IMG/VR virus record: IMGVR_UViG_3300008113_000010
Location: 1-64,000 of that record
DNA from: a virus
Strand: one strand, 5' to 3'
DNA: 64,000 nucleotides
Part shown: positions 1-64,000 of the stretch, in pieces
Numbering within the stretch: position 1 is the first letter of the stretch
How the letters are laid out: each line of letters opens with the position of its first letter
Made by a program: the position numbers and the translations under genes
The notes under the pieces: model-generated
What the model was told of the DNA's origin: nothing
The model's input: only the letters and a program-made list of their open reading frames with translations
The model's database searches: none

Positions 1-2
1 AA

Positions 3-734
3 GAACCTGAAAATGGACGTAAGTATGTCATGGGTATTGATGTCTCACGAGGTGATTCTGAAGACTTTTCATGTATTGAAATCATTGATTTTGACACAAG
101 AGAACAAGTATTAGAATTTGTTGGAAAACTTCCCCCCGATACGCTAGCCGAGATTGCATATAAGTGGGGTCTTATGTATAGTGCTCTTTGCGTTATTGAT
201 TTGACTGGTGGTATGGGTGTTGCAACGGCTAGAAAACTTCAGGAGTTGGGCTACGAAAGTTTCTATTATGATGGTGTTGATATGAGCAATAAGTGGAAAT
301 ACGACCCAAAAATCAAAGAAAAAATTCCGGGAATTAATTTTAACAACAAGCGTGTTCAGATTATTGCTTCCCTAGAAGAAGCTGTCCGTCATGATTTTAA
401 AATTAGGTCTAATCGTTTGATTAATGAAATGGGAACATTTGTTTATATTAACGGAAGACCTGACCACCAAAAGGGACACCATGATGATTGTATTATGTCA
501 ATTTCAATGGCATTGTATGTTGCCGAAGCAGCATTCCCATCGTTGGTAAAAGTTGTTAATCACACTAAAGCTATGCTTAACTCTTGGAGCACTGTGGTTA
601 GCGAAAATAAAGAAAAATCAGAATATTTCAATCCGGCATTACCTCAATTTTCACAAGCAGGTATGCCAAATCAAAAAAACTACTCAGCATCGAGGGCTGA
701 TTATGAAAAATACGGTTGGTTATTCGGTAGGTAA
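3..734 (+). CDS. gp17: Terminase large subunit, C-terminal nuclease part (5' end outside window)
   Basis: The reading frame is open from base 3, so the window starts inside the gene; the ATG at 30 is internal. The visible 240 or so residues look like the RNase H-fold nuclease half of a T4 gp17-type terminase, which cuts concatemeric DNA during headful packaging. An early acidic motif (MGIDVSRGDSED) is followed by a second strand (VIDLTGG) and a late HDDC motif before a helix (MSISMALYVAEAAF), the usual order of the acidic active-site residues in this family. The ATPase half must lie upstream of the window. The portal gene follows directly, as in T4-like genomes. Identity rests on motif pattern and gene order. 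Confidence 0.85.
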   Translation, partial: EPENGRKYVMGIDVSRGDSEDFSCIEIIDFDTREQVLEFVGKLPPDTLAEIAYKWGLMYSALCVIDLTGGMGVATARKLQELGYESFYYDGVDMSNKWKYDPKIKEKIPGINFNNKRVQIIASLEEAVRHDFKIRSNRLINEMGTFVYINGRPDHQKGHHDDCIMSISMALYVAEAAFPSLVKVVNHTKAMLNSWSTVVSENKEKSEYFNPALPQFSQAGMPNQKNYSASRADYEKYGWLFGR

Positions 735-737
735 AAC

Positions 738-744
738 TATTTAT
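738..744 (+). promoter_or_regulatory. Putative late promoter element TATTTAT (portal)
   Basis: TATTTATA lies 30 bases before the portal ATG at 775, just after the terminase stop. It is one of 19 copies of the same element placed before first genes in this window. Confidence 0.5.
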
Positions 745-774
745 ATTAAACTCACTTAGTTTAAGTTTAGGACA

Positions 775-2625
775 ATGGATAATAGAAGTATGACGGTTTG
801 GCAAAGATTAAGCAGGGCTCTTGGTCCTGATGCTTTGATGAATCAAGATTTTCCTGTTTATAAGTTGGATAAGAAAGAACTTCTTAGAACAACTGACAAG
901 GCAGAATACGAAAGAGAGAAATTACAAGCCAAACAATCTTTTTATTTAGCCAACCAGTTTGCTAAGGTTGAAAACAACCTTTATACCCAGGCAATCTATT
1001 ATGAGCCAAACAGATTAGCGTCTTACTACGACTACGAATCAATGGAATATACTCCAGAGATTTCTGCTGCGTTGGACATTTATGCTGAGGAATCTACAAC
1101 ACCTAATGAGGACGGTATAATTCTGCAGGTTTATTCTGAGTCAAAAAGAATTAAATCAGTTCTTGTTGATTTGTTTAATAACGTGTTGGATATCAATACC
1201 AACTTAGCCATGTGGACAAGAAACACCTGTAAGTATGGCGATAATTTTGTTTACATGAGATTGGACCCAGAAAAGGGTGTTATTGGTTGTCAGCAGTTAC
1301 CAAACATTGAAGTTGAAAGATTTGAACAGGGTTTGGCTACAAGAAATTCTTCGGTAGGTGTTCCTCAAAATACCGATGATAAAGGCTTGAGATTTACTTG
1401 GAAAACACAAAACATGGAATTCCAACCATGGGAAATTGCTCACTTTAGACTTTTAGGTGATGATAGAAAACTTCCTTATGGTACTTCAATGCTTGAAAAA
1501 TCAAGAAGAATCTGGAAACAACTTCTTTTGTCTGAGGATGCGATGTTGATTTATCGTACATCACGTGCTCCTGAGAGAAGAATATTTAAAGTTTATGTCG
1601 GAAACATGGCTGACGATGATGTTGAAGCGTATGTACAACGTGTTGCCAACAAGTTCAAAAGAGAACAAATTGTTGATAGTAAAACAGGTAACGTGGATAT
1701 GAGATTCAACCAAATGGCGGTTGACCAAGATTATTTTATTCCTGTTCGTGATCCAGCAGCTCCTGACCCAATTACCACATTACCAGGTGCAACTAACTTA
1801 TCTGAAATTGCCGATATTGAATATATTCAAAAGAAATTGTTAACCGCTCTCCGAGTTCCAAAAGCATTCTTAGGTTTCGAAGAAGTTGTTGGTGATGGTA
1901 AAAATTTGGCATTACAAGATATCCGATTTGCTCGTACAATCAACAGAATTCAAAAGAGTATGGTTGCAGAACTTAATAAGATCGCAATTGTACATTTATT
2001 TTTATTAGGTTTTGAAGACGAATTAGGGAATTTTACAATTGGATTAACAAATCCTTCCACACAAGCAGATTTATTGAAAATTGATGTTTGGAAAGAAAAA
2101 GTATTATTGTATAAAGATTTGGTTTCCGATCCAGGAAATGGAATTCAAGCTACTTCATCTACATGGGCAAAGAAACATATCTTTGGATGGTCAGATGATG
2201 AAGTTCGTTTAGACTTACAACAACAAAGAATTGAGAGAGCGGTAGGTGAAGAGTTAAAGGCAACTCCAACAGTTATTACAAAAACAGGATTGTTTGATAA
2301 TATAGATAAACTTTACGGAAGTGCTACAGGGGCAACACCAACCGCAGGTGCGGCAACCACAATGGATGGAGGTGAGGAATTAGGTCCTCCACCATCATTC
2401 GGTGGAGGTGGTGAGACTCCTGGTGGAGAGACAGAAACACCACCGGCTGGAGGTGGAGAAGAAGCTCCTCCCGAAGCAGAAATAACTCCAGAATCAAGGA
2501 AAAAAGATATGAACATTTTAGTGGAAAATAATTTAATCGAAGGTTCACAAATAATAAATTTGGGTCAAGCACAAGATTATTTGGGAGAAATTTCGAAACA
2601 CTTAGATAAGTTATTAAATTCATAA
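775..2625 (+). CDS. gp20: Portal vertex protein (gp20-like)
   Basis: A 616-residue protein with the features of T4 gp20, the dodecameric ring that occupies one capsid vertex and through which DNA is packaged. The stretch YTPEISAALDIYAEES near residue 90 and the following helices are typical of T4-like portals. The central part (about 100-470) is the conserved clip/stem/wing region. The last 110 residues hold a Gly/Pro/Glu-rich low-complexity segment (about 520-570) followed by a short helical tail, which T4 gp20 lacks. It is preceded by terminase and followed by core, protease, scaffold and capsid genes, the T4 order. ATG 775 has AGGA very close to it, but no good Shine-Dalgarno spacing. Confidence 0.92.
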   Translation: MDNRSMTVWQRLSRALGPDALMNQDFPVYKLDKKELLRTTDKAEYEREKLQAKQSFYLANQFAKVENNLYTQAIYYEPNRLASYYDYESMEYTPEISAALDIYAEESTTPNEDGIILQVYSESKRIKSVLVDLFNNVLDINTNLAMWTRNTCKYGDNFVYMRLDPEKGVIGCQQLPNIEVERFEQGLATRNSSVGVPQNTDDKGLRFTWKTQNMEFQPWEIAHFRLLGDDRKLPYGTSMLEKSRRIWKQLLLSEDAMLIYRTSRAPERRIFKVYVGNMADDDVEAYVQRVANKFKREQIVDSKTGNVDMRFNQMAVDQDYFIPVRDPAAPDPITTLPGATNLSEIADIEYIQKKLLTALRVPKAFLGFEEVVGDGKNLALQDIRFARTINRIQKSMVAELNKIAIVHLFLLGFEDELGNFTIGLTNPSTQADLLKIDVWKEKVLLYKDLVSDPGNGIQATSSTWAKKHIFGWSDDEVRLDLQQQRIERAVGEELKATPTVITKTGLFDNIDKLYGSATGATPTAGAATTMDGGEELGPPPSFGGGGETPGGETETPPAGGGEEAPPEAEITPESRKKDMNILVENNLIEGSQIINLGQAQDYLGEISKHLDKLLNS

Positions 2626-2632
2626 TATTTAT
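2626..2632 (+). promoter_or_regulatory. Putative late promoter element TATTTAT
   Basis: TATTTATT begins directly after the portal stop codon, 13 bases before the ATG at 2646. Confidence 0.45.
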
Positions 2633-2645
2633 TGTAAAAAACACA

Positions 2646-3344
2646 ATGACCTTCGGAATAGTAAAATCCCTAATTGAAAAAAATCTCTTGGAATCATACA
2701 AAAATGAAACTGAATTCAAGAAGACTTTACGAGAATTCAAACACAACGTTTTGAGTAATAAAGCTATGTCTAAAGCATACGCGATATATGACCAACTGAG
2801 TTCACCTCAAGGATTAAGTGAACAGGATGCGAAGGATTTTATAGAGGAGGGGATTTCTCTATTGAATAAGATTTTACCAAGTATTAAACTTCCAATTAGT
2901 CTTTCTGAAAAAACTGAAAACAATTATACTGAAATAGATACATTAGTCTATGGCCAAGGTGTTAATTTACTTGAAAGAGTAAGTGCAAAGAAAAATATTT
3001 TGAAAGTTATTACATCAACTAAAGAATCTATCAAAGAAAGTATACATATACCGATTAGTTCCATGGTCGCAGTTGCTAACCAAACAGTTAATAATTATAT
3101 ACTTAATTTGGACGAAAATTCTAAAAAAGAATTTTTTCAAATAGTTTCTGAAGATACCAAAACTTTGGAAACAAAATTTGAGACAATCAAGGAAAGTGCA
3201 ATATCTAAATTGACTGCACTCCAAAATAGTGAAGATTCGCAGGATATTAAAACAAAAATTTCAGAAACGATTGATAAAGTTAAGTCTGAAAAATTTGACC
3301 AATTGAATTTCTTAAAATTAAAAAATTTGGAAGAATCAATTTGA
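2646..3344 (+). CDS. Putative prohead core-region protein, unknown family
   Basis: A 232-residue, Lys/Glu-rich, mostly helical protein that I do not recognise by sequence. It lies between the portal and protease genes, where T4 has the small core proteins gp67 and gp68, so a role in the prohead core is a positional inference. The N-terminus (FGIVKSLIEKNLLESYKN) contains L-L-E|S, which fits the cleavage pattern proposed for this phage's prohead protease. The C-terminal half is a long run of amphipathic helices with heptad-like spacing. The 3' end overlaps the convergent bS21 gene by 9 bases. Confidence 0.6.
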   Translation: MTFGIVKSLIEKNLLESYKNETEFKKTLREFKHNVLSNKAMSKAYAIYDQLSSPQGLSEQDAKDFIEEGISLLNKILPSIKLPISLSEKTENNYTEIDTLVYGQGVNLLERVSAKKNILKVITSTKESIKESIHIPISSMVAVANQTVNNYILNLDENSKKEFFQIVSEDTKTLETKFETIKESAISKLTALQNSEDSQDIKTKISETIDKVKSEKFDQLNFLKLKNLEESI

Positions 3345-3527
3345 TTGGTCTTTAAGACTTTGAATATGTTTCGCCTTCAGAATCTGTGCTCTTCTAAGTA
3401 CAGATTTTTTTGTATATTCACGTTTCTCAAATAAAATCTGATTTTGTTTTGTTTTGATTACTTTTGACTTTAGGGTTTTGAGAGCCTTCTCAATGTTATT
3501 ACCCTGATTAATTTTTATTATTATCAT
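3336..3527 (-). CDS. rpsU: Ribosomal protein bS21, phage-encoded
   Basis: A 63-residue basic protein that matches bS21 over its whole length: IIIKINQGNNIEKALKTLK corresponds to the conserved N-terminal block and KKSVLRRAQILKAKHIQ to the C-terminal RNA-binding helix. The C-terminal half follows the Bacteroidota form (KPSV.KRAQ..KA.YIQ) and not the proteobacterial form. In Flavobacterium johnsoniae bS21 helps hide the anti-Shine-Dalgarno sequence on the 30S platform through Tyr54; here position 54 is His (KAKHIQ). Phage bS21 genes are known from large metagenomic phages and are thought to enter host ribosomes. It is the only minus-strand gene inside the capsid cluster. A GGAG lies upstream, unusual in this window. 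Confidence 0.88.
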   Translation of the reverse strand: MIIIKINQGNNIEKALKTLKSKVIKTKQNQILFEKREYTKKSVLRRAQILKAKHIQSLKDQSN

Positions 3528-3537
3528 ATATTAAAAT

Positions 3538-3543
3538 ATCTCC
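3538..3543 (-). promoter_or_regulatory. Shine-Dalgarno-like GGAGAT before bS21
   Basis: On the minus strand GGAGAT precedes the bS21 ATG with 12 bases between GGAG and the start codon, somewhat longer than the optimum. Most other starts in the window have only A/T-rich leaders. Confidence 0.4.
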
Positions 3544-3571
3544 AAATATAAAAAAATTTTGACATTTATGT

Positions 3572-3622
3572 ATATTATGTATATTATTTCATTAATAAAC
3601 GTACATAATATCATTATTAATG
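3572..3622 (+). promoter_or_regulatory. Interlocking inverted repeats with H-type pseudoknot topology over a start codon
   Basis: Two perfect inverted repeats interlock. Stem 1 pairs ATATTATGTA (3572-3581) with TACATAATAT (3602-3611). Stem 2 pairs CATTAATAA (3590-3598) with TTATTAATG (3614-3622), whose last three bases are the ATG of the gene at 3620. Each stem has one arm in the loop of the other, which is pseudoknot geometry if transcribed. The repeats also lie upstream of the divergent bS21 gene and could instead be a protein operator. All pairs are A/T-rich, so stability is modest. Confidence 0.4.
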
Positions 3623-4057
3623 AAAAAAGGAAAAAGTGTTAAACTTAACCTATTCAACCCCATCAAGTCCCAATATGGGACAGTAGACTCCAAAAACTTA
3701 AAATCGGTTTATATAAATATTCAATCATGGGTTACACCAAAAGAAGAATTGGATAATTGGAATCGAGTTGTATCAGGTTTAGGAAGAGAAATAAAAAATT
3801 CAGTTTTCGAATCAATCGATTCAAAAATTTTTCAAGAAAAAAATATTGTCGATTTAGATCTTCGGACAAGTGGAATATCAAAGGGTAAGAAATCATTTTT
3901 CAATTTGGAAATCAACCTATATACCCTACGAGAAATGGATTTTAAGTGTGATGAAATTAAAGAGTCCATAAAAAATATTGTCAAATCAATCTATAAAAAT
4001 AACGTGGTTCAGAACAAATACTTTGAATTTTCAATTTCTAAAAAAGACGAAATTTAA
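3620..4057 (+). CDS. Hypothetical protein in the prohead gene cluster
   Basis: A 145-residue protein of unknown family, with a mixed alpha/beta look (LKSVYINIQSW, FFNLEINLYTLREM). No signal peptide, membrane segment or recognisable motif is visible. It sits between the core-region protein and the prohead protease, so a virion-assembly role is plausible from position only. The ATG at 3620 is part of an inverted repeat, which suggests controlled translation. There is no exact TATTTAT element in its leader, unlike its neighbours. Confidence 0.6.
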   Translation: MKKGKSVKLNLFNPIKSQYGTVDSKNLKSVYINIQSWVTPKEELDNWNRVVSGLGREIKNSVFESIDSKIFQEKNIVDLDLRTSGISKGKKSFFNLEINLYTLREMDFKCDEIKESIKNIVKSIYKNNVVQNKYFEFSISKKDEI

Positions 4058-4076
4058 CAAACTATCTGAATCCGTA

Positions 4077-4083
4077 TATTTAT
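4077..4083 (+). promoter_or_regulatory. Putative late promoter element TATTTAT (protease)
   Basis: TATTTATG lies 13 bases before the ATG at 4097. Confidence 0.45.
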
Positions 4084-4096
4084 GTTAAAAGATTAG

Positions 4097-4608
4097 ATGA
4101 AAAATTTAAGAATTTTAGAAGCAAGCGAGCTTGGCCACGGTATATTAATTGAAATGGATGCTGGTTGGGTTTCTCCGAAAGACGCTCAAAATATTGACAT
4201 TATAAAAGAAGCATCCAATTTAGATTATAGAAATCCATTTGAATTTTATGCAGTACTTCAAAAATATGATACTCCAAATAGAAATGGCAGAACATATCCC
4301 GAGAGGATTCTAAAAAGAGAGGCTGATAGATATAAACAATCTATTTCTAAGGGGTTGTCAACATCTGAATTAAATCACCCTGAATCATCATTAATTGACT
4401 TGGACAGAGACAAGATGACTTCGAATTAATATGTTTTGATTTAGTATCATCACCCTCAACTCCTGGCGCTTATTTGTTTTCAAATCCAGATGAACGAAGT
4501 AAGTATGAAGAAAATTTAGAGGAAGAAAGAAAATCTAAACAAAATAATGAGTATGCTGAAAAGTCGGTTGACTTAATGAAAAAATTAGACGATTTTTTAA
4601 GAAAATAA
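4097..4608 (+). pseudogene. gp21: Prohead core protease (gp21-like), internally deleted and frameshifted
   Basis: Two fragments of a T4 gp21-type (peptidase U9) prohead protease in different frames. The first, ATG 4097 to the stop at 4429, has the conserved NGRTYPERILKREADRY block and the catalytic-His block ELNHPESS..IDLDR. The second is open in the -1 frame from about 4420 to TAA at 4606-4608 and continues with DDFELICFDLVSSPSTPGAY, which in the family follows the catalytic Ser segment (G-V-S-S-R-G). About 60 residues that normally join LDR to QDDF, including the catalytic Ser, are absent, and the frame changes at about 4410. No slippage could restore an enzyme from this sequence. The N-terminus MKNLRILEAS itself fits the I-x-E|A cleavage pattern. 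Either a real inactivating deletion or an assembly error. Confidence 0.8.
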
Positions 4609-4612
4609 AATT

Positions 4613-4822
4613 ATGGAAGAAAAATATTTTGTAGCAAAAATTCAGTACGATTTTCCTGATGAAAACACAGGTAAGATTAAAAAAGTTAGAGAAGAGAAAT
4701 TGGTAAAAGGTTACTCTGTTACAGACGTTGAGGCAAAAGTAACCAAGAAGTATGAGGGATTTACTCATGATTGGAGAATCACTGCTGTGTCTGAAAGTAA
4801 AATTGACGAGGTGATTGAGTAA
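4613..4822 (+). CDS. DUF4494-like small protein
   Basis: A 69-residue protein beginning KYFVAKIQYDFPDENTGKIKK with the later block LVKGYSVTDVEAKVTKKYEGF. This pattern resembles DUF4494, a family I know mainly from Bacteroidota genomes, where the motif is roughly KIKY.K....G..KKV.E.YLVDA.SFTEAEARI. Function is unknown. Start ATG 4613 lies four bases after the protease remnant stop, so the two were probably cotranscribed. It is followed by a strong terminator. Its presence supports a Bacteroidota host. Confidence 0.65.
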   Translation: MEEKYFVAKIQYDFPDENTGKIKKVREEKLVKGYSVTDVEAKVTKKYEGFTHDWRITAVSESKIDEVIE

Positions 4823-4849
4823 TCAACATTATCAAACTGAAACAAATGA

Positions 4850-4873
4850 AGTGGTCTATTGACCACTTTTTTT
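4850..4873 (+). terminator. Intrinsic terminator
   Basis: AGTGGTC (4850-4856), loop TATT, GACCACT (4861-4867), then a run of T. A 7-bp perfect stem ends the protease/DUF4494-like transcript. Confidence 0.85.
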
Positions 4874-4915
4874 ATTTTAGGGGTATTGTGAAATGACTTT
4901 TTTTCATTTTGGCAC

Positions 4916-4922
4916 TATTTAT
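4916..4922 (+). promoter_or_regulatory. Putative late promoter element TATTTAT (scaffold)
   Basis: TATTTATAT lies between a terminator and the scaffold ATG, ending about 25 bases before it. Confidence 0.55.
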
Positions 4923-4947
4923 ATGATAAATTAAACAATTTTTTTCT

Positions 4948-6468
4948 ATGCAAGAAAATAAAAACTTAGTACAGGAGGCGTTAATTCAAATGAGAAATGT
5001 TGAAGAAGCAATCGCCCAAAACGCAAAAGGAATACTTGCTTCTACTATGAAGGAAGAAATCAATCAGTTAGTAAAAGAATCTCTATCAGAACAAGATATG
5101 GAAGATGAGGTTGAATTAGATACAGACATCGATATGGATGTACCTGTTGATAATGAAGATGATATGGAAATGGACATGGATTTTGACATGGACATGGATA
5201 TGGATTCAGAAGAAAGTCCAATAGATTTAACTGACGCATCTGACGAAGAAATTCTGAAAGTGTTCAAGGCTATGGGTGAAGAAGATGGAATTATCGTTAA
5301 GAAAGACGGTGAGGATATTCACTTGAGCGATACTGACACAGATTCCGAATACTTAGTTAAGCTTGGTGAGTCTGAAGAAGACGAAGAAGAATTAGACGAA
5401 GCAATGCACATGGATGAAATGGATGTTGACACAGAAGATGTAATCAATGCAATTTTCTCTAAAGATGGCGATGTTGAAGACATCGACATGGAGGATGAAG
5501 AAGTTATGTACGAAATCGAATTTAACGAAGAAGACGACGAAATGCACGAACAAGAAGACGACGACCAAATGGAAGAAGAAATGCATGAAGAAGAGGATGA
5601 AGAGTCCGAAGAAGAAATGCATGAAGAAGACGACGACCTGATGGAAGAAGACGACGAAGAATTGGACGAATCTTACAACCACAGAAGAGCTGTTAGAGAA
5701 GGTAAATCGACAGTAAAACCTAAAGGTGTTGGAATTGGTTCTGGACCTAAATTCACTTATAAGTCAAAAGCTGCAGGTGGATTCAAAGAGGACAAAAAAG
5801 AAGGTCCTAAGACAATGGGAACCGGTAAACCAAAATTCGAATACAAGAAAGGTGAAAATATGGAACAAAAATCCAAAGTTGTTAAGGCTGAAACAAAAGA
5901 GGGTGCTCACGGAATGAAAAAAGGTGATGAATCTAAAACCATGCCAGGTAAAAAAGATTTTACAACCAAAAAAGGTGACACTCTAAAGAGAAAGGCTTTC
6001 GAAAAGGAAGAAACTAAAGAAGCAGCTAGAACTTATGGAATGGGTTCAAAAGAAGGAAGAGGACTTAGAAAAGGTATTACTAACAACAGAAATTATGTTT
6101 ATGGTAAAAACGGAGTAAAAGTTGAATCCACAGAATCAGAAGTTAATATGTTGAGAGAAAAGAATGAAGAATACAGAAAAGCATTAAATGTTTTCAGAGA
6201 AAAACTTAATGAAGTTGCTATCTTCAACTCAAACTTAGCATACGCAACAAGATTGTTCACTGAACATTCGACTACTAAAAAAGAGAAAATTAACATTCTT
6301 AGAAGATTCGATAATGTAGATACTTTGAAAGAATCTAAAAATCTTTACAAGTCGATTAAAGACGAATTGTCTAAAACTGAAAGTACACCAATTAACGAAT
6401 CAGTAGAAACTAAATTAAACAAGAGTGTTTCTACAGGTTCATCAACTACCCTAATTGAATCATACTAA
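4948..6468 (+). CDS. gp22: Prohead core scaffold protein (gp22-like)
   Basis: A 506-residue, extremely charged protein directly before the capsid gene, the position of T4 gp22, the main internal scaffold that is degraded by the prohead protease during maturation. Residues about 45-245 are dominated by Asp, Glu and Met in short repeats (MDMDMD, MHEED). A basic Lys/Gly-rich segment follows (about 250-390) with repeated G-T/P-K motifs, and the last 120 residues are coiled-coil-like helices (MLREKNEEYRKALNVFREKL), typical of gp22 C-termini. Candidate cleavage sites include VQE|A near residue 10 and LVKE|S near 47. T4 gp22 is about half this length; the acidic and basic blocks account for the excess. 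Confidence 0.82.
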   Translation: MQENKNLVQEALIQMRNVEEAIAQNAKGILASTMKEEINQLVKESLSEQDMEDEVELDTDIDMDVPVDNEDDMEMDMDFDMDMDMDSEESPIDLTDASDEEILKVFKAMGEEDGIIVKKDGEDIHLSDTDTDSEYLVKLGESEEDEEELDEAMHMDEMDVDTEDVINAIFSKDGDVEDIDMEDEEVMYEIEFNEEDDEMHEQEDDDQMEEEMHEEEDEESEEEMHEEDDDLMEEDDEELDESYNHRRAVREGKSTVKPKGVGIGSGPKFTYKSKAAGGFKEDKKEGPKTMGTGKPKFEYKKGENMEQKSKVVKAETKEGAHGMKKGDESKTMPGKKDFTTKKGDTLKRKAFEKEETKEAARTYGMGSKEGRGLRKGITNNRNYVYGKNGVKVESTESEVNMLREKNEEYRKALNVFREKLNEVAIFNSNLAYATRLFTEHSTTKKEKINILRRFDNVDTLKESKNLYKSIKDELSKTESTPINESVETKLNKSVSTGSSTTLIESY

Positions 6469-6470
6469 AA

Positions 6471-8282
6471 ATGGGAGCATTATTAGAATCAGGTCTTGTA
6501 GGTAACATTGGTCTTAAGCACCTTAAAGTTATCAAAGAAGACACAATCAACAAATGGGACAAATTAGGATTCTTAGAGGGTCTTAAAGGTCACATGAGAG
6601 AAAACGTAGCTCAACTTTATGAAAACCAAGCTTCTCACTTAATCAACGAAGCTTCATCTACATCTGATACAGGTGCATTTGAAACTGTTGTATTTCCAAT
6701 CGTGAGAAGAGTGTTCTCTAAGTTGTTGGCTAACGATATCGTTTCAGTACAAGCAATGAACTTACCAATCGGTAAATTGTTCTACTTTGTACCAAACATT
6801 CAGAGCTATGACCCAGCAGCACCTGCAGGTCTTAATCAACACTATTCACCATACGGTGCACCAGATGGTCCAACATCTCCAAATGCAGGATACAACTATA
6901 ACAATGGTAGAGACCTTTATGATAGATTTTATGAGGGTAATGAACCAGCGTTAGACCCACCAGGTTTATTCGATTATTCTAAGGGTTCTTTCACTTCTGT
7001 AACATCTGCAATAACTTCAGTTGTAACAGCTCAGTGGAACAACACAACTTTGAATCTTGAACCAGCGGCATACGCAACAGATAACTATAGAAAAGTATTA
7101 GTTATCATGTCAGGTTTTGCATCTGACGGAGCAGGTAAATTAATCGGTCCTGATGGTAACCCAATCGACACAGAATCATTCTTGTCTGATTTGACTATCT
7201 ACGGTGTATCTGCTAACCCAACAACAGCGGGTGGTGGTCCTTACCTTTTCAGAGTAGTAACTCAAAGATATGGTAAAGGTATCGTTCAATACGGTAACAA
7301 CAACGCTACTTTAGATTTCCCAGGTTCATTAACTGATGGTGGTCAGTATGACAACATCTGTGATGTAAATGGTGATATCTATCTTGAAATCGACCTTCAA
7401 GTTCCAGTATGTATTACATGTACAGGTTCTATGGACGGTTACACAGGTTCTACATTCTCTTCAACAACAGCTGCAAACTCAGCGTTCTCAGCTACTTACA
7501 GATTGTATAAGAACTTAGAATTTGAAGATAAAATTGGTGAGGTTTCATTTGACCTTATGTCAGTAACTGTTTCTGTTACAGAAAGAAAGTTAAGAGCACA
7601 ATGGTCACCTGAAATGGCACAAGACGTTGCAGCATTCCACAACATTGACGCTGAAGCTGAATTGACAGCTTTATTGTCTGAGCAGGTTGCGGCTGAAATC
7701 GATAGAGAAATCTTGAGAGACCTTAGAAAAGGTGCAGCATGGAACTTGAGATGGGATTACAACGGTTGGAAGAGACTCGGTGGTGGAACTGGCGCAGTTT
7801 CTTACACTCAGAAAGACTGGAACCAAACGTTGATTACTGCAATCAATCAATTGTCAGCTCAAATTCACAAATCAACTTTAAGAGGCGGTGCTAACTGGAT
7901 TGTTGTATCTTCTGAAATCTCTGCGATTTTTGATGATTTAGAATATTTCCACGTTTCAAACGCAGCTCCTGAGCAAGACCAATACAACATGGGTATTGAA
8001 AGAGTAGGAACTCTAGCTGGTAGATACCAAGTTTATAGAGACCCTTACTTCCCACCAAACCAAGTGTTAATCGGTCACAAAGGAACTTCGCTTCTTGATA
8101 CAGGTTACATTTACGCACCATATGTACCTTTACAACTTACTCCAACAATGTATAACCCATTCAACTTCACACCAATCAAAGGTATCATGACTAGATACGC
8201 TAAGAAAATGGTGAACAACAGATTCTACGGTAGAATCACAGTTGATGGTGTTAGAACATTCGATTTGAAAGAGTTGAGATAA
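6471..8282 (+). CDS. gp23: Major capsid protein (gp23-like)
   Basis: A 603-residue T4-type major head protein. The block VRRVFSKLLANDIVSVQAMN (about residue 77-96) matches the conserved VRR.. P.L.A.D..GVQPM. motif of gp23, and the C-terminal region (YQVYRDPYFPPNQVLIGHKG) is also typical. In T4 the N-terminal 65 residues are removed after L-T-E|A; here HLINE|ASSTSD places the equivalent cut after Glu60. A central insertion rich in Gly, Tyr and Asn (about 115-340) likely forms surface domains. It starts two bases after the scaffold stop, without a Shine-Dalgarno sequence, and is followed by a strong terminator. Codon use (many TCA, ACA, AAC) is typical of a highly expressed gene in this phage. 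Confidence 0.95.
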   Translation: MGALLESGLVGNIGLKHLKVIKEDTINKWDKLGFLEGLKGHMRENVAQLYENQASHLINEASSTSDTGAFETVVFPIVRRVFSKLLANDIVSVQAMNLPIGKLFYFVPNIQSYDPAAPAGLNQHYSPYGAPDGPTSPNAGYNYNNGRDLYDRFYEGNEPALDPPGLFDYSKGSFTSVTSAITSVVTAQWNNTTLNLEPAAYATDNYRKVLVIMSGFASDGAGKLIGPDGNPIDTESFLSDLTIYGVSANPTTAGGGPYLFRVVTQRYGKGIVQYGNNNATLDFPGSLTDGGQYDNICDVNGDIYLEIDLQVPVCITCTGSMDGYTGSTFSSTTAANSAFSATYRLYKNLEFEDKIGEVSFDLMSVTVSVTERKLRAQWSPEMAQDVAAFHNIDAEAELTALLSEQVAAEIDREILRDLRKGAAWNLRWDYNGWKRLGGGTGAVSYTQKDWNQTLITAINQLSAQIHKSTLRGGANWIVVSSEISAIFDDLEYFHVSNAAPEQDQYNMGIERVGTLAGRYQVYRDPYFPPNQVLIGHKGTSLLDTGYIYAPYVPLQLTPTMYNPFNFTPIKGIMTRYAKKMVNNRFYGRITVDGVRTFDLKELR

Positions 8283-8302
8283 TATGGTCTAACCAAAATA
8301 TA

Positions 8303-8330
8303 AAAGGGTCCTTCGGGACCCTTTTTTTTT
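8303..8330 (+). terminator. Strong intrinsic terminator after capsid gene
   Basis: GGGTCC (8307-8312), TTCG tetraloop, GGACCC (8317-8322), flanked by AAAA and eight T. Stable UUCG hairpin, suited to insulating the most highly expressed gene. Confidence 0.92.
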
Positions 8331-8337
8331 ATTATGA

Positions 8338-8348
8338 TATTTATTTAT
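8338..8348 (+). promoter_or_regulatory. Putative late promoter, doubled TATTTATTTAT
   Basis: Two overlapping TATTTAT copies abut the ATG at 8349. If it works as a -10 element the mRNA would start at or after the ATG, implying a leaderless message or a later start. Confidence 0.4.
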
Positions 8349-8915
8349 ATGACCAAGAAAATAATAAGATTAACGGAATCGGAATTTGTGGAAATTGTTA
8401 ATAGAGTAATTAATGAACAACAGCAAAACTATGATTTTATTTTTTCAAGAAACACATCCTTAACGGAACCTACCAAGGCGGAGGAAATATATTTGGTTAA
8501 AAATGGAGATACCTATGATGTTTTTGCGAAAAGACCTAAAAGTAACATCATTGAGAAAACTGAATTTAGTTTACCGAAACTTTCTGAGTTATCGCTAAGG
8601 TGGAATGGTTCCACATTCGAAAATAATGAGACAACCGAAACCGCGAATATGATTGCCTCTTTGATTAAAACTAACTTCGAAAGGAGTCAGGGTAATTGGG
8701 TTGTCTATACAAAAGAAAATGGTTTACCTGCTATCGGAAAATTATCTTTGGGTCCTGTGTATGATTTTGATATTTTAGACAAATACAAAAAAAATAGAAA
8801 GAAACTTAAGACTGGAGAATCCTACACCCCAAATGATTATTTCATTGTAAAACAAAACAAGGGTCGTTCTTTAGAAGTTAAAGACGTGGAAGAAGCAAAA
8901 CCCTACGAAGTTTAA
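8349..8915 (+). CDS. Putative packaged protein with LTES..RVINE N-terminus
   Basis: 188 residues from ATG 8349; an in-frame ATG at 8334 would place the promoter element inside the gene and is less likely. The first 23 residues (KIIRLTESEFVEIVNRVINE) closely resemble the N-terminus of the protein encoded at 10875-11345 and end in I-N-E, the same tripeptide as the predicted capsid-protein cleavage site. I propose a capsid-targeting peptide removed by the prohead protease. The remainder is a small alpha/beta domain (IYLVKNGDTYDVFAKRP; NWVVYTKENGLPAIGKLSLG) of unknown family. It ends convergently with the next gene, overlapping 4 bases. Confidence 0.6.
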   Translation: MTKKIIRLTESEFVEIVNRVINEQQQNYDFIFSRNTSLTEPTKAEEIYLVKNGDTYDVFAKRPKSNIIEKTEFSLPKLSELSLRWNGSTFENNETTETANMIASLIKTNFERSQGNWVVYTKENGLPAIGKLSLGPVYDFDILDKYKKNRKKLKTGESYTPNDYFIVKQNKGRSLEVKDVEEAKPYEV

Positions 8916-9301
8916 TAATATTGTTGCACCGTTATTTTTGAACCATTAGTATCCCTATTAACAAAAACCATGTATTTTGGTTCCATCAGTGTTGCATTAC
9001 GAAATAGTGTTTCAATTAAATAGTTTGTATAAGTTTGTGTTCTAGAATCCTTGAAAAGGTAATCACTTTTAACTACAGCTTTTATATTACAGTTCAATAA
9101 AATTGGTGAATCATAAATTTCATCAACTCCTTTGATTGAATCAAGTTTAACATTTAGAGAATCCAAACATTCATTTAGTAAGATTTTTTCTGATTGTGAT
9201 AAAAATTGATAACAATCTTTCGGATTTTTAAATCCGAGGTTTTGTCCGAAAGTGGAAAAAACAGATATAACAAACAAGATAAATAAATAATATTTTTTCA
9301 T
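8912..9301 (-). CDS. Small secreted or periplasmic protein
   Basis: 129 residues from the ATG at 9301, chosen because the N-terminus MKKYYLFILFVISVFSTFGQ is a good signal peptide; an upstream in-frame ATG at 9376 would bury it. Many exported Flavobacteriia proteins have a signal peptide ending in F-G-Q or A-Q, so cleavage near Gln20 is likely. The mature part (about 110 residues) has two Cys (CYQFL, LLNECLD) and an unknown alpha/beta fold. No lipobox Cys follows the signal. A phage-encoded exported protein could act in lysis, superinfection exclusion or envelope change, but there is no direct evidence for any of these. Confidence 0.6.
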   Translation of the reverse strand: MKKYYLFILFVISVFSTFGQNLGFKNPKDCYQFLSQSEKILLNECLDSLNVKLDSIKGVDEIYDSPILLNCNIKAVVKSDYLFKDSRTQTYTNYLIETLFRNATLMEPKYMVFVNRDTNGSKITVQQYY

Positions 9302-9320
9302 ATCACACAAAATTAATCGA

Positions 9321-9518
9321 TTATTTTTTATCCACCAATTTTTTTTTACAATATGGACTATTGTAACCGAATACAATACATCTCAATGTGTCAACTTCTT
9401 GTCTGAGAGGTTCTAAATAGTCACCAAAAAAAGGTTTATGTCCTTTAGAGATTTCTGAGGTAATGTGATATTCAATTTCTATAATTCGAGAAATTAATTG
9501 ATTCTTGTTATCAAACAT
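9321..9518 (-). CDS. Hypothetical small protein
   Basis: 65 residues with a helical N-terminal half (LISRIIEIEYHITSEISKG) and a C-terminal part with two Cys (LRCIVFGYNSPYCKKK). No family recognised. It reads divergently from the gene at 9547, sharing a 28-base intergenic segment, and the next minus gene starts 20 bases after its stop, so the two minus genes are probably one transcript. Confidence 0.5.
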   Translation of the reverse strand: MFDNKNQLISRIIEIEYHITSEISKGHKPFFGDYLEPLRQEVDTLRCIVFGYNSPYCKKKLVDKK

Positions 9519-9527
9519 TTTACAGGA

Positions 9528-9534
9528 TATTTAT
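9528..9534 (+). promoter_or_regulatory. Putative late promoter element TATTTAT
   Basis: TATTTATATT lies 12 bases before the ATG at 9547, in the gap between divergent genes. Confidence 0.5.
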
Positions 9535-9546
9535 ATTAAGAAATAT

Positions 9547-10440
9547 ATGAAAAAAAGATTCATTAATGAAGCCACTGGTTCAGGTAGTTCAGGTAGAATG
9601 AAAATACCATTAGTTCTTGCACCCCAAATATGGGAAAAAGAGCCCTTGGAACCTTTCACGAAACCAGTATCGAACTTTGTTAGTGCGGTGAATGCTTACG
9701 ATAGTTATGATGGTGAAATGGAAAGGGACCAAACGTTAATAAGAAAAAACGAAACGAAGGCAATAAAAAGAGCTAAAAAAGCAAAAGAAATGTTTTCACA
9801 AAGCGATGATGACGGAAATCCAATAAATGGGTATTCACCCATGGGAAGTGATGCCCTTGGAACACCCAAAGAAGTAAAAAGAATTGCACATATACCAAAA
9901 ACTGAATATGAACCAGTTTTAAAAGAGGATTTAGCGGTATGGTTTGGGACAAAAAAGAAACCAAAAGGTAGTAAACAACCCAAAGGACCTTGGGTAAATA
10001 TATGTAGAAAAAAAGAAGGTGGGGGACATCCTCCGTGTGGAAGACCCGAGGCAGATAGTAAGGGATATCCAAAATGTAGAGCGGCAGGTGTTGCTTCAAA
10101 AATGAGTGACTCTCAAAAAAAGAATGCATGTGCTCAAAAAAGGAAAGCTGAGAAAAAAGACCCTAAAATGGGAACAGGTAACAAACCAACAATGACTTCA
10201 TATAAACCAAAAAATGAATCTTTGAGGGGATTAATTAAGAGGGTTTTAAAAGAAGAATATAGTCCCAATTTGTTATATCCTGTTGAACAGGTTTACCTAA
10301 TGACAAGTAAAGCCCCATATGAACTGAGAAAACTTGTAAAAAATCTAAAACCAATAGATTGTGTAAACAATAAAGGTGAAAAGAAAAGTTGTTTCAGAAT
10401 ACCTGAGGTATTATACGTATATTTTAGTGGGAGATACTAA
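9547..10440 (+). CDS. Putative packaged protein with Cys/Lys-rich domain (DUF5872-like)
   Basis: 297 residues from ATG 9547; an ATG at 9505 would overlap the divergent gene. The N-terminus MKKRFINEATGSG contains I-N-E|A with Glu at residue 8, the same tripeptide as the capsid-protein site and the same position as in the protease N-terminus. Residues about 140-200 form a Lys/Gly/Cys domain (WVNICRKKEGGGHPPCGRPE; YPKCRAAGVASKM) that resembles DUF5872, known from phages and giant viruses. After it comes a second targeting-like module (ESLRGLIKRVLKEEYSP) and a final 50-residue domain with a Cys pair. High basicity suggests DNA contact inside the head. Function unknown. Confidence 0.6.
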   Translation: MKKRFINEATGSGSSGRMKIPLVLAPQIWEKEPLEPFTKPVSNFVSAVNAYDSYDGEMERDQTLIRKNETKAIKRAKKAKEMFSQSDDDGNPINGYSPMGSDALGTPKEVKRIAHIPKTEYEPVLKEDLAVWFGTKKKPKGSKQPKGPWVNICRKKEGGGHPPCGRPEADSKGYPKCRAAGVASKMSDSQKKNACAQKRKAEKKDPKMGTGNKPTMTSYKPKNESLRGLIKRVLKEEYSPNLLYPVEQVYLMTSKAPYELRKLVKNLKPIDCVNNKGEKKSCFRIPEVLYVYFSGRY

Positions 10441-10847
10441 TCAAGTTTTTTTAAAATTTCCTCTAAAGAATGATTGATATTATTATTGATTTCAATCTCA
10501 AGTTTCATTCTTTCATCATCCAATTTCTTGTCAAATTTTTCGACTAACTCTACGTAAAGACTTGTGTCTGAGATATACACGGAATAACTGTATATATGAT
10601 TTATTAGTTTTACACTATGGTCATGTAAAACAATAAACATATCCTTGGACTCGTTTTTTATAAATCTTTTATTAGATAATGGGGCTAAAGTTAATTTTGA
10701 ATCTGAGTCGTCAAGGACCTTTCTACATATTTCGTAGGTGATTCTTTCGTCAGCCGGCAACGGTTTTTTGGGGTCGAACTTTTCCTTGAGTGCTAAAAAA
10801 ACCTTATATAATATATTCGGGATGAAACCAACAACTTTGTTATCCAT
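10437..10847 (-). CDS. Hypothetical protein
   Basis: 136 residues, mixed fold, no recognised domain. The C-terminal third (VELVEKFDKKLDDERMKLEI) is strongly helical. The stop overlaps the convergent gene ending at 10440 by 4 bases, and the start lies 27 bases after the end of the gene at 10875-11345, so it is probably the last gene of that minus-strand transcript. Confidence 0.5.
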   Translation of the reverse strand: MDNKVVGFIPNILYKVFLALKEKFDPKKPLPADERITYEICRKVLDDSDSKLTLAPLSNKRFIKNESKDMFIVLHDHSVKLINHIYSYSVYISDTSLYVELVEKFDKKLDDERMKLEIEINNNINHSLEEILKKLD

Positions 10848-10874
10848 TAATCAAAGATAAAAATAATAATCAAA

Positions 10875-11345
10875 TTAACAATATGCACCTGAACATTGTT
10901 TTTTTCCATCTAAACCTGGCATTTTTCCTTTACAAACCTGAACGGCATATCCATTTGCATAAGCTGATGGGTAAACTTTGAATTTACTCTTAGCCGCTGC
11001 CTTACCTCTTGCACAAAGTTTAGTTCCTGTTTTTTTTCTACCTTCACTCAAATCTTCGAAATCTAAATAATCTCCCATTTTAGATTTTTCATTCATGAAA
11101 AAATCAAAAACTTGGTCCATGTTGGTTTTAGCCTCAGTAACGTGGTCATCGGCCCAGTCGTGACCGTTTTGTAAAATTTCATCTATCATCTGTGGGTCAA
11201 ACTCCAACAACATTTTACATTGTCTCATAATCTGTTTGAGGTTAGAAAAAAACATGTAATTTTCATGCTCTTGGTATGATTCATTGAGAACTTTGTTAAC
11301 CAACTTGGTTATATCTGATTCGGTTAATTTTACAACTTTAGCCAT
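10875..11345 (-). CDS. Putative packaged protein with LTES..KVLNE N-terminus and Cys/Lys-rich C-terminus
   Basis: 156 residues. The first 23 (KVVKLTESDITKLVNKVLNES) are near-identical in pattern to those of the protein at 8349 and end in L-N-E|S, a candidate prohead-protease site. The middle (about 30-100) is helical and acidic. The C-terminus (KLCARGKAAAKSKFKVYPSA, then AVQVCKGKMPG) is a short basic Cys-containing module that I associate with virion proteins of large phages and giant viruses. The start overlaps the end of the upstream virion gene by 8 bases, indicating translational coupling. A packaged, DNA-associated role is an inference. Confidence 0.58.
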   Translation of the reverse strand: MAKVVKLTESDITKLVNKVLNESYQEHENYMFFSNLKQIMRQCKMLLEFDPQMIDEILQNGHDWADDHVTEAKTNMDQVFDFFMNEKSKMGDYLDFEDLSEGRKKTGTKLCARGKAAAKSKFKVYPSAYANGYAVQVCKGKMPGLDGKKQCSGAYC

Positions 11346-12846
11346 TTTGTTTCTGATTTACTATGTTAAACGTTAATTGTCTTTTATAAGTATCTTTCTC
11401 ACCTGAAGTGTTAACTTGAATGTCAACATAATATTGATTAGGAATTTTATCTCTCATATCGAAAATGAAATAATACTCATTTGGCGTTCTGTTTATTGGT
11501 GTCCAATCTTGAACTAATACTTCTGTTGTTCCTTCTTTGACATAAACCCTGTAAAATGCTGATACATCTAATAACATTTGTTGACCGGTGTATGCTTTTT
11601 TAATTGTGACACCAACCTTTCTAATGTCTGTATTCAAAATTTGTTCGTTCTGTAGAATCCCGTAAAAATTGAAACCAAACTTTTGAGGTTCTTTGGATAG
11701 AGTTCCGATTTGTATTCCTGCAGAATATTGTTGAAGAGTGAAGGTATTCGATACGTTTGGAAGTGATTGACCATTAATTGTTAATCCTGACCAAACATCG
11801 TAGTATTGACATGGGGTAGCACCTGTAAAACCATTCGGAACAATTACTTCATAAACCCCTTTAGTTCTTAAACAAGTTGTCAATGCCTCCATACCAGTTA
11901 CAGCAACACCAACTCTATCTTCTATTCTCACAAACGGGTCACTATCAAGATTAACCAAATCACCATTCTGATAAATGTAGAGATATAATCTATTCTCTTG
12001 GTTCTTCAGAAATTGGTTTCTATCATCCTGAATCAAATCGTCGTAATTGGTCAAAAGGTATGGTTGGTAGAAAGTTTGGGTATGTCTCGAGAAGAATGCA
12101 ACACTGTAACTATCGGTCAAACCTGTTATATTTTCAATCTGAGGAAGATATGCTAAACCCCAACCTGTTACACCCGTTATAGAACCGTTTAAAACACCGT
12201 TAATTTCGTTTGTCATGTCCATGTTGAGGTCTTCATTACCCAACTCGAAATGTTGTCTAGAAACGACTGTAAGACCCGTATAATTAACACTGCCCTCATT
12301 CTTGTTATTGTAAATTCCTGCTTGTGACCAATCATCAATTGTGGTAGTCTGATACCAATTGGATGGTCTTGTAGAAAAGGCTCTTGGGTCAACGTATGTC
12401 AAAGGGGATTGACCACCTTGTGCACTGTTCTGTGCTAAATTAAAATTGTTATAATCGTATCCAACCCCTTCATCCCATTCTTGAGGGTTACCTGTTGAGC
12501 CTGAGGTTTTGGGGATTCTGAATAATATTAAATCGAATGAGGTCGCCCTTCTCCTTGAGTCGGACATAAAGGTGTTGAGTAACTCGTTGTCAAAAGAAGA
12601 CGTGTTTGTCATCTTAAGTGTATGTGTCATCGCCGATGTGCATCCTGTCGAAATTGTTCCGTTTGCAATCGAATCTCTTAGTTGTTGTAGGTCTAAATCA
12701 AAAATGAAACGTGTATATCCATAGTTTGGAACTATGTAATCCGACGCACCAAAATTCAATTGAACAACAGGGTTACGTCCTGTGTTCACGTATGAATTGG
12801 AAATAATTGTGTTATTTTTACTGAAATATGACCTTAAAATTGACAT
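11338..12846 (-). CDS. Large virion or baseplate protein, unknown family
   Basis: 502 residues, rich in Asn, Thr, Gly and Tyr and predicted mostly beta, as in phage structural proteins. The middle contains the stretch DDRNQFLKNQENRLYLYIYQ, and the C-terminal 150 residues look like repeated beta-sandwich units (VGVTIKKAYTGQQMLLDVSA; YRVYVKEGTTEVLVQDW). No enzymatic motif is visible. It follows the putative spike protein in the minus-strand baseplate operon and has its own promoter-like element. Confidence 0.6.
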   Translation of the reverse strand: MSILRSYFSKNNTIISNSYVNTGRNPVVQLNFGASDYIVPNYGYTRFIFDLDLQQLRDSIANGTISTGCTSAMTHTLKMTNTSSFDNELLNTFMSDSRRRATSFDLILFRIPKTSGSTGNPQEWDEGVGYDYNNFNLAQNSAQGGQSPLTYVDPRAFSTRPSNWYQTTTIDDWSQAGIYNNKNEGSVNYTGLTVVSRQHFELGNEDLNMDMTNEINGVLNGSITGVTGWGLAYLPQIENITGLTDSYSVAFFSRHTQTFYQPYLLTNYDDLIQDDRNQFLKNQENRLYLYIYQNGDLVNLDSDPFVRIEDRVGVAVTGMEALTTCLRTKGVYEVIVPNGFTGATPCQYYDVWSGLTINGQSLPNVSNTFTLQQYSAGIQIGTLSKEPQKFGFNFYGILQNEQILNTDIRKVGVTIKKAYTGQQMLLDVSAFYRVYVKEGTTEVLVQDWTPINRTPNEYYFIFDMRDKIPNQYYVDIQVNTSGEKDTYKRQLTFNIVNQKQNG

Positions 12847-12858
12847 TCACTTTTTTTT

Positions 12859-12865
12859 ATAAATA
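12859..12865 (-). promoter_or_regulatory. Putative late promoter element TATTTAT
   Basis: Reads TATTTATA on the minus strand, 12 bases before the ATG at 12846 and just before the stop of the upstream gene. Confidence 0.5.
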
Positions 12866-14398
12866 TCAATTAATTCGGATATTGGAGTTCAGAATTTTGT
12901 TTACCGCATTTTGTAGTTCAGTAAGTATTTCTTGAGACGTAGAACCGTCTTCTGTCACAGGTATTGGTGGTAATCCAGGATAAGCGTGAGTGTGTGTAAT
13001 AAGATATCTTACAATCAAATTTATAAGTTCCAATAACTCTTCACCTCTAACGGTGCTAGATGTTTTAGATTCTATGTTTGCAAATTCTTCAGGACCGATA
13101 CCATACAAGGTATTGTCAAAATTTATTTTTCCTTTACCTGGAATTTGAGAATTATGTGATAGTAAGAATAATTTGTCACCACCTAGAGCCCCAACTGTAT
13201 TTTGTTGGTTTATATATTTTACGTCAGGAACTTTAAGTTTTTTAATTGTTTGAGGTTCACCAACTTTATTTTTTGCATATATGAGACCATAACCACCTTT
13301 TATTCCTGATAATAATTTTATGTTATTATAAACATCCGAAATGTTCTTGACCTCAATTGATGTTGCATTAACACCTGACGGGGTCGTAAGATTTAGTTTT
13401 TCACTCATCAATCGACTTGGTCTATAAAATATTGGGAACTTTTCGGCAGCGTTGTTATTCGGAAAAACAACTCTACCACCTACGGTTCTATCTGAACTGT
13501 TACAGTCCCTGATAAAATTATTTATATATTTGATGGCATCCTCTTTTGACAACATTGTGAAACTTTGTTTCGTCACCAAGAATTTAAGATTTTCCTTAAC
13601 TACACTATCAACTTTTAAGTTTTTAGAGTTTACGGTTGCGTCAGGTTTCAACTGATAAAGAAAAACCGAACCATTGAATTTGTCTTGGGAATTTTCGGGA
13701 TTGTTGAGAACCCATTCTATAAGATATTTTACCAAAACTACATTTTCTTGTAACTGATAAAACGTTCTATCTGGCTGATTTCTTTTAATGTATTGAAATC
13801 TTGAAAGTTGAAGAAAACTCCTTTGGGGATTATTGACGGGGACAACATTAGGTTGTAAAGTTTCCCCTTTGAATTTACCCGCTCTTAATAAAACGTCGTC
13901 CTGTTTGATGACTACGTCAGCACTACCCCTACCCAATAAAGCATTATCACCAGGTTCAGGAAAAACACCTTTATGTATTGCCTTATCAGAATAAGTTCCA
14001 TCTTGGTTTTTTAAAGGTTTTGGGCTTTTGATTTGCATACCCGTTCCTGTAAATTTATTTGCGCCAAATTGGAATTGATTGAATGTTGAAGTTGGGCTAA
14101 AATATGTGTTTTGAACATAATATTGGTTCTGATATTTGAAATCTTTGTTCAAATATATAACCTGAACCATTTCCTCGTTTTTGGGGACTTGGTATAAGAA
14201 GTATGGTAGGAGCGGATTAAATACCAATGGGTCACGGGATGTCCAAGGGTCTTTCTCTGGATTCCACGGTGGGTCCGACACTGCTCTTAAAATGTCCTCA
14301 ACGTTATCAATTTCGAGACACCCTCTAATTCTACCGAGCATCATTGGGTCATTGTTATCGATAACTCTTACCTGAAAAAAAATTGAATTGTTATCCAT
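12866..14398 (-). CDS. Baseplate hub/spike-like protein (gp5 OB-fold type)
   Basis: 510 residues. The first 110 (FFQVRVIDNNDPMMLGRIRG, DPLVFNPLLPYFLYQVPKNE, EMVQVIYLNK) have the look of the OB-fold at the N-terminus of T4 gp5-like baseplate spikes: a D-P..L-G-R-V strand, a PLLP-x-x-x turn and a G/N-E-x-V-x-V strand. The later motif DDVLLRAGKF resembles the strand that follows in spike proteins. No lysozyme domain is seen. The C-terminus contains HTHAYPGLPP, a possible metal-binding tip. The neighbours are other virion genes. The gp5-like identity is by pattern, not by alignment. Confidence 0.55.
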   Translation of the reverse strand: MDNNSIFFQVRVIDNNDPMMLGRIRGCLEIDNVEDILRAVSDPPWNPEKDPWTSRDPLVFNPLLPYFLYQVPKNEEMVQVIYLNKDFKYQNQYYVQNTYFSPTSTFNQFQFGANKFTGTGMQIKSPKPLKNQDGTYSDKAIHKGVFPEPGDNALLGRGSADVVIKQDDVLLRAGKFKGETLQPNVVPVNNPQRSFLQLSRFQYIKRNQPDRTFYQLQENVVLVKYLIEWVLNNPENSQDKFNGSVFLYQLKPDATVNSKNLKVDSVVKENLKFLVTKQSFTMLSKEDAIKYINNFIRDCNSSDRTVGGRVVFPNNNAAEKFPIFYRPSRLMSEKLNLTTPSGVNATSIEVKNISDVYNNIKLLSGIKGGYGLIYAKNKVGEPQTIKKLKVPDVKYINQQNTVGALGGDKLFLLSHNSQIPGKGKINFDNTLYGIGPEEFANIESKTSSTVRGEELLELINLIVRYLITHTHAYPGLPPIPVTEDGSTSQEILTELQNAVNKILNSNIRIN

Positions 14399-14600
14399 TT
14401 CCTCTATCGTTGTAAATTTTCAAAATATTATTATATAACATTTCAACTTTATCTAAATAAATCGTCCCTGCGATAATATTTTTCTTTGTTGATTCGAAAT
14501 CATCTGTCAATAAATCCATGTATTTGACCAATAAGTTGTTTGGTAAATTATTCAGATTTGGTTGTTCTTTTACAATTTCGTCAAGTTGTTCTTTTGTCAT
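14391..14600 (-). CDS. Hypothetical small helical protein
   Basis: 69 residues, acidic and helical (LLVKYMDLLTDDFESTKKNI). Its stop overlaps the start of the spike-like gene by 8 bases, so the two are translationally coupled. Possibly an assembly factor for the baseplate; no family recognised. Confidence 0.55.
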   Translation of the reverse strand: MTKEQLDEIVKEQPNLNNLPNNLLVKYMDLLTDDFESTKKNIIAGTIYLDKVEMLYNNILKIYNDRGNG

Positions 14601-14603
14601 AAA

Positions 14604-16715
14604 TTATATTGCTTTTCCGACTCCACTAATTGGGCTTGTTAATACGATTTCCACTTTTTCGTTTGCTGCTCTTTCCTCGTCAATTGCTCTATTGGTTAGT
14701 AAATTATACAAATTCATTAAATTGGGGGAGCCATCGGGTAATACACCTGTGGGTATTCCCAAGGCCTGTAATTTTTCCAAAAAGTTAATGTTTGCTCTTT
14801 GAGGTGAAAAACCTGGTAATATTGCTGCTGCGGGTAACAATGCCAAAGGGATTGCATTATTAGAAATTCCATTGATTGAGTTCAATAGTAATAAAATATT
14901 TTTTGTCAAATCTTTACACCTTGCAAAATCATTTACTAATTGAGATACTATTAATACAAGTTCAATTAATCTAAGTATGATTGCATAGTTTTTTAATCTT
15001 TTGGAATTTTCGACATCTTTTATTATGATACTAATTAAATTCAATATGTCCCTTTTCAAAATATCATAAAGTGTTTTCAGAAATTCAGCATTGATTTTGG
15101 TGACCATGGAAATCATAAATTGTTTCCATTTTTTTGTAAAATCAGTTCCACTTGTGATGATGTTACTACCCTCTCGACCAATTTCAGTAGCCATGGTGTT
15201 TCCTGAATTGATTATTGTATTCGCGGAATTTATGTAAGTGTTGGCACTTGTAACTGCTTGGTTATAGGTAAATGTTGCAGCCGATTGTGTTATGGCCATC
15301 ACAGAGAATATTGGTAAAAGAACCTTTGGCGATAGAATATTTGCCACAACCGCTAATGGCAAAGTTTTCAGAATTTTGTTGTTCACAGAAACATCCAAAT
15401 TCAAATTATTGATTCCATAAACTTTCCATTCAGGATTTTCTACTATTGAATCTAGAATTTGTTCCAAAACACCAACTTTTTCTTCTACTGTGGCACCAGT
15501 TAAATCCCTAAAAGCAATTAATTGGTCAACTAAATTTGTAGCGTCTACTGGGAGTTTGATATTATCACAGTCTTCAAATTCCATCACACCATTTTTGATG
15601 TTTGAAATTTGTATATCAATATTTCTTAAATCAATCTCATTGAATTCAAAAAAGCTTTCATCAACCCCATCTAATTCGGCTATCTTTGCAATTCCACTGA
15701 CATCAATCTCCCTTCTGTTATCAAAACATAATCCCAAAATCCTCTGTAATATGATTCCATATCTTGATTGATTATCGATTTGCCCTGACCCTGTTTTGGC
15801 TTCAATATCAATTGCACCTGAAATTATGTTAACAAGCTGTGCACCAATATCCACTGGGTCATTTATGGTTATTGTGCTATAGTAGTCCGAGATAAATTCA
15901 CCAACCTTGTTAGAGGTTAACCCAGCATTATTTTCCCTATCAATTAACGCAACACGATAAAAGTTACCAGTAATACCCAATCCATTTGTTGTGGTATATT
16001 GAACATCAAATAAATTCTGTCCTGATTTTCCTTGGTAATTTTTTCCCAAGATTTGAGATAAACTTCTACCACTATTTGAAGGTTCCATGAGTTGATAGAG
16101 TTGTTTATTCATTGGATAATAATCAATCCCACCAAATGGTTTAAATTTTGGGTCAGCGGATGGCTCTGGTTTTTCGTAATAAACTTTTCCTATCTTAGTA
16201 TCGGGTGCATTTTTTAAATTTTCTAAAAAATCGATTGATTGCACGGGTATGTAAAGGAATCCATCATTAGGTCCCTGAGGAATTGTTGAGAGTGGTTGAA
16301 GTTGAAGTAAAGAAGGTGATACACCTTTATAGGTTTGTTCTTGTGAACAACCTAAAGCTTTTATAGATTCTTCTTTGAGAATTGCGGCGGCTTTTGGCTC
16401 TAAGGTAGTAGCTACCTCTAAAAGTTTTTTTCTTAGATATTTTAATGTTTCAGAACCTTGTCCTTTAGTTTGAAAGATGTATCCTATTAATTGGTCTAAC
16501 GAATTAGGGGGATTTCTTTGATACCTTTTTTGTAAATCTTTTACTTTATCGAGTTGACTTGTTGTAAAATTTTTTGATTCGGCAAATGAGTTCGCAACTG
16601 ACTTTGATAAATCTTTTTCAGCTTTAAGAGTTTCCACCGCGGCCTTGAGAGCGCTTATTCTTGAGTTTACTCTTTGTTCCCCACTTGTTAAATCTATGAC
16701 ATTGTTAGCTTGCAT
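14604..16715 (-). CDS. Large virion protein with hydrophobic segments, probably baseplate
   Basis: 703 residues without a recognised family. Residues 1-130 are helical and coiled-coil-like (ISALKAAVETLKAEKDL). The middle (about 140-440) is mixed. Three hydrophobic stretches occur in the last 280 residues (LPLAVVANILSPKVLLPIFS; LRLIELVLIVSQLV; IPLALLPAAAILPG), which could span a membrane or pack within a hub. It lies in the minus-strand baseplate operon, with 1-3 base gaps to both neighbours, so a structural or ejected role is likely. Confidence 0.5.
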   Translation of the reverse strand: MQANNVIDLTSGEQRVNSRISALKAAVETLKAEKDLSKSVANSFAESKNFTTSQLDKVKDLQKRYQRNPPNSLDQLIGYIFQTKGQGSETLKYLRKKLLEVATTLEPKAAAILKEESIKALGCSQEQTYKGVSPSLLQLQPLSTIPQGPNDGFLYIPVQSIDFLENLKNAPDTKIGKVYYEKPEPSADPKFKPFGGIDYYPMNKQLYQLMEPSNSGRSLSQILGKNYQGKSGQNLFDVQYTTTNGLGITGNFYRVALIDRENNAGLTSNKVGEFISDYYSTITINDPVDIGAQLVNIISGAIDIEAKTGSGQIDNQSRYGIILQRILGLCFDNRREIDVSGIAKIAELDGVDESFFEFNEIDLRNIDIQISNIKNGVMEFEDCDNIKLPVDATNLVDQLIAFRDLTGATVEEKVGVLEQILDSIVENPEWKVYGINNLNLDVSVNNKILKTLPLAVVANILSPKVLLPIFSVMAITQSAATFTYNQAVTSANTYINSANTIINSGNTMATEIGREGSNIITSGTDFTKKWKQFMISMVTKINAEFLKTLYDILKRDILNLISIIIKDVENSKRLKNYAIILRLIELVLIVSQLVNDFARCKDLTKNILLLLNSINGISNNAIPLALLPAAAILPGFSPQRANINFLEKLQALGIPTGVLPDGSPNLMNLYNLLTNRAIDEERAANEKVEIVLTSPISGVGKAI

Positions 16716-16716
16716 C

Positions 16717-17082
16717 TTATCTCATTTTGTATGTTCCCTCGTCATTAGAAACATCCTTTTCAATGAGATTTTGAAGTAGGTCGTCATCCAAATCAGCCAT
16801 TGAGAAGCTTTCCTGTGAATTATTGGATTTTTCCCAAATACTAGACTGTAGTTTCGAAAGACTTATTTTTTTCTCAACACAATCGTTTACAATTTTTTGT
16901 TGTTTCTCTATAACGGGACCTATGGTTGTCATGTCTTCAGGGTCCTTTAACATTGACAACATTTTATTTTGGATACGAATAGCGGTTTGTCTTTGTTCTA
17001 CAAGTTCGTTGTATATCTCTTGCATCAAGGCAAGGATGGAGTCCTTAGTGAAATTAATTTCTTTTCTTTGTGGTCTTGGCAT
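16717..17082 (-). CDS. Hypothetical coiled-coil protein
   Basis: 121 residues; the central part (ILALMQEIYNELVEQRQTAI; VIEKQQKIVNDCVEKKISL) is a strong coiled coil. Unknown family. It is the first gene of the structural part of the operon, 19 bases after the sigma-factor stop, and has its own promoter-like element. Confidence 0.5.
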   Translation of the reverse strand: MPRPQRKEINFTKDSILALMQEIYNELVEQRQTAIRIQNKMLSMLKDPEDMTTIGPVIEKQQKIVNDCVEKKISLSKLQSSIWEKSNNSQESFSMADLDDDLLQNLIEKDVSNDEGTYKMR

Positions 17083-17086
17083 ATCA

Positions 17087-17093
17087 ATAAATA
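17087..17093 (-). promoter_or_regulatory. Putative late promoter element TATTTAT
   Basis: Reads TATTTATTG on the minus strand, 4 bases before the ATG at 17082, between the sigma-factor gene and the baseplate genes. Confidence 0.45.
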
Positions 17094-17101
17094 CTTTTTC
17101 A

Positions 17102-17848
17102 TTAATTTTTTAATTTATGTTGAATAACCAAGTATAACTTTTTGAATCTTTTGATTGAACTTCTGATTTCTTTGGTGCTTAGATTTGTCATCTCTCTCAA
17201 TGACAATAAGATTACATTTTTATTGAATTTATTGTTATCTGCGCCGGAGAAAATACTTTCGTAGTTGTCAAACAAGTCTATGAGTGCATAACCCAACTTT
17301 TTTTCATTTTCATTCAAGTTTTCTACCTCAATAAAATCCTTCAATTCTTTGAGATATTCTACAATCAATACATCTGTTTCCAAAACGTCATCATCAATTG
17401 TGTAAATCATATCTGGACGCTCTTCAATCATTGAGGATATATCCTCATAAGATATTTTTCTGTTCGTCTCTTTTTGGTCTTTAATTATTTGACCCATCAA
17501 ATAATTCTTACAAATAGTGCCGAAATAAGAATAAGCTTTTTTGTTTTTAGAGGGTTTGAATTTATCCACCTTTGTCATCAGGAAAGAATGAGTGTCAGTG
17601 TGTATTTCAATGAAATCCATATCTTTACGATACAATTTGTATCTTCGGATAATAGATGATATCATCTTATCCAAAGGAGCTCTTAGGAATTCGTTATAGA
17701 TTTTATTTTTTTCTTCTGAAGATTCGGCTAACAAAAAGTTTCTTACCGCAGTCTCTTCCCTTACGTCAAAATAATTTTCTTTAACTGCTTTCCTACCCCT
17801 TTTTTTCGATGATATATCTTCTGTTAAAGCGGAGAGGGTTTCTTGCAT
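17102..17848 (-). CDS. gp55: Late RNA polymerase sigma factor (gp55-like)
   Basis: 248 residues. Residues about 55-140 look like sigma region 2: LDKMISSIIRRYKLY is followed by a helix ending HSFLMTKVDKFKP and then KKAYSYFGTICKNYLMGQII, which corresponds to the region 2.3/2.4 pattern (F..Y....+N...). A C-terminal helical part (MTNLSTKEIRSSIKRFKKLY) resembles a helix-turn-helix. T4 gp55 (about 185 residues) directs host core polymerase to late promoters. It lies between glycan genes and baseplate genes and overlaps the upstream glycosyltransferase by one base. Together with the repeated TATTTAT element this supports sigma-directed late transcription. Confidence 0.75.
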   Translation of the reverse strand: MQETLSALTEDISSKKRGRKAVKENYFDVREETAVRNFLLAESSEEKNKIYNEFLRAPLDKMISSIIRRYKLYRKDMDFIEIHTDTHSFLMTKVDKFKPSKNKKAYSYFGTICKNYLMGQIIKDQKETNRKISYEDISSMIEERPDMIYTIDDDVLETDVLIVEYLKELKDFIEVENLNENEKKLGYALIDLFDNYESIFSGADNNKFNKNVILLSLREMTNLSTKEIRSSIKRFKKLYLVIQHKLKN

Positions 17849-18654
17849 TACGCATTTGGTGATTCATATTTTATGACTCTGTCGTCAGTAAAGAAATATT
17901 CTTTCTTGGCTGTCTGTAGCCAAAACTTAACTTCATCTTCTAACATTTTCGAATCACCATTTTTGTAATTCCAAAATATTGAACCCTCTCTAAGGTTAAC
18001 GTGTTTGTAACCAAGTTTGGGTATAGTCATAATAGAAACTGAATTATACGTAAGTCTCAAAAGGAACTCATAAATAAAAGTGAGTTTGATTGAGGGTTTG
18101 AAACCACCAAAATCATCAATCAAAGATTTTTTGAATACTGACCCTGCGGTTTGGAAGTTCTGATAATCTTGAAGTGTGTCATTTGTCAAGAATCCCATTT
18201 CTTGTGTAAAGTTTGCCGCAAACGTTGCTTCATTTGTGAAACCAGCGAAGGTCCCTTTTTCGTCCACTTCGACAACTACTGGTAAGAACATCTGAACATC
18301 AGGATATGATTCAGCGTATTTCTTTACATTTTTGAACCAAATATTTGAGTATTCATCATCAAATTCAAAAAGAGAAATCCAAGTTGCTTTCGCATTTTTA
18401 ATTCCGAAGTTGACTTGAGAACAGTAATTAGGTTTTTGACTCCACTCTAATAATTTTACATTCAGATTTTCGAAATTATAACTTTTCAAAAATTCTTGAA
18501 GTGATTCTTCAATTGAATGAACGATTAGAATTTCCTCTAGCTCTACAGACTGATTTTTGATTGAATTGATTGCTTTATTAAAATACTCTTCAAAGTCTTT
18601 TGCTTTAGAAGATTTGATAGGTAATATTACAGATACTGAAAATTTGTTTTCCAT
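17848..18654 (-). CDS. Glycosyltransferase family 2
   Basis: 268 residues with a GT-A fold pattern: the N-terminal strand VSVILPIKSS, the helix AINSIKNQSVELEEILIVHS, and the metal-binding region ISLFEFDDEYSN, where D-D replaces the usual DxD. Transfers a sugar from a nucleotide donor; acceptor unknown. It overlaps the sigma-factor gene by one base and follows a GT4-like gene, in the minus-strand glycan operon. Confidence 0.8.
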   Translation of the reverse strand: MENKFSVSVILPIKSSKAKDFEEYFNKAINSIKNQSVELEEILIVHSIEESLQEFLKSYNFENLNVKLLEWSQKPNYCSQVNFGIKNAKATWISLFEFDDEYSNIWFKNVKKYAESYPDVQMFLPVVVEVDEKGTFAGFTNEATFAANFTQEMGFLTNDTLQDYQNFQTAGSVFKKSLIDDFGGFKPSIKLTFIYEFLLRLTYNSVSIMTIPKLGYKHVNLREGSIFWNYKNGDSKMLEDEVKFWLQTAKKEYFFTDDRVIKYESPNA

Positions 18655-18655
18655 A

Positions 18656-19705
18656 TTAGTTTTCTGTTTTTGACATTTGTTCTTTAAATGAGTTTGCTCT
18701 TGTGGTTAGATACGATTGAAATAGTTCAACTGCGTTCTCTTCAAACTCTTGTTTATTTGAGAAAGTTTCTGCTGTTTTTTGAAATTGTTCGTAAAGTTCA
18801 GGTTTGATGTTATCCTCCAACCAATTTTGAACAAAATCTGCTAATACATCAGGGAATAATGTTTGGTCTGTAATCCATATCCCATTGTCTTCGTTCATCC
18901 AATCGGGCATCAAATCTGGAATTTTGCCAATACAAGGAACACCACATTTCATGGATTCTAAAGGAAATGTTCCAAATCCACTCTTATCGTCAATCCAAAC
19001 GCTGACAAAACATTCTTTCAAAGAGTTTGCAAATTCTGTTTCCGACAACCCTCTTAAGTCTCGGAAGGTAAACCATCTATATTGTGGAAACCTGAGATAA
19101 AAAGTTTTGATTATGTTCACCGCATCAGATTGTTCTTTGGTGTGAATACCAATAATCGGCATTGGTGGTAAATTTTTTGGTTGGAACTTATCATTTATAT
19201 AAGGTTTCAAAACATCAATTGAGGATTGTCTCATTACCTTCTCGATATATTCTTTTTGTTTGAAATTGGTAGTTATACATTTGTAAAATCCAAACTGTGA
19301 CCACGATTGACCTGGATTGAGAGTTTCTAACATGTGAGCATATTGTTGAGTTATAACAATTTTAGCACATGGCAATTGTTTAACTTGCTCCATAACGTAT
19401 CCAAATATCTCGGGGATTACCAAAAAGTCTTCGGGAGAAATTTCTAAATTCTCACCTTCAATTGTTTTATGAGGAATCTTCATGTATTCCTCACCCATCC
19501 AATTTACACCTAAGTAATCTTTCTTTTCATGTAAAATGATTGGATTGAATCCATTATCCAAAAGGGTTTTTGCAACTTGATAGATAAATCTAACAGAAGC
19601 TTTAGCGTTGTTTTTGGTATCTTGAACCAAAAAATAAATTCTGGCTTTTTTGTCTTCCAAATTTTTGATTGAAATTTCTAATTTTTCTTTTACTGGTGCC
19701 TGCAT
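18656..19705 (-). CDS. Glycosyltransferase, GT-B (family 1/4-like)
   Basis: 349 residues. The N-terminal half has a Rossmann-like start (ARIYFLVQDTKNNAKASVRF) with helices suited to acceptor binding. The C-terminal half contains the donor-site signature FGTFPLESMKCGVPCIG, in which the E-x7-E-like position and Gly-rich turn match GT4 enzymes. It is cytoplasmic, with no membrane segment. It is spaced one base from both neighbours in the minus-strand operon. Confidence 0.75.
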   Translation of the reverse strand: MQAPVKEKLEISIKNLEDKKARIYFLVQDTKNNAKASVRFIYQVAKTLLDNGFNPIILHEKKDYLGVNWMGEEYMKIPHKTIEGENLEISPEDFLVIPEIFGYVMEQVKQLPCAKIVITQQYAHMLETLNPGQSWSQFGFYKCITTNFKQKEYIEKVMRQSSIDVLKPYINDKFQPKNLPPMPIIGIHTKEQSDAVNIIKTFYLRFPQYRWFTFRDLRGLSETEFANSLKECFVSVWIDDKSGFGTFPLESMKCGVPCIGKIPDLMPDWMNEDNGIWITDQTLFPDVLADFVQNWLEDNIKPELYEQFQKTAETFSNKQEFEENAVELFQSYLTTRANSFKEQMSKTEN

Positions 19706-19706
19706 A

Positions 19707-19988
19707 TCAATAATGATTTATTAATTTTTTGTTTAGTAAGGTATTAAATGCCAATTTGAACGGTATACTAACGTTCTTCGGATTGTTTAAACCTAACTTA
19801 TCTTCGAGAGGTTCCTGTTCTGATAGAACAGTTTCTAATAATAATTTTATGAGTTCAAATTTAATAACATTTATTCTCATTTCAGATGTTCCTGAAAGTG
19901 GCTCGTAGTTTTCATCATTGGACATGTCTAAATAATTTTCGACTTTATCCAAATCGATATAATAAGTTTCACCTAAAACACTAATCAT
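19707..19988 (-). CDS. Hypothetical small phage protein
   Basis: 93 residues starting ISVLGETYYIDLDKVENYLD, a beta-hairpin that looks like a conserved small phage protein, followed by helices (IKFELIKLLLETVLSEQE). No function assigned. Its start overlaps the end of the HAD-like gene by 8 bases. Confidence 0.55.
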   Translation of the reverse strand: MISVLGETYYIDLDKVENYLDMSNDENYEPLSGTSEMRINVIKFELIKLLLETVLSEQEPLEDKLGLNNPKNVSIPFKLAFNTLLNKKLINHY

Positions 19989-20574
19989 AAAGTTTGTTCA
20001 ATTTTGATTTCAATTCTCCTATCGACTGAATTGAATGGTTTGTATTTATATCCTTATTGTATGACGTTTCATATTTAATGACTTCCACATTAGAAGGATG
20101 ATTTAATAATAGGTTTGGATTTGCAGTAAGTAAAACGTCTACGCTGTCCCAAAGATAATTTATTGTAGATTCACTATAAAATTTGACGTTTTCTGTAAGA
20201 CATCCGAACTTGGATAGAAAAAATAAAGAAGCTGGTTTCGATTTTCCTATTTCGTCAGAAACAACAATAATATCATGTTCTTCTCTCATGTCCAAATAAA
20301 AATCATTAAAATCATTCATACCGTTATATTCCTTAGAACCGGCATGACCGAATATTTCCATAGTATACTCTTTGTATAAGAAATTATATAATTCATCTTC
20401 ATCTTTAAATTTAAGATGTTTCATAATTTCTAAGGAATTCAATTCTGAAAAAACTTCACCTTTAGGTTCTTCGTCATCATCGAAACGATTTTCTATAAAC
20501 CACTTCTCATAAACTTCTTGAATCTTTTTTAAGGTGTCTCTTAAAACTCCATTTATTTCGATTCCAATTCTCAT
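19981..20574 (-). CDS. HAD-like protein with altered catalytic motif
   Basis: 197 residues. The N-terminus MRIGIEINGVLRDTLKK aligns with the I-D-x-D-G-V-L-x-D motif of HAD 5'(3')-nucleotidases, but the nucleophile Asp is replaced by Glu and the second Asp by Asn. Later strands (DIIVVSDEIGKSKPASLFFL; WDSVDVLLTANPNLLL) follow HAD motifs II and IV. If it is a HAD protein it is probably inactive or altered in chemistry and may bind a ligand or partner. It overlaps PhoH by 4 bases. Confidence 0.6.
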   Translation of the reverse strand: MRIGIEINGVLRDTLKKIQEVYEKWFIENRFDDDEEPKGEVFSELNSLEIMKHLKFKDEDELYNFLYKEYTMEIFGHAGSKEYNGMNDFNDFYLDMREEHDIIVVSDEIGKSKPASLFFLSKFGCLTENVKFYSESTINYLWDSVDVLLTANPNLLLNHPSNVEVIKYETSYNKDINTNHSIQSIGELKSKLNKLYD

Positions 20575-21305
20575 TGTTCGTATTTTTTTAATATTTTCGA
20601 AATCAATGGATTTCTAACTACATCATAAGGTTTGAATTCGAAAATGCCAACATCTTCAATGTCATCGAATCTTCTAATCACGTCCCATAAACCTGTTTGT
20701 GTTTTATCTTTATGTCTGTCAAATTGTTCCAAATCCCCTGATATGAAAAATTTCGAATTGAATCCTATTCTTGTCAATAATAATTTCATTTGACTCGGAG
20801 TTGAGTTTTGAGCTTCTTCGAAAATGAGTATTGAATTATCAATATTCATACCTCTCATATAAGCTAATGCAAAGACCTCAATAGCTTCAGCTTCCTTAAG
20901 TTTTTCTCTCGTCTCTTTACCTATTATTTTATTCAAAAGATAGTATGATGGAAAAATGTATGGGTCTAACTTTTCTTCAACGCCACCAGGTAAACTACCT
21001 AATTTTTCTTCTGCCTCCACCGCCGGTCTGACGATGATAATCTTTTCGAAAGGAGTTAGAGGGTCAGAAAGTAAGTCTATTGCACATTTCATTGCAACAT
21101 AACTTTTACCAACACCTGCTGGTCCTGAACAGATTGTAATTTGATTATTTAAAAGTGTGTCGTAATATATTTTTTGATTTTCAGATAAAAATTTTTGTTT
21201 GGTTTTCTTTTTTACTATCGAACAAATTAAGTCTTTCTTTGTTTTTATTTGTGCCTCATCTCTCTGAGCGGTCGTTCCACTCAACTTTCTCGTCGTTTTT
21301 GCCAT
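20571..21305 (-). CDS. phoH: PhoH-like ATPase
   Basis: 244 residues with a complete PhoH P-loop domain: Walker A GPAGVGKS (61-68), the PhoH-specific GSLPGG.EEKLDPY block (about 110), Walker B ILIFEEAQN, and sensor motif FFISGDLEQFD. PhoH ATPases are very common in large myoviruses; the cellular role is thought to involve RNA metabolism or phosphate stress. The N-terminal 45 residues are basic and possibly flexible. It belongs to the minus-strand operon, downstream of the DUF6165-like gene. Confidence 0.92.
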   Translation of the reverse strand: MAKTTRKLSGTTAQRDEAQIKTKKDLICSIVKKKTKQKFLSENQKIYYDTLLNNQITICSGPAGVGKSYVAMKCAIDLLSDPLTPFEKIIIVRPAVEAEEKLGSLPGGVEEKLDPYIFPSYYLLNKIIGKETREKLKEAEAIEVFALAYMRGMNIDNSILIFEEAQNSTPSQMKLLLTRIGFNSKFFISGDLEQFDRHKDKTQTGLWDVIRRFDDIEDVGIFEFKPYDVVRNPLISKILKKYEQ

Positions 21306-21321
21306 TGTATAAATTTAATTT

Positions 21322-21708
21322 TTATCTTTTGTAGTTCACATATTCTTTTACTTCTCTTATTTCAGATGAAGTGATTGAATTGATTTCGTTTTTCAATTCG
21401 AATCTTCTGTCGTTTGTGATATACACTTTTCTAGCCAAATCTATAAACTCACCCTCGAATTTACTTTCAAGTTCCAAAACTCTGAGTCTATCCTCAATTT
21501 CCCACAGATTTGAGTTTGTGTTTACCAAATCGTGGTATAAATTTTCAATTGTCATATCGTTCAAATATTCTGAAGACAAGTTGTAAAGTAACTCGAATTC
21601 CTTTTTGATGTATTCAAGTTTTTCTGTATTTTTTACTTTTGTCTTTTTTACTTGAAGGATGGAAAGTTTATCAATTAACTCTCCGACACTAACAGGGACA
21701 TTTATCAT
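21322..21708 (-). CDS. DUF6165-like protein
   Basis: 128 residues beginning INVPVSVGELIDKLSILQVK, a pattern I associate with DUF6165, which occurs beside glycan genes in phages and bacteria. The rest is helical (LEYIKKEFELLYNLSSEYL; LWEIEDRLRVLELESKF), suggesting a helical bundle. Function unknown. It lies one base after the epimerase stop, so it is part of the sugar operon. Confidence 0.6.
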   Translation of the reverse strand: MINVPVSVGELIDKLSILQVKKTKVKNTEKLEYIKKEFELLYNLSSEYLNDMTIENLYHDLVNTNSNLWEIEDRLRVLELESKFEGEFIDLARKVYITNDRRFELKNEINSITSSEIREVKEYVNYKR

Positions 21709-21709
21709 T

Positions 21710-22810
21710 TTATTTAATTTTTTTTCTAATTGGATTGTTTATTTCTCTTCTATAAACTGTTTTACCATTGTCAGGTGTTTCATATATCCAAGGGGTTTGT
21801 GTCTCATAGTCATCAACCTGAGATTTAATCCATTGATATGTTTTTCTTATACCAACTTCTAAAGGTTGACTAACTTCCCATCCAATTTTTTCTCTATATA
21901 ACTTGTTGTCTGAGTTTCTTCCCTTAACACCCAACGGACACTTGAAACCGTATTTTTTTTCAAACTCTCGACCTGCAATATTTTTGACTTTTAATTTCTT
22001 ACCTGAAATATTGATTGCTAGAATTGCTAATTCGTTGATTGAAACCATTTCTTCACTTCCTATGTTGACAGGTCCGGTAAAGTCAGACTTCATTAATCTT
22101 AACACAGCTTCTACACATTCGTCTACATAAAGAAATGAACGGGTTTGATTACCCTCTCCCCAAACCTCTATCTCATCACCGTCTTTTGATTCTGCAGCTT
22201 TTCTACACATCGCTGCGGGTGATTTTTCTCTACCCCCTTTCCAAGTTCCTTGAGGTCCAAAAATATTATGAAATCTTGCTATTCTAACATTGAGTCCATA
22301 GTTTCTATGAAATGAAAGGAATACTCTCTCTGAGAATAACTTTTCCCATCCGTATTCCGAATCTGGATTTGCAGGATATGCTGAAGATTCTTCACAATTT
22401 GGATTGTTGGGGTCTAATTGATTGTGCTCGGGATACATACAAGCAGAAGAAGAGTAAAAAACCTTTCCTACTTTTTTCTTAACACATTCTCTTGCAACAT
22501 TGAGATTAATCATTGCTGAGTTATACATTACATCTGCATCGTGTTCTCCTGTGAAAATATACAAAGCACCCCCCATATCTGCAGCTAACTGATAAATTTC
22601 GTCAACACCTTCTTCGATTACCAATTCCACAACCTTTGGGTCAGTCAAATCACCCAAAATAAATTCATCACATATTTCATCTTGGAAAAAGTATTCATGT
22701 TTTTTTATATCACATATTCTAACGTGACATCCTTCTTCTTTTAATCTTTTAGCCAAATGCCCCCCTATGAATCCTCCACCACCTAAAACAACTACTTTTT
22801 TTTGTTTCAT
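21710..22810 (-). CDS. GDP-mannose 3,5-epimerase-like enzyme
   Basis: 366 residues, an extended SDR enzyme. The Rossmann motif GGGGFIGG is at 10-17 and the catalytic Y-x3-K at Tyr153/Lys157. The blocks SSSACMYPE, RFHNIFGPQGTWKGGREKSP and EVWGEGNQTRSF closely follow plant GDP-mannose 3,5-epimerase, including the acid/base Cys (here Cys124) and Lys (Lys196). That enzyme converts GDP-D-mannose to GDP-L-galactose (and GDP-L-gulose). The neighbours are GT10 and GT11 fucosyltransferase-type enzymes, whose donors carry L-fucose, which is 6-deoxy-L-galactose. A C-terminal extension of about 30 residues is present. Related epimerases cannot be excluded, but the motif match is extensive. Confidence 0.85.
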   Translation of the reverse strand: MKQKKVVVLGGGGFIGGHLAKRLKEEGCHVRICDIKKHEYFFQDEICDEFILGDLTDPKVVELVIEEGVDEIYQLAADMGGALYIFTGEHDADVMYNSAMINLNVARECVKKKVGKVFYSSSACMYPEHNQLDPNNPNCEESSAYPANPDSEYGWEKLFSERVFLSFHRNYGLNVRIARFHNIFGPQGTWKGGREKSPAAMCRKAAESKDGDEIEVWGEGNQTRSFLYVDECVEAVLRLMKSDFTGPVNIGSEEMVSINELAILAINISGKKLKVKNIAGREFEKKYGFKCPLGVKGRNSDNKLYREKIGWEVSQPLEVGIRKTYQWIKSQVDDYETQTPWIYETPDNGKTVYRREINNPIRKKIK

Positions 22811-22811
22811 A

Positions 22812-23627
22812 CTAATTTGTCATTTCATTTATAATTTTATTGATACCCTCTTTCAAGGATATCTCAGGTTTCCAAAAATTCAATATGTAAGGGTCGGGTT
22901 CGTTCTTTTTATTAAGTTGAACAGAATCTTTTTCGGTTGAAGGAATGACTTCACAAGGAATTGTCTCACGAATAATATTTGCAACTTCTAAAATTGTATT
23001 CCATTCAAAATTTGTTATGTGTAGGTTTTTTGACCTATCAATCTCATTATATTTTTGTGAAAGAATATACAAACAATTTGAACAATCCTCAGCATGTAAA
23101 AACTGTCTTTCTTCTGTTCCATCGGTCATCATTGTAATTTGACCTTTTTTAGCCTTTAATATGAAATCAGTCACAACGTGTGATTTTTCCAAATCATGTT
23201 CAGGTCCATACACGTTCCAAAACTTGACTGTGACTCCATTCAGTGCAGTTGAGAAAATCTCACCTAAACTTTTACAAACTCCATATGGTGAATATGACAT
23301 ATTTGCCATTTGTGATGATGCAAATATAAAAGGTTTGTTATGTTTTTTCAAACTTTCAAAAGTGTATAGTGTTAGCTTTGTATTATTTTCAATAAATTCA
23401 TATGTGTGTTGATATTTTTTCAAATATCTTGAACCACCAACATCAAAAGCCAAGAACATCACAAAATCAGATTCCATCACCAAATCATCAATGATATTTG
23501 GTATTCTTAAATCTTGACTGGGTATTTTAGCGTTATCAAATTCTATTACTGTTTCCCCTTTGTTTCTGAGGAATTTACATAATTCCATTCCGATTTGTCC
23601 TTCGGAGCCTAAAACAAGATATTTCAT
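22812..23627 (-). CDS. NAD-dependent epimerase/dehydratase (extended SDR)
   Basis: 271 residues with the SDR start KYLVLGSEGQIGMELCKFL (Gly-rich, G-x2-G-x2-G type), an SSQ substrate strand (FIFASSQMANM) and the catalytic Y-x3-K as YGVCK. The motif VKFWNVYGPEH is also typical. The product sugar cannot be read from the sequence. It lies between the GT10 gene and the 3,5-epimerase, with one-base spacing, so it probably makes or modifies the same nucleotide sugar. Confidence 0.78.
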   Translation of the reverse strand: MKYLVLGSEGQIGMELCKFLRNKGETVIEFDNAKIPSQDLRIPNIIDDLVMESDFVMFLAFDVGGSRYLKKYQHTYEFIENNTKLTLYTFESLKKHNKPFIFASSQMANMSYSPYGVCKSLGEIFSTALNGVTVKFWNVYGPEHDLEKSHVVTDFILKAKKGQITMMTDGTEERQFLHAEDCSNCLYILSQKYNEIDRSKNLHITNFEWNTILEVANIIRETIPCEVIPSTEKDSVQLNKKNEPDPYILNFWKPEISLKEGINKIINEMTN

Positions 23628-24460
23628 TAGAATAAATTTTTAAGATAGTTTTCCCACATGTAATCTTCTGCTAGTGGTAATTCCAACGCTTTCTTGAAAT
23701 TTCTTTCAATTGCGGGCATCATGGACTGATATTTTTCTACAGTTAAACTTGACAAGTCGGGGTCATCCTCCAAGAATATTACTCCTGTTGGGTCGAAGTA
23801 TTTCTCAACGACCTTCCTCGAACCATAATATACAGGGACAGTTCCCATAACAAAATTATCTGTAAGTTTCTCTGTGAAGTATGTGTCAGAATTATCATTT
23901 TCAATTGAGACTGAAAACATATAATCTCTCAATCCATCCTCTTTATCGTTTATTTGGTGGGGTCTGCCTGAACCGAATAGGTCCACTTTATCTTTCAATC
24001 TCTCAACCCATTGTAGTCTGTTTTGGTGACCCCTCAACCATCCTTTATTGGATGCAATCATGGATACAAGTTTAGTTTTTGGGTGTATCATTCTATTTCT
24101 TTCCCAAATCCAAGGAACCGCATTTGATATATTGTAAACAAATGGTGCACCCATTTCGACAAGACTATCCATACAAGTGAATATCCACTTATAATGTTCC
24201 CTTGTTTTGTCAATATTATCTAAGAGATATTTGATTGTGTGCTCATTCATCTGTGGTGATTCGAGTAACCATCCAATTTTTTCTCTTGATGGGTCATTGA
24301 ATCCCCAATCTTTAATGTAGTTATCAACATATACACTAACTTCGTGTGGTGTTTCAGTTTCTCTAGATAGCCATTGTATATACTTTGGCATGTTGCGGTT
24401 TGATGAACAATCATATTCACCCCACCAATCTGATACTTTCCTGATTAATTTTTTTTCCAT
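23627..24460 (-). CDS. Alpha-1,3-fucosyltransferase-type glycosyltransferase (GT10)
   Basis: 277 residues. The C-terminal donor-binding half shows the GT10 signature: LFGSGRP (161-167), then DYMFSVSIENDNSDTYFTEK (179-198) and GTVPVYYGSRKV. In the family the E-N and T-E-K-L residues contact GDP-fucose. No membrane anchor, so it is a soluble cytoplasmic enzyme. The gene overlaps its upstream and downstream partners by single bases. It may use GDP-L-fucose or, given the neighbouring epimerase, GDP-L-galactose. Confidence 0.85.
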   Translation of the reverse strand: MEKKLIRKVSDWWGEYDCSSNRNMPKYIQWLSRETETPHEVSVYVDNYIKDWGFNDPSREKIGWLLESPQMNEHTIKYLLDNIDKTREHYKWIFTCMDSLVEMGAPFVYNISNAVPWIWERNRMIHPKTKLVSMIASNKGWLRGHQNRLQWVERLKDKVDLFGSGRPHQINDKEDGLRDYMFSVSIENDNSDTYFTEKLTDNFVMGTVPVYYGSRKVVEKYFDPTGVIFLEDDPDLSSLTVEKYQSMMPAIERNFKKALELPLAEDYMWENYLKNLF

Positions 24461-24463
24461 TTT

Positions 24464-25072
24464 TTATCTTTTAATATATGCTCCACCATAAGTCCCATTA
24501 TGGGTTAATTCAAATTGGAGATTATGTTTATTTATCCATTCGTTGAAGGCCTGCCTTTCGTGATGGTCATATTCAGAATTCCCACCATGCCAATCATCAA
24601 ATCTTATGAAAACCTCTGACCATTCACATTTTAACAAAAATTCGAGTGATGATACCGTTGGTTCATATATGTCTACATCAACATTACATATAGAAATTTT
24701 TCCGATTCCGTAATCTGATGGATGTGTTAATTTGTGAATATCTGAGATAATTGGTTTTATATTTGGCTTACTTGATAGTTTTTGCAGGGCCTCATCTATT
24801 GTTTTTGGAAACTCGCAACCTTTTGCGTTCCATGCACCCAACGCAAAAGAACCTTCCCTCCAATCACTTGAGGATGGTAATGGTTTGGAACTTTTTCCAA
24901 GTCCTTGAAAATGGTCAATTGTGAATACTGTTTTGTCAGGAAACATTGTGGCAAGTTGGATTGCACTTTGACAAGTGCAAGTTCCAAACTCCAAAACATC
25001 ACCAATTAGAGAATATTTTTTCGATATCTCTTTTAAAATTTCTAATTTACATGAAAGGTTTGAGTTGTTCAT
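24464..25072 (-). CDS. SAM-dependent methyltransferase (TylF/MycF-like), copy 2
   Basis: 202 residues. VLEFGTCTCQSAIQLATMFP is the SAM-binding motif I region (E-F-G-T), TVFTIDHFQGL follows, and the late block FIRFDDWHGGNSEYDHHERQ has the metal-binding D-D-W-H of macrocin-type O-methyltransferases. It is a clear tandem paralogue of the next gene at 25069, sharing TIDHFQGL, SDIH.LT.PSDY, DVDIYEP.VSSLEFL and FDDWHGG. Probably methylates a sugar made or transferred by this operon. Confidence 0.75.
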   Translation of the reverse strand: MNNSNLSCKLEILKEISKKYSLIGDVLEFGTCTCQSAIQLATMFPDKTVFTIDHFQGLGKSSKPLPSSSDWREGSFALGAWNAKGCEFPKTIDEALQKLSSKPNIKPIISDIHKLTHPSDYGIGKISICNVDVDIYEPTVSSLEFLLKCEWSEVFIRFDDWHGGNSEYDHHERQAFNEWINKHNLQFELTHNGTYGGAYIKR

Positions 25073-25701
25073 CTTGCTCTTTTTACGTGGACCCCACCTA
25101 TATAACCACCGTGAGTTATTTGGAAATCATATTTATATTTTTCAATCCACTCTACGAATGCTAAACGTTCATGTTGGTCGTATTCGGATTCACCTCCGTG
25201 CCAATCGTCAAACCTGATGAATATCTCGGACCATTCGCATTTTGTTAAAAACTCTAATGAAGAAACTGCTGGTTCATAAATGTCAACATCAAGGTTACAT
25301 ATGGAAATTTTTGAGATATTATAATCCGAAGGTTCAGTTAAGTCATGGATATCCGATATAATCATTTCGATATTATTATGACCTTTGAATCTATTTTTAA
25401 GTTCTTCTATAGATTTTGGAACACTAGAAATATGTTTATACAAAGGATTGTCCAAAGCAAATGCTCTCTCAATCCAATCACTATCTTTAGGAACGTTTTT
25501 GTTTGTTTTTTCTAACCCTTGAAAATGGTCTATTGTGAAGATGGTTTTATCGGGGAAAAGACCTGAAAGGACTTTGGTGCTCCCACCTGTGAAAGTTCCA
25601 AATTCAATTACATCACCATCCAATTTGAAGTTTCGAGATGTAACAATTTTTTTTACGTCAGATATTTGACAAGATTCGCTGTTTGGACTTGTATTAATCA
25701 T
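25069..25701 (-). CDS. SAM-dependent methyltransferase (TylF/MycF-like), copy 1
   Basis: 210 residues, the same family as the gene at 24464. DVIEFGTFTGGSTKVLSGLF is motif I, and FIRFDDWHGGESEYDQHERL is the putative metal and substrate site. Compared with its paralogue, motif I has the more usual G-T-F-T-G-G in place of G-T-C-T-C-Q, so this copy may be the ancestral form. It overlaps its paralogue by 4 bases and the GT11 gene by 8. Confidence 0.75.
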   Translation of the reverse strand: MINTSPNSESCQISDVKKIVTSRNFKLDGDVIEFGTFTGGSTKVLSGLFPDKTIFTIDHFQGLEKTNKNVPKDSDWIERAFALDNPLYKHISSVPKSIEELKNRFKGHNNIEMIISDIHDLTEPSDYNISKISICNLDVDIYEPAVSSLEFLTKCEWSEIFIRFDDWHGGESEYDQHERLAFVEWIEKYKYDFQITHGGYIGGVHVKRAR

Positions 25702-26524
25702 TTTTTAGAGGAATTAATCTTCCACCCTCAACCCAATCACAATTTATAGTGTGCCAGTAAGATTCGTAGATATCCTTTGCATTAGGACCTTTAGGACCGA
25801 ACCAACGAGATGGGGCGACAATTTTTTTATTTAAGTTTTTGTTCAAAAATACACCCCACCATGAAAAAGTGGAGTTTGATATTATGTGATTTTGACAGAG
25901 TCCCATTAAGTATAATTCTCTCCAATCCTCAGACTCATTTACATAAACTACACTTGGAAAATTTAAATTTTGTTTAACAAAATCGTGGTCATCACTGAAA
26001 ACAAATACTGTTGAGTATTCCCCAATTACTTTTAGAGCTTCTTGAATATACTCTAAACTAATTGTTGGGTGAATCTCAGGGAATTGAAGATATTCACTTC
26101 TTCTGACGTGGAGAGATAAAGTATTTGGTTGGGATAATTGAGGATATTTTAATTTCATTTCTTCGACCAATTCAGGGTTAGGTTGAAAAATATCTCTTAT
26201 TTTTTCATCGTATCCAAACCAATTTTTGGAACTTTGATAGTATCCATAGAATGAGGTATTGGTTTCCAGTGGATTCACTTCAGAATACTCGAAAGGTCCT
26301 TCATATACGTGTGTAAAACCTTCAATCTTATCTGAAAATTCCAAGTTTCTGAATACGTTATCGATGTAATTTTTAGCATTTCTCCCTTGACCTGGTGTCC
26401 AAGAATCAGGAAAGAATTTTACCTCTCTGTTGTGTTTCCAGCCTTGAGCTAAAGCGTGTGCAGCCTCAAACAATTGATTTCCTAATCCACCCATAAGGTG
26501 TGCTGATATTAAATTCGACATCAC
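25694..26524 (-). CDS. Alpha-1,2-fucosyltransferase-type glycosyltransferase (GT11)
   Basis: 276 residues. GGLGNQLFE (12-20) and the HxRRxDY-type donor motif, here HVRRSEY (139-145), are hallmarks of GT11; STFSWWGVFLN is the third conserved block. The enzyme class transfers L-fucose from GDP-fucose with inversion. The Asp of R-R-x-D-Y is Glu here, a small deviation. Neighbours are methyltransferases on one side and an FkbM methyltransferase on the other. Confidence 0.87.
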   Translation of the reverse strand: MMSNLISAHLMGGLGNQLFEAAHALAQGWKHNREVKFFPDSWTPGQGRNAKNYIDNVFRNLEFSDKIEGFTHVYEGPFEYSEVNPLETNTSFYGYYQSSKNWFGYDEKIRDIFQPNPELVEEMKLKYPQLSQPNTLSLHVRRSEYLQFPEIHPTISLEYIQEALKVIGEYSTVFVFSDDHDFVKQNLNFPSVVYVNESEDWRELYLMGLCQNHIISNSTFSWWGVFLNKNLNKKIVAPSRWFGPKGPNAKDIYESYWHTINCDWVEGGRLIPLKND

Positions 26525-26525
26525 T

Positions 26526-27173
26526 TTAATTTTTTACATATAGAGTATCACCCCAAACACTATGAAATTGGTGATAGTATTTTTTATGAAATCCCTTGGA
26601 CTCCATTAATGAATCTATTTCTGTGTCAATTTTCTGACCTTCGTATAATTCTACTTTAGCCGTCTCAATTACTATTATATTCGCATTAAAAATTAATTCA
26701 CTCGAATTAAGTATTTCAAAATCATGTCCTTGTGTATCAAGACTGACTAAATCGAAATTAGACTCTAAATTATTTTCAGAAATGAATTCATCTATGTTGA
26801 TTGTATTAACTTGGCAAGTATCAACTTTCTGTATATCTTGATAAAGTTCCAAGTGGATTTTCAAATCCTGAAGGGATGAACATCCTGGGTTTGTTTTCGA
26901 TGTGTTTTCAATTATGTTGAAACTAGCAACTCCTTTCTTATTGCTTACCGCATAGGGAAATAATGAGTTTTCAAAATTATATCCTGCAAGGTTTTTTTCT
27001 AATTGGCTCAATAGTTTTGGGTTTGGTTCGAACCAGTAAACTTTTTTTGGATTGAGTCTGTTGTAAAAAGTTACTTCTTCACCTAAACACGCTCCGATGT
27101 GGAGGATGTTGTCTATTTTTTTTGTTTGGTTAATTTCCAAAATAATGTTTTCTATACTTGAATCAAAACTCAT
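26526..27173 (-). CDS. FkbM-family methyltransferase
   Basis: 215 residues. HIGACLGEEVTFYNRL (motif I), VYWFEPNPKLLSQLEKNL, and the core DLVSLDTQGHDFEIL are typical of FkbM methyltransferases, which O-methylate sugars and other small hydroxyl acceptors. ATG 27173 overlaps the end of the GT2 gene by 4 bases. The third methyltransferase of the operon. Confidence 0.85.
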   Translation of the reverse strand: MSFDSSIENIILEINQTKKIDNILHIGACLGEEVTFYNRLNPKKVYWFEPNPKLLSQLEKNLAGYNFENSLFPYAVSNKKGVASFNIIENTSKTNPGCSSLQDLKIHLELYQDIQKVDTCQVNTINIDEFISENNLESNFDLVSLDTQGHDFEILNSSELIFNANIIVIETAKVELYEGQKIDTEIDSLMESKGFHKKYYHQFHSVWGDTLYVKN

Positions 27174-27880
27174 AGTTTTGTGTAGGGGGTTTTGTTTCTG
27201 ATTTTATTGACCGTTTCAATAACCTTGTTCATATTGACTTTATGGTCATTGAGTGGGTTAGATTCATTGTAAATATAATTTATGTCGGTCAAAAATCTAT
27301 AATGTTCCATACCTGACATTTCAAACATCGGAAACATAAAAGATAGGTCACCAGCAACATCCCAATAGTTACCTTTGTCGTCTCTCAAGTCTTTTTCGTC
27401 AATTTTTTTCCAAAGCCAAGATTTCCATGTTCTCATGTGAGAAAGGGTGAAAACTTGTTTTCTTACATCTACATTTGTCGTAGGTGGATTTGCAAAACCT
27501 GGTCTTCCGTCATGATACTTGAACGAACCACTTGTCATCCAAACATTTTTATCTTCATAGACTTTTGCAATATTGGACAGAACTTGTGAGTTTGGTAACC
27601 AATCGTCTCCATCAATCTCAACACAGATTTCTTCCCCTTCAATACCTCTCCATCTTATTATTTGGTCGTAGTTGCCTGGTTGATAAAACTTGATATGATT
27701 TTCAATAAGAATAAACCTTGGGTCGTCAGATATAGTCCTTTTGATGATTTCTCTAGTTTTATCCGTAGATAAATCATCAGTTATGTAACATATAAAATCT
27801 TTGAATTTTTGACCCATTATACTCAACAAACACCTTTCAATGAATTGTTCGCAGTTAAAAGTGGTGGTTAGAATAATCAT
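27170..27880 (-). CDS. Glycosyltransferase family 2
   Basis: 236 residues with a canonical GT2 start (IILTTTFNCEQFIERCLLSI), the strand ICYITDDLSTDKTREII and the metal-binding VEIDGDDW. Good match over the whole GT-A domain. Soluble. Overlaps both neighbours by 4 bases. Confidence 0.88.
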   Translation of the reverse strand: MIILTTTFNCEQFIERCLLSIMGQKFKDFICYITDDLSTDKTREIIKRTISDDPRFILIENHIKFYQPGNYDQIIRWRGIEGEEICVEIDGDDWLPNSQVLSNIAKVYEDKNVWMTSGSFKYHDGRPGFANPPTTNVDVRKQVFTLSHMRTWKSWLWKKIDEKDLRDDKGNYWDVAGDLSFMFPMFEMSGMEHYRFLTDINYIYNESNPLNDHKVNMNKVIETVNKIRNKTPYTKL

Positions 27881-29505
27881 GATAAAACTTCTCTGTATAT
27901 ATTTTTTATTTTTTCACTTACTTTACTACTGTGGTATTTCTCAACGTCATCGGGAACTTGATAAAGTTCTTTAGAAATAATAAATCCATTCGAATCTACC
28001 TTATATATCCAACCTGGTTTCTGGCATAACCAACCCTCTATTGTTGTTCTACCCAATTGTATTCCGGCTGTCTCTGAACATCTATTTATAAAACTTTCAA
28101 CATTCCAAGTTGGTGGGAAATGCTTGACGTGTGAATTCAAAAGAATTTGTGGAAGATAATTCGATTTATCCTCTCCAACAATCCAAAGTTCCTTTTCATT
28201 TTCTTTTGTGTAGTCAATCAAATCCATTATTGTTTCTCTTCTAAGATAATCTATAGTCCCAACAAACAATATCGCGTTTTCTTTTTTTACATTCTTAGTA
28301 ACAAATTTGTTTTCATCTATAGGGTTATAAATCACTTCAATCTCATTTTCAGAAATCTGAAAATTTTCAATCATATAATTTTTTATTTCAGGTCTGATTG
28401 CAATGTATTTTTTTATAGATTCATGTTTGATTGGATTTTCTAATTCAATGACTTCAGAATGTATCGAATAAACTTTTTCAACCTCAGGATAGAATTGAAT
28501 CATCCTTTCCGCAACAGGTTTGTGTTGCATATGAATAATATCGAATGGCGCCTCTGTAACTCTATACATCATATTTGGTGTAGAAGGTTGAAATCCTTTT
28601 TCCGTTGTAAATCCCCATTTCCCGTCACCCAATTTAAAACCAGGCGCTTGTTCGAAACTTATAACCTTGATACCTTGTCTTTTTGCCATATCGGTTAACA
28701 CTCCACCTATTTGAGACATGATTGTAACATCACAACCCAATTTTTGTAATTTTTGTGCTAATTCATAAACGTATAATTCAGAACCGGTAAAAGTTTTAAA
28801 AAATAAACAACTCAATAAAACTCTAATTTTTCTTTGAGTATCATATGGTATTTTGACAGGTAGGTTTTGGCTGTATTTGGTTTCGAATAACTGTCTATTT
28901 TTTTCCCATTGGTCATTGGTGGCACCGATTGATTTGTGAGTTATTCTTATATTTGTGATTACTCCAATCTTAACACCTTCCATAAAGTTTTCAAAACAAA
29001 ATGGGATATCATAGAAATGAAATCCTTCGAATTCTTCATTGAAGTTTTTCTTAATTCGACTTTTACTGACAGCAATGAAAACACCGTCCAAGACAATCAC
29101 AGGAGTCACCGAACTACCAATTGATTCCGAGTATTTTGATTCCCATTTTTTTCCTCCACTTTCGTGATTAACAATTCCTATCATTTTTCTTCTATCCTCC
29201 CACCATTTTCCACTCGCGGGCATAGATGTTGTTCCTGCCATACCGATAATACCATAGTCGGTTTTTTCGAAATGTTTAGTGATTTTGGAATACCAGGAGT
29301 TTGTATCGAAATAAATGTCATCATGACAAAATACGATAATATCAGTTTCTGATTCTTTCAGAATTTCGTTATAAACTTGAGCCAATGATTTTTCTCCGTT
29401 ATTTATTTTTTCAATAACGTTAATTTTTTTGTATCCTGATGACTTTTTTAAATATTCTATAAATTCAGGCTTGTGTTCTCTGCTTGAATAACCAACTGTT
29501 ATCAT
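27877..29505 (-). CDS. Two-domain glycosyltransferase (GT2-like plus GT4-like)
   Basis: 542 residues. Residues 1-215 form a GT-A domain (ITVGYSSREHKPEFIEYLKK, DIIVFCHDDIYFDTNSW with a DD/DxD-type site, VLDGVFIAVSKSRI). Residues about 225-540 form a GT-B domain (RVLLSCLFFKTFTGSELYVY, IYNPIDENKFV, ILFVGTIDYLRRE, the last two being typical GT4 blocks). The fusion may add two sugars in sequence to one acceptor. Its stop overlaps the downstream GT2 start by 4 bases. Confidence 0.82.
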   Translation of the reverse strand: MITVGYSSREHKPEFIEYLKKSSGYKKINVIEKINNGEKSLAQVYNEILKESETDIIVFCHDDIYFDTNSWYSKITKHFEKTDYGIIGMAGTTSMPASGKWWEDRRKMIGIVNHESGGKKWESKYSESIGSSVTPVIVLDGVFIAVSKSRIKKNFNEEFEGFHFYDIPFCFENFMEGVKIGVITNIRITHKSIGATNDQWEKNRQLFETKYSQNLPVKIPYDTQRKIRVLLSCLFFKTFTGSELYVYELAQKLQKLGCDVTIMSQIGGVLTDMAKRQGIKVISFEQAPGFKLGDGKWGFTTEKGFQPSTPNMMYRVTEAPFDIIHMQHKPVAERMIQFYPEVEKVYSIHSEVIELENPIKHESIKKYIAIRPEIKNYMIENFQISENEIEVIYNPIDENKFVTKNVKKENAILFVGTIDYLRRETIMDLIDYTKENEKELWIVGEDKSNYLPQILLNSHVKHFPPTWNVESFINRCSETAGIQLGRTTIEGWLCQKPGWIYKVDSNGFIISKELYQVPDDVEKYHSSKVSEKIKNIYREVLS

Positions 29506-29675
29506 TATCCTAATCTTTTTTTCTTTGCTTCTTTTATAATTTCGTGTGGTGTTTTGTTGGGGTCAATTTTGGATATTTGGATGCAATCCAAAATAAACTC
29601 AGCGAGCAAATGTTTCCTCTCTAGTTTTTTGATTAATTCAATCAAAGTGTCCAGATTTTCGTAGTATTTTCCCAT
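29505..29675 (-). CDS. Hypothetical small helical protein
   Basis: 56 residues from ATG 29675, which lies 10 bases after the dUTPase stop; an in-frame ATG at 29744 would overlap dUTPase by 59 bases. The sequence is helical (YYENLDTLIELIKKLERKHL), with a Lys-rich end. It overlaps the next gene by one base. Unknown function. Confidence 0.5.
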   Translation of the reverse strand: MGKYYENLDTLIELIKKLERKHLLAEFILDCIQISKIDPNKTPHEIIKEAKKKRLG

Positions 29676-29685
29676 TATCAAAAAT

Positions 29686-30291
29686 TTAAATTCCTGTGCT
29701 TCCAAAACCATTGTCTCCCCTGTCTTTTTGACCAATCTCATCAACAGGAACTAAATTGACAAATCTTCCGTTTTTCACAGGACAAAGAACTGCTTGAGCA
29801 ACTTTCATGTTTTTTGAGATTGTAAATTTGGTTGGGTTTGCATTAAAAACAGGCACTTTTATTTCCCCTGTGTATCCTTGGTCTACGGTGCCTGGCGAGT
29901 TTAAGACCATTAAACCTTGATTAACTGCTAATCCACTTTTGGTTCTTATTTGTATTTCATATCCCTCTTCGAAATTGAACTTTAGACCAGTAGAAACCAA
30001 ACCTCTTCCAAATGGTTCTAAGGTCATTTCATCAACAGAATATAAATCAAATCCTGAATCAGTTGGGTAGTTATATGATGGAAAGATTGCGTCCTCATGA
30101 ATTAGTTCAATCTCAACCGTTTGTGTCTGTAATGCAATTGTTGCGTCGGCATTCATTTGTTCCATGGACATCCCAAATAAATCTTCCAACTCACGTTGGT
30201 AATTCTCATCAGGTTCCATACCTACCTCATCCTTTATCCTTTGGAATTGTTCCATGATTTCTTTCAGAAGTTCTTCATCTTTTTTTTGCAT
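29686..30291 (-). CDS. dut: dUTP diphosphatase (dUTPase)
   Basis: 201 residues. The C-terminal 145 form a trimeric dUTPase with all motifs: GFDLYS (I), RTKSGLA (II), the uridine-binding NSPGTVDQGYTGEIKV (III), and the Gly-rich RGDNGFGSTG tail (V). Hydrolyses dUTP to dUMP and PPi, keeping uracil out of DNA. The N-terminal 55 residues are a helical extension (EELLKEIMEQFQRIKDEVGM) not found in cellular enzymes. It belongs to a short DNA-metabolism group with the exonuclease upstream, embedded in the glycan operon. Confidence 0.93.
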   Translation of the reverse strand: MQKKDEELLKEIMEQFQRIKDEVGMEPDENYQRELEDLFGMSMEQMNADATIALQTQTVEIELIHEDAIFPSYNYPTDSGFDLYSVDEMTLEPFGRGLVSTGLKFNFEEGYEIQIRTKSGLAVNQGLMVLNSPGTVDQGYTGEIKVPVFNANPTKFTISKNMKVAQAVLCPVKNGRFVNLVPVDEIGQKDRGDNGFGSTGI

Positions 30292-30292
30292 G

Positions 30293-30994
30293 TTATTTAA
30301 GTTTTTGAATTTTTTTAATTACATCAATTAATACAGACACATCTTTCTCACAATATTTTACAATACCTTCAATATCTTTTTTTACCCAAAAAGCGTCATG
30401 AACCTTATTACCTGTAATTTCCATGGTCTTCGAAGATTCTACACCCAAACATACACACATAAGTTCCAAGGATGCAATTGAGCCATAGCCACCGTATTGC
30501 CAAAATTCCTTAGTGTCAAAAGCCTTTATTTCCCAAGGTTTCGTATCGTGTCCTGGTAATATCTTTGGTGGTTGAAAACCGTTTATAATCATTCTTTTAG
30601 CCAACATTGGAATGTCAAAACCTTTTACATTATGTCCACAAAGAAAAAAACCTAACTCCCCAACTTTTTGTAAAAGTTTCTGAACTTCAAATAATATCTT
30701 TTTCTCATCAGGGTCACTGAAAGATTGCATTCGTGTGTTACCTTGTTCGGTCACAAATGCAACACTTATACATGCAATTCTTGCAAACTCAGGGACAAGT
30801 GCCGCTCTATTGACGAACATATCACCGATTGGTTTGTCCGCATCTTCTGGGAATCTTTTTTGAAACCAATCAAAATAGTTTTCAAATTGGAAAGACAACG
30901 CTGGTTGGTTTTTTACCAAGGAATCCCAATTGGGTTGGACTCCAACGGTTTCGATATCTAAAAAAAGAATCTTACTAAGTGGAATGTTTATCAT
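30293..30994 (-). CDS. 3'-5' exonuclease of the DnaQ/PolB-exonuclease type
   Basis: 233 residues. ExoI is ILFLDIETVG, ExoII is FFLCGHNVKGFDIPML, and ExoIII is EGIVKYCEKDVSVL (Y-x3-D), giving the complete DEDDy active site. The family resembles the exonuclease domain of family B polymerases as a stand-alone protein. The phage polymerase at 46.8 kb has its own exonuclease domain, so this enzyme may serve in repair or RNA/DNA end processing. One base separates it from dUTPase. Confidence 0.85.
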   Translation of the reverse strand: MINIPLSKILFLDIETVGVQPNWDSLVKNQPALSFQFENYFDWFQKRFPEDADKPIGDMFVNRAALVPEFARIACISVAFVTEQGNTRMQSFSDPDEKKILFEVQKLLQKVGELGFFLCGHNVKGFDIPMLAKRMIINGFQPPKILPGHDTKPWEIKAFDTKEFWQYGGYGSIASLELMCVCLGVESSKTMEITGNKVHDAFWVKKDIEGIVKYCEKDVSVLIDVIKKIQKLK

Positions 30995-32202
30995 AATATA
31001 GATTTATAAAACTCTGCTCTATGTTTGGTGACTATGTTCAAATCATATTTGTCCTTCACGGTTTCATACAACCTTTCACCTAAATCGGTAACCCAATTTC
31101 TATTTTTTTCTAATTTTTCTATAAACTTAGCCCAATCTGAATGATTTCTATTTTCTTCAACTAAAAGAGCATTACCGTCTGTAAATTCTCCATTTTTTAA
31201 AGCGTGTTTTAAATCTATTGTATAAGGACCTAAGTTAGAAGCAATTATTGCTTTTTTGTAAAAACCAGCCTCAATTACTTTAAGTTGAGATTTCATTCTG
31301 TTGAACATATGATTTTTAATTGGTGCTAAAGATATGTCGAACTTTGAATAGTTTTTTGCATATGACTGAACTGGTTTGGTCCAGACTCTGATATATGATT
31401 CTTTGTTTTCTTCAGGGTAAGATTCTTGAGAGTATTTCAAAAGATAATTTTTATATTCTTCGGATACAATAGAGAAATCTTGTGTGAATATTTTTTCGTA
31501 ATTAGCCCAAACAGTTTCGTGTGGTAATATGTTTCTTTTTTTATGTTCTCCTGTTTGTTGGTTGATTTCAGTTATTGTTCCTCTTGTGTCAAATCCACAA
31601 ATTACAAACTGTAGTTTGTCTGAAAGTTTAGATAACTTACTGAATGATTGGTCTAACAACTGTAGGTCGTGTAGATGAGAAGAACCTCCAAGCCAACCTA
31701 CTCGTAATCTGTCTGATTCAGGTGTTGGTTCCTTAAATTGTGATTCTGTTGGGTTAATTGCGTTTGGAAAAACGAAAACGTTTTTGTTCAATTTTTTTAT
31801 TTCGTCTGCAAATATTGAGGTAGTTGTTGTAACAAATTCGGCGACTTTGAGATTGTTTGTAATTTTCTCATTTATTTTGTTGAATCTTATTACATCGTGG
31901 ATTGGGTGTTCCTTACCTGGCATCCAATAGTCATCGATGTCACATATTGTTTTAATTCCCATTGATTTCAATCTCGGAATCAATTCATAGGCTTTTTCGA
32001 AATCAGCACCTAAACTTCTATGGAACGCAACTATTTGGTATTTCTTCCAAAAAGAATCATCGTTATACGGAACTTCATATATAATATCGACATGAAACTC
32101 TTCAGGATATAAATTTTGTAGAAAAATGTGAGGGTCTACAGACCTAAATTTGCCAACACCTGTTCTATCTGATGGGACAACTAATACGTTAATTTTGGGC
32201 AT
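30991..32202 (-). CDS. Glycosyltransferase, GT-B (family 4-like)
   Basis: 403 residues. The N-terminus INVLVVPSDRTGVGKFRSVD suits a GT-B acceptor domain. DIDDYWMPG occurs near residue 95 and the C-terminal half has LRVGWLGGSSHLHDL and KVIEAGFYKKAIIASNLGP, the donor-site E and following Gly-rich turn of GT4 enzymes. It is the first gene of the long glycan operon, and its ATG lies directly after the T-run of a terminator. Confidence 0.78.
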   Translation of the reverse strand: MPKINVLVVPSDRTGVGKFRSVDPHIFLQNLYPEEFHVDIIYEVPYNDDSFWKKYQIVAFHRSLGADFEKAYELIPRLKSMGIKTICDIDDYWMPGKEHPIHDVIRFNKINEKITNNLKVAEFVTTTTSIFADEIKKLNKNVFVFPNAINPTESQFKEPTPESDRLRVGWLGGSSHLHDLQLLDQSFSKLSKLSDKLQFVICGFDTRGTITEINQQTGEHKKRNILPHETVWANYEKIFTQDFSIVSEEYKNYLLKYSQESYPEENKESYIRVWTKPVQSYAKNYSKFDISLAPIKNHMFNRMKSQLKVIEAGFYKKAIIASNLGPYTIDLKHALKNGEFTDGNALLVEENRNHSDWAKFIEKLEKNRNWVTDLGERLYETVKDKYDLNIVTKHRAEFYKSIL

Positions 32203-32234
32203 AAAAAAATTGTTATATTGGAGAAATATAACAA
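32203..32234 (-). terminator. Intrinsic terminator abutting the next start codon
   Basis: On the minus strand TTGTTATATT and AATATAACAA form a perfect 10-bp stem (32225-32234 with 32210-32219, loop TCTCC), followed by seven T (32209-32203) and immediately the ATG of the glycosyltransferase at 32202. It ends the transcript of the gene at 32258 and could also attenuate the operon. Confidence 0.75.
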
Positions 32235-32257
32235 TCTATGTTGAATAAAGAAATATG

Positions 32258-32863
32258 TTAGGATAACTTTTTAATCTTTGTAACCTTTCCTTCGAAAATA
32301 TGTTTACCAACCTTGAAAGAGAAAATCTCATTAGTTTTTTCTGCACTTTCAACCAAAAGTCCATTTTTTTCTAATGCTTTCTCTACGGCCTCTTCAATCA
32401 TTTTTTGAATCATGTTGTAGTCAATACCTGAGGATACTTTTGTTGTTTGTTTGTTCTTAGCAGATTCAGGAATGTAGTTACTATCTTCTCTCTTCATTAA
32501 TCTTGAAGCTTTTTCTACTAAGTCATTTGATAGAGTTGCTTGTTGTTGTTGTGCTTGCGCAATCGGATGTTCAATCATTAATCTTTTGATTTCGTCAGGT
32601 AATTTTGAGTTCTTGATTGCATCGACACTAGGAACTCCAACAGGTTTAGTATTTTCTCTTGGGATTTGACTCAGAAGAGGTGCAGATTGTTGTTCTTGTA
32701 AATACTCCTGTGGAATATTGTATTTTGCTTGTGGGACATCGAAGTCTTGTAAAGATGTTGGTGGCAATCCACCACTAATACTATTTCTAGATTGGTTGAA
32801 TTTTGGACTGTCCATTATGGCTTTTGAAGCCACTAATCTACTCATTAAATCGTTCTCGTTCAT
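32258..32863 (-). CDS. Putative virion-associated protein, Gln/Pro-rich
   Basis: 201 residues from ATG 32863; an upstream ATG at 32905 lies inside the preceding gene and is less likely. Residues 1-110 are low-complexity and rich in Gln, Pro and Ser, probably flexible. A helix follows (DYNMIQKMIEEAVEKALEKN), and the end (IFSFKVGKHIFEGKVTKIKK) is a small beta unit. No family recognised; the neighbours look like small virion genes. Confidence 0.5.
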   Translation of the reverse strand: MNENDLMSRLVASKAIMDSPKFNQSRNSISGGLPPTSLQDFDVPQAKYNIPQEYLQEQQSAPLLSQIPRENTKPVGVPSVDAIKNSKLPDEIKRLMIEHPIAQAQQQQATLSNDLVEKASRLMKREDSNYIPESAKNKQTTKVSSGIDYNMIQKMIEEAVEKALEKNGLLVESAEKTNEIFSFKVGKHIFEGKVTKIKKLS

Positions 32864-32867
32864 AAAA

Positions 32868-33272
32868 TTATGTTGTTTGAGGTTGAGTATTATCAAACTT
32901 AGCAATCGTAATTACTGATACCATACTCTTATCTCCGTTAAAATTATAATTTGGTTTCGGAGTATTGTAAACTTCACCTGTTGGTTTCATAGATAGGATT
33001 TTATCAAGTCTAAATAATCTCCATCCAGGTAAAGGTTGTTCACCCTTATATCCTGTGTGAGATGCTCCTTCTCTATCCCAACCTCTCATGACTAAATTAC
33101 CTGCCTTACTTTTACCTAAAGCCACGGGCTCTATTTCACGAAGTCCTCTACCACCTGGCTCGTCACCATCGTAGTATATCACACAAACTTTTCTCCCATT
33201 GACAGCATCTTGAACTGTTTGTATGGAAGCAATCTCCGTGAGTAAACCTTTTAGTGTGTTCGTTAGATTCAT
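32868..33272 (-). CDS. WYL-like domain protein with possible targeting N-terminus
   Basis: 134 residues. Residues 20-95 follow the WYL/Sm-like pattern: VCVIYYDGDE, LREIEPVALGKSKAGNLVMR, GWRLFRLDKILSM, that is I-x-Y, R-x-I-E-P, and F-R-L-D-R/K-I. WYL domains bind ligands or nucleic acid in transcription regulators and defence proteins; here it stands alone. The N-terminus (MNLTNTLKGLLTEIASI) carries L-T-E, which fits the proposed packaging cleavage pattern. It overlaps the upstream gene by one base. Confidence 0.5.
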   Translation of the reverse strand: MNLTNTLKGLLTEIASIQTVQDAVNGRKVCVIYYDGDEPGGRGLREIEPVALGKSKAGNLVMRGWDREGASHTGYKGEQPLPGWRLFRLDKILSMKPTGEVYNTPKPNYNFNGDKSMVSVITIAKFDNTQPQTT

Positions 33273-33565
33273 TAGAAATCAGGGTAAGTTTTACTTGAAT
33301 TGAATTTGTTGATTTTTATTTCATTTTTTCTTTCAACAATGTCTGTGATTGTTCCTGCATTAACATTGTAAACATCTAAAAATGTTCCCGTTCCTCTACC
33401 CATTGAATCACCGTCGGCAACAGCGTCTCTATTAACTGATGAGTATTCATTCCCAACCGCATTAAAATCGTTTTTTGGAATTAACTTTGCTCTCTCAGCG
33501 TCTGCGATAGCGGTAAGGGTATTAGGTATGTTCTGTGATAAATCAACATTGATTTGTTCTGACAT
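33272..33565 (-). CDS. Hypothetical protein, probably virion-associated
   Basis: 97 residues, acidic and Asn/Gly-rich, without recognisable domain (DAVADGDSMGRGTGTFLDVY). Its location among virion-like genes and its composition suggest a structural or linker role. Start coupling to the next gene is by a one-base overlap. Confidence 0.5.
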   Translation of the reverse strand: MSEQINVDLSQNIPNTLTAIADAERAKLIPKNDFNAVGNEYSSVNRDAVADGDSMGRGTGTFLDVYNVNAGTITDIVERKNEIKINKFNSSKTYPDF

Positions 33566-33568
33566 AAA

Positions 33569-34036
33569 TTACAATTTTGAAATTATTTCGTTTATCCTTT
33601 TCAGACTTTCAGTTACCGCGGCAGTATATTTGTCCACGGTTTTCGAATGTTCTTTTGAAGGTCTCACATTTGTAAAATCCTTTTTTTCGTGAGGTTTTAT
33701 AAATTGATTCTGCATTCCTGCATCCATCTTATTTCTTTTAGTAAGGTGACCAAATTCCCTCATTTTTCTTAACTCATCATTCACAAAATTTTTCATCAGA
33801 TGACCACCGTTTAGAATGAATTCCTTTTCGTTTTGATTTCCCTTAAAACTATCGAAAAAGTTTTTTATTCTTTTCAATTGTTTATACCCAATAAATCTTT
33901 TGTCTTGAAGTTCTTTATTTCTTTTAAGTCCTTCAGTGTTTTCATCAACTTCTCCCACATATTTGAAAGATTTTTTTAGATGCTTTCTTATGTGTGCGGG
34001 TAATTCAATTTCCTTATCGTATAAATCTTTATTCAC
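33569..34036 (-). CDS. Hypothetical basic protein
   Basis: 155 residues, Lys/Arg-rich and helical throughout (YKQLKRIKNFFDSFKGNQNE; MKNFVNDELRKMREFGHLTK). A nucleic-acid or head-interior role would fit the basicity. No family recognised. Its start overlaps the upstream gene end by 8 bases. Confidence 0.5.
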   Translation of the reverse strand: MNKDLYDKEIELPAHIRKHLKKSFKYVGEVDENTEGLKRNKELQDKRFIGYKQLKRIKNFFDSFKGNQNEKEFILNGGHLMKNFVNDELRKMREFGHLTKRNKMDAGMQNQFIKPHEKKDFTNVRPSKEHSKTVDKYTAAVTESLKRINEIISKL

Positions 34037-34847
34037 CGTCTAGTAATTTCAAAAAGTCTTTTTTAGATAATCCTTCTTTTTCCATTTGTTTCAACAAAGA
34101 TTTCGCATTTTTCTTAAGCAGACTTGAAACTTCTATATTTTTTTCTTTTTCTGAAATGTCTGCGTTCGACGAATCCTTTTTCTTGGCCAACATATCCTCT
34201 AACATTTTTATTGCTTTTTGTTTTTGGATTTCAGGTAAAATTTGTCTTGAAATAAAATTAGGGTCTTTTCTGTATTTTGACTTTTTGTCTCTTTTACCTG
34301 AAGGGTCTTTGCCTTGTTGTTCTGTTCGGTCCTTGGCCTCTTCGGAACCCATTTCTAATTCATCTTTGAAATACTTGAAAGTTTCTTTTCCGTCGAGGTC
34401 TTTTGTTTCTTCATATCCGAAAGCTGCAGACATATCCTCTTCGCTCATTTCTTCGATTGACTCGCCATAGTAAGTTCTGTAACCACGTGAAATTGGGTCG
34501 TTTGTTATACGGGAAGCTGCAACAGTTTGGTCCATAGTTTTTCTAGGGTGAAGTTTCGGGTCTAAGATTGGGATTTTAGAGTTTGTCATTGAACCATCGG
34601 TTGCAACTAGCTCCTCAATTTCCCCTTTCATGTCTTTTGTGTTTTTATTTGATTTATTTTTCAATAATTTTTCCAAATAATTTAAGACGTGTTTAACCTT
34701 AGATTTAGGGACCTTAATCATTTCATCTTTTTTTCTTGCTTCCACAAGAGTTGGCTCTACAGAGAAATATAATGAATAGTCTTTTCCTTTATCTCTTAAA
34801 AAGAAATAATATGGTGAAGAATAAAATTCTTTATCTGTTGTAATCAT
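34029..34847 (-). CDS. Hypothetical charged protein
   Basis: 272 residues. A small N-terminal alpha/beta part (KEFYSSPYYFFLRDKGKDYS) is followed by a long, highly charged, mostly helical region (GEIEELVATDGSM; KKDSSNADISEKEKNIEVSS). Probably flexible. It is the first gene of a minus-strand transcript, with its own promoter-like element 16 bases upstream. Unknown family. Confidence 0.5.
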   Translation of the reverse strand: MITTDKEFYSSPYYFFLRDKGKDYSLYFSVEPTLVEARKKDEMIKVPKSKVKHVLNYLEKLLKNKSNKNTKDMKGEIEELVATDGSMTNSKIPILDPKLHPRKTMDQTVAASRITNDPISRGYRTYYGESIEEMSEEDMSAAFGYEETKDLDGKETFKYFKDELEMGSEEAKDRTEQQGKDPSGKRDKKSKYRKDPNFISRQILPEIQKQKAIKMLEDMLAKKKDSSNADISEKEKNIEVSSLLKKNAKSLLKQMEKEGLSKKDFLKLLDGE

Positions 34848-34863
34848 CGCTTCTTTTTAAACT

Positions 34864-34870
34864 ATAAATA
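34864..34870 (-). promoter_or_regulatory. Putative late promoter element TATTTAT (divergent pair)
   Basis: Reads TATTTATAG on the minus strand, 16 bases before the ATG at 34847. On the plus strand the same bases read TATAAATA, the T4 late consensus, so the direction is not certain. Confidence 0.45.
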
Positions 34871-34883
34871 CTATGACACAAGG

Positions 34884-34890
34884 TATTTAT
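34884..34890 (+). promoter_or_regulatory. Putative late promoter element TATTTAT (adhesin 1)
   Basis: TATTTATC lies 9 bases before the ATG at 34900, forming a divergent pair with 34864-34870. Confidence 0.5.
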
Positions 34891-34899
34891 CATTAGTTT

Positions 34900-37800
34900 A
34901 TGTCGTATCAGAATATTAATCAATACAATTTTAGAAGGTTAGGCCTATTACCTGTTAATGAAATAACGGATATTTGTCTTGCGTCAGACGAAAAAACCTT
35001 TGACCAAGAGGTAATTTTTTCACCATTATTAATTGGTGATGATGACGGTAATAGAATGCCTTTTAAATTTGAATTTAATTCGACAGGGACAACTGTTGCG
35101 ACAGTCTCTGCGGTAACATTTGATTTTGATACCATAGTATCCGAAAACTACTGGAACCCAGACAACCTCGACCCAAATTTTTGTCCATCAGCACAAACTC
35201 TTTGTGATGTTGGTCTTACGGGTATTGATAATGGTTTAGTAAAAAGAATGTCGGGTGAAACAATTGAGATAACGACTGGTCTATATACAAACATATCCGA
35301 CAAGTTTTCAAGATACAAATATGATAGGAGAATGAAACTTCATCCTATCACAGGTTTTACAACAACAAGTAACCGTCTTTGGAATGATGATTCATATACC
35401 TACGATTTATCGTATGACAGTTATGGTGATTTAGTAGGAAATTTTGCCAGATTGAATGGAGGATTTTACCAAGGATTCTATAAGTTACCAGGTTATACCT
35501 ATCAAGTATTCCCTCAAAGACCTCATTGGGGTTGGACAACTGAGGTTATGTTACGTTATAGATGGACTGGTGATACAAATGTAGGTTTGAATAAAAGATA
35601 CCCTGAAAATAAAGGGGCATTCTTCTACATGGGTGCGAGAGCCGAAAACAAATTTTATCATTATGCGGACGGACACCCAAAACAAGATACAGGTTACACA
35701 AGAGTTACATCTGGGTTGACTTGTATGCATACCTGCGAATGTCTACTGACGGGAATTACCGCTGAACATTCTTGTATGAAAGTTTATCAACAATCGGGAG
35801 GAACATCAACAAATTGCTCCTGTGGTTGTCCGTGTAATTGTGAAACAACTGTCAAGTATCCTGAGCTAGACCCACTATATGACGGAGTGTCAAATGCACT
35901 TTCTTTGAGATTGAGTGGGGACACTGGTAATCCAAGACTGTGTGTTAAAACATATAGAATTACAGGGGATTGTGAATTTACAGGTGCATGCCTGTCGGGT
36001 TTAACTTATGTTACTGGTGTTACAGTAAATGAATGGTGTTCAACAAGGGGTATCTTCCATGATTGTGAACAAACTGATTATTCAAAGCTTGAGCATTGGG
36101 TACAAATAGATGCTGTTTTTGAAAGAAATGAATGGTTTGATACTTGTGATTTATATGAAAAAGGGGGATTAGGTTTGATAACAGAAACAATCTATACCGC
36201 TACTCCTGCTCACAATAGTGTTAGTCTTATTGAACCTCCTCTAACCCATGAGAAAGATTATGACCCGGCAACAACTGAAATTGTAACTTTTAATGACAAT
36301 TGGACACTTGAACAAATATACCGTTTGGGTAAATTCAAGTTATACGTAAATGGTAGACTTTTCATGGTTGTTGAAAACTTTGAAGAGATTATTCCGAGAC
36401 TTTTAGACACACCAAGAGAAAAACAAATAGGCGTTTCTTATAACATTTCTGTTGGTGGTGGAACACAGGGATTACACGACAACCTTACATTCTCAGGAGG
36501 ATGTCCTGAAACTGTTGACGAAATAGTTTATCAACAAGACCCAGAGTGTTTAACAACACATGATTTGGACAACACAATCTATTCAGGTTTAACAACACAC
36601 ATCAAACTTGAAGAATATTTTGGTGGCAGTTTAATTGGGGACATTAGTGCATTTAGAATGTATACAGAGCCTTTAAATGCTTCACAGATTTGGCACAATT
36701 TCAAAATTCAAAAAGACAAATATGATTTGTTAGACCCTAAGTGTCCTGACTGTAGAGTTTTAATTTTACCAACACCTTCACCTACAGTAACTCCTACTGT
36801 AACACCAACACCTTCGATTACCGCTTCGGAAACACCAACCTTGACACCAACAAGTACGGAAACACCAACCGTTACGCCATCAGAAACCCCAACAAATACT
36901 CCTACACCTTCAATTACTGCAAGTCCTGGTCAAACTCCAACTGCAACTGAAACTCAAACACCTACACCTACCGAGACACCAACAAATACTCCTACAGAAA
37001 CATCAACTCCTACATCCACACCTTCGGAGACACCAACTGAAACTCCAACCGAAACACCTACCAACACTCCAACACCGACGAAATTGAGATTCGCGTTTAA
37101 TGTTTGTTCGGGAACTACTTTGATTGATGCATGTCAATGTGTTGATAATGGAATTATATATGGTGAGTTTGAGAACTTCGATGAGAATAATCAATTCTTT
37201 GATTCTCCTACGGGTTCAAACACGGTTAATCTTTCTGGATATTATTCATATAATAACATTGTGGTTGAACTTGATTCAGAGGGGTTCACAATTGGTAGTT
37301 TCTCAATATGTCCTACAACAACACCAACATCAACGGTTACACAGACTCCGAGTGAGACGCCAACACAAACTCCGAGTGAAACCCCAACAAATACCCCAAC
37401 TCAAACTGAGACACCAACACAAACTCCTACTGAGACTCCAACAGAAACCATAACACAAACTCCAACTAACACCGGAACTCCTACAGAGACTCCTACTAAC
37501 ACTCCGACTGAGACACCAACTCAAACTGAGACTCCAACAGAAACTCCTACTAACACTCCAACAGGAACCCCGATAGAAACCGTAACCCAAACACCAACAG
37601 AAACTCCTACTAACACTCCAACTGAAACTCCTACAAATACGCCAACTGAGTCTCCAACTCAAACACCTACTAATACTGTAACACCAACCATAACCGATAC
37701 TTCTACATCTACGCCTACTCCAACAATTACAGATACACCTACTAATACTCCTACTAATACTACAACTCCAACAATTACAGATACACCTACTAATACTCCT

Positions 37801-38829
37801 ACTAATACTACAACTCCAACAATCACAGATACACCTACTAATACTCCTACTAATACTGAAACTCCAACTCAAACACCAACACCTGATGTAACACCTAATC
37901 CTGTTTGTGATATTCAAATAACCTTACTACCAACACCTACTCCTTCGTCAACTCAGACACCAACACCAACAAATGAACCAAGTCCAACACCTACTGAAAC
38001 TCCAACTCAAACACCAACACCTGAGGTAACAAGTACTCCAACACAAACCAACACACCAGATGTAACACCTACACCAACTCAAGCGATTGTACCAAGTGAC
38101 CCAACCCTTGAAATTTATTATCAAGGTCAGACTGGTGACCAATTTAACCCTAATGCAACAAGTGGTTCGACATTTACACAATGGGAAGATTCATCTGCAA
38201 GTGCGCACAATGCCAACCCAATTGGTGGTGGAGCTGGTCCTTCTCCTGAATGGTGGAGCGGTGTTCAAAATGGTTTAGGAGGAGTTTGGTTCAATGGAAC
38301 CTCAGATGGTTTAAGTGTAAACCCTCTTGTTGACTTATCATCAAAATCAGGACAAACAATCATTATGGTTGTTAAGACACTCAATTCAACTAATACGGCT
38401 CAATATATTCAGGGAGGTTCTGATGGAAATACAGGGTTGGATGCAACATACATAAGACAAAGTGGTTCAACATACAACATTGCGGCTGGTGGTGGTTTTG
38501 CTACGGGTGGTGTTGTTAATACAAATCCACACATTATATCTTATGTGTTTAGTGGAACAGGTGTGACCAATCAAGATAAATTAAAGTTTTATATTGATGG
38601 TTCAGGACAAACCTTGACCTATATAACTAATGTTGGAACAACAACAAATGCACTTCTTGATTATGTGTTCTTGGGAGTATCCTATACGGGAGCACCCGCG
38701 GGAACCACACAGTTCTTCTATAATGGATTTTTGTTTGATGTGTTAGCTTACAGTAGAGCTTTATCTCCATCGGAGTTACAATCTGTCCAACAATATCTAT
38801 CAAATAAATGGAATATACCACTATTATAA
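34900..38829 (+). CDS. Giant mucin-like adhesin or tail fibre 1
   Basis: 1309 residues. Residues 1-620 form a large beta-rich region with Cys-rich inserts ([21 protein letters not shown]) and, near 560-600, a LamG-like strand set ([20 protein letters not shown]). Residues 625-727 and 804-1065 are long Thr/Pro/Asn/Glu repeats ([11 protein letters not shown]), resembling mucin stalks, separated by a 75-residue domain ([15 protein letters not shown]). Residues 1066-1309 form a concanavalin/LamG-like domain ([32 protein letters not shown]), which commonly binds glycans. I see a stalked receptor-binding protein. T4 tail-fibre homology is not evident. The neighbouring glycosyltransferases may modify the Thr-rich stalk. 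Confidence 0.8.
36771..38092 (+). repeat. Thr-Pro coding low-complexity repeats
   Basis: Degenerate ACN/CCN codon repeats encoding T-P-T-E-T-P-T-N units, interrupted at 37081-37315 by a folded domain. Such arrays change length by recombination and are prone to assembly error. Confidence 0.9.
37723..37866 (+). repeat. Three tandem 48-base units inside the Thr-Pro array
   Basis: Units at 37723-37770, 37771-37818 and 37819-37866 encode [16 protein letters not shown]; the first two are identical and the third differs at few positions. Recent duplication is the simplest explanation. Confidence 0.85.
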
Positions 38830-38830
38830 A

Positions 38831-39106
38831 ATGACTACAGGAGTACAAATATCAAGCACGAATTTTAATGGTCAGATAGCCAATATTACCTTTTATCCTG
38901 ATACGGGAGGAACTGTGAGCTTGGGTGCAAATGTGTTACCATATACGGTTGAGTTGGAATATTTTAATGGAAGTTATGAACTTTATTTTGGGGCTTTTGA
39001 CCAAACATGTTATACCTATATTTCTAACCCCGATACAAACTATTTATTACAAGAAGATTATTCAACCCTTGACCAAGAGGATAATTACAAAATTTTAATT
39101 ACATAA
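38831..39106 (+). CDS. Small adhesin-associated protein
   Basis: 91 residues, beta-rich (YTVELEYFNGSYELYFGAFD), starting one base after the adhesin stop. Looks like a small virion component or fibre chaperone. No family recognised. Confidence 0.55.
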   Translation: MTTGVQISSTNFNGQIANITFYPDTGGTVSLGANVLPYTVELEYFNGSYELYFGAFDQTCYTYISNPDTNYLLQEDYSTLDQEDNYKILIT

Positions 39107-39107
39107 T

Positions 39108-39743
39108 ATGCCTAATTTACCAATATCTGCATTACCAGAATTAACCGCGATGACTGCCAACGCTGAATTCGCAGTTGCTCAAGGAGGAGTAACTTATCGT
39201 GTTAAAAATAGCACATTAGCACCATTTCCAACTGTTTATGGATTATTTTCCCAAACGGCAAATAGCGTATCAATTAGTGCAACAACTGTTGAAGGGACTT
39301 TAATCAATGGGGGTGTTGGAACTCTTACCGTTGGTGCGAATCAATTTCAAATTGGGGATTCTTTTAGAGCGGATTTTGGTGGGTTATTGTCTTCAAAAAA
39401 TGGAGACACAATTCAAATCCGTGTGAAGGCGGGTTCAGTTGTGTTGGCGGACAGTGGTGTACAAACTATGAGTTCAGCGACAGACGATGTTTGGCAGTTC
39501 TCAATAAATTTTACAATTAGAACTCTTGGTGTTGCTGGAGTTGCCGATATTGTATCTCTTGGAGTATTTCATACAACAAAACAATCAAGTGGTGTTCCTG
39601 CAGGTTTTGCGTTCAATACTGTAAACGATACAACCTTTGATACAACTATTCCGAATACTCTGAATGTGACTGCTCAGTTTAGTTCTAATAGTCCTTTGAA
39701 CTCAATTTTCAGTGATATTTTTGTTCTGAATAAGATTTATTAA
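39108..39743 (+). CDS. Putative fibre or head-decoration protein
   Basis: 211 residues. The N-terminus LPISALPELTAMTANAEFAV is a short attachment-like motif I associate with phage fibre proteins; the rest is a beta-rich domain (VGANQFQIGDSFRADFGGLL; WQFSINFTIRTLGVAG) that could be jelly-roll or C1q/TNF-like. Located between two adhesin genes. The function as a trimeric fibre is an inference. Confidence 0.55.
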   Translation: MPNLPISALPELTAMTANAEFAVAQGGVTYRVKNSTLAPFPTVYGLFSQTANSVSISATTVEGTLINGGVGTLTVGANQFQIGDSFRADFGGLLSSKNGDTIQIRVKAGSVVLADSGVQTMSSATDDVWQFSINFTIRTLGVAGVADIVSLGVFHTTKQSSGVPAGFAFNTVNDTTFDTTIPNTLNVTAQFSSNSPLNSIFSDIFVLNKIY

Positions 39744-39773
39744 AAAAGAAAATAAAATTGAGCGAGTTCTCAG

Positions 39774-39780
39774 TATTTAT
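39774..39780 (+). promoter_or_regulatory. Putative late promoter element TATTTAT (adhesin 2)
   Basis: TATTTATAT lies 14 bases before the ATG at 39795, which supports that ATG as the original start of adhesin 2. Confidence 0.5.
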
Positions 39781-39794
39781 ATAAAAAAAGTAAA

Positions 39795-39827
39795 ATGGCT
39801 TGTAGTAAATATATTTTATTTGGTTGA
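39795..39827 (+). pseudogene. N-terminal fragment of adhesin 2
   Basis: ATG 39795 encodes MACSKYILFG before a stop at 39827. A promoter element stands at the usual distance, but the main adhesin frame begins in another frame (-1). In relatives that I recall, MAC..Y is followed by about 35 residues and then IWLI.GTYS, so a segment seems to be missing at about 39815. Confidence 0.55.
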
Positions 39828-41713
39828 TAGATGGAACATATTCCACGGCGAATACAACAATCGTTCTCCAAAATATGGGTGCGTTCCCACCAACTGGACC
39901 CACACCTACTCCGACATCTAGTCCGACTCAAACACCTTCGAACACTGCAACGCCTACAACAACACCAACCAATACTCAGACACCAACTGCGTCAGAAACA
40001 CCGACAAATACTCCAACGTTCACACAGACTCCGACTAACACGGAAACTCCAACGCAAACTCCAACACCTACAAACGTTGAGAGAACTGCTATTGTGAGAT
40101 GTCACGATGAGACGGATATATTACTAACTTGTGATTGTGTTCAAACAGCAAACATATTTGTAAATGGAACAAGTTTGGCGGATTCAACATTAGTTTGGTC
40201 AGATGCTACAGGTCCAAATACAGGTAATCCGGAAGGTTATTATACTGAAGATGGTATTATTTACATAGTTGCTTCTGGTTGTGGACCAGGTTGTATTACG
40301 GGAGCTACAATTACAGTTGATGGAAATTGTGGTCCAACACCAACTCCTACTTCAAGTCAAACACCTACACCAACTCCAACTAACACAGAAACACCAACTC
40401 AAACTCCAACACCTACACCGACACCAGTAAGATTTGAGTTTTCAGTAGGTTCAGGTTCAACTGAGAATGAAGCATGTTCTTCAGGAATAGTTGGAAATAT
40501 TTGGGGTAATGCGGTTCTTTTCGATAACTGCACACAATTCTATCCTGAAAGTTTTGGTCCGTCAACAATGTTGGCAGGTTTTTATAACAGTTCAAATATT
40601 GTAACAGAAATAGATTCGAATGGTGCTCAAGTGGGTGCATTCAGTTCTTGTTTGGTTGTTCCAACACCAACAGCAACTGTAACCGCATCTCCAACTGAAA
40701 CACCAACACCGACTCCAACTACAACACCAACAGCAACATTTGGATACTATACATATAATTTAGGTTCAGGTTCAACTCCGAATGAAGCTTGTTTGGGTTC
40801 AACTAATCCTGTCTACGGAACTGTAGCGGGTGGAGTAGGTCCAAACGTTGGTGAGTCACTTTATCAAAATACAGCTCTGACAGTTCCTGTTATTGATGGT
40901 TATTATTCTAATGGGATTGCTTGGTTTATTGTTAGCGGTGGAGCAGGATTGATTACAAGTTCCGACCCTAACGGATGTTCGAACTTACCGACACCGACAC
41001 CTACAGTGACTTCAACATCTACACCAATATCATCACCAACACCAACAACAACTCAAACACCAACCAACACAGAAACTCCAACTCAAACACCAACCAACAC
41101 AGAAACTCCAACTCAAACACCATCTCAAACTGCAACATACACACCAACACCTACTGAAACACCAGGAACTTTCGCATTAATTGGTGCAACTAAATTTTCA
41201 ACAGTGTCTGGATTGGACGCTTGTTCAGGAGGAACTTCGACAACTTCTTATTACTATAATCAACCGTCATATCCGAATGATATCATATTTAGTGGGGCAT
41301 CTTTCTCAGATATTTATCCATCAGGATGGCTTAACTTACTTGGCGGTGGCGGATGGGAATTAACTAACGGTGAAATAACAGGAACTCTTATTTGTCCCGA
41401 AATCATAGCGGTTAACGAATCAACAGGTGGAGCGGAAATTATAGATTTTGTTGATGATGGTGGAAGTATAACACTTACCAATCTATCAGGAGCTTTACCT
41501 GTAACATCAGGTCAAACTTTTACAGCACTACACGGTCTAACATTCGGTAATCCAAGAGCTTCTATAACAGGAACTCCTGTTAATTTTATAGTTGAACTTA
41601 ATGGGTCGTTCTTATATTCAGGGTCAACAATCCCACCATCAATGATTGGATTAACTAGTGGTGGAGTTCCTTTACAAGATACAGATGTAGCAAAAATCAC
41701 ACTTACAGATTAA
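39809..41713 (+). CDS. Mucin-like adhesin 2 (5' end disrupted)
   Basis: The main frame is open from 39809; the only start-like codon is TTG 39824. The protein has a short N-terminal unit (WLIDGTYSTANTTIVLQNMG), Thr-Pro linkers, three folded 75-90-residue domains (starting IVRCHDETDI, FSVGSGSTENEA, YNLGSGSTPNEA) and a C-terminal domain of about 190 residues (FALIGATKFSTVSGLDACSG). The small domains resemble one another and the inserted domain of adhesin 1. Expression requires either initiation at TTG or restoration of the frame with the fragment at 39795. Likely a receptor-binding or surface protein, next to the GT60-like gene. Confidence 0.65.
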   Translation: MYFIWLIDGTYSTANTTIVLQNMGAFPPTGPTPTPTSSPTQTPSNTATPTTTPTNTQTPTASETPTNTPTFTQTPTNTETPTQTPTPTNVERTAIVRCHDETDILLTCDCVQTANIFVNGTSLADSTLVWSDATGPNTGNPEGYYTEDGIIYIVASGCGPGCITGATITVDGNCGPTPTPTSSQTPTPTPTNTETPTQTPTPTPTPVRFEFSVGSGSTENEACSSGIVGNIWGNAVLFDNCTQFYPESFGPSTMLAGFYNSSNIVTEIDSNGAQVGAFSSCLVVPTPTATVTASPTETPTPTPTTTPTATFGYYTYNLGSGSTPNEACLGSTNPVYGTVAGGVGPNVGESLYQNTALTVPVIDGYYSNGIAWFIVSGGAGLITSSDPNGCSNLPTPTPTVTSTSTPISSPTPTTTQTPTNTETPTQTPTNTETPTQTPSQTATYTPTPTETPGTFALIGATKFSTVSGLDACSGGTSTTSYYYNQPSYPNDIIFSGASFSDIYPSGWLNLLGGGGWELTNGEITGTLICPEIIAVNESTGGAEIIDFVDDGGSITLTNLSGALPVTSGQTFTALHGLTFGNPRASITGTPVNFIVELNGSFLYSGSTIPPSMIGLTSGGVPLQDTDVAKITLTD

Positions 41714-41732
41714 ATTTAAAAATAATAAAGAT

Positions 41733-41762
41733 AAAACCCTCTACTTTCGTGGAGGGTTTTTT
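41733..41762 (+). terminator. Intrinsic terminator
   Basis: AAAACCCTCTAC pairs with GTGGAGGGTTTT around a TTTC loop (one T-G pair), followed by T. It separates the adhesin genes from the glycosyltransferase genes. Confidence 0.88.
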
Positions 41763-41783
41763 ATTTTTAGACAAAAAGATAAT

Positions 41784-43058
41784 ATGTCTAACAGTAAAAT
41801 TTTTATTCAAATCGCATCATACAGGGACCCACAGTTAGTTCCAACACTCAAAGATATGATTGCAAACGCTAAAAAACCAAAGAACTTGGTTTTCTCAATC
41901 GCAAGACAATTTAGTGAAACAGATGGATTTGACAACTTAGATGAGTTTAGAGAAGATAAAAGATTCAAGATTTTAGATATACCTTATCAAGAATCTAGAG
42001 GCGTTTGTTGGGCAAGAAACTTAACCCAACAACTTTACGATGGTGAAGGATACACAATGCAAATTGATTCCCACATGAGATTTGTAAAGGATTGGGATGA
42101 AATATTAATAAAAATGATTAAGGGTCTACAAAAGGATGGGTATGAAAAACCTCTACTTACGGGTTATGTGCCCTCCTTTGACCCTGAAAATGACCCAGCG
42201 GGAAGGGCACAAGATGCTTGGAGAATGGCATTTGATAGATTCATTCCTGAGGGTGCTGTGTTTTTTCTCCCTGAAACAATTCCTGGTTGGAGAGAGATGA
42301 CAAAACCCGTAACAGCGAGATTTTATTCTGCACATTTTTGTTTTACTTTGGGTCAGTTTTCTCTAGAAGTCCAACACAATCCTGAATATTACTTCCACGG
42401 AGAAGAAATCTCAATTGCAGCTAGAGCTTACACATGGGGTTATGATTTATTTCACCCTCACATTCCTGTTGTCTATCATGAATACACACGTAAGGGTAGG
42501 ACAAAACAATGGGATGATGACAAAACTTGGGGTGAGAAAAACAAAGTATCCCATTTGACCAACAGAAAACTTTTTGGTATGGATGGTGAAACCCAAGAGG
42601 GTCATGATGGACCTTATGGTTTTGGTCCTGTGAGAACTTTAAGAGAATATGAGAAGTATGCTGGTATTTTATTTGAAAAGAGAGCTGTTCAAAAATATAC
42701 ACTCGATAAGAATTATCCTCCAAACCCATATAACTATTCATCAGAGGAAGATTGGAAAAATGATTTTGCTAAGGTATTCAAACATTGTATAGATATTGGA
42801 TACTCACAGGTTCCTGAAACGGATTATGATTTTTGGGTTGTGGCTTTCCACGGACCTAACGACGAAACTTTATTCAGAAAGGACTCCGACAAAAATGAAA
42901 TTGCTGGTTATATGAGAGACCCTGACAAATATTGTAAGATTTGGAGAGAATTTCAAACGGACGTTACTCCCACATATTGGGTTGTTTGGCCTCACTCGGT
43001 ATCAAAAGGATGGTGTGATAGAATCACTGGACAATTAAATCATAATGTTGTAAGCTAA
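41784..43058 (+). CDS. GlcNAc-transferase of the GT60 / PF11397 type
   Basis: 424 residues. IFIQIASYRDPQLVPTLKDM at the N-terminus, ESRGVCWARNLTQQLYDGEG and MQIDSHMRFVKDWD follow the pattern of the GlcNAc family (PF11397) that includes Dictyostelium Skp1 hydroxyproline GlcNAc-transferase and trypanosome mucin Thr GlcNAc-transferases. D-S-H is the DxH-like metal site. The C-terminal half (about 290-424) is a separate, partly helical region. This enzyme type glycosylates polypeptide hydroxyl groups, and it directly follows two Thr/Pro-rich adhesin genes. The substrate is therefore proposed to be the phage fibre stalk. Confidence 0.78.
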   Translation: MSNSKIFIQIASYRDPQLVPTLKDMIANAKKPKNLVFSIARQFSETDGFDNLDEFREDKRFKILDIPYQESRGVCWARNLTQQLYDGEGYTMQIDSHMRFVKDWDEILIKMIKGLQKDGYEKPLLTGYVPSFDPENDPAGRAQDAWRMAFDRFIPEGAVFFLPETIPGWREMTKPVTARFYSAHFCFTLGQFSLEVQHNPEYYFHGEEISIAARAYTWGYDLFHPHIPVVYHEYTRKGRTKQWDDDKTWGEKNKVSHLTNRKLFGMDGETQEGHDGPYGFGPVRTLREYEKYAGILFEKRAVQKYTLDKNYPPNPYNYSSEEDWKNDFAKVFKHCIDIGYSQVPETDYDFWVVAFHGPNDETLFRKDSDKNEIAGYMRDPDKYCKIWREFQTDVTPTYWVVWPHSVSKGWCDRITGQLNHNVVS

Positions 43059-43801
43059 TGATTTTCAAAGACATACCAAAATTTGTTATAAATTTGGAAA
43101 GTAGACCTGACAGACTTGAAGATATAAAGTTCGAGATGAATTACATCGGTTGGGATTACGATTTGTTTAAGGCTGTTCCACGTAACGATTATATGGGTTG
43201 TGCTCTTTCTCATTTGTCAATAATTGAAATGGCTAAAGAAAGAGGTTACAAGAGAGTAATGGTGATAGAAGATGATTGTGTATTTATGCCTTATGCAAAA
43301 AATTTCATTGAGGATTTGGAGAGAAATATAAATGGAATTGATTTTGGTGTATTGAATCTTTCTCCAACACTCAATCGTCCAATGAACGTCAGTGAAAAAT
43401 ACAGTATGCTTTTGGATTTGACAAACTTACCTCCAAAACCACATGAAAGATTGACCGAAACTTTCGCAACAAATATTCTGATATACGATGAATCATCTTT
43501 CGAAAAAATAGAAAAAATTAAAGATAAGTGTTTTTATAGTGGTGATTTTATCATTCCTATTGATGAACAATTGGTAAAACATGTGTATCCTTCAATTCAA
43601 TCATATGCACCAATCTTACCAATTGCCCCTCAGAAAAATTCTTATTCTGATGTGTCGCAGGGAATGTATAACAATTTCTACGCCCAAACATACAATTGGA
43701 ATGTCTATTCACCAATCAAGATTAATCACAGATTTTTGAATGAATCAGAAAATAAAAAAATGAAAACAGAAAAAAAATATTTACCTTATAATGTCAACTA
43801 A
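43058..43801 (+). CDS. Glycosyltransferase family 25-like
   Basis: 247 residues. KFVINLESRPDRLEDIK is the conserved N-terminal GT25 strand-turn, ALSHLSIIEMA is the GC..SH block, and VMVIEDDCVFM the E-D-D metal site. GT25 enzymes add galactose or other hexoses in LPS or collagen-type glycosylation. It overlaps the previous gene by one base, so the two are coupled. Confidence 0.85.
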   Translation: MIFKDIPKFVINLESRPDRLEDIKFEMNYIGWDYDLFKAVPRNDYMGCALSHLSIIEMAKERGYKRVMVIEDDCVFMPYAKNFIEDLERNINGIDFGVLNLSPTLNRPMNVSEKYSMLLDLTNLPPKPHERLTETFATNILIYDESSFEKIEKIKDKCFYSGDFIIPIDEQLVKHVYPSIQSYAPILPIAPQKNSYSDVSQGMYNNFYAQTYNWNVYSPIKINHRFLNESENKKMKTEKKYLPYNVN

Positions 43802-44675
43802 GTTTATAACCGCAATTTATAGTGACCTTTATGGAACTGAATTTGGTGGTAGACCTAACAGAGGTGCCCACTATAGATATAGTTTATTGTCATTATTGAA
43901 GATGACCGATGCGGATTTTTTATGTTATACCTCGGATAGAGAAATAGATTCCCTAAAGAAATTTTTCTATGAAGAAAACAATATACCAGAATCCAAGTTG
44001 AAATTTACAACATACGATATTTCAAATTCCAAGTTTAAACATTTAATTGATTCGAGAAAAAATGTCGATGAGATTAAAAGAGGGGATAGATGTATCGAAA
44101 TACAATATTCTAAATTTTCATGGTGGTGGAATGAGGATAAATCCTACGATAACTATTATTGGATAGACGCGGGATTATCCCATTGTGGTTTAATACCTCT
44201 CAAGTATTTGACTGAAACAAAACATGCCTTAAGAAGATTTTATGAAAGCAATTTGTTTGATAATGATTTTTTGAAAAATTTGATAGAAGACACTAAAGAC
44301 AAATTTTTAATTTTAGGAAAAGAAAATGAAAGAAACTATTGGTCAGGAACTGTAAGTCCAAGATGGTATAAAAATTATGATAGAAGTATTCATATCATAG
44401 GAGGATTGTTTGGTGGTCACAGGGACAAGTGGGATAATATAGTCAATATATTCGAAAACTATGTCCAAGAAGTTTTATCTAACGATGAGGGTTTACCTCA
44501 TGAAGAACAAATAATGACTCTTATGTATTTCAATCATATTGAGTTATTTGAGAGAAAACATTTTGATATTTGGTGGTGCAGGGATAATGCACCTCAAGGT
44601 GTAACAGATGAGTTATTTCAGAAAAATAAAAGTTTCTATAAAATATTAGAAGAATTTAAAAGAATTTATGAGTAA
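43791..44675 (+). CDS. HtrL/YibB-like protein, putative glycosyltransferase
   Basis: 294 residues. YYWIDAGLSH and the later HIIGGLFGG with a terminal WWCRD resemble the HtrL_YibB family (PF09612), found beside LPS genes and thought to be GT-A-like. The same pattern occurs in the N-terminal half of the next gene (LFWIDGGLTN, RGGFFGG). It overlaps both neighbours (11 and 8 bases). Confidence 0.6.
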   Translation: MSTKFITAIYSDLYGTEFGGRPNRGAHYRYSLLSLLKMTDADFLCYTSDREIDSLKKFFYEENNIPESKLKFTTYDISNSKFKHLIDSRKNVDEIKRGDRCIEIQYSKFSWWWNEDKSYDNYYWIDAGLSHCGLIPLKYLTETKHALRRFYESNLFDNDFLKNLIEDTKDKFLILGKENERNYWSGTVSPRWYKNYDRSIHIIGGLFGGHRDKWDNIVNIFENYVQEVLSNDEGLPHEEQIMTLMYFNHIELFERKHFDIWWCRDNAPQGVTDELFQKNKSFYKILEEFKRIYE

Positions 44676-46341
44676 TATAACACTTGTAACAGGAATTTGG
44701 GACATCGGAAGAGGTGATTTAAGTGAAGGTTGGTCAAGACCTTTTCAACATTATTTGGATAAATTTGAAAAACTATTGGATGTCAATACCAATATGATTA
44801 TCTATGGTGATAAAAGTTTAGAGGAATTTGTTTTTTCAAAAAGGGATAAGTCAAATACACAATTTATTGTAAGAGACATGTCTTGGTTCAGGAATAATGA
44901 ATTTTTTGATAAAATCCAAAACATAAGAAATAACCCTGAGTGGTATAATCAAGTTGGTTGGTTAAAAGATTCAACTCAATCGAGATTGGAAAACTATAAC
45001 CCGTTGGTTATGTCAAAAGTTTATCTTTTGAATGATGCAAAAATAATGGATAGGTTTGATTCAGAATATCTGTTTTGGATTGACGGTGGGTTGACAAATA
45101 CTGTGCATCCTGGTTACTTTACACACGACAAGGTTTTGGATAAATTAGTAAAATATATCTCCAAATTCAGTTTCGTTTGTTTTCCTTATGAAGCTAATAC
45201 AGAAGTCCACGGGTTCAATTTCGATAAGATGAACTCTATGGCAGGTGCTAAAGTTGAGAGGGTTGCTAGAGGTGGGTTCTTCGGTGGACCAAAACACTCA
45301 ATATCAGAAATCAATTCAATATATTATTCTCTGATGAAAGAAACCTTGGATTCGGGATATATGGGAACTGAAGAATCTTTATTCAGCATAATGTGTTATA
45401 GACACTCCGAGTTAATAAATTATTTTGAAATAGAATCAAATGGTTTGTTAGGTAAATTTTTTGAGGATTTGAAGAACGATGATTTGAAAGTAAAAACAGA
45501 ATCAGTTCATAGACAAGTTTCAAATTTGGATATTAACAAAGTTGGTCTATATGTTATAACTTTCAATAGTCCAAACCAATTCAAAACGTTGATTAATTCA
45601 ATGTTAATGTATGATAAAGAATTCATACTTAAAACAAAAAAATTCTTACTTGATAACTCAAGTGATTTGTCAACAACAGAAGAGTATAAACAACTTTGTG
45701 ATGAATATAATTTTGAACATATCAAAAAAGATAACTTGGGTATTTGTGGAGGAAGGCAGTGGATTGCAGAACATTTTGAAGAAACAGATTTGGATTATTA
45801 TTTGTTTTTTGAAGATGACATGTTTTTTTATCCGAATGAAGGTTCGAAATGTAAAAACGGTTTTTCAAGATACGAACCAAATCTATTTTCAATCTCGATG
45901 CAAATAATGCAAAAGGAAAACTTTGATTTCTTAAAATTGAATTATTCTGAATTCTACGGAGATAACGGGACTCAATGGTCTTGGTATAATGTTCCTCAAG
46001 ATGTTAGGTCAAAGTATTGGCCCTTAAATCCAAGATTACCACAAATAGGATTGGACCCGAATGCGCCAAAGACAGAGTTCAAAAAAGTTCTTTCACACAG
46101 AAAAGTTCCATATGCGACAGGCGACATATATTATTGTAACTGGCCTCAAATTATTTCAAGACCAGGTAACAAAAAAATGTTTTTGGATGTTACTTGGGCA
46201 CATCCATTTGAACAAACGTGGATGAGTCATATGTATCAACTGACAAAAGAAGAAAAATTAAATCCTGGTTTACTTCTAATGACACCAACTGAACACGACC
46301 GTTTCGAACATTACAACAGAGAGTTACGTAAAGAGTCCTAA
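44668..46341 (+). CDS. Two-domain glycosyltransferase (HtrL/YibB-like plus GT2-like)
   Basis: 557 residues. Residues 1-275 resemble the previous protein (FWIDGGLTNTVHPG, RVARGGFFGGPKHS). Residues about 290-557 are GT-A-like (VGLYVITFNSPNQFKTLINS, LGICGGRQWIAEHF, YYLFFEDDMFFYP, where E-D-D is the probable metal site). Likely adds two sugars in sequence to one acceptor. Last of the plus-strand glycan genes. Confidence 0.65.
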   Translation: MSNITLVTGIWDIGRGDLSEGWSRPFQHYLDKFEKLLDVNTNMIIYGDKSLEEFVFSKRDKSNTQFIVRDMSWFRNNEFFDKIQNIRNNPEWYNQVGWLKDSTQSRLENYNPLVMSKVYLLNDAKIMDRFDSEYLFWIDGGLTNTVHPGYFTHDKVLDKLVKYISKFSFVCFPYEANTEVHGFNFDKMNSMAGAKVERVARGGFFGGPKHSISEINSIYYSLMKETLDSGYMGTEESLFSIMCYRHSELINYFEIESNGLLGKFFEDLKNDDLKVKTESVHRQVSNLDINKVGLYVITFNSPNQFKTLINSMLMYDKEFILKTKKFLLDNSSDLSTTEEYKQLCDEYNFEHIKKDNLGICGGRQWIAEHFEETDLDYYLFFEDDMFFYPNEGSKCKNGFSRYEPNLFSISMQIMQKENFDFLKLNYSEFYGDNGTQWSWYNVPQDVRSKYWPLNPRLPQIGLDPNAPKTEFKKVLSHRKVPYATGDIYYCNWPQIISRPGNKKMFLDVTWAHPFEQTWMSHMYQLTKEEKLNPGLLLMTPTEHDRFEHYNRELRKES

Positions 46342-46346
46342 CAATA

Positions 46347-46353
46347 TATTTAT
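46347..46353 (+). promoter_or_regulatory. Putative late promoter element TATTTAT
   Basis: TATTTATTG stands 4 bases before the ATG at 46358, implying a very short or absent leader. Confidence 0.4.
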
Positions 46354-46357
46354 TGTT

Positions 46358-46735
46358 ATGGAATTTTATATCAAACAAAATGCTACGTTACCAGTTTTGA
46401 AAATGCAAGTCGTAAAAGACGGTAGAGCGGGGTATATTCAGTTTATGGAAGCGTTGGAGGTTTCCACAATATATTTCACTATGATAGATTATGAGACTGG
46501 GATTCCAAAAATAGTTTCAGCCCCATGTGAAATAGTTAATCTCATTTTGGACCCTGGTGCTCCTGCAGAATACTACATTTATTTCAAATTTACTTCGAGA
46601 GATACTGATACGCCAGGAAGATACGAAGGACAATTCTTAATCAAAAATGATGAAGGAAATTTAATTCTTCCAATCAGAGAACAACTTTATATTAATATTC
46701 AACCAAGTTTCATTTCCGAAACTGCGTGTTGTTGA
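46358..46735 (+). CDS. Small beta-sandwich virion protein
   Basis: 125 residues (FYIKQNATLPVLKMQVVKDG; YYIYFKFTSRDTDTPGRYEG) in an immunoglobulin-like pattern, similar in style to N-terminal domains of baseplate upper proteins. Ends in ETACC with two Cys. Function unknown. Confidence 0.5.
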   Translation: MEFYIKQNATLPVLKMQVVKDGRAGYIQFMEALEVSTIYFTMIDYETGIPKIVSAPCEIVNLILDPGAPAEYYIYFKFTSRDTDTPGRYEGQFLIKNDEGNLILPIREQLYINIQPSFISETACC

Positions 46736-46760
46736 TTTGATTAAGACTTAATTTTTTTTA

Positions 46761-46767
46761 TATTTAT
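46761..46767 (+). promoter_or_regulatory. Putative late promoter-like element TATTTAT (DNA polymerase)
   Basis: TATTTATTA lies 64 bases before the polymerase ATG, the longest leader among the copies, leaving room for the hairpin. Confidence 0.4.
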
Positions 46768-46787
46768 TATTGAATGAGTAAGGTGAA

Positions 46788-46805
46788 TTTCACGATAGTG
46801 TGAAA
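46788..46805 (+). promoter_or_regulatory. Leader hairpin before DNA polymerase
   Basis: TTTCAC (46788-46793) and GTGAAA (46800-46805) enclose a GATAGT loop, 26 bases before the ATG at 46832. T4 gp43 represses its own translation by binding a hairpin in this region of its mRNA, so a similar operator is possible. Confidence 0.4.
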
Positions 46806-46831
46806 GCCAATAAACCACTCGTCTTAATCAT

Positions 46832-49564
46832 ATGTTCAGTCACGAAGCAATTGAGTCTTTCCTATTAGGAAACGACCCCGAAGAATTTATTGTAGCAATA
46901 GAATTTGACTACGTCTCCAATTCAATTTTCAAGGTAAAAGAAATACCTGGTAAAGGTAAGGAAATACGTAAAGACACTTTTATCCCATTCGCATGGGTCG
47001 GTGATTTACGTGGTGTAAATTTCTACAACGATTCCAAAATGGCTCAAAAAGAAGCCATGACAAAATATGGAATTGTAATACAAAAATTAGATACAAAGGA
47101 TAATGAAAGATTAGAAAACGGTTTGACCTATATGGTAAAATCGCTCAAGGGATACAGAGAACTGATTCAGTTTTTTAGAGATGGTGGATGCGACCCATGG
47201 GGAGAAAAAACGAAAGATAAAATATTAATCCTTCCACCTGTAGAACAATATTTGGTCTCTAAAGAAAAAAGATTATTCAAGGGGTTTACTGATTATGATG
47301 ATGTGACACGTCTTGTATTTGACTTGGAAACAAATGCGTTAGACCCCAAAGATGGTAGAATATTCATGATAGGAATTAAGACCAATAAAGGATATCATAG
47401 AGTAATTGAATGTTTGGATGAATCACAAGAGAAGGGTGCTATACAGGAGTTCTTCAATGTGATTGACCAACTCAAACCATCAATCATAGGTGGATATAAT
47501 TCGGCAAACTTCGACTGGCACTGGATATTCGAAAGAGGTCAAAGACTTGGTTTAGATATGAGGAAGGCGATTAAATCCTTACATCCCCAACACTCATACA
47601 CAAGAAAAGATACGATTCTCAAATTAGCAAATGAAGTCGAAGATTTTCTTCAAACATCAATTTGGGGATATAATGTAATCGATATAATTCATGCTGTTCG
47701 AAGAGCTCAAGCCATCAATTCAAATATCAAGGCGGCTGGTTTGAAGTATATCACAAAGTTTATTAATAAAGAGGCTCCTGACCGTGTTTATATCGAACAC
47801 ACGGACATTGGAAAATTTTATGCCGCTAAGGAAGAATATTGGTTAAATATTAAAAACGGTAATTACAAGAAGGTTGGTTTGGACCCAAAGATTGATGAGG
47901 TATGTGAAAAAAGAAATGACATTTATATCAAAACTACTGGTGACAATCTTGTTGAGAGATATCTTGATGATGACTTGGAAGAAACCTTGGCTGTGGATAA
48001 AGAATTTAACCAAGCGTCATTTCTACTTGCATCTATGATTCCTACGACTTACGAAAGAGTATCAACCATGGGAACTGCGACTCTTTGGAAAATGCTGATG
48101 CTTGCTTGGTCATACAAACACGGACTGGCAATCCCTGCCAAACAATCGAAGACAGACTTCGTAGGAGGTCTTTCTCGACTACTTAAGGTTGGTTATAGTA
48201 AGAATGTATTAAAGCTCGACTTCTCCTCTCTATACCCCTCTATTCAGCTTGTGCATGATGTATTTCCTGATTGTGATGTGACAGGTGCGATGAAAGGAAT
48301 GTTGAAGTATTTCCGTGACACACGTATTCGTTACAAACAACTTGCGGAAGAGTTTGAAAAGTCTGACCCACAAAAGTCCGCATCATATTCAAACAAACAA
48401 TTGCCCATCAAAATATTCATCAACTCCATGTTTGGTGCTTTGTCTGCTCCACAAGTTTTTGCTTGGGGTGACATGTATATGGGGGAACAGATTACTTGCA
48501 CAGGTAGACAATATCTGAGACAAATGATTAAATTTTTTATGTCTAAGGGTTATGTCCCACTTGTAATGGATACAGACGGTGTAAACTTCTCCAGTCCCGA
48601 TGATGTGGAAAGTCATCACTATGTTGGTCGTGGGTTGAATTGGAAGGTAAAGGCGGGAAAAGTTTATAAAGGTCCTGAAGCGGACGTTGCAGAATACAAT
48701 GACATATTCATGAGGGGTGAGATGGCTCTCGATACTGATGGTGTGTGGCCTTCATGTATTAATCTTGCCAGAAAAAATTATGCGGTCATGGACGCCAAAG
48801 GAAAGATTAAATTGACTGGCAATTCCATCAAATCAAAAAAACTTCCATTGTATATCGAGGAGTTTTTGGATAAAGGTATCAAATTACTTTTGGAGGGTAA
48901 GGGTAAAGACTTCGTGGAATATTATTATGAGTATCTTCAAAAAATATTCAACCAACAAATTCCCCTTTCAAAGATTGCACAAAGAGCGAAAGTTAAGTTA
49001 ACACTCGAGGATTATAAAAAAAGATTAACCCAAAAGACTAAAGCAGGGAATACAATGTCCCGTATGGCACACATGGAACTTGCACTTCAAACGGGGATAG
49101 GTGTAAACTTGGGAGATGTTATTATGTATGTTAATAATGGTGTCAAAGCCTCTCATGGTGATGTCCAAAAAAAGGGAGACAGTGTTCAGATTAATTGTTA
49201 CATGTTGGATGCAAACATATTAGAAAATAACCCCAATCTGACAGGTGAATATAATGTTCCAAGAGCAATTGTAACTTTCAACAAAAGAATTGAACCTTTA
49301 CTTGTTGTTTATAAACAAGACGTTCGTGACCAACTACTTGTTACGAATCCTGAAGAAAGGGGAATTTTTACGGGAGAACAATGTGAACTAATCAACGGTA
49401 TGCCATTCGAAGATGGAGACCAAGATAAACTTCAAGAAGATGTTTTAGATATAACATCGGATGAACTATCTTATTGGGAAAAACGTGGACTTGACCCTAA
49501 TTACATGTATGAATTAGCCGAAGAAAATTGGGAAACTAAATTAGGATTGCTTAAGACCGTCTGA
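46832..49564 (+). CDS. gp43: DNA polymerase, family B (gp43-like)
   Basis: 910 residues. Exonuclease motifs: FDLETNALDP (ExoI), GYNSANFDWHWIF (ExoII) and YLDDDLEET (ExoIII). Polymerase motifs: LDFSSLYPSIQL (A), KIFINSMFGAL (B) and VMDTDGVNF (C). The last has D-T-D-G where D-T-D-S is usual; the two catalytic Asp are retained. The order and length match T4 gp43 (898 residues). No intein interrupts the motifs. It sits apart from any replisome genes in this window, between a fibre-type gene and the neck region. Its 3' end overlaps a convergent gene by 24 bases. Confidence 0.93.
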   Translation: MFSHEAIESFLLGNDPEEFIVAIEFDYVSNSIFKVKEIPGKGKEIRKDTFIPFAWVGDLRGVNFYNDSKMAQKEAMTKYGIVIQKLDTKDNERLENGLTYMVKSLKGYRELIQFFRDGGCDPWGEKTKDKILILPPVEQYLVSKEKRLFKGFTDYDDVTRLVFDLETNALDPKDGRIFMIGIKTNKGYHRVIECLDESQEKGAIQEFFNVIDQLKPSIIGGYNSANFDWHWIFERGQRLGLDMRKAIKSLHPQHSYTRKDTILKLANEVEDFLQTSIWGYNVIDIIHAVRRAQAINSNIKAAGLKYITKFINKEAPDRVYIEHTDIGKFYAAKEEYWLNIKNGNYKKVGLDPKIDEVCEKRNDIYIKTTGDNLVERYLDDDLEETLAVDKEFNQASFLLASMIPTTYERVSTMGTATLWKMLMLAWSYKHGLAIPAKQSKTDFVGGLSRLLKVGYSKNVLKLDFSSLYPSIQLVHDVFPDCDVTGAMKGMLKYFRDTRIRYKQLAEEFEKSDPQKSASYSNKQLPIKIFINSMFGALSAPQVFAWGDMYMGEQITCTGRQYLRQMIKFFMSKGYVPLVMDTDGVNFSSPDDVESHHYVGRGLNWKVKAGKVYKGPEADVAEYNDIFMRGEMALDTDGVWPSCINLARKNYAVMDAKGKIKLTGNSIKSKKLPLYIEEFLDKGIKLLLEGKGKDFVEYYYEYLQKIFNQQIPLSKIAQRAKVKLTLEDYKKRLTQKTKAGNTMSRMAHMELALQTGIGVNLGDVIMYVNNGVKASHGDVQKKGDSVQINCYMLDANILENNPNLTGEYNVPRAIVTFNKRIEPLLVVYKQDVRDQLLVTNPEERGIFTGEQCELINGMPFEDGDQDKLQEDVLDITSDELSYWEKRGLDPNYMYELAEENWETKLGLLKTV

Positions 49565-49876
49565 AGAAAGAATATACCAATTACCTCCAACGTATTGGAA
49601 TTCTACACAGGCAAACTTATCTAATACAATTTCGTCCCATTCCTCGTCAATTTTTCCGACATCGGGTCTTACTGTTACCATAGTCATAGCTTTGACTACA
49701 ACATGGTCTGTTGTTTTTGAATCTAAGACTAAAAATGATTGTGGGATTCCTCTAACAATTATACAAAATTCACCGTTGGTTCTATAATCCAATTCGGATA
49801 CAACTGAAAGTTCAGATGTATTGATTGCATGACCATTAATAATTCTTTTGGATGGGATTGATTTTACTATTGCCAT
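49541..49876 (-). CDS. Hypothetical protein following the neck gene
   Basis: 111 residues, predicted beta (ELDYRTNGEFCIIVRGIPQS; CVEFQYVGGNWYILSSDG), with the look of a small virion protein. One base after the neck-protein stop, so coexpressed. Overlaps the polymerase gene end convergently. Confidence 0.5.
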   Translation of the reverse strand: MAIVKSIPSKRIINGHAINTSELSVVSELDYRTNGEFCIIVRGIPQSFLVLDSKTTDHVVVKAMTMVTVRPDVGKIDEEWDEIVLDKFACVEFQYVGGNWYILSSDGLKQS

Positions 49877-49877
49877 A

Positions 49878-51005
49878 TTAGATTACGTAGATTTGACGAG
49901 GCATTGCTCTGAATTTCATTTGTTTATTTAAATTTTCAGCAATTTGTGCTTCTCTTTCCATAACCTTTTCAGGTCTTAGTCTTGTAAGCCATCCTTCAGC
50001 GCCCGTCAATTCTTCCATCAGTTTAGATTTTTCATCCTTGGCTTCAGTTAAAAGACTGGTGTAATCCATTGTAATTTCAGAATCAGGTGTCTTAAGATTC
50101 CCACTGTATTTACCTCTCACTCTTGCTAAGGTTTCTTTACAATATGCTGTAAACCATCTTCTTATCCATTGTTGTCCAGGAACATTGATATCTTCCCAAC
50201 TCAAGGATTCAAGAGGAACGTCAGTCGGTAGTTTGATAATGTCAGGATTGTTTTTAAGACAATCAGCTCTACTGTCTGGTGTTACATCATAATACCAATA
50301 CCAAACCGCTTTACCAGCATACATGTTGAAATTAGCCCAGTTAAATTTACCACCAGGGGTATTCATCAAGTGTATCAACTTTTTACCATCAGGTAATGCG
50401 GTAATCCTATATGTCATAGAACCACCGAGAATTCTATTCAAGATATTTGCTTCTTGCATTCTGATGAGGTAATCAAAACCAGACATCATAAAATAAGAAC
50501 CTTGGTATCCCATCTGAGCGTATCCTGCTTCATTGGCACCCAAACCTATACCACCGAATCCAAATCCACCAAGACCTCCAAGTCCGAATGCTGTCCAAGC
50601 CTGATTACTAAACCAAAGAAGTTCATTGACTTCTCTGTTGGCTGGTATTTCGTATGTCTGAACATTCTTTTCAATTATGAAATAATCTTTCTTCAAGACC
50701 CATGGTCCTACGGTCTGAAGTCCAACAATCTTAGAATACGAATATGCAAATTGTTGTTCGAAGTCCATTGTCCTTGTAACCAAAGCTCTGGCAACAGACT
50801 TTTCATTCATATTGAGGTTTACTAAGTTAACCCATTGTGAATCGATTAGCCATTGTAGAATATATTCTTCATAATCACCAATAGATAATTCCATTAGCGA
50901 GTCCATCATTTCGTCTTCTAATTCTACACTTCTTAAGGGTGCTCCCAACAAGTGTTTGACTCTTGTATAAATTTTACTTCTTTCTGGTTCTGGTAGTGCT
51001 GCCAT
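49878..51005 (-). CDS. Putative neck protein (gp13-like)
   Basis: 375 residues. VKHLLGAPLRSVELEDEMMD and the helices after it resemble the N-termini of T4-like neck/head-completion proteins. Residues 130-165 are a Gly/Phe-rich loop (FGLGGLGGFGFGGIGLG), and the rest is helical (EDINVPGQQWIRRWFTAYCK). In T4 the neck genes 13-15 sit next to the sheath gene; here other putative neck genes are on the opposite strand 4-6 kb away. Identity uncertain between gp13-like and another head-tail connector. Confidence 0.55.
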   Translation of the reverse strand: MAALPEPERSKIYTRVKHLLGAPLRSVELEDEMMDSLMELSIGDYEEYILQWLIDSQWVNLVNLNMNEKSVARALVTRTMDFEQQFAYSYSKIVGLQTVGPWVLKKDYFIIEKNVQTYEIPANREVNELLWFSNQAWTAFGLGGLGGFGFGGIGLGANEAGYAQMGYQGSYFMMSGFDYLIRMQEANILNRILGGSMTYRITALPDGKKLIHLMNTPGGKFNWANFNMYAGKAVWYWYYDVTPDSRADCLKNNPDIIKLPTDVPLESLSWEDINVPGQQWIRRWFTAYCKETLARVRGKYSGNLKTPDSEITMDYTSLLTEAKDEKSKLMEELTGAEGWLTRLRPEKVMEREAQIAENLNKQMKFRAMPRQIYVI

Positions 51006-51010
51006 ATCAA

Positions 51011-51017
51011 ATAAATA
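51011..51017 (-). promoter_or_regulatory. Putative late promoter element TATTTAT (neck)
   Basis: Reads TATTTATTTG on the minus strand, 5 bases before the ATG at 51005. Confidence 0.45.
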
Positions 51018-51023
51018 TCTTTA

Positions 51024-52562
51024 TTATTCTATTTCGTGTAGTAGTGAACTAACGTTGAAGACATATTGGTTTTTATCACTTATAGGGTCGTTTTTGAATA
51101 TAAGTATCTTATTTGTTTTAGGATTAATAAAAATATACCAATCGACTTCGTAATGCTTAACATTTCCTGTATCCAAAAGTTTAACTCTGTCCTCGATTAT
51201 TGAAACATTAGAGAATGGTTTAACCTGTGCAGAAAACTTTTTTCCATCTAAAATCACATTTACATCAATACCTTTGAAGGCGTCTTGTTTTCCACCATGT
51301 GAACCAATCTTTTCAATTTTAGCATTACCATCAAAATAGTCTTCTATTTTTTTAATTGCGTTGTCTTCAGACTTTTGACCCCTATCCCAAAGTTTTTTAA
51401 GGACTTTGATTATATTGATAAAGTCTTCGTTATTCTCTGTAAAGATTTCGTTTCTGAAGTGGTCCAATGCTGAAATAAATCTAGTTGTTTCCTTTAGAGT
51501 TCTTTTTTCTTTTTTTGAAAAATCAAACTTCTTTTCTGACCTTCCAATTAATTCAATCTGTTTGTTTACTGCTTTTACCAATAAACAAAATGTATTGAAA
51601 TTTGTATTAAGGTTATTGAGTATAGACCTACCCTCGGGTGATTCTACACCATAAAATCCTGACATCTCTTCAGTATTACCCTCAACCCAAAAATGTGAAA
51701 ATACTTTTTTTAGAACGTAGGATACTCCCTCCTGATATCTTTTTTTGATTGCGTAATTATTAATCAAGTCTCTATAGAACAATACTTCTTTTGGATTACA
51801 GAATTGTGGTTCTTTTGATTCAGTAATTATTCCTTGAAATTTGTTCGACTCTAGTAGTTTTGTTTCAACTTTCATTTCATAAAGTTTCTGAACAAAATCC
51901 CAATTGACCACCTTCCAAAAATTTGAAATGTATTCGTCTCTCTTATTTCTGTATTTCAAATAGTAGGCGTGTTCCCAAAGGTCCAAACCTAATAGAGGGA
52001 AACCTCCACCTTCGATAACATTCATAAGTGGATTGTCTTGATTTGGTGTCGACATTATTTTCAAAGTATTTTTTGAGGTTAAAATTAACCATACCCAACC
52101 TGAGCCAAATCTATCCTTTGCAACAGTTTCAAATTTCTTTTTGAATAGATTGAAACTACCGTATTCTTTGGTAATTTTTTTATACAATTCCCCTGTTAAT
52201 TTTTTTGGTGTTGGAGACAACATATTCCAAAAAAGTGCGTGATTGAATGCTCCTCCAGCGTTGTTCCTTACTACTTGGTCGTATCGACTAATGTTTTTGA
52301 CAATTTTTTCTAAGTCTAAATCTCCATGTTTTTTCTTTGACAGGGCGGCATTTAATTTATCTACATATCCCTTATAGTGTTTGTTGTAGTGGAAATTCAT
52401 CGTTTCTGCGTCGATGAATCCTTTGAGGGCTGAATAAGAATAGGGTAGTTTTTCTATTCCAATTTTTTTCATTTCTGTAATCAACAATTGTTTTTCTGTT
52501 TCGATATGGTTTTCGGTAATTTGTTTTTCAATTTGTTGAATTCTTTCTTCTATTTTTTTCAT
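51024..52562 (-). CDS. Superoxide dismutase (Fe/Mn) fused to a nuclease-like domain
   Basis: 512 residues. Residues 36-230 are a complete Fe/Mn superoxide dismutase: ligands His58 (HYNKHYKGYV), His108 (NHALFW), Asp194 and His198 (LGLDLWEHAYY), second-shell Tyr66, and NNAGG with NQDNPLM (Gln175), the Mn-type arrangement. Catalyses 2 O2- to O2 and H2O2. Residues 1-35 are a helical extension. A linker (about 232-250) contains LLE|S and ITE|S. Residues 255-512 are an unrelated domain ending with GIDVNVILDGKKFSAQVKPF (Asp433, Gln446, Lys448), which resembles a PD-(D/E)XK nuclease core with Q-x-K. I know of no such fusion. It lies between neck and helicase genes. Confidence 0.82.
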   Translation of the reverse strand: MKKIEERIQQIEKQITENHIETEKQLLITEMKKIGIEKLPYSYSALKGFIDAETMNFHYNKHYKGYVDKLNAALSKKKHGDLDLEKIVKNISRYDQVVRNNAGGAFNHALFWNMLSPTPKKLTGELYKKITKEYGSFNLFKKKFETVAKDRFGSGWVWLILTSKNTLKIMSTPNQDNPLMNVIEGGGFPLLGLDLWEHAYYLKYRNKRDEYISNFWKVVNWDFVQKLYEMKVETKLLESNKFQGIITESKEPQFCNPKEVLFYRDLINNYAIKKRYQEGVSYVLKKVFSHFWVEGNTEEMSGFYGVESPEGRSILNNLNTNFNTFCLLVKAVNKQIELIGRSEKKFDFSKKEKRTLKETTRFISALDHFRNEIFTENNEDFINIIKVLKKLWDRGQKSEDNAIKKIEDYFDGNAKIEKIGSHGGKQDAFKGIDVNVILDGKKFSAQVKPFSNVSIIEDRVKLLDTGNVKHYEVDWYIFINPKTNKILIFKNDPISDKNQYVFNVSSLLHEIE

Positions 52563-52584
52563 ATTGGCGAGTTATTCGTTTTAT

Positions 52585-52591
52585 ATAAATA
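52585..52591 (-). promoter_or_regulatory. Putative late promoter element TATTTAT (SOD fusion)
   Basis: Reads TATTTATAT on the minus strand, 22 bases before the ATG at 52562, in the 59-base gap after the upstream gene. Confidence 0.5.
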
Positions 52592-52621
52592 ACTCAGAAT
52601 TGTTTTAAGGTTTGATTGACT

Positions 52622-52834
52622 TTAATTTATTTTAACATAAATGTCACTGTTGGTTGGTAGGGCTAATGTATTATGATGATATATAATTTTTCCGTTTTCT
52701 GAAAAACTTGTTATGACAACCTCTTCATTTAGGTCAACGTTAGCTAGTAATTTTGAATGTAATTTGTCTGATATAATTTTAATTCTATCACCAACTCTCA
52801 ATTCAACTCCTTGGTGATTAGTTACTTTCTCCAT
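52622..52834 (-). CDS. Small SH3-like hypothetical protein
   Basis: 70 residues, nearly all beta (VELRVGDRIKIISDKLHSKL; EEVVITSFSENGKIIYHHNT), in the style of a KOW/SH3-type nucleic-acid or protein binder. It follows the SNF2-like gene by 5 bases, so it may be its accessory. No family recognised. Confidence 0.5.
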   Translation of the reverse strand: MEKVTNHQGVELRVGDRIKIISDKLHSKLLANVDLNEEVVITSFSENGKIIYHHNTLALPTNSDIYVKIN

Positions 52835-52839
52835 CTATG

Positions 52840-54600
52840 TTAAGGGCGTAATTCGTTTATTCTTTTCAGAATTTCTTCGGCAGTGTCACCGATGTTTTGA
52901 TTGTCACCCATAACGGTCGCGATGACTTGCTTCTTATTATTAAGTATGTCATATATCGCGCCTTCGATTGTGTTTTCAAATATTGGATAATAGACTAACA
53001 CATTATTTTTTTGTCCAAATCTGTATGCCCTATCTTCAGCCTGAGAGTGGTCCGATGGTAGGAATGATAAGTCGTTCATAATAACCGCTTCTGCGGAAGT
53101 CAAAGTAAGTCCAACACCCGCAGCCTTTATGTTACCGACAAAAACTTTTATTTTATCATTTTCTTGAAATTGGTCAACACTAAATTGTCTATCTTGTTTT
53201 GTCATTGACCCATCAACTTTGACGGCAGTTTTTCCAAAATGTTGAACAATTTGATTTAGTGAATCTGTGAAGTTACAAAATATGATAACTTTTTTGTCCT
53301 GCTCTAATATGTTTTCGGCAAGTTCTATTGTTTGAGATATTTTCTCGTTGGCAATAACTTGTCTAACTTTTGTAAGTTTTGAAAATTGAACTGTTAACGA
53401 TTTTGACTCGTCGGGGTTTTTATCATACCAATTATAATATTCCCCCATGAGTTCTTCATAGTCCTTTGATTTGAGTCTGAGATAAACAGGTGTGATAATT
53501 TTTTCAGGTAAATCCAAAACGTCTTCTTTCAATCTCCTTAGGATTGTATTCGAGGTTCTATCCCTTAGTTCATCTAAATTAGACGCACCCATTACGTTCC
53601 ATACTTTCCTTGCTCCGACCTTGAATTGATATCCACTGCAATATCTTATGACGTAGGCCATCCAGTTCTTGGCAACAGGGGAATCTACGAGACTCAATAA
53701 ATTATAATAATCAATTGGTCTTGATGTCATCGGTGTTCCTGTTAATAACCAAAGTCTGTCAATTTTTTTTATGAAGTCGTTTATAAGTTTGGTTCTTTGT
53801 GCTTGAGCATTTTTGATATAGTGTGCTTCATCAATAACAACCAAATCAAAATTGGCTCTAAGAATTTGCGAATCATCTTTCTTTTTAGGGTCATGGAAGT
53901 TTTTTAGAATGTCGTAGTTTATGATTACAAAGTCGTGTTCTGTGCTAAAGTTTTTACCCTCCGCTATGTATATTGTCCTGTCAGAGTAATTTTCAATTTC
54001 ACGCTTCCAGTTTATCTTCAAAGTTGCGGGACATATGATTAAAACCTTTTTAGCCCCTGTTTCTAAGGCTGCAATTATAGTTGAGGTTGTTTTACCCAAA
54101 CCCATATCATCGGCCAAAATATATTTTTTATTTTCAACCAGTTTCTGAATGGATTCTTTTTGATGGTTTAACGGGGGTCTGTTTGAATATTTTTCAAAAT
54201 CGATGACAACGTCTTTAACGGTGTTGTCTTTTATTATAGAAGCCTTGGGTAACCAAAAATCATGTAGTTGTTCAGAGTCCCAAATCTTTCCCCAAATATG
54301 ATAAGCTTTGTCCTTCTCCGCTAGAAGTTTTTCAACCCAGACTTTTTGTGGGATTTCAGTATACATCTTGTCGTCAGCTAATTTCTGTGCAAAATATGCG
54401 TCTAAAATTACCCACTTTTTGGCAACTTTGGGTTGTTTGTCGTGGTTATTGATTATGTATTCTGATTGACTTCTTGTTGGGTAGAATTTTTTATTTACTT
54501 GGGATTTCCTTTGTAGTTCCAAGATATAATTGTTATACCCCTCATATTGTTCAAGAAGTGTTAGTGCTTTTGACTCGAGTGATATTTCTGATAAGCTCAT
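52840..54600 (-). CDS. SNF2-family helicase/ATPase
   Basis: 586 residues. Walker A is DDMGLGKTT (164-172), Ia ICPATLKINWKREI, II DEAH (257-260), III LWLLTGTPM, and the C-terminal half carries FCNFTDSLNQIV, the motif V region GVGLTLTSAEAVIMND and motif VI QAEDRAYRFGQ. This is a Swi2/Snf2-type dsDNA translocase; phage examples can act in repair, replication-fork remodelling or stripping proteins from DNA. The N-terminal 150 residues are a separate helical domain. The start codon overlaps the SET gene stop (ATGA), so the two are coupled. Confidence 0.9.
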   Translation of the reverse strand: MSLSEISLESKALTLLEQYEGYNNYILELQRKSQVNKKFYPTRSQSEYIINNHDKQPKVAKKWVILDAYFAQKLADDKMYTEIPQKVWVEKLLAEKDKAYHIWGKIWDSEQLHDFWLPKASIIKDNTVKDVVIDFEKYSNRPPLNHQKESIQKLVENKKYILADDMGLGKTTSTIIAALETGAKKVLIICPATLKINWKREIENYSDRTIYIAEGKNFSTEHDFVIINYDILKNFHDPKKKDDSQILRANFDLVVIDEAHYIKNAQAQRTKLINDFIKKIDRLWLLTGTPMTSRPIDYYNLLSLVDSPVAKNWMAYVIRYCSGYQFKVGARKVWNVMGASNLDELRDRTSNTILRRLKEDVLDLPEKIITPVYLRLKSKDYEELMGEYYNWYDKNPDESKSLTVQFSKLTKVRQVIANEKISQTIELAENILEQDKKVIIFCNFTDSLNQIVQHFGKTAVKVDGSMTKQDRQFSVDQFQENDKIKVFVGNIKAAGVGLTLTSAEAVIMNDLSFLPSDHSQAEDRAYRFGQKNNVLVYYPIFENTIEGAIYDILNNKKQVIATVMGDNQNIGDTAEEILKRINELRP

Positions 54601-54992
54601 TTTACTTCAATGTGACTTCTACCGTCAGACCAATAACTTTCATCACCATAATAAGTTGTGACTTCCTCATCTTTCGAAATTGGTTTTGTTGCTTTAAATC
54701 TTAAAATGTCTTTGTCCAAATCGTCTTCCCATGTTGCGTTATAGTTTTCGGAATGGTTATATAGTGAACCATATCCAAGAGCAATAACGTGGTTTTGCCA
54801 ATTCTCTCCTTTTGGAAATACAAATGTATAGTCAATTAAGGTGTAGTTTGTTTCTCCTCTTTGAACAGGTAATCTAAGAATCGGACACTCTTCAATAACC
54901 TCACCCTCGTTTATGTCTTCACATGCGAAAACCCCCCAACCGTGAATTGAACTTTTTCTTACTTGTAGTTTTGTATTTCTTTGAATTTCCAT
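54597..54992 (-). CDS. SET-domain protein, putative lysine methyltransferase
   Basis: 131 residues, a minimal SET domain. SSIHGWGVFACEDINEGEVI is the N-terminal SAM region, GYGSLYNHSENYNATW (73-88) is the N-H-S knot motif, and DEEVTTYYGDESYW has the catalytic Tyr. These enzymes transfer methyl groups to protein Lys. Other viral SET proteins (vSET of a chlorovirus) act on host histones; bacterial targets are unknown. It is translationally coupled to the SNF2 gene. The divergent neck genes start 58 bases upstream. Confidence 0.85.
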   Translation of the reverse strand: MEIQRNTKLQVRKSSIHGWGVFACEDINEGEVIEECPILRLPVQRGETNYTLIDYTFVFPKGENWQNHVIALGYGSLYNHSENYNATWEDDLDKDILRFKATKPISKDEEVTTYYGDESYWSDGRSHIEVK

Positions 54993-55019
54993 TTGGATTA
55001 AATATAATAAACTTAAAAG

Positions 55020-55026
55020 TATTTAT
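55020..55026 (+). promoter_or_regulatory. Putative late promoter element TATTTAT (tail cluster)
   Basis: TATTTATCAA lies 24 bases before the ATG at 55051, in the gap between divergent genes. Confidence 0.5.
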
Positions 55027-55050
55027 CAATATAAACAAGTTCAGCTGACT

Positions 55051-55566
55051 ATGGCAGAGAAATTAGTTCCAATTACAAGACTCGGTAAATTTTTTGGCGG
55101 TGAGGATTACGCTCTCGACATTGGTATGGGTGAGGAGTGGTTAATTGGTGATATGAATTTCACCGTAATTTTATATAGAATAGATAGATACAAAACCAAA
55201 ACTGATGATGTATATGGTGAAGTTTTGGAAGATGGTATTCAGTTCTTAGCTCCCGTTGAATTGAAGGGTTACGTTCAGGTTATGGCTCCTACAAATAAAA
55301 CTGTTGGTAACTCTAGAGTTGAGTTACAAGAACCAGGTAATATGAGATTTAGTATTTACCAAAAAACTTTGGATGACATGGGTGTTGATATATTCATGGG
55401 TGATTATTTTGGATATTATGAAAGTGAAGATAGAGTAAGATATTATGTTGTTAGTGATGATGGATATGTAAAGTCAGACAATAAACACACCTATGGTGGT
55501 TACAAACCTTTCTATAGAACTGTTGTTGCCACATGGGTTAGTGAAAACGAATTTAACGGAATCTAA
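55051..55566 (+). CDS. Putative neck / head-tail connector protein
   Basis: 171 residues. LYRIDRYKTKTDDVYGEVLE, FLAPVELKGYVQVM and NKHTYGGYKPFYRTVVATWV form a pattern I associate with T4-like neck proteins (gp14 position). Mixed beta. It opens the plus-strand tail cluster, which runs connector, PG-binding-like protein, stabilizer, sheath, HAD-like, tube, chaperone, tape measure. Function by position and weak resemblance. Confidence 0.55.
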   Translation: MAEKLVPITRLGKFFGGEDYALDIGMGEEWLIGDMNFTVILYRIDRYKTKTDDVYGEVLEDGIQFLAPVELKGYVQVMAPTNKTVGNSRVELQEPGNMRFSIYQKTLDDMGVDIFMGDYFGYYESEDRVRYYVVSDDGYVKSDNKHTYGGYKPFYRTVVATWVSENEFNGI

Positions 55567-55568
55567 TT

Positions 55569-56261
55569 ATGAGATTTATTTTAAAAGAATCACAATTGGG
55601 TTTTTTATTAGAACAAATATCCTATGACCCAAATGTTGAAATCATACAAAAGTATCTGATAAAAAAGGGGTATGATTTGGGTAAGTATGGTCCAAACAAA
55701 GATGGAGTGGATGGTAAGTTAGGACCTTTGACAAGAGGTGCGATGGAACAAGAGTTTGGTTTGAAAATTGTGAGAAAAGGTTCCTCATCACAAAAAACAT
55801 CTGGTGAGTATGATGCAATTTTAGTTGGGGGGTTAGATAATAGGTCTGGTGACTTAAATATAGATTCACAAGTAAGTTTATTGAAACAGGGGATTGGAAC
55901 TGAAAAGAATGTTAAAGGTTTTAGGTTTAACACACCATCCTCTACAATTATAGATTTTATCAATAAAAACCCAGGAATCCCGATTTATCTTTTCAGTGCG
56001 GGATGCAGGAAATCTAATGAGATTTCAAATGTCTTGGGTCAAAATAAAAATAACTTGTTCATCATTGAGCCATATGCTGCTGGAAGTGAAACGAAAAATA
56101 ATGTAAGAAATGCTGTGAACAACGGAGTTCCTGCTTCAAATGTTTTTGTTGGAAACTCAGTCGGGAGAGGACAAGGGATTGTGATTGGGGCGAGTTCATC
56201 CAAGTCAGACTCTCATTGGAATGCACTTAAAACTGTGGGTTCAATGACTAAAAATAATTAA
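55569..56261 (+). CDS. Peptidoglycan-binding-like protein with possible targeting N-terminus
   Basis: 230 residues. Residues about 20-65 match a PG_binding_1 module (IIQKYLIKKGYDLGKYG, DGVDGKLGPLTRGAMEQEFG, with the usual D-G-x-x-G-P-x-T). Residues 80-230 form an alpha/beta domain (YDAILVGGLDNRSG; IPIYLFSAGCRKS; NNLFIIEPYAAGSE) of unknown enzymatic type. The N-terminus MRFILKESQLGFLLEQ contains L-K-E|S. Could be a cell-wall binding protein delivered with the virion, or an assembly-linked muralytic. It begins 2 bases after the connector gene. Confidence 0.6.
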   Translation: MRFILKESQLGFLLEQISYDPNVEIIQKYLIKKGYDLGKYGPNKDGVDGKLGPLTRGAMEQEFGLKIVRKGSSSQKTSGEYDAILVGGLDNRSGDLNIDSQVSLLKQGIGTEKNVKGFRFNTPSSTIIDFINKNPGIPIYLFSAGCRKSNEISNVLGQNKNNLFIIEPYAAGSETKNNVRNAVNNGVPASNVFVGNSVGRGQGIVIGASSSKSDSHWNALKTVGSMTKNN

Positions 56262-56262
56262 T

Positions 56263-57303
56263 ATGCCATTACCAAAACAAGTCATACCAACTTTACCATT
56301 AGTTCCCAAGAAGACTCTTTCTGCAAGGAGGGAGCAACTCTTAGAATATATTAATAAGGATGGGACTTATCTTCCTAAATCAGTATTACATGCGGATTTG
56401 GACAGAGGTATGTTGGACTTTGTAAAAAACGATTTGAAGGTTGTTACTGGAGGTAAAACTGTTCCGATGATTGACATACTATTGACAACACAAAATTGGA
56501 GTCAGTATGTTGAAACTGCAACATTTGTTAACTTAGATTATAATGTCGAACCTCCATTCGTTACTGTTGTGAGAAATCCTGAGGTGAAATACGGAACCAA
56601 TCCATCTTTACAATACACAATACCAAACAGAAAACAATTTTATTATGCATCTGTTCCGACTTGGAATGGTAACGAACAAGGTATGGACATATATACAATT
56701 CCACAACCAGTTCCTGTTGATATTAATTATAGTGTGAAGATTGTGTGTAACAGAATGAGAGAATTGAATCAGTTAAATAAAATTACACTTCAGAAGTTTT
56801 CTTCGCGTCAAGCCTATACCTTCATAAAAGGGCAGTATGTTCCGATAATTATGAACAATATTTCAGATGAATCACAAATGACATTGGAGTCAAGGAAGTA
56901 TTATGTTCAATCATATGATTTTACAATGTTGGGTTACTTGATTGATGAGGAGGAGTTTCAGGTGAAACCAGCCATTGCTCGCGTCGCTCAAGTTGTGGAA
57001 CTTGACACATCTACGATTAGTAAAAGAAGAAGGAAGTTTCCTGAAAATCCTGACGAGTTTTTGTCAAATTTTCAATACGTGGTTGGTAATGACTCTTTGT
57101 CTGAGTTCATTGATTTCACTGCAGATATGACTTGGGTTGGTTCTGAGAACATCTCTAATTTTGATGTCTTTATTAATGGAGATTATTTCGGTTCGAATGT
57201 TAATAAAATACAAATAACAACCAACGACATTCTTACAATATCCGTAATGAAACAAGACAACCTGAAAGAAGGTTCTATAAAGTTTGATAGTAAGTTGGTT
57301 TAG
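56263..57303 (+). CDS. Putative tail completion / sheath stabilizer protein (gp15 or gp3-like)
   Basis: 346 residues. The central part (VVRNPEVKYGTNPSLQYTIP; YTIPQPVPVDINYSVKIVCN) has the strand and helix order seen in T4 gp15-type tail terminators, which cap the tail tube and sheath. An N-terminal helical segment and a C-terminal beta domain (WVGSENISNFDVFINGDYFG) are added. It precedes the sheath gene, as gp15 does in T4. Similarity is by pattern; gp3-like is an alternative. Confidence 0.5.
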   Translation: MPLPKQVIPTLPLVPKKTLSARREQLLEYINKDGTYLPKSVLHADLDRGMLDFVKNDLKVVTGGKTVPMIDILLTTQNWSQYVETATFVNLDYNVEPPFVTVVRNPEVKYGTNPSLQYTIPNRKQFYYASVPTWNGNEQGMDIYTIPQPVPVDINYSVKIVCNRMRELNQLNKITLQKFSSRQAYTFIKGQYVPIIMNNISDESQMTLESRKYYVQSYDFTMLGYLIDEEEFQVKPAIARVAQVVELDTSTISKRRRKFPENPDEFLSNFQYVVGNDSLSEFIDFTADMTWVGSENISNFDVFINGDYFGSNVNKIQITTNDILTISVMKQDNLKEGSIKFDSKLV

Positions 57304-57461
57304 TCCTCCCCATACAAATCTTTCTTTTCTTTACACTTCTCTAATATTAAATTTTCTAAGAATTTATAAATCTTTATCCCCCTTTTATCACAGTATTTTT
57401 TCAATACCTCGTGAACCTCAGGTGCTATCTTTATATTCTTTATTTCTTTCTTTTTATTCAT
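57300..57461 (-). CDS. Small ribbon-helix-helix-like regulator
   Basis: 53 residues from ATG 57461 (an ATG at 57494 would add 11). KNIKIAPEVHEVLKKYCDKR and IKIYKFLENLILEKCK form the strand-helix-helix pattern of MetJ/Arc-type DNA-binding proteins. It is the only minus gene within the plus-strand tail cluster, overlapping the stabilizer stop by 4 bases. It may repress the sheath gene or itself. Confidence 0.6.
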   Translation of the reverse strand: MNKKKEIKNIKIAPEVHEVLKKYCDKRGIKIYKFLENLILEKCKEKKDLYGED

Positions 57462-57462
57462 A

Positions 57463-57488
57463 GGTAGAAAAAAGGTAGAATTTATTCT
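57463..57488. promoter_or_regulatory. Candidate operator before the ribbon-helix-helix gene
   Basis: GGTAGAA occurs at 57463-57469 and 57474-57480, spaced 11 bases (one helical turn), followed by the inverted repeat AGAAT-TT-ATTCT (57477-57488). Directly repeated sites one turn apart suit tandem ribbon-helix-helix dimers. Confidence 0.4.
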
Positions 57489-57540
57489 CACCATTTACAA
57501 ATAGATATTCAAAAGTCAAGTTTTTTCATTCAGATTAGAA

Positions 57541-57547
57541 TATTTAT
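57541..57547 (+). promoter_or_regulatory. Putative late promoter element TATTTAT (sheath)
   Basis: TATTTATC lies 33 bases before the sheath ATG at 57581. Confidence 0.55.
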
Positions 57548-57580
57548 CATTAAAATAAATCTGCATAGAATAATTTAATA

Positions 57581-60500
57581 ATGGCAACAGCACAAGCAAA
57601 TCAAAAAGTTTATGTTTCACCTGGTGTTTATACCTCTGAAACGGATTTATCATTCGTGGCTCAGAGTGTGGGTGTTACTACGTTAGGTTTAGTTGGGGAA
57701 ACAATTAAGGGTCCCGCATTTGAACCGATTTTTATAACGAACTACGATGAATTTCAGGCATATTTCGGGGGGTCCGAGCCTGTAAAATTTGTTAATACAC
57801 AAATCCCTAAATATGAAGCGGCTTACATTGCCAAATCTTACTTACAACAATCTAATCAATTGTTCGTAACAAGAATCCTTGGTCTTTCAGGATACGACGC
57901 AGGTCCGTCTTGGAGTATCAAAGTTGTTGCTAATGTTGACCCAACTACGGTTGGTTTCAATCCTGCAACAGCTACCCCTTGGGTGGTAAACTTTACAGGA
58001 AGTTCGACAGGGAATACAATTTCTTTTCTTAATTCATTCCCTTCACAAATTAACAATTCGTTGACTTCACTTTATAGAATGAGTGACGGAAGCACATCTA
58101 ATATCCAATCCGATATTTTAGGGTTTGTGAAAGATGTTCTAACAACAAATTCATTGTCTTCAACAACTGCAAATGTATATGGTGCAATTCCAGAAAGTGA
58201 CTATTATAGTTTGTCTACAGGACGTAACTTAGTCAACGTATATAATTGTGATAATATAAATTATCCTCTTAATGATTTAACAAGTGGTTTGAATGATTCT
58301 TGGTTCTATGCAAACTTTAACAACTATTCCAATGATAACTATTCAGGTTATTCTATGGACTATATTGTTTCATCAATAGCAACAGGAGCTTCTAATAGTT
58401 TCTCGGGTAGTATTTCTGGTAATGTATATACATGGTCAGGAACTGCTTTCAGTGAATATAATAACATGGTTGTAGCGACAATCCGTTCAAGAGGTATATC
58501 ACTTTTTGAAAATAGTGCAGCAAGTAATGCTCACGGTCCAATTTACGAGGTAAACTCGGGTGGAACTGTTTCAGGATTGAGTGCATTAACTATGGTTTGT
58601 TCGGGACAATACTCAGGGGTTACAATTAATCCTTACGAAACCTTCTTGTTATCAGGTATAACGAAAGATAATGATAATTTCAGTTTTGAAGTTTCATTGT
58701 CGGCACTTTCTTCTAAGTTTATAACTAAAGTATTAGGGACGGACAATTTCGGAAAATCTAGACAGGAGGTTCCTGTATTCGTTGAGGAAGTTTATCCAGC
58801 TTCTTTGGCTTATGCTTATAATCAAAGTTATATCCGTGGATTAGATTGTCAGTTGATTGGTTTACCTGGAGCAAGAACAGAAGACCCAAGTTCAATTGCT
58901 TATAACGTAGAAAAATATCAATCACCTATGACACCATTCTTGGTTTCAGAGTTGAGAGGTAATAAAGTTTATAAATTATTCAGATTCATATCAATCTCTG
59001 ATGGAGATGCAGCTAACGTTGAAGTAAAAGTTTCAATCGCGAACTTGTCTTTTAACAACATGACATTTGATGTTTTAGTTAGAAATTTCTTTGACACCGA
59101 TGCGAACCCTGTTGTGATTGAGAAATTCACAAATTGCACTATGGACCCAGCTTCAAATAACTTTGTGGCTAAAAAGATTGGTTCTTCTAATGGTGAGTTT
59201 GCTTTAATATCAAAATATGTGATGGTTGAAATGTCTGAAGAGGCACCAATAGATGCACTTCCTTGTGGATTCTACGGATACACTCAAAGAGAATATGCAT
59301 CTGTTAGTAATCCATCTCCTGTTCCAAAGTTCAAAACAAAATACTACTTCCCTGGTGAAGTTATCTATAACCCACCTTTCGGTGCAGCAACTGGAGGTGA
59401 TAATTTAGTCGAGTCACCTGGTGATATAGTGAGAAGAAGTTACTTAGGTTTTTCAACTCAGTTCGGAATTGACGAATCATTCCTTTCTTATAAAGGTAAA
59501 CAAAATCCACCTTCTTGGGTCATTGCTCCAATCCCTGTCGAGGGTGCTACTTGGAACTACTTAAGTAAAGGTTTCCATATGGACTCAGGTGCAACTGTAG
59601 TTACTATTGGTAATGTTTATCAAACAAGTGGAACACCGGCATTTGAGTGTGGGGTTGCTGATTTCAGATTTGACCCAGAAACACAAGAAAATCCTTACTA
59701 CTTTATCTACTCAAGAAAATACACAGTATGTTTCGCTGGTGGGTTTGATGGTTGGGACATTTATAGAGAATATAGAACAAACCAAGATAGATTCCAATTG
59801 GGAGCATCAGGTTACTTGGCGGGTGCATCTGCATCATCAAGATATCCTTCAGCAACTGGTCAAGGTTTATTTAAGAGAATTGTGGTTGAAAACAATACAC
59901 AAGATTTTGCTAACACTGACTATTATGCTTATCTATTAGGTATTCTTACGTTCAGAAATCCTGAAGCTACTAATATCAATGTATTTGCAACTTCAAGTAT
60001 CGATTATTACAATAACTCAAACCTTGTTGAAGAAGCTATCGACATGATTCAGTTCCAAAGGGCTGATTCTGTTTATATAGCAACGACACCAGATTATAAC
60101 ATGTATACTCCTGATGGAACAAACTCTTTGGATATTATTTATCCTCAGGAAGCGGTTGATAACTTAGATAACACAGGAATTGATTCTAACTATACATCTA
60201 CTTACTATCCTTGGATTTTGGTGAGAGATACAGTAAACAATACACAGATTTACTTACCACCAACAGGTGAAGTTTGTAGAAATTTAGCTCTTACAGATAA
60301 CATATCCTTCCCATGGTTCGCGTCAGCGGGTTACACAAGAGGTCTTGTAAATTCAATAAAGGCAAGATTGAAGTTGACTCAAGAGGATAGAGATACTCTT
60401 TATCAAGGAAGAATCAACCCTATTGCAACTTTTGCGGACGTTGGAACTGTAATTTGGGGTAACAAAACCCTACAGGTTGCGGATACCGCTCTAAACAGAC

Positions 60501-60805
60501 TTAACGTAAGAAGATTGTTACTTCAGGCTCGTAAGTTAATTTCAGCGGTGGCTGTAAGATTACTGTTCGAACAGAACGACCAAGTAGTAAGACAACAATT
60601 CTTGGATAGTGTGAACCCAATCCTTGATTCAATTAGAAGAGATAGAGGTCTATATGATTTCCGTGTGACAGTATCTTCTTCACCTGAAGATTTAGACAGA
60701 AACACATTAACAGGAAAGATTTACTTAAAACCAACGAAGGCTCTCGAATTCATAGATATTGAATTCTTTATTACACCAACAGGAGCTTCGTTCGAAAATA
60801 TCTAA
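57581..60805 (+). CDS. gp18: Tail sheath protein (gp18-like)
   Basis: 1074 residues. The N-terminus VSPGVYTSETDLSFVAQSVG and the C-terminal region (YQGRINPIATFADVGTVIWG; LNRLNVRRLLLQARKLISAV; RNTLTGKIYLKPTKALEFID) are classical contractile sheath motifs. T4 gp18 has 659 residues; the excess lies in the middle (about 110-420), a Ser/Asn/Gly-rich, beta-type insertion that probably forms outward-facing domains. The gene is followed by a terminator. ATG 57581 is preceded by only A/T bases. Confidence 0.94.
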   Translation: MATAQANQKVYVSPGVYTSETDLSFVAQSVGVTTLGLVGETIKGPAFEPIFITNYDEFQAYFGGSEPVKFVNTQIPKYEAAYIAKSYLQQSNQLFVTRILGLSGYDAGPSWSIKVVANVDPTTVGFNPATATPWVVNFTGSSTGNTISFLNSFPSQINNSLTSLYRMSDGSTSNIQSDILGFVKDVLTTNSLSSTTANVYGAIPESDYYSLSTGRNLVNVYNCDNINYPLNDLTSGLNDSWFYANFNNYSNDNYSGYSMDYIVSSIATGASNSFSGSISGNVYTWSGTAFSEYNNMVVATIRSRGISLFENSAASNAHGPIYEVNSGGTVSGLSALTMVCSGQYSGVTINPYETFLLSGITKDNDNFSFEVSLSALSSKFITKVLGTDNFGKSRQEVPVFVEEVYPASLAYAYNQSYIRGLDCQLIGLPGARTEDPSSIAYNVEKYQSPMTPFLVSELRGNKVYKLFRFISISDGDAANVEVKVSIANLSFNNMTFDVLVRNFFDTDANPVVIEKFTNCTMDPASNNFVAKKIGSSNGEFALISKYVMVEMSEEAPIDALPCGFYGYTQREYASVSNPSPVPKFKTKYYFPGEVIYNPPFGAATGGDNLVESPGDIVRRSYLGFSTQFGIDESFLSYKGKQNPPSWVIAPIPVEGATWNYLSKGFHMDSGATVVTIGNVYQTSGTPAFECGVADFRFDPETQENPYYFIYSRKYTVCFAGGFDGWDIYREYRTNQDRFQLGASGYLAGASASSRYPSATGQGLFKRIVVENNTQDFANTDYYAYLLGILTFRNPEATNINVFATSSIDYYNNSNLVEEAIDMIQFQRADSVYIATTPDYNMYTPDGTNSLDIIYPQEAVDNLDNTGIDSNYTSTYYPWILVRDTVNNTQIYLPPTGEVCRNLALTDNISFPWFASAGYTRGLVNSIKARLKLTQEDRDTLYQGRINPIATFADVGTVIWGNKTLQVADTALNRLNVRRLLLQARKLISAVAVRLLFEQNDQVVRQQFLDSVNPILDSIRRDRGLYDFRVTVSSSPEDLDRNTLTGKIYLKPTKALEFIDIEFFITPTGASFENI

Positions 60806-60808
60806 TAA

Positions 60809-60838
60809 AAACGGGGGGACAAAATCCCCCCATTTTTT
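60809..60838 (+). terminator. Intrinsic terminator after the sheath gene
   Basis: GGGGGG (60813-60818) and CCCCCC (60826-60831) with a 7-base loop, then ATTTTTT. Unusually GC-rich for this genome. Confidence 0.88.
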
Positions 60839-60849
60839 AGCCATACTAA

Positions 60850-61680
60850 ATGAGAAAAGAGATTACAGAAGGTTTCAAAGACGAGAAAACCCCGGATTTA
60901 AAATATTACGCTTTCGACTGGGATGACAATATTGTGCACATGCCGACAAAGATAATTCTGAAAGATTCAGACGGAGAAGAGGTAGGTATGTCAACCGAAG
61001 ATTTTGCAGAATACCGACACATTGTAGGAAAAGAAGATTTTGAATATAACGGACATAAGATTGTTGGGTTCGGTGACAATCCGTTTAGAAACTTTCGAAC
61101 TGAAGGAGACAAAGACTTTTTGATTGATTCTATGCAAGCAAAGAAGGGACCAGCTTTTGATGACTTTAGAGAAGCAATAAATAATGGTTCAATATTTGCA
61201 ATAATCACTGCAAGGGGTCATAATCCCGAAACCCTGAAACAATCCGTCTACAATTATATTGTAAATGATTTCGGCGGGATATCCAAAGATGAACTAATCA
61301 AAAATTTAAAAAAATATAGGAACTTTACAGGTGAAGAAGATTTATCTGATAAAGAACTTATCGACCTTTATTTGGATTTAAACAAATACCATCCCGTTTC
61401 TTTTGGAGATGAGTCGGGTGCCACAAATCCCGAGGAGGCGAAGGTTAGAGCGATGAATGATTTTGTGGACTACATTAAGAATATGGCAGCATTACTTAAT
61501 AAAAGAGCATGGTTAAAAAACGACATAGGAAACAAATTTACACCATCTAAACCATCAATTGGTTTTTCAGACGATGACCCAAGAAATGTAGAAGTAATGA
61601 GAAAAGCCTTTAAAGATAAACCAGATAATTTAGTTAAAACATATTCTACTGCTGGAGGAACTAAGAAGGAAGTGCAATAA
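60850..61680 (+). CDS. HAD-like phosphatase-type protein
   Basis: 276 residues. AFDWDDNIVHMP (about 22-33) is a D-x-D HAD nucleophile motif, and FAIITARGHN (about 117-126) is motif II with Thr. The rest includes a helical cap and a long C-terminal tail with DESGATNPEEAKV near 195. The N-terminus MRKEITEGFKDEKTP contains I-T-E|G, fitting the packaging cleavage pattern. It lies between sheath and tube genes, an odd place for an enzyme unless packaged or needed late. Substrate unknown. Confidence 0.65.
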   Translation: MRKEITEGFKDEKTPDLKYYAFDWDDNIVHMPTKIILKDSDGEEVGMSTEDFAEYRHIVGKEDFEYNGHKIVGFGDNPFRNFRTEGDKDFLIDSMQAKKGPAFDDFREAINNGSIFAIITARGHNPETLKQSVYNYIVNDFGGISKDELIKNLKKYRNFTGEEDLSDKELIDLYLDLNKYHPVSFGDESGATNPEEAKVRAMNDFVDYIKNMAALLNKRAWLKNDIGNKFTPSKPSIGFSDDDPRNVEVMRKAFKDKPDNLVKTYSTAGGTKKEVQ

Positions 61681-61731
61681 GAATACTTTTTTTAAAAATT
61701 AAAGTAAAGAGAAATATTTTCTAACAGACTA

Positions 61732-61738
61732 TATTTAT
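61732..61738 (+). promoter_or_regulatory. Putative late promoter element TATTTAT (tube)
   Basis: TATTTATAA lies 34 bases before the tube ATG at 61773. Confidence 0.55.
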
Positions 61739-61772
61739 AACATATAAACACTGAAAACAAAAAATTAATTAT

Positions 61773-62261
61773 ATGGCTGATTTACTGATGAAAATGCCCA
61801 TACCTTACGAACCGAAACGTCAGAATCGATTCATTCTAAGGTTTCCGTCAAGTTTAGGTATTAATGAGTGGTTCGTGGAGTCTGCTTCAAGACCATCTAT
61901 CAAGATAAACTCAACTGAAATTCAATTCTTAAACACTTCAACATTTGTTGCAGGTAGATTTAACTGGGATGAAATTCAGGTAAAATTTAGAGACCCAATT
62001 GGTCCTTCAGCTGCACAAGCACTTATGGAATGGGTTCGTCTACACGCTGAGTCGGTAACAGGTCGTATGGGTTACGCAGCGGGTTATAAAAAAGATATTG
62101 ACCTTGAGATGTTGGACCCAACAGGGGTGGTGGTAGAAAAATGGATTCTCTATGGAACCTTCCTAACAAGTGCAAACTTCGGAAGTCTGTCTTACAGTCA
62201 GGACGCTCTTGCAGATATTACTTGTGGATTGAGAATGGATAGATGTGTGTTAGTTTACTAA
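61773..62261 (+). CDS. gp19: Tail tube protein (gp19-like)
   Basis: 162 residues, against 163 in T4 gp19. RQNRFILRFPSSLGINEWFV, SASRPSIKINSTEIQFLN and VKFRDPIGPSAAQALMEW are the usual strand and helix order of myovirus tube proteins, which polymerise as hexamers inside the sheath. It follows the sheath gene apart from one insertion and precedes the tail-assembly chaperone, as expected. Confidence 0.92.
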   Translation: MADLLMKMPIPYEPKRQNRFILRFPSSLGINEWFVESASRPSIKINSTEIQFLNTSTFVAGRFNWDEIQVKFRDPIGPSAAQALMEWVRLHAESVTGRMGYAAGYKKDIDLEMLDPTGVVVEKWILYGTFLTSANFGSLSYSQDALADITCGLRMDRCVLVY

Positions 62262-62295
62262 TACTCTTTATAAAAAATCGTTTCTAATTATATTT

Positions 62296-62331
62296 AACCG
62301 TAGACATAAACTCTACGGTTATTTTTTTTTT
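62296..62331 (+). terminator. Intrinsic terminator abutting the chaperone start codon
   Basis: AACCGTAGA (62296-62304) and TCTACGGTT (62312-62320) form a perfect 9-bp stem with loop CATAAAC, followed by A and ten T and at once the ATG at 62332. Confidence 0.82.
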
Positions 62332-63081
62332 ATGGATGAACAAACAAGAAATTATGCACAGAGTAATTTAACATTACCTCACGATATCGTGCCCTTACCA
62401 TCTGAAGGGGTATTTTACAAGAATAAAAAGAAATCTGTGAAGGTTGGTTATCTGACCGCAGCTGATGAAAACATTCTTATGGCTGGTGGATTGGATATTA
62501 CCACTAATCTTTTGAGAAATAAATTATACGAACCTGACATGAGGATTGATGATTTATTGGAAGGAGATGTGGAAGCTATTTTAGTATTTTTAAGAAACAC
62601 AGGTTTTGGACCAGAGATGAACTTAAACCTTACCGACCCACAAACCAAAAAGACTTTTCCTGCGACAATTGTATTGGACGAATTGAATGTAAATAAAGGA
62701 CAAAAACCAAATGAAGACGGAACTTTTATCACTACTTTACCAAAATCAAATTCAACAGTCAAACTCAAACCTATTACATATGGTGAGATAAACGAAATAC
62801 AAAAAATCATAGATACATATCCCCAAGGGAGAGTTGCACCAAAAGTTACTCTCAGGCTTAATAAAGAAATTGTTGAGGTAAATGGAACTAGTGACAGAGC
62901 GGAAATTGCCAAGTTTGTAGAACAAATGCCAATTATGGACTCCAAGTATATTCGTAAGTTCATGGATGAAAATGAACCTAAATTGGATTTGAGAAGAGAA
63001 GTAATAGCCCCATCAGGAGAAAGACTAACAGTCAACGTTGGTTTTGGGGTTGAATTTTTTCGCCCTTTCTTCGGATTATAG
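62332..63081 (+). CDS. Tail assembly chaperone / baseplate hub assembly protein (gp26-like)
   Basis: 249 residues. LPHDIVPLPSEGVFYKNKKK and VGYLTAADENILMAGGLDIT follow the pattern of the T4_baseplate family (PF12322; T4 gp26-type), and the gene lies between tube and tape-measure genes, where tail-assembly chaperones sit. The end (VGFGVEFFRPFFGL) contains TTT TTT CGC, a possible +1 frameshift site. A +1 shift would replace the last six residues with about 50 more, read from the overlapping frame at 63050-63214. In T4 gene 26 is followed by gene 51. Start ATG 62332 directly follows a terminator T-run. Confidence 0.72.
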   Translation: MDEQTRNYAQSNLTLPHDIVPLPSEGVFYKNKKKSVKVGYLTAADENILMAGGLDITTNLLRNKLYEPDMRIDDLLEGDVEAILVFLRNTGFGPEMNLNLTDPQTKKTFPATIVLDELNVNKGQKPNEDGTFITTLPKSNSTVKLKPITYGEINEIQKIIDTYPQGRVAPKVTLRLNKEIVEVNGTSDRAEIAKFVEQMPIMDSKYIRKFMDENEPKLDLRREVIAPSGERLTVNVGFGVEFFRPFFGL

Positions 63082-63214
63082 GAAAGGTCAAATTGATGAA
63101 TTCTATTATTTGAATAGATTGTTGAATATAAGTTGGACCGATTTTGAAAAAATGCCTCTTTTTGTGAGAAGATATATTTTGGATAAATGGGTTGAAGAAA
63201 ATCAAAAGGACTGA
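63050..63214 (+). CDS. Overlapping downstream frame, likely +1 frameshift extension (gp51-like position)
   Basis: The frame is open from 63029 to the TGA at 63212-63214. It has no ATG except one late in the frame at 63152; TTG 63044 or 63050 are the only upstream start-like codons. The protein (KGQIDEFYYLNRLLNISWTD; FEKMPLFVRRYILDKWVEEN) is a conserved-looking helical unit, so it is not a chance frame. It overlaps the chaperone gene end by 32 bases in the +1 frame. A shift at TTT-CGC (63058-63063) would give VEFF-ALSSDYRKGQ. Tail-assembly chaperones often end in such frameshift extensions. An independent TTG-started protein is the alternative. Confidence 0.6.
   Translation: MNFFALSSDYRKGQIDEFYYLNRLLNISWTDFEKMPLFVRRYILDKWVEENQKD
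63055..63063 (+). promoter_or_regulatory. Candidate +1 ribosomal frameshift site TTT TTT CGC
   Basis: UUU followed by the rare Arg codon CGC; UUU-CGU is the +1 site of influenza PA-X. Arg here is mostly AGA. The shift joins the 62332 and 63050 frames. Confidence 0.5.
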
Positions 63215-63229
63215 AAAATCAGTCCTTTT
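63204..63229 (+). terminator. Intrinsic terminator before tape measure
   Basis: AAAAGGACTGA (63204-63214) pairs perfectly with TCAGTCCTTTT (63219-63229) around an AAAA loop. The stop codon of the overlapping frame is inside the stem. Confidence 0.8.
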
Positions 63230-63230
63230 G

Positions 63231-63237
63231 TATTTAT
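63231..63237 (+). promoter_or_regulatory. Putative late promoter element TATTTAT (tape measure)
   Basis: TATTTATATA lies 16 bases before the ATG at 63254, right after the terminator. Confidence 0.55.
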
Positions 63238-63253
63238 ATAATATTACTAAATT

Positions 63254-64000
63254 ATGCAAGCAGATTACGGAGGACAAATAGGCGGGGAAACAACACCAGA
63301 AGGATTTGCCGCAAGGATAAAATCGCTTTTAGATATTGGTGTAGAAGACTTTGCTTCAGCGGTCACAAGATTGAGTCAGGCCTCAACCGATATCAATAAG
63401 GTATTCACCCAAGGAAGACAAAGAGTAGTTGAACTTCAGCAGGCAGTTGCGGATTCAGTTCCTGACGTTCTTAGACTTGGAGGTTCAGTTCAAGATGTTA
63501 GTAGTGCAATCGAAGGAGTTGCCAAAGCGGCAAACAGGAATGTGTTGGCAACACAAGAACAAATCGAAAAGTTATATGCTGCAAATAAAATTCTAGACCT
63601 GAGTGCAGAGAGTCTTACCAACAGTTTCATGAATGTTGGTATGTCTGTGAAAGACATTGGAAAGAATTTAGAGTCATCAATACAGTATGTTCAAAGTATA
63701 GGAGGAAACGCTGCTGAGGTTGTCAAAGACATGACTGCAAACATGGACCAACTCAACCGTTATCAGTTTGAGGGTGGTGTGAAAGGTTTAACAAAAATGG
63801 CAGCACAAGCCTCAATGTTAAGGTTTGACATGAACCAAACTTTTCAATTGGCGGAAAAGGTTCTGAGCCCTGAGGGTGCAATTCAAGTAGCATCAGCATT
63901 CCAAAGATTAGGTGTTTCCGTAGGAAACTTAGTTGACCCTTTTCAACTGATGAATCAATCCATCAACGACCCATCAGGTTTACAAGATAGTTTAGCCCAA
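63254..64000 (+). CDS. Tape measure or large tail protein (3' end outside window)
   Basis: The first 249 residues of a protein that continues past the window; no stop codon occurs. The sequence is helical with Ala/Ser/Gln-rich heptads (FASAVTRLSQASTDINKVFT; LGGSVQDVSSAIEGVAKAAN; LAEKVLSPEGAIQVASAFQR), the usual N-terminus of myovirus tape-measure proteins. It follows the tube and chaperone genes, as expected. Starts at ATG 63254 with its own promoter element. A hub protein of the T4 gp27-29 type is possible. Confidence 0.65.
   Translation, partial: MQADYGGQIGGETTPEGFAARIKSLLDIGVEDFASAVTRLSQASTDINKVFTQGRQRVVELQQAVADSVPDVLRLGGSVQDVSSAIEGVAKAANRNVLATQEQIEKLYAANKILDLSAESLTNSFMNVGMSVKDIGKNLESSIQYVQSIGGNAAEVVKDMTANMDQLNRYQFEGGVKGLTKMAAQASMLRFDMNQTFQLAEKVLSPEGAIQVASAFQRLGVSVGNLVDPFQLMNQSINDPSGLQDSLAQ

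Follow-up and report, generated by a model that had tools for sequence, protein, structure and literature searches.

Fusion of a Mn-type superoxide dismutase with a PD-(D/E)XK-like domain in a clade of T4-like phages

A gene of the phage DNA analysed here encodes a Mn-type superoxide dismutase (SOD) joined in a single reading frame to a domain resembling the PD-(D/E)XK nucleases. This fusion is real and conserved across a clade of T4-like phages. The window, i.e. the whole stretch of 64,000 nucleotides under study (positions 1 to 64,000 of IMG/VR record IMGVR_UViG_3300008113_000010), encodes the portal, major capsid and tail sheath proteins of a T4-like phage. The capsid protein of the window shares 41.6-45.3% identity, over 53-56% of the length, with those of an uncultured 484-kb phage, of the Microcystis phage Mel-JY01 and of the Flavobacterium phage immuto. 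Records of the clade reach 317-326 kb, and 132 matching stretches were detected in one collection, some of them being the same virus in several assemblies. The fusion gene is organised as follows.

51024..52562, minus strand: SOD-nuclease fusion gene, 512 amino acids plus stop, ATG start, without internal stop
52458..52562, minus strand: N-terminal helix, residues 1-35 (predicted helix 2-31; weakly conserved)
51873..52457, minus strand: Mn-type superoxide dismutase domain, residues 36-230, SodFM1-like (Pfam, PDB relatives, fold)
51798..51872, minus strand: linker, residues 231-255, the least constrained part
51381..51797, minus strand: conserved helical region, residues 256-394 (about), from the predicted structure, with the patches EMSGFYG and NNLNTNFN
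51027..51380, minus strand: PD-(D/E)XK-like nuclease domain, residues 395-512 (VIA structural matches)

Such a fusion had been proposed in an earlier note on this DNA, together with the possibility of a gene-joining error near 51.85 kb. Comparison with other phages bears out the former and excludes the latter. SOD and C-terminal half share one frame in all 80 loci retained (the best 80 of 126 relatives of the C-terminal half), and 239 of the 240 C-half frames fetched also contain the SOD (73 different sequences, many contigs having been fetched repeatedly). An artefactual joining of two adjacent genes was rejected on these counts. The sole exception, L290, in which SOD and nuclease are split over two frames, is either a copy with a broken frame or an error of assembly. 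The frame is 512 codons long in 77 cases and 517 in four, counting the window and the best 80 of at least 595 whole-protein matches in IMG/VR, a number that stems partly from SOD patterns and is not a tally of fusions. The protein is identical in the first ten of these 80 loci, which probably represent a single virus assembled several times.

Three scans with the C-terminal half or the nuclease domain gave overlapping sets of 126, 108 and 132 relatives. The best 80 of each were kept, 46, 28 and 52 relatives falling outside. The third scan (132 relatives) returned largely the same contigs as the earlier ones, and the presence of the SOD was scored for the first two. In the kept loci of these two scans no nuclease half without a SOD was detected, the frame-broken copy excepted; the patterns used were family-specific, so that other contexts of the nuclease half may exist. 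In cellular genomes 64 pattern matches to the C-terminal half included no true relative, and a C-half profile found nothing in the phages immuto, Mel-JY01, LR756508 and T4 (4/4, at E up to 1). Nine matches in a phage collection (H1-H9) were left out. Their records are labelled Staphylococcus, Enterococcus, Escherichia, Salmonella or Listeria phages or Salmonella strains, and they look like host DNA.

The assignment of residues 36-230 to a Mn-type SOD, made in the earlier note from the residue pattern, is confirmed by profile searches. Pfam Sod_Fe_N (PF00081) matches residues 36-116 (E 1e-22, 80.8 bits vs a cut-off of 27) and Sod_Fe_C (PF02777) residues 123-226 (E 1.4e-39, 134.7 bits vs a cut-off of 20.9); in NCBIfam the SOD half alone was matched. 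The nearest solved relatives by sequence are MnSODs of Sphingobacterium (6gsc, E 1.4e-60). The SOD fold is present in the predicted structure, too (VIA Z 29.1, rmsd 1.7, 204 residues aligned to 5a9g), the alignment fed to the structure predictor having contained 23 bacterial SODs. Metal ligands, second shell and fold are those of the SodFM1 MnSOD of Sphingobacterium sp. T2 (5a9g/6gsc). Conservation was scored in 52 viral fusion sequences, i.e. 54 sequences of at least 500 amino acids and under 98.5% mutually identical, minus L051 and L140 because of their differing lengths.

52389..52391, minus strand: metal ligand H58, 52/52
52239..52241, minus strand: metal ligand H108, 52/52
52038..52040, minus strand: Q175, the C-terminal-type water-coordinating Gln (role according to PMC10172142), 52/52
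51981..51983, minus strand: metal ligand D194, 52/52 (residue D-2 is G192)
51969..51971, minus strand: metal ligand H198, 52/52

The second-shell residue Y66 and G192 at position D-2 are invariant in all 52 sequences as well. The four ligands and Tyr66 had been placed correctly from the sequence. E197, H62 and Y201, residues of the dimer interface, are likewise invariant in 52/52. As every ligand and second-shell residue is kept, a dead scaffold is not expected. The earlier suggestion of a SOD fold reused merely as a scaffold is weakened by this, and a scaffold role alongside SOD activity is possible. For the Mn-type reading, Q175 and G192 agree with the rules given for SodFM enzymes in PMC10172142. 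According to this source, SodFM1/5 carry the C-terminal water-coordinating Gln and such enzymes were Mn-preferring in 21 of 27 cases; Gly or Ala at D-2 accompanies Mn preference, peroxide resistance was seen for Mn-preferring enzymes, the SodFM1 members studied so far are dimers, and Bacteroidota carry mainly SodFM1.

The nearest cellular SODs (best 80 of 267 loci) belong mostly to Bacteroidota and are 43-58% identical in the best segment. The 86 matching frames in these 80 loci measure 200-310 amino acids, compared with 512 for the fusion, and leave no room for a C-terminal half. Six Bacteroidota loci (L167, L185, L194, L217, L231 and L234) contain two SOD frames each within about 1 kb. Phage-borne Fe/Mn SODs with all four ligands are also found in Vibrio phage 2.275.O and Pseudomonas Wroclawvirus (e.g. 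Callisto), but these jumbo-phage enzymes are stand-alone proteins of about 180-190 amino acids, 32-33% identical to the fusion SOD, and their very long branches make their position in the tree unsure. In a quick tree of 15 fusion SODs and cellular SODs, the fusions were set apart by a branch with support 100; in the first tree, which included two of the very long jumbo-phage branches, the fusion group was joined to these with support 79. In the tree without these two, 43 of 98 inner branches are open, and no bacterial group stands out as the nearest. The tree fits a single acquisition, without pointing to a donor.

For the C-terminal half, profile searches gave no such answer. The half of the window protein showed nothing above cut-off in Pfam, and twelve C-terminal halves scanned singly yielded 14 weak families, none of them PD-(D/E)XK, the best being an unrelated GTPase family (E 0.0085, in one of the twelve). 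Hjc (PF01870) was not among the Pfam families matched by the window protein or by these twelve halves. PHROGs gave weak values of E 0.053 and 0.14, nothing being significant, and NCBIfam no match. A C-half profile compared with the sequences of solved structures reached a best E of 0.47, with 4 weak hits and no nuclease among them, and no relative was found for the helical region of residues 256-394 (about). Thus, of the families expected from the earlier note, Sod_Fe_N and Sod_Fe_C were detected in the N-terminal half, and no PD-(D/E)XK member-family profile was significant in Pfam, NCBIfam, PHROGs or PADLOC.

Two structure predictions, made from 27 and 77 sequences, agree on the elements of this half: a helical region, followed by a helix (379-409) and three strands (414-422, 431-438 and 441-449). 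The earlier note had called the whole of residues 255-512 nuclease-like. This stands for a PD-(D/E)XK-like domain of residues 395-512, whereas residues 256-394 form a separate helical region. The stretch GIDVNV...FSAQVKP, taken in that note for a PD-(D/E)XK core, is the centre of the arrangement E399-x33-D433-x12-Q446-x-K448 within a predicted alpha-beta-beta-beta unit. The order acidic, acidic, (D/E/Q)xK in helix, strand and strand is present, as in PD-(D/E)XK nucleases, the sequence similarity to which is not significant.

51366..51368, minus strand: E399, presumed first catalytic residue, in helix 379-409, 52/52
51264..51266, minus strand: D433, presumed catalytic Asp, in the second strand, 52/52
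51219..51227, minus strand: Q446-V-K448, presumed (D/E/Q)xK motif, in the third strand, Q446 and K448 52/52

H422, G423, K425, D427 and G431 are likewise invariant in 52/52, the loop 423-429 beside D427 being modelled with low confidence. In the VIA comparison, for which the first model was used (its poorly modelled SOD half leaves room for C-half matches), core folds like that of residues 395-512 were those of the SPARDA nuclease subunit (Z 6.9), archaeal Holliday-junction resolvase (6.4; Hjc/Hje), NhoI (6.2), I-Ssp6803I (6.0), DpnI (5.2) and also RecU. To our knowledge, none of these nucleases carries a SOD. Nucleases, SPARDA complexes or resolvases make up 25 of the first 26 rows, with Z of 4.0-6.9, the exception being MepB in row 18; rows 14 and 25, titled PBP-related factor A, were counted as resolvases because row 17 names this protein Holliday junction resolvase. 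The nuclease reading is supported by the invariant E-D-QxK residues, the alpha-beta-beta-beta core and these structural matches. It is weakened by the best Z of 6.9, as VIA warns that values below 8 may mean a mere common arrangement, by the lack of a significant nuclease profile and by Foldseek, in which the best nuclease match was weaker than in VIA (I-Ssp6803I, E 0.07, probability 0.99). Judging from the models, residues 395-512 very probably adopt a PD-(D/E)XK fold.

The mechanism we prefer, with slightly less than even confidence, is that of a DNA-directed, dimeric MnSOD with nuclease domains for binding or processing DNA. The SOD half would, with high probability, be active, Mn-loaded, peroxide-resistant and dimeric in the cytoplasm of the infected host, probably a member of the Bacteroidota. 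The SOD dimer would hold two PD-(D/E)XK domains, which are likely to bind or cut DNA. Cutting would probably proceed via E399, D433 and Q446-x-K448 together with a divalent metal, like in a junction resolvase or a restriction-type nuclease, and a neighbouring SNF2 gene may supply a translocase. More tentatively, the joint might place superoxide removal at the phage DNA in order to shield the DNA and nearby enzymes during replication, processing and packaging, one protein then being both a DNA-directed SOD and a DNA-processing enzyme. With a pI of 6.3 the nuclease domain is slightly acidic, which does not favour DNA binding by this part; the SOD part (pI 9.5) and the helical part (9.1) are basic. 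Neither a catalase nor a ferritin/Dps-type protein was found in four records (possibly fragments), nor a peroxiredoxin above cut-off, with one AhpC match below it. This lack of a gene for removing the H2O2 made by the SOD counts against the preferred mechanism, though the host has such enzymes of its own.

By analogy, a SOD held at a nucleic-acid machine, as proposed for the fusion, has a precedent in PAP9/FSD2 and PAP4/FSD3 of the plastid RNA polymerase complex. PAP9 (FSD2) sits on the plastid RNA polymerase, hypothetically via an added C-terminal part (PMC8278866). However, PAP9 is a FeSOD whose added part is an unfolded stretch of 34 residues without a nuclease, whereas the phage protein is Mn-type and carries a nuclease-like domain.

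The fusion gene has the following neighbours.

49878..51005, minus strand: downstream neighbour, head-completion/neck-like protein (phrog_211, E 1e-9)
52840..54600, minus strand: upstream neighbour, SNF2 helicase (Pfam PF00176, E 4.4e-30)

Alternatively it might be that the nuclease is the main function and that the SOD serves as a dimerisation platform and for self-protection. The protein would then be a Holliday-junction or branch resolvase of the phage, doing the job of T4 endonuclease VII before packaging together with the SNF2 helicase. The helicase gene lies upstream in 79 of the 80 kept loci (the exception, L067, has 1.8 kb of upstream sequence), the best structural matches include RecU and the archaeal Holliday-junction resolvases, and Endonuclease VII, RuvC and Hjc profiles (E up to 1) had no match in the four possibly fragmentary records. 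This silence is not absence, however, as the Endonuclease VII search was positive in only one of 14 control genomes, and parts of the records may be missing. This alternative also leaves the kept catalytic residues of the SOD unexplained. We consider it a live reading, but a rather unlikely one. Adjoining the SNF2 gene we observed a gene for a SET-domain protein of 131 amino acids (54597-54992, minus strand; Pfam E 5e-13), copies of which occur in many, not all loci. The SET domain is a fold of the lysine-methyltransferase type.

A further possibility, raised in the earlier note, is a virion protein that is packaged and delivered with the DNA. The gene following the fusion stop at a distance of 17-74 nt in all 80 kept loci is the head-completion/neck-like one, the protein of which (49878..51005) resembles the 'putative head completion protein' of Flavobacterium phage immuto. 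Furthermore, the fusion gene is preceded by a motif, TATTTAT, that is common to the leaders of the portal, sheath and neck genes.

52569..52595, minus strand: leader element of the fusion gene, inverted repeat GAGTTAT...ATAACTC around TATTTAT (52585-52591)

Of the 35 TATTTAT sites on the coding strand of the window, 17 are found in the 100 nt that precede a gene starting on that strand. Such zones cover 4.8% of strand positions, so the motif is enriched there, the genes for this count having been hand-picked from the reading frames and not taken from a gene finder. The sites include positions 738, 4916, 39774, 46761, 51017 (minus strand), 52591 (minus strand) and 57541. Counted in distinct leaders, TATTTAT is present in 36/36 of the fusion, 41/41 of the neck, 31/31 of the sheath, 29/41 of the DNA polymerase and 1/43 of the SNF2 genes. 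Among the leaders examined, few carry its reverse complement, apart from those of the SET gene (23/27), whose leader is a region in common with the divergent gene 55051, and, to a lesser degree, those of SNF2 (8/43). From its distribution, TATTTAT is probably a phage-specific promoter or leader element; we take it to be the reverse complement of the T4 late promoter core. Its position suggests that the fusion gene has a promoter or translation signal of its own, of the kind found at virion genes and the polymerase. Late expression cannot be derived from the motif alone, which we rejected as proof because the leaders of the DNA polymerase carry it, too. This, the about equal nearness of replication genes, and hhalign probabilities under 1% for the DNA end protector gp2 and the head-closure protein gp4 of T4 against the C-terminal half (single T4 sequences, hence a weak comparison) speak against a virion protein, which we regard as unlikely.

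The inverted repeat itself was analysed in aligned fusion leaders, in all 30 of which TTATTTAT is present. In the stem 92.4% of cells are paired, whereas shuffles give 85.9% and sliding no more than 52.7%, and paired changes from GAG/CTC to GGA/TCC occur. The covariation score was 0.264 vs 0.161 in shuffles, none of 500 shuffles being as high. Two of the five stem measures compared did not stand out from shuffles, namely the pairs changed on both sides (3, equalled by 94/500) and the pair types (7, equalled by 454/500). On visual inspection, L311, L262, L253 and L151 show a broken repeat. Rfam at gathering scores matched nothing within the window.

SNF2 helicase and nuclease could also constitute an offensive or defensive DNA-degradation module directed against host or competitor DNA, the SOD protecting the module or the cell. 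Pairs of SNF2 and nuclease recur in defence, and the SNF2 protein of the window matches ZorD of PADLOC ('SWI2/SNF2 helicase, Mrr-like nuclease', E 9e-47) and also DpdE and DrmD; SPARDA complexes are the best structural matches of the nuclease domain. But any SNF2 helicase would be expected to give such matches, and phrog_62, a family of phage helicases, fits better (E 8e-114). The fusion protein itself fits no PADLOC model, and its gene has its own leader motif, which is nearly missing ahead of SNF2. A degradation module is likewise a live reading, but an improbable one.

The protein might also be an ordinary auxiliary SOD with a C-terminal half that is a degenerate or merely DNA-binding relic. 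Stand-alone SODs do occur in other jumbo phages, and evolution is faster in the nuclease than in the SOD half, the median dN/dS being 0.029 for the SOD, 0.07 for the helical region, 0.117 for the nuclease domain, 0.194 for the N-terminal helix and 0.375 for the linker. These values derive from pairs with dS of 0.05-1.0, hence from the closer ones (69 of 1326 pairs for the SOD, 65 helical, 86 nuclease, 391 linker and 487 N-terminal helix). However, the value of the nuclease domain is far from neutral and its presumed catalytic residues E399, D433, Q446 and K448 never vary, which makes a relic doubtful. The low dN/dS of the SOD, helical and nuclease parts compared with the linker indicates that both halves are maintained under purifying selection, as expected of a working two-part enzyme. 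The pairwise distances of the two halves are correlated (0.63; none of 2000 permutations as high), which any pair of adjacent, co-inherited genes would show. Very improbable, finally, is a redox-coupled nuclease in which SOD and nuclease sites of one dimer interact, DNA cleavage being gated or marked by superoxide or by the H2O2 that arises from it; if true, the phage would possess an enzyme sensing or exploiting oxidative chemistry at DNA, e.g. in host defence or lysis.

The statement in the earlier note that no such fusion was known is weakened by a database entry. The BFVD/UniProt entry A0A6J5L953 ('superoxide dismutase [uncultured Caudovirales phage]') comprises 501 amino acids, is 44% identical to the fusion and aligns in Foldseek over 489-492 columns (E 1.9e-25 and 2.9e-39). 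From its length and this span in the structure-library listing we infer that it shares the two-part layout. The architecture thus appears to have been deposited already, labelled only as superoxide dismutase. A literature search by title or abstract start, supplements being outside its range, found no paper on a SOD-nuclease fusion, and passages of PMC9875498, PMC9405923, PMC9723777 and PMC4908380 do not deal with one. What appears to be undescribed is the joint of a known enzyme and a known nuclease fold. A larger protein of 1113 amino acids from an uncultured marine phage (A0A8D9CCA0, BFVD) gave alignments of 561-594 columns with our models (13-16% identical; E 1.3e-11 and 1.3e-9) and is possibly a remote relative of the fusion.

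Should both halves prove active, these large phages would have an antioxidant enzyme built into a DNA-acting one. A protein of this kind would offer a genetic handle on two questions: does a virus have to control superoxide around its DNA during replication, and does tethering to that DNA make an antioxidant enzyme more effective? The matter is testable, because the two active sites can be disabled separately.

Some further genes of the window are worth recording. Positions 34900-38829 encode a protein of 1309 amino acids with PHROG matches of unknown function alone (best E 1.9e-16) and no Pfam family. The tail sheath protein (57581-60805) is 1074 amino acids long, the best sheath-family stretch being C-terminal (about 857-1072) and the remainder mostly unmatched. 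In the leader of gene 46358 (46339-46360) a hairpin, TAACAATA-TATT-TATTGTTA in the window, has the start codon at its end. Of the 14 leaders listed, 12 have a hairpin so placed, in others than the window in a longer form CATAACA...TGTTATG, and it looks as if translation of this gene might be controlled by a hairpin at its start codon.
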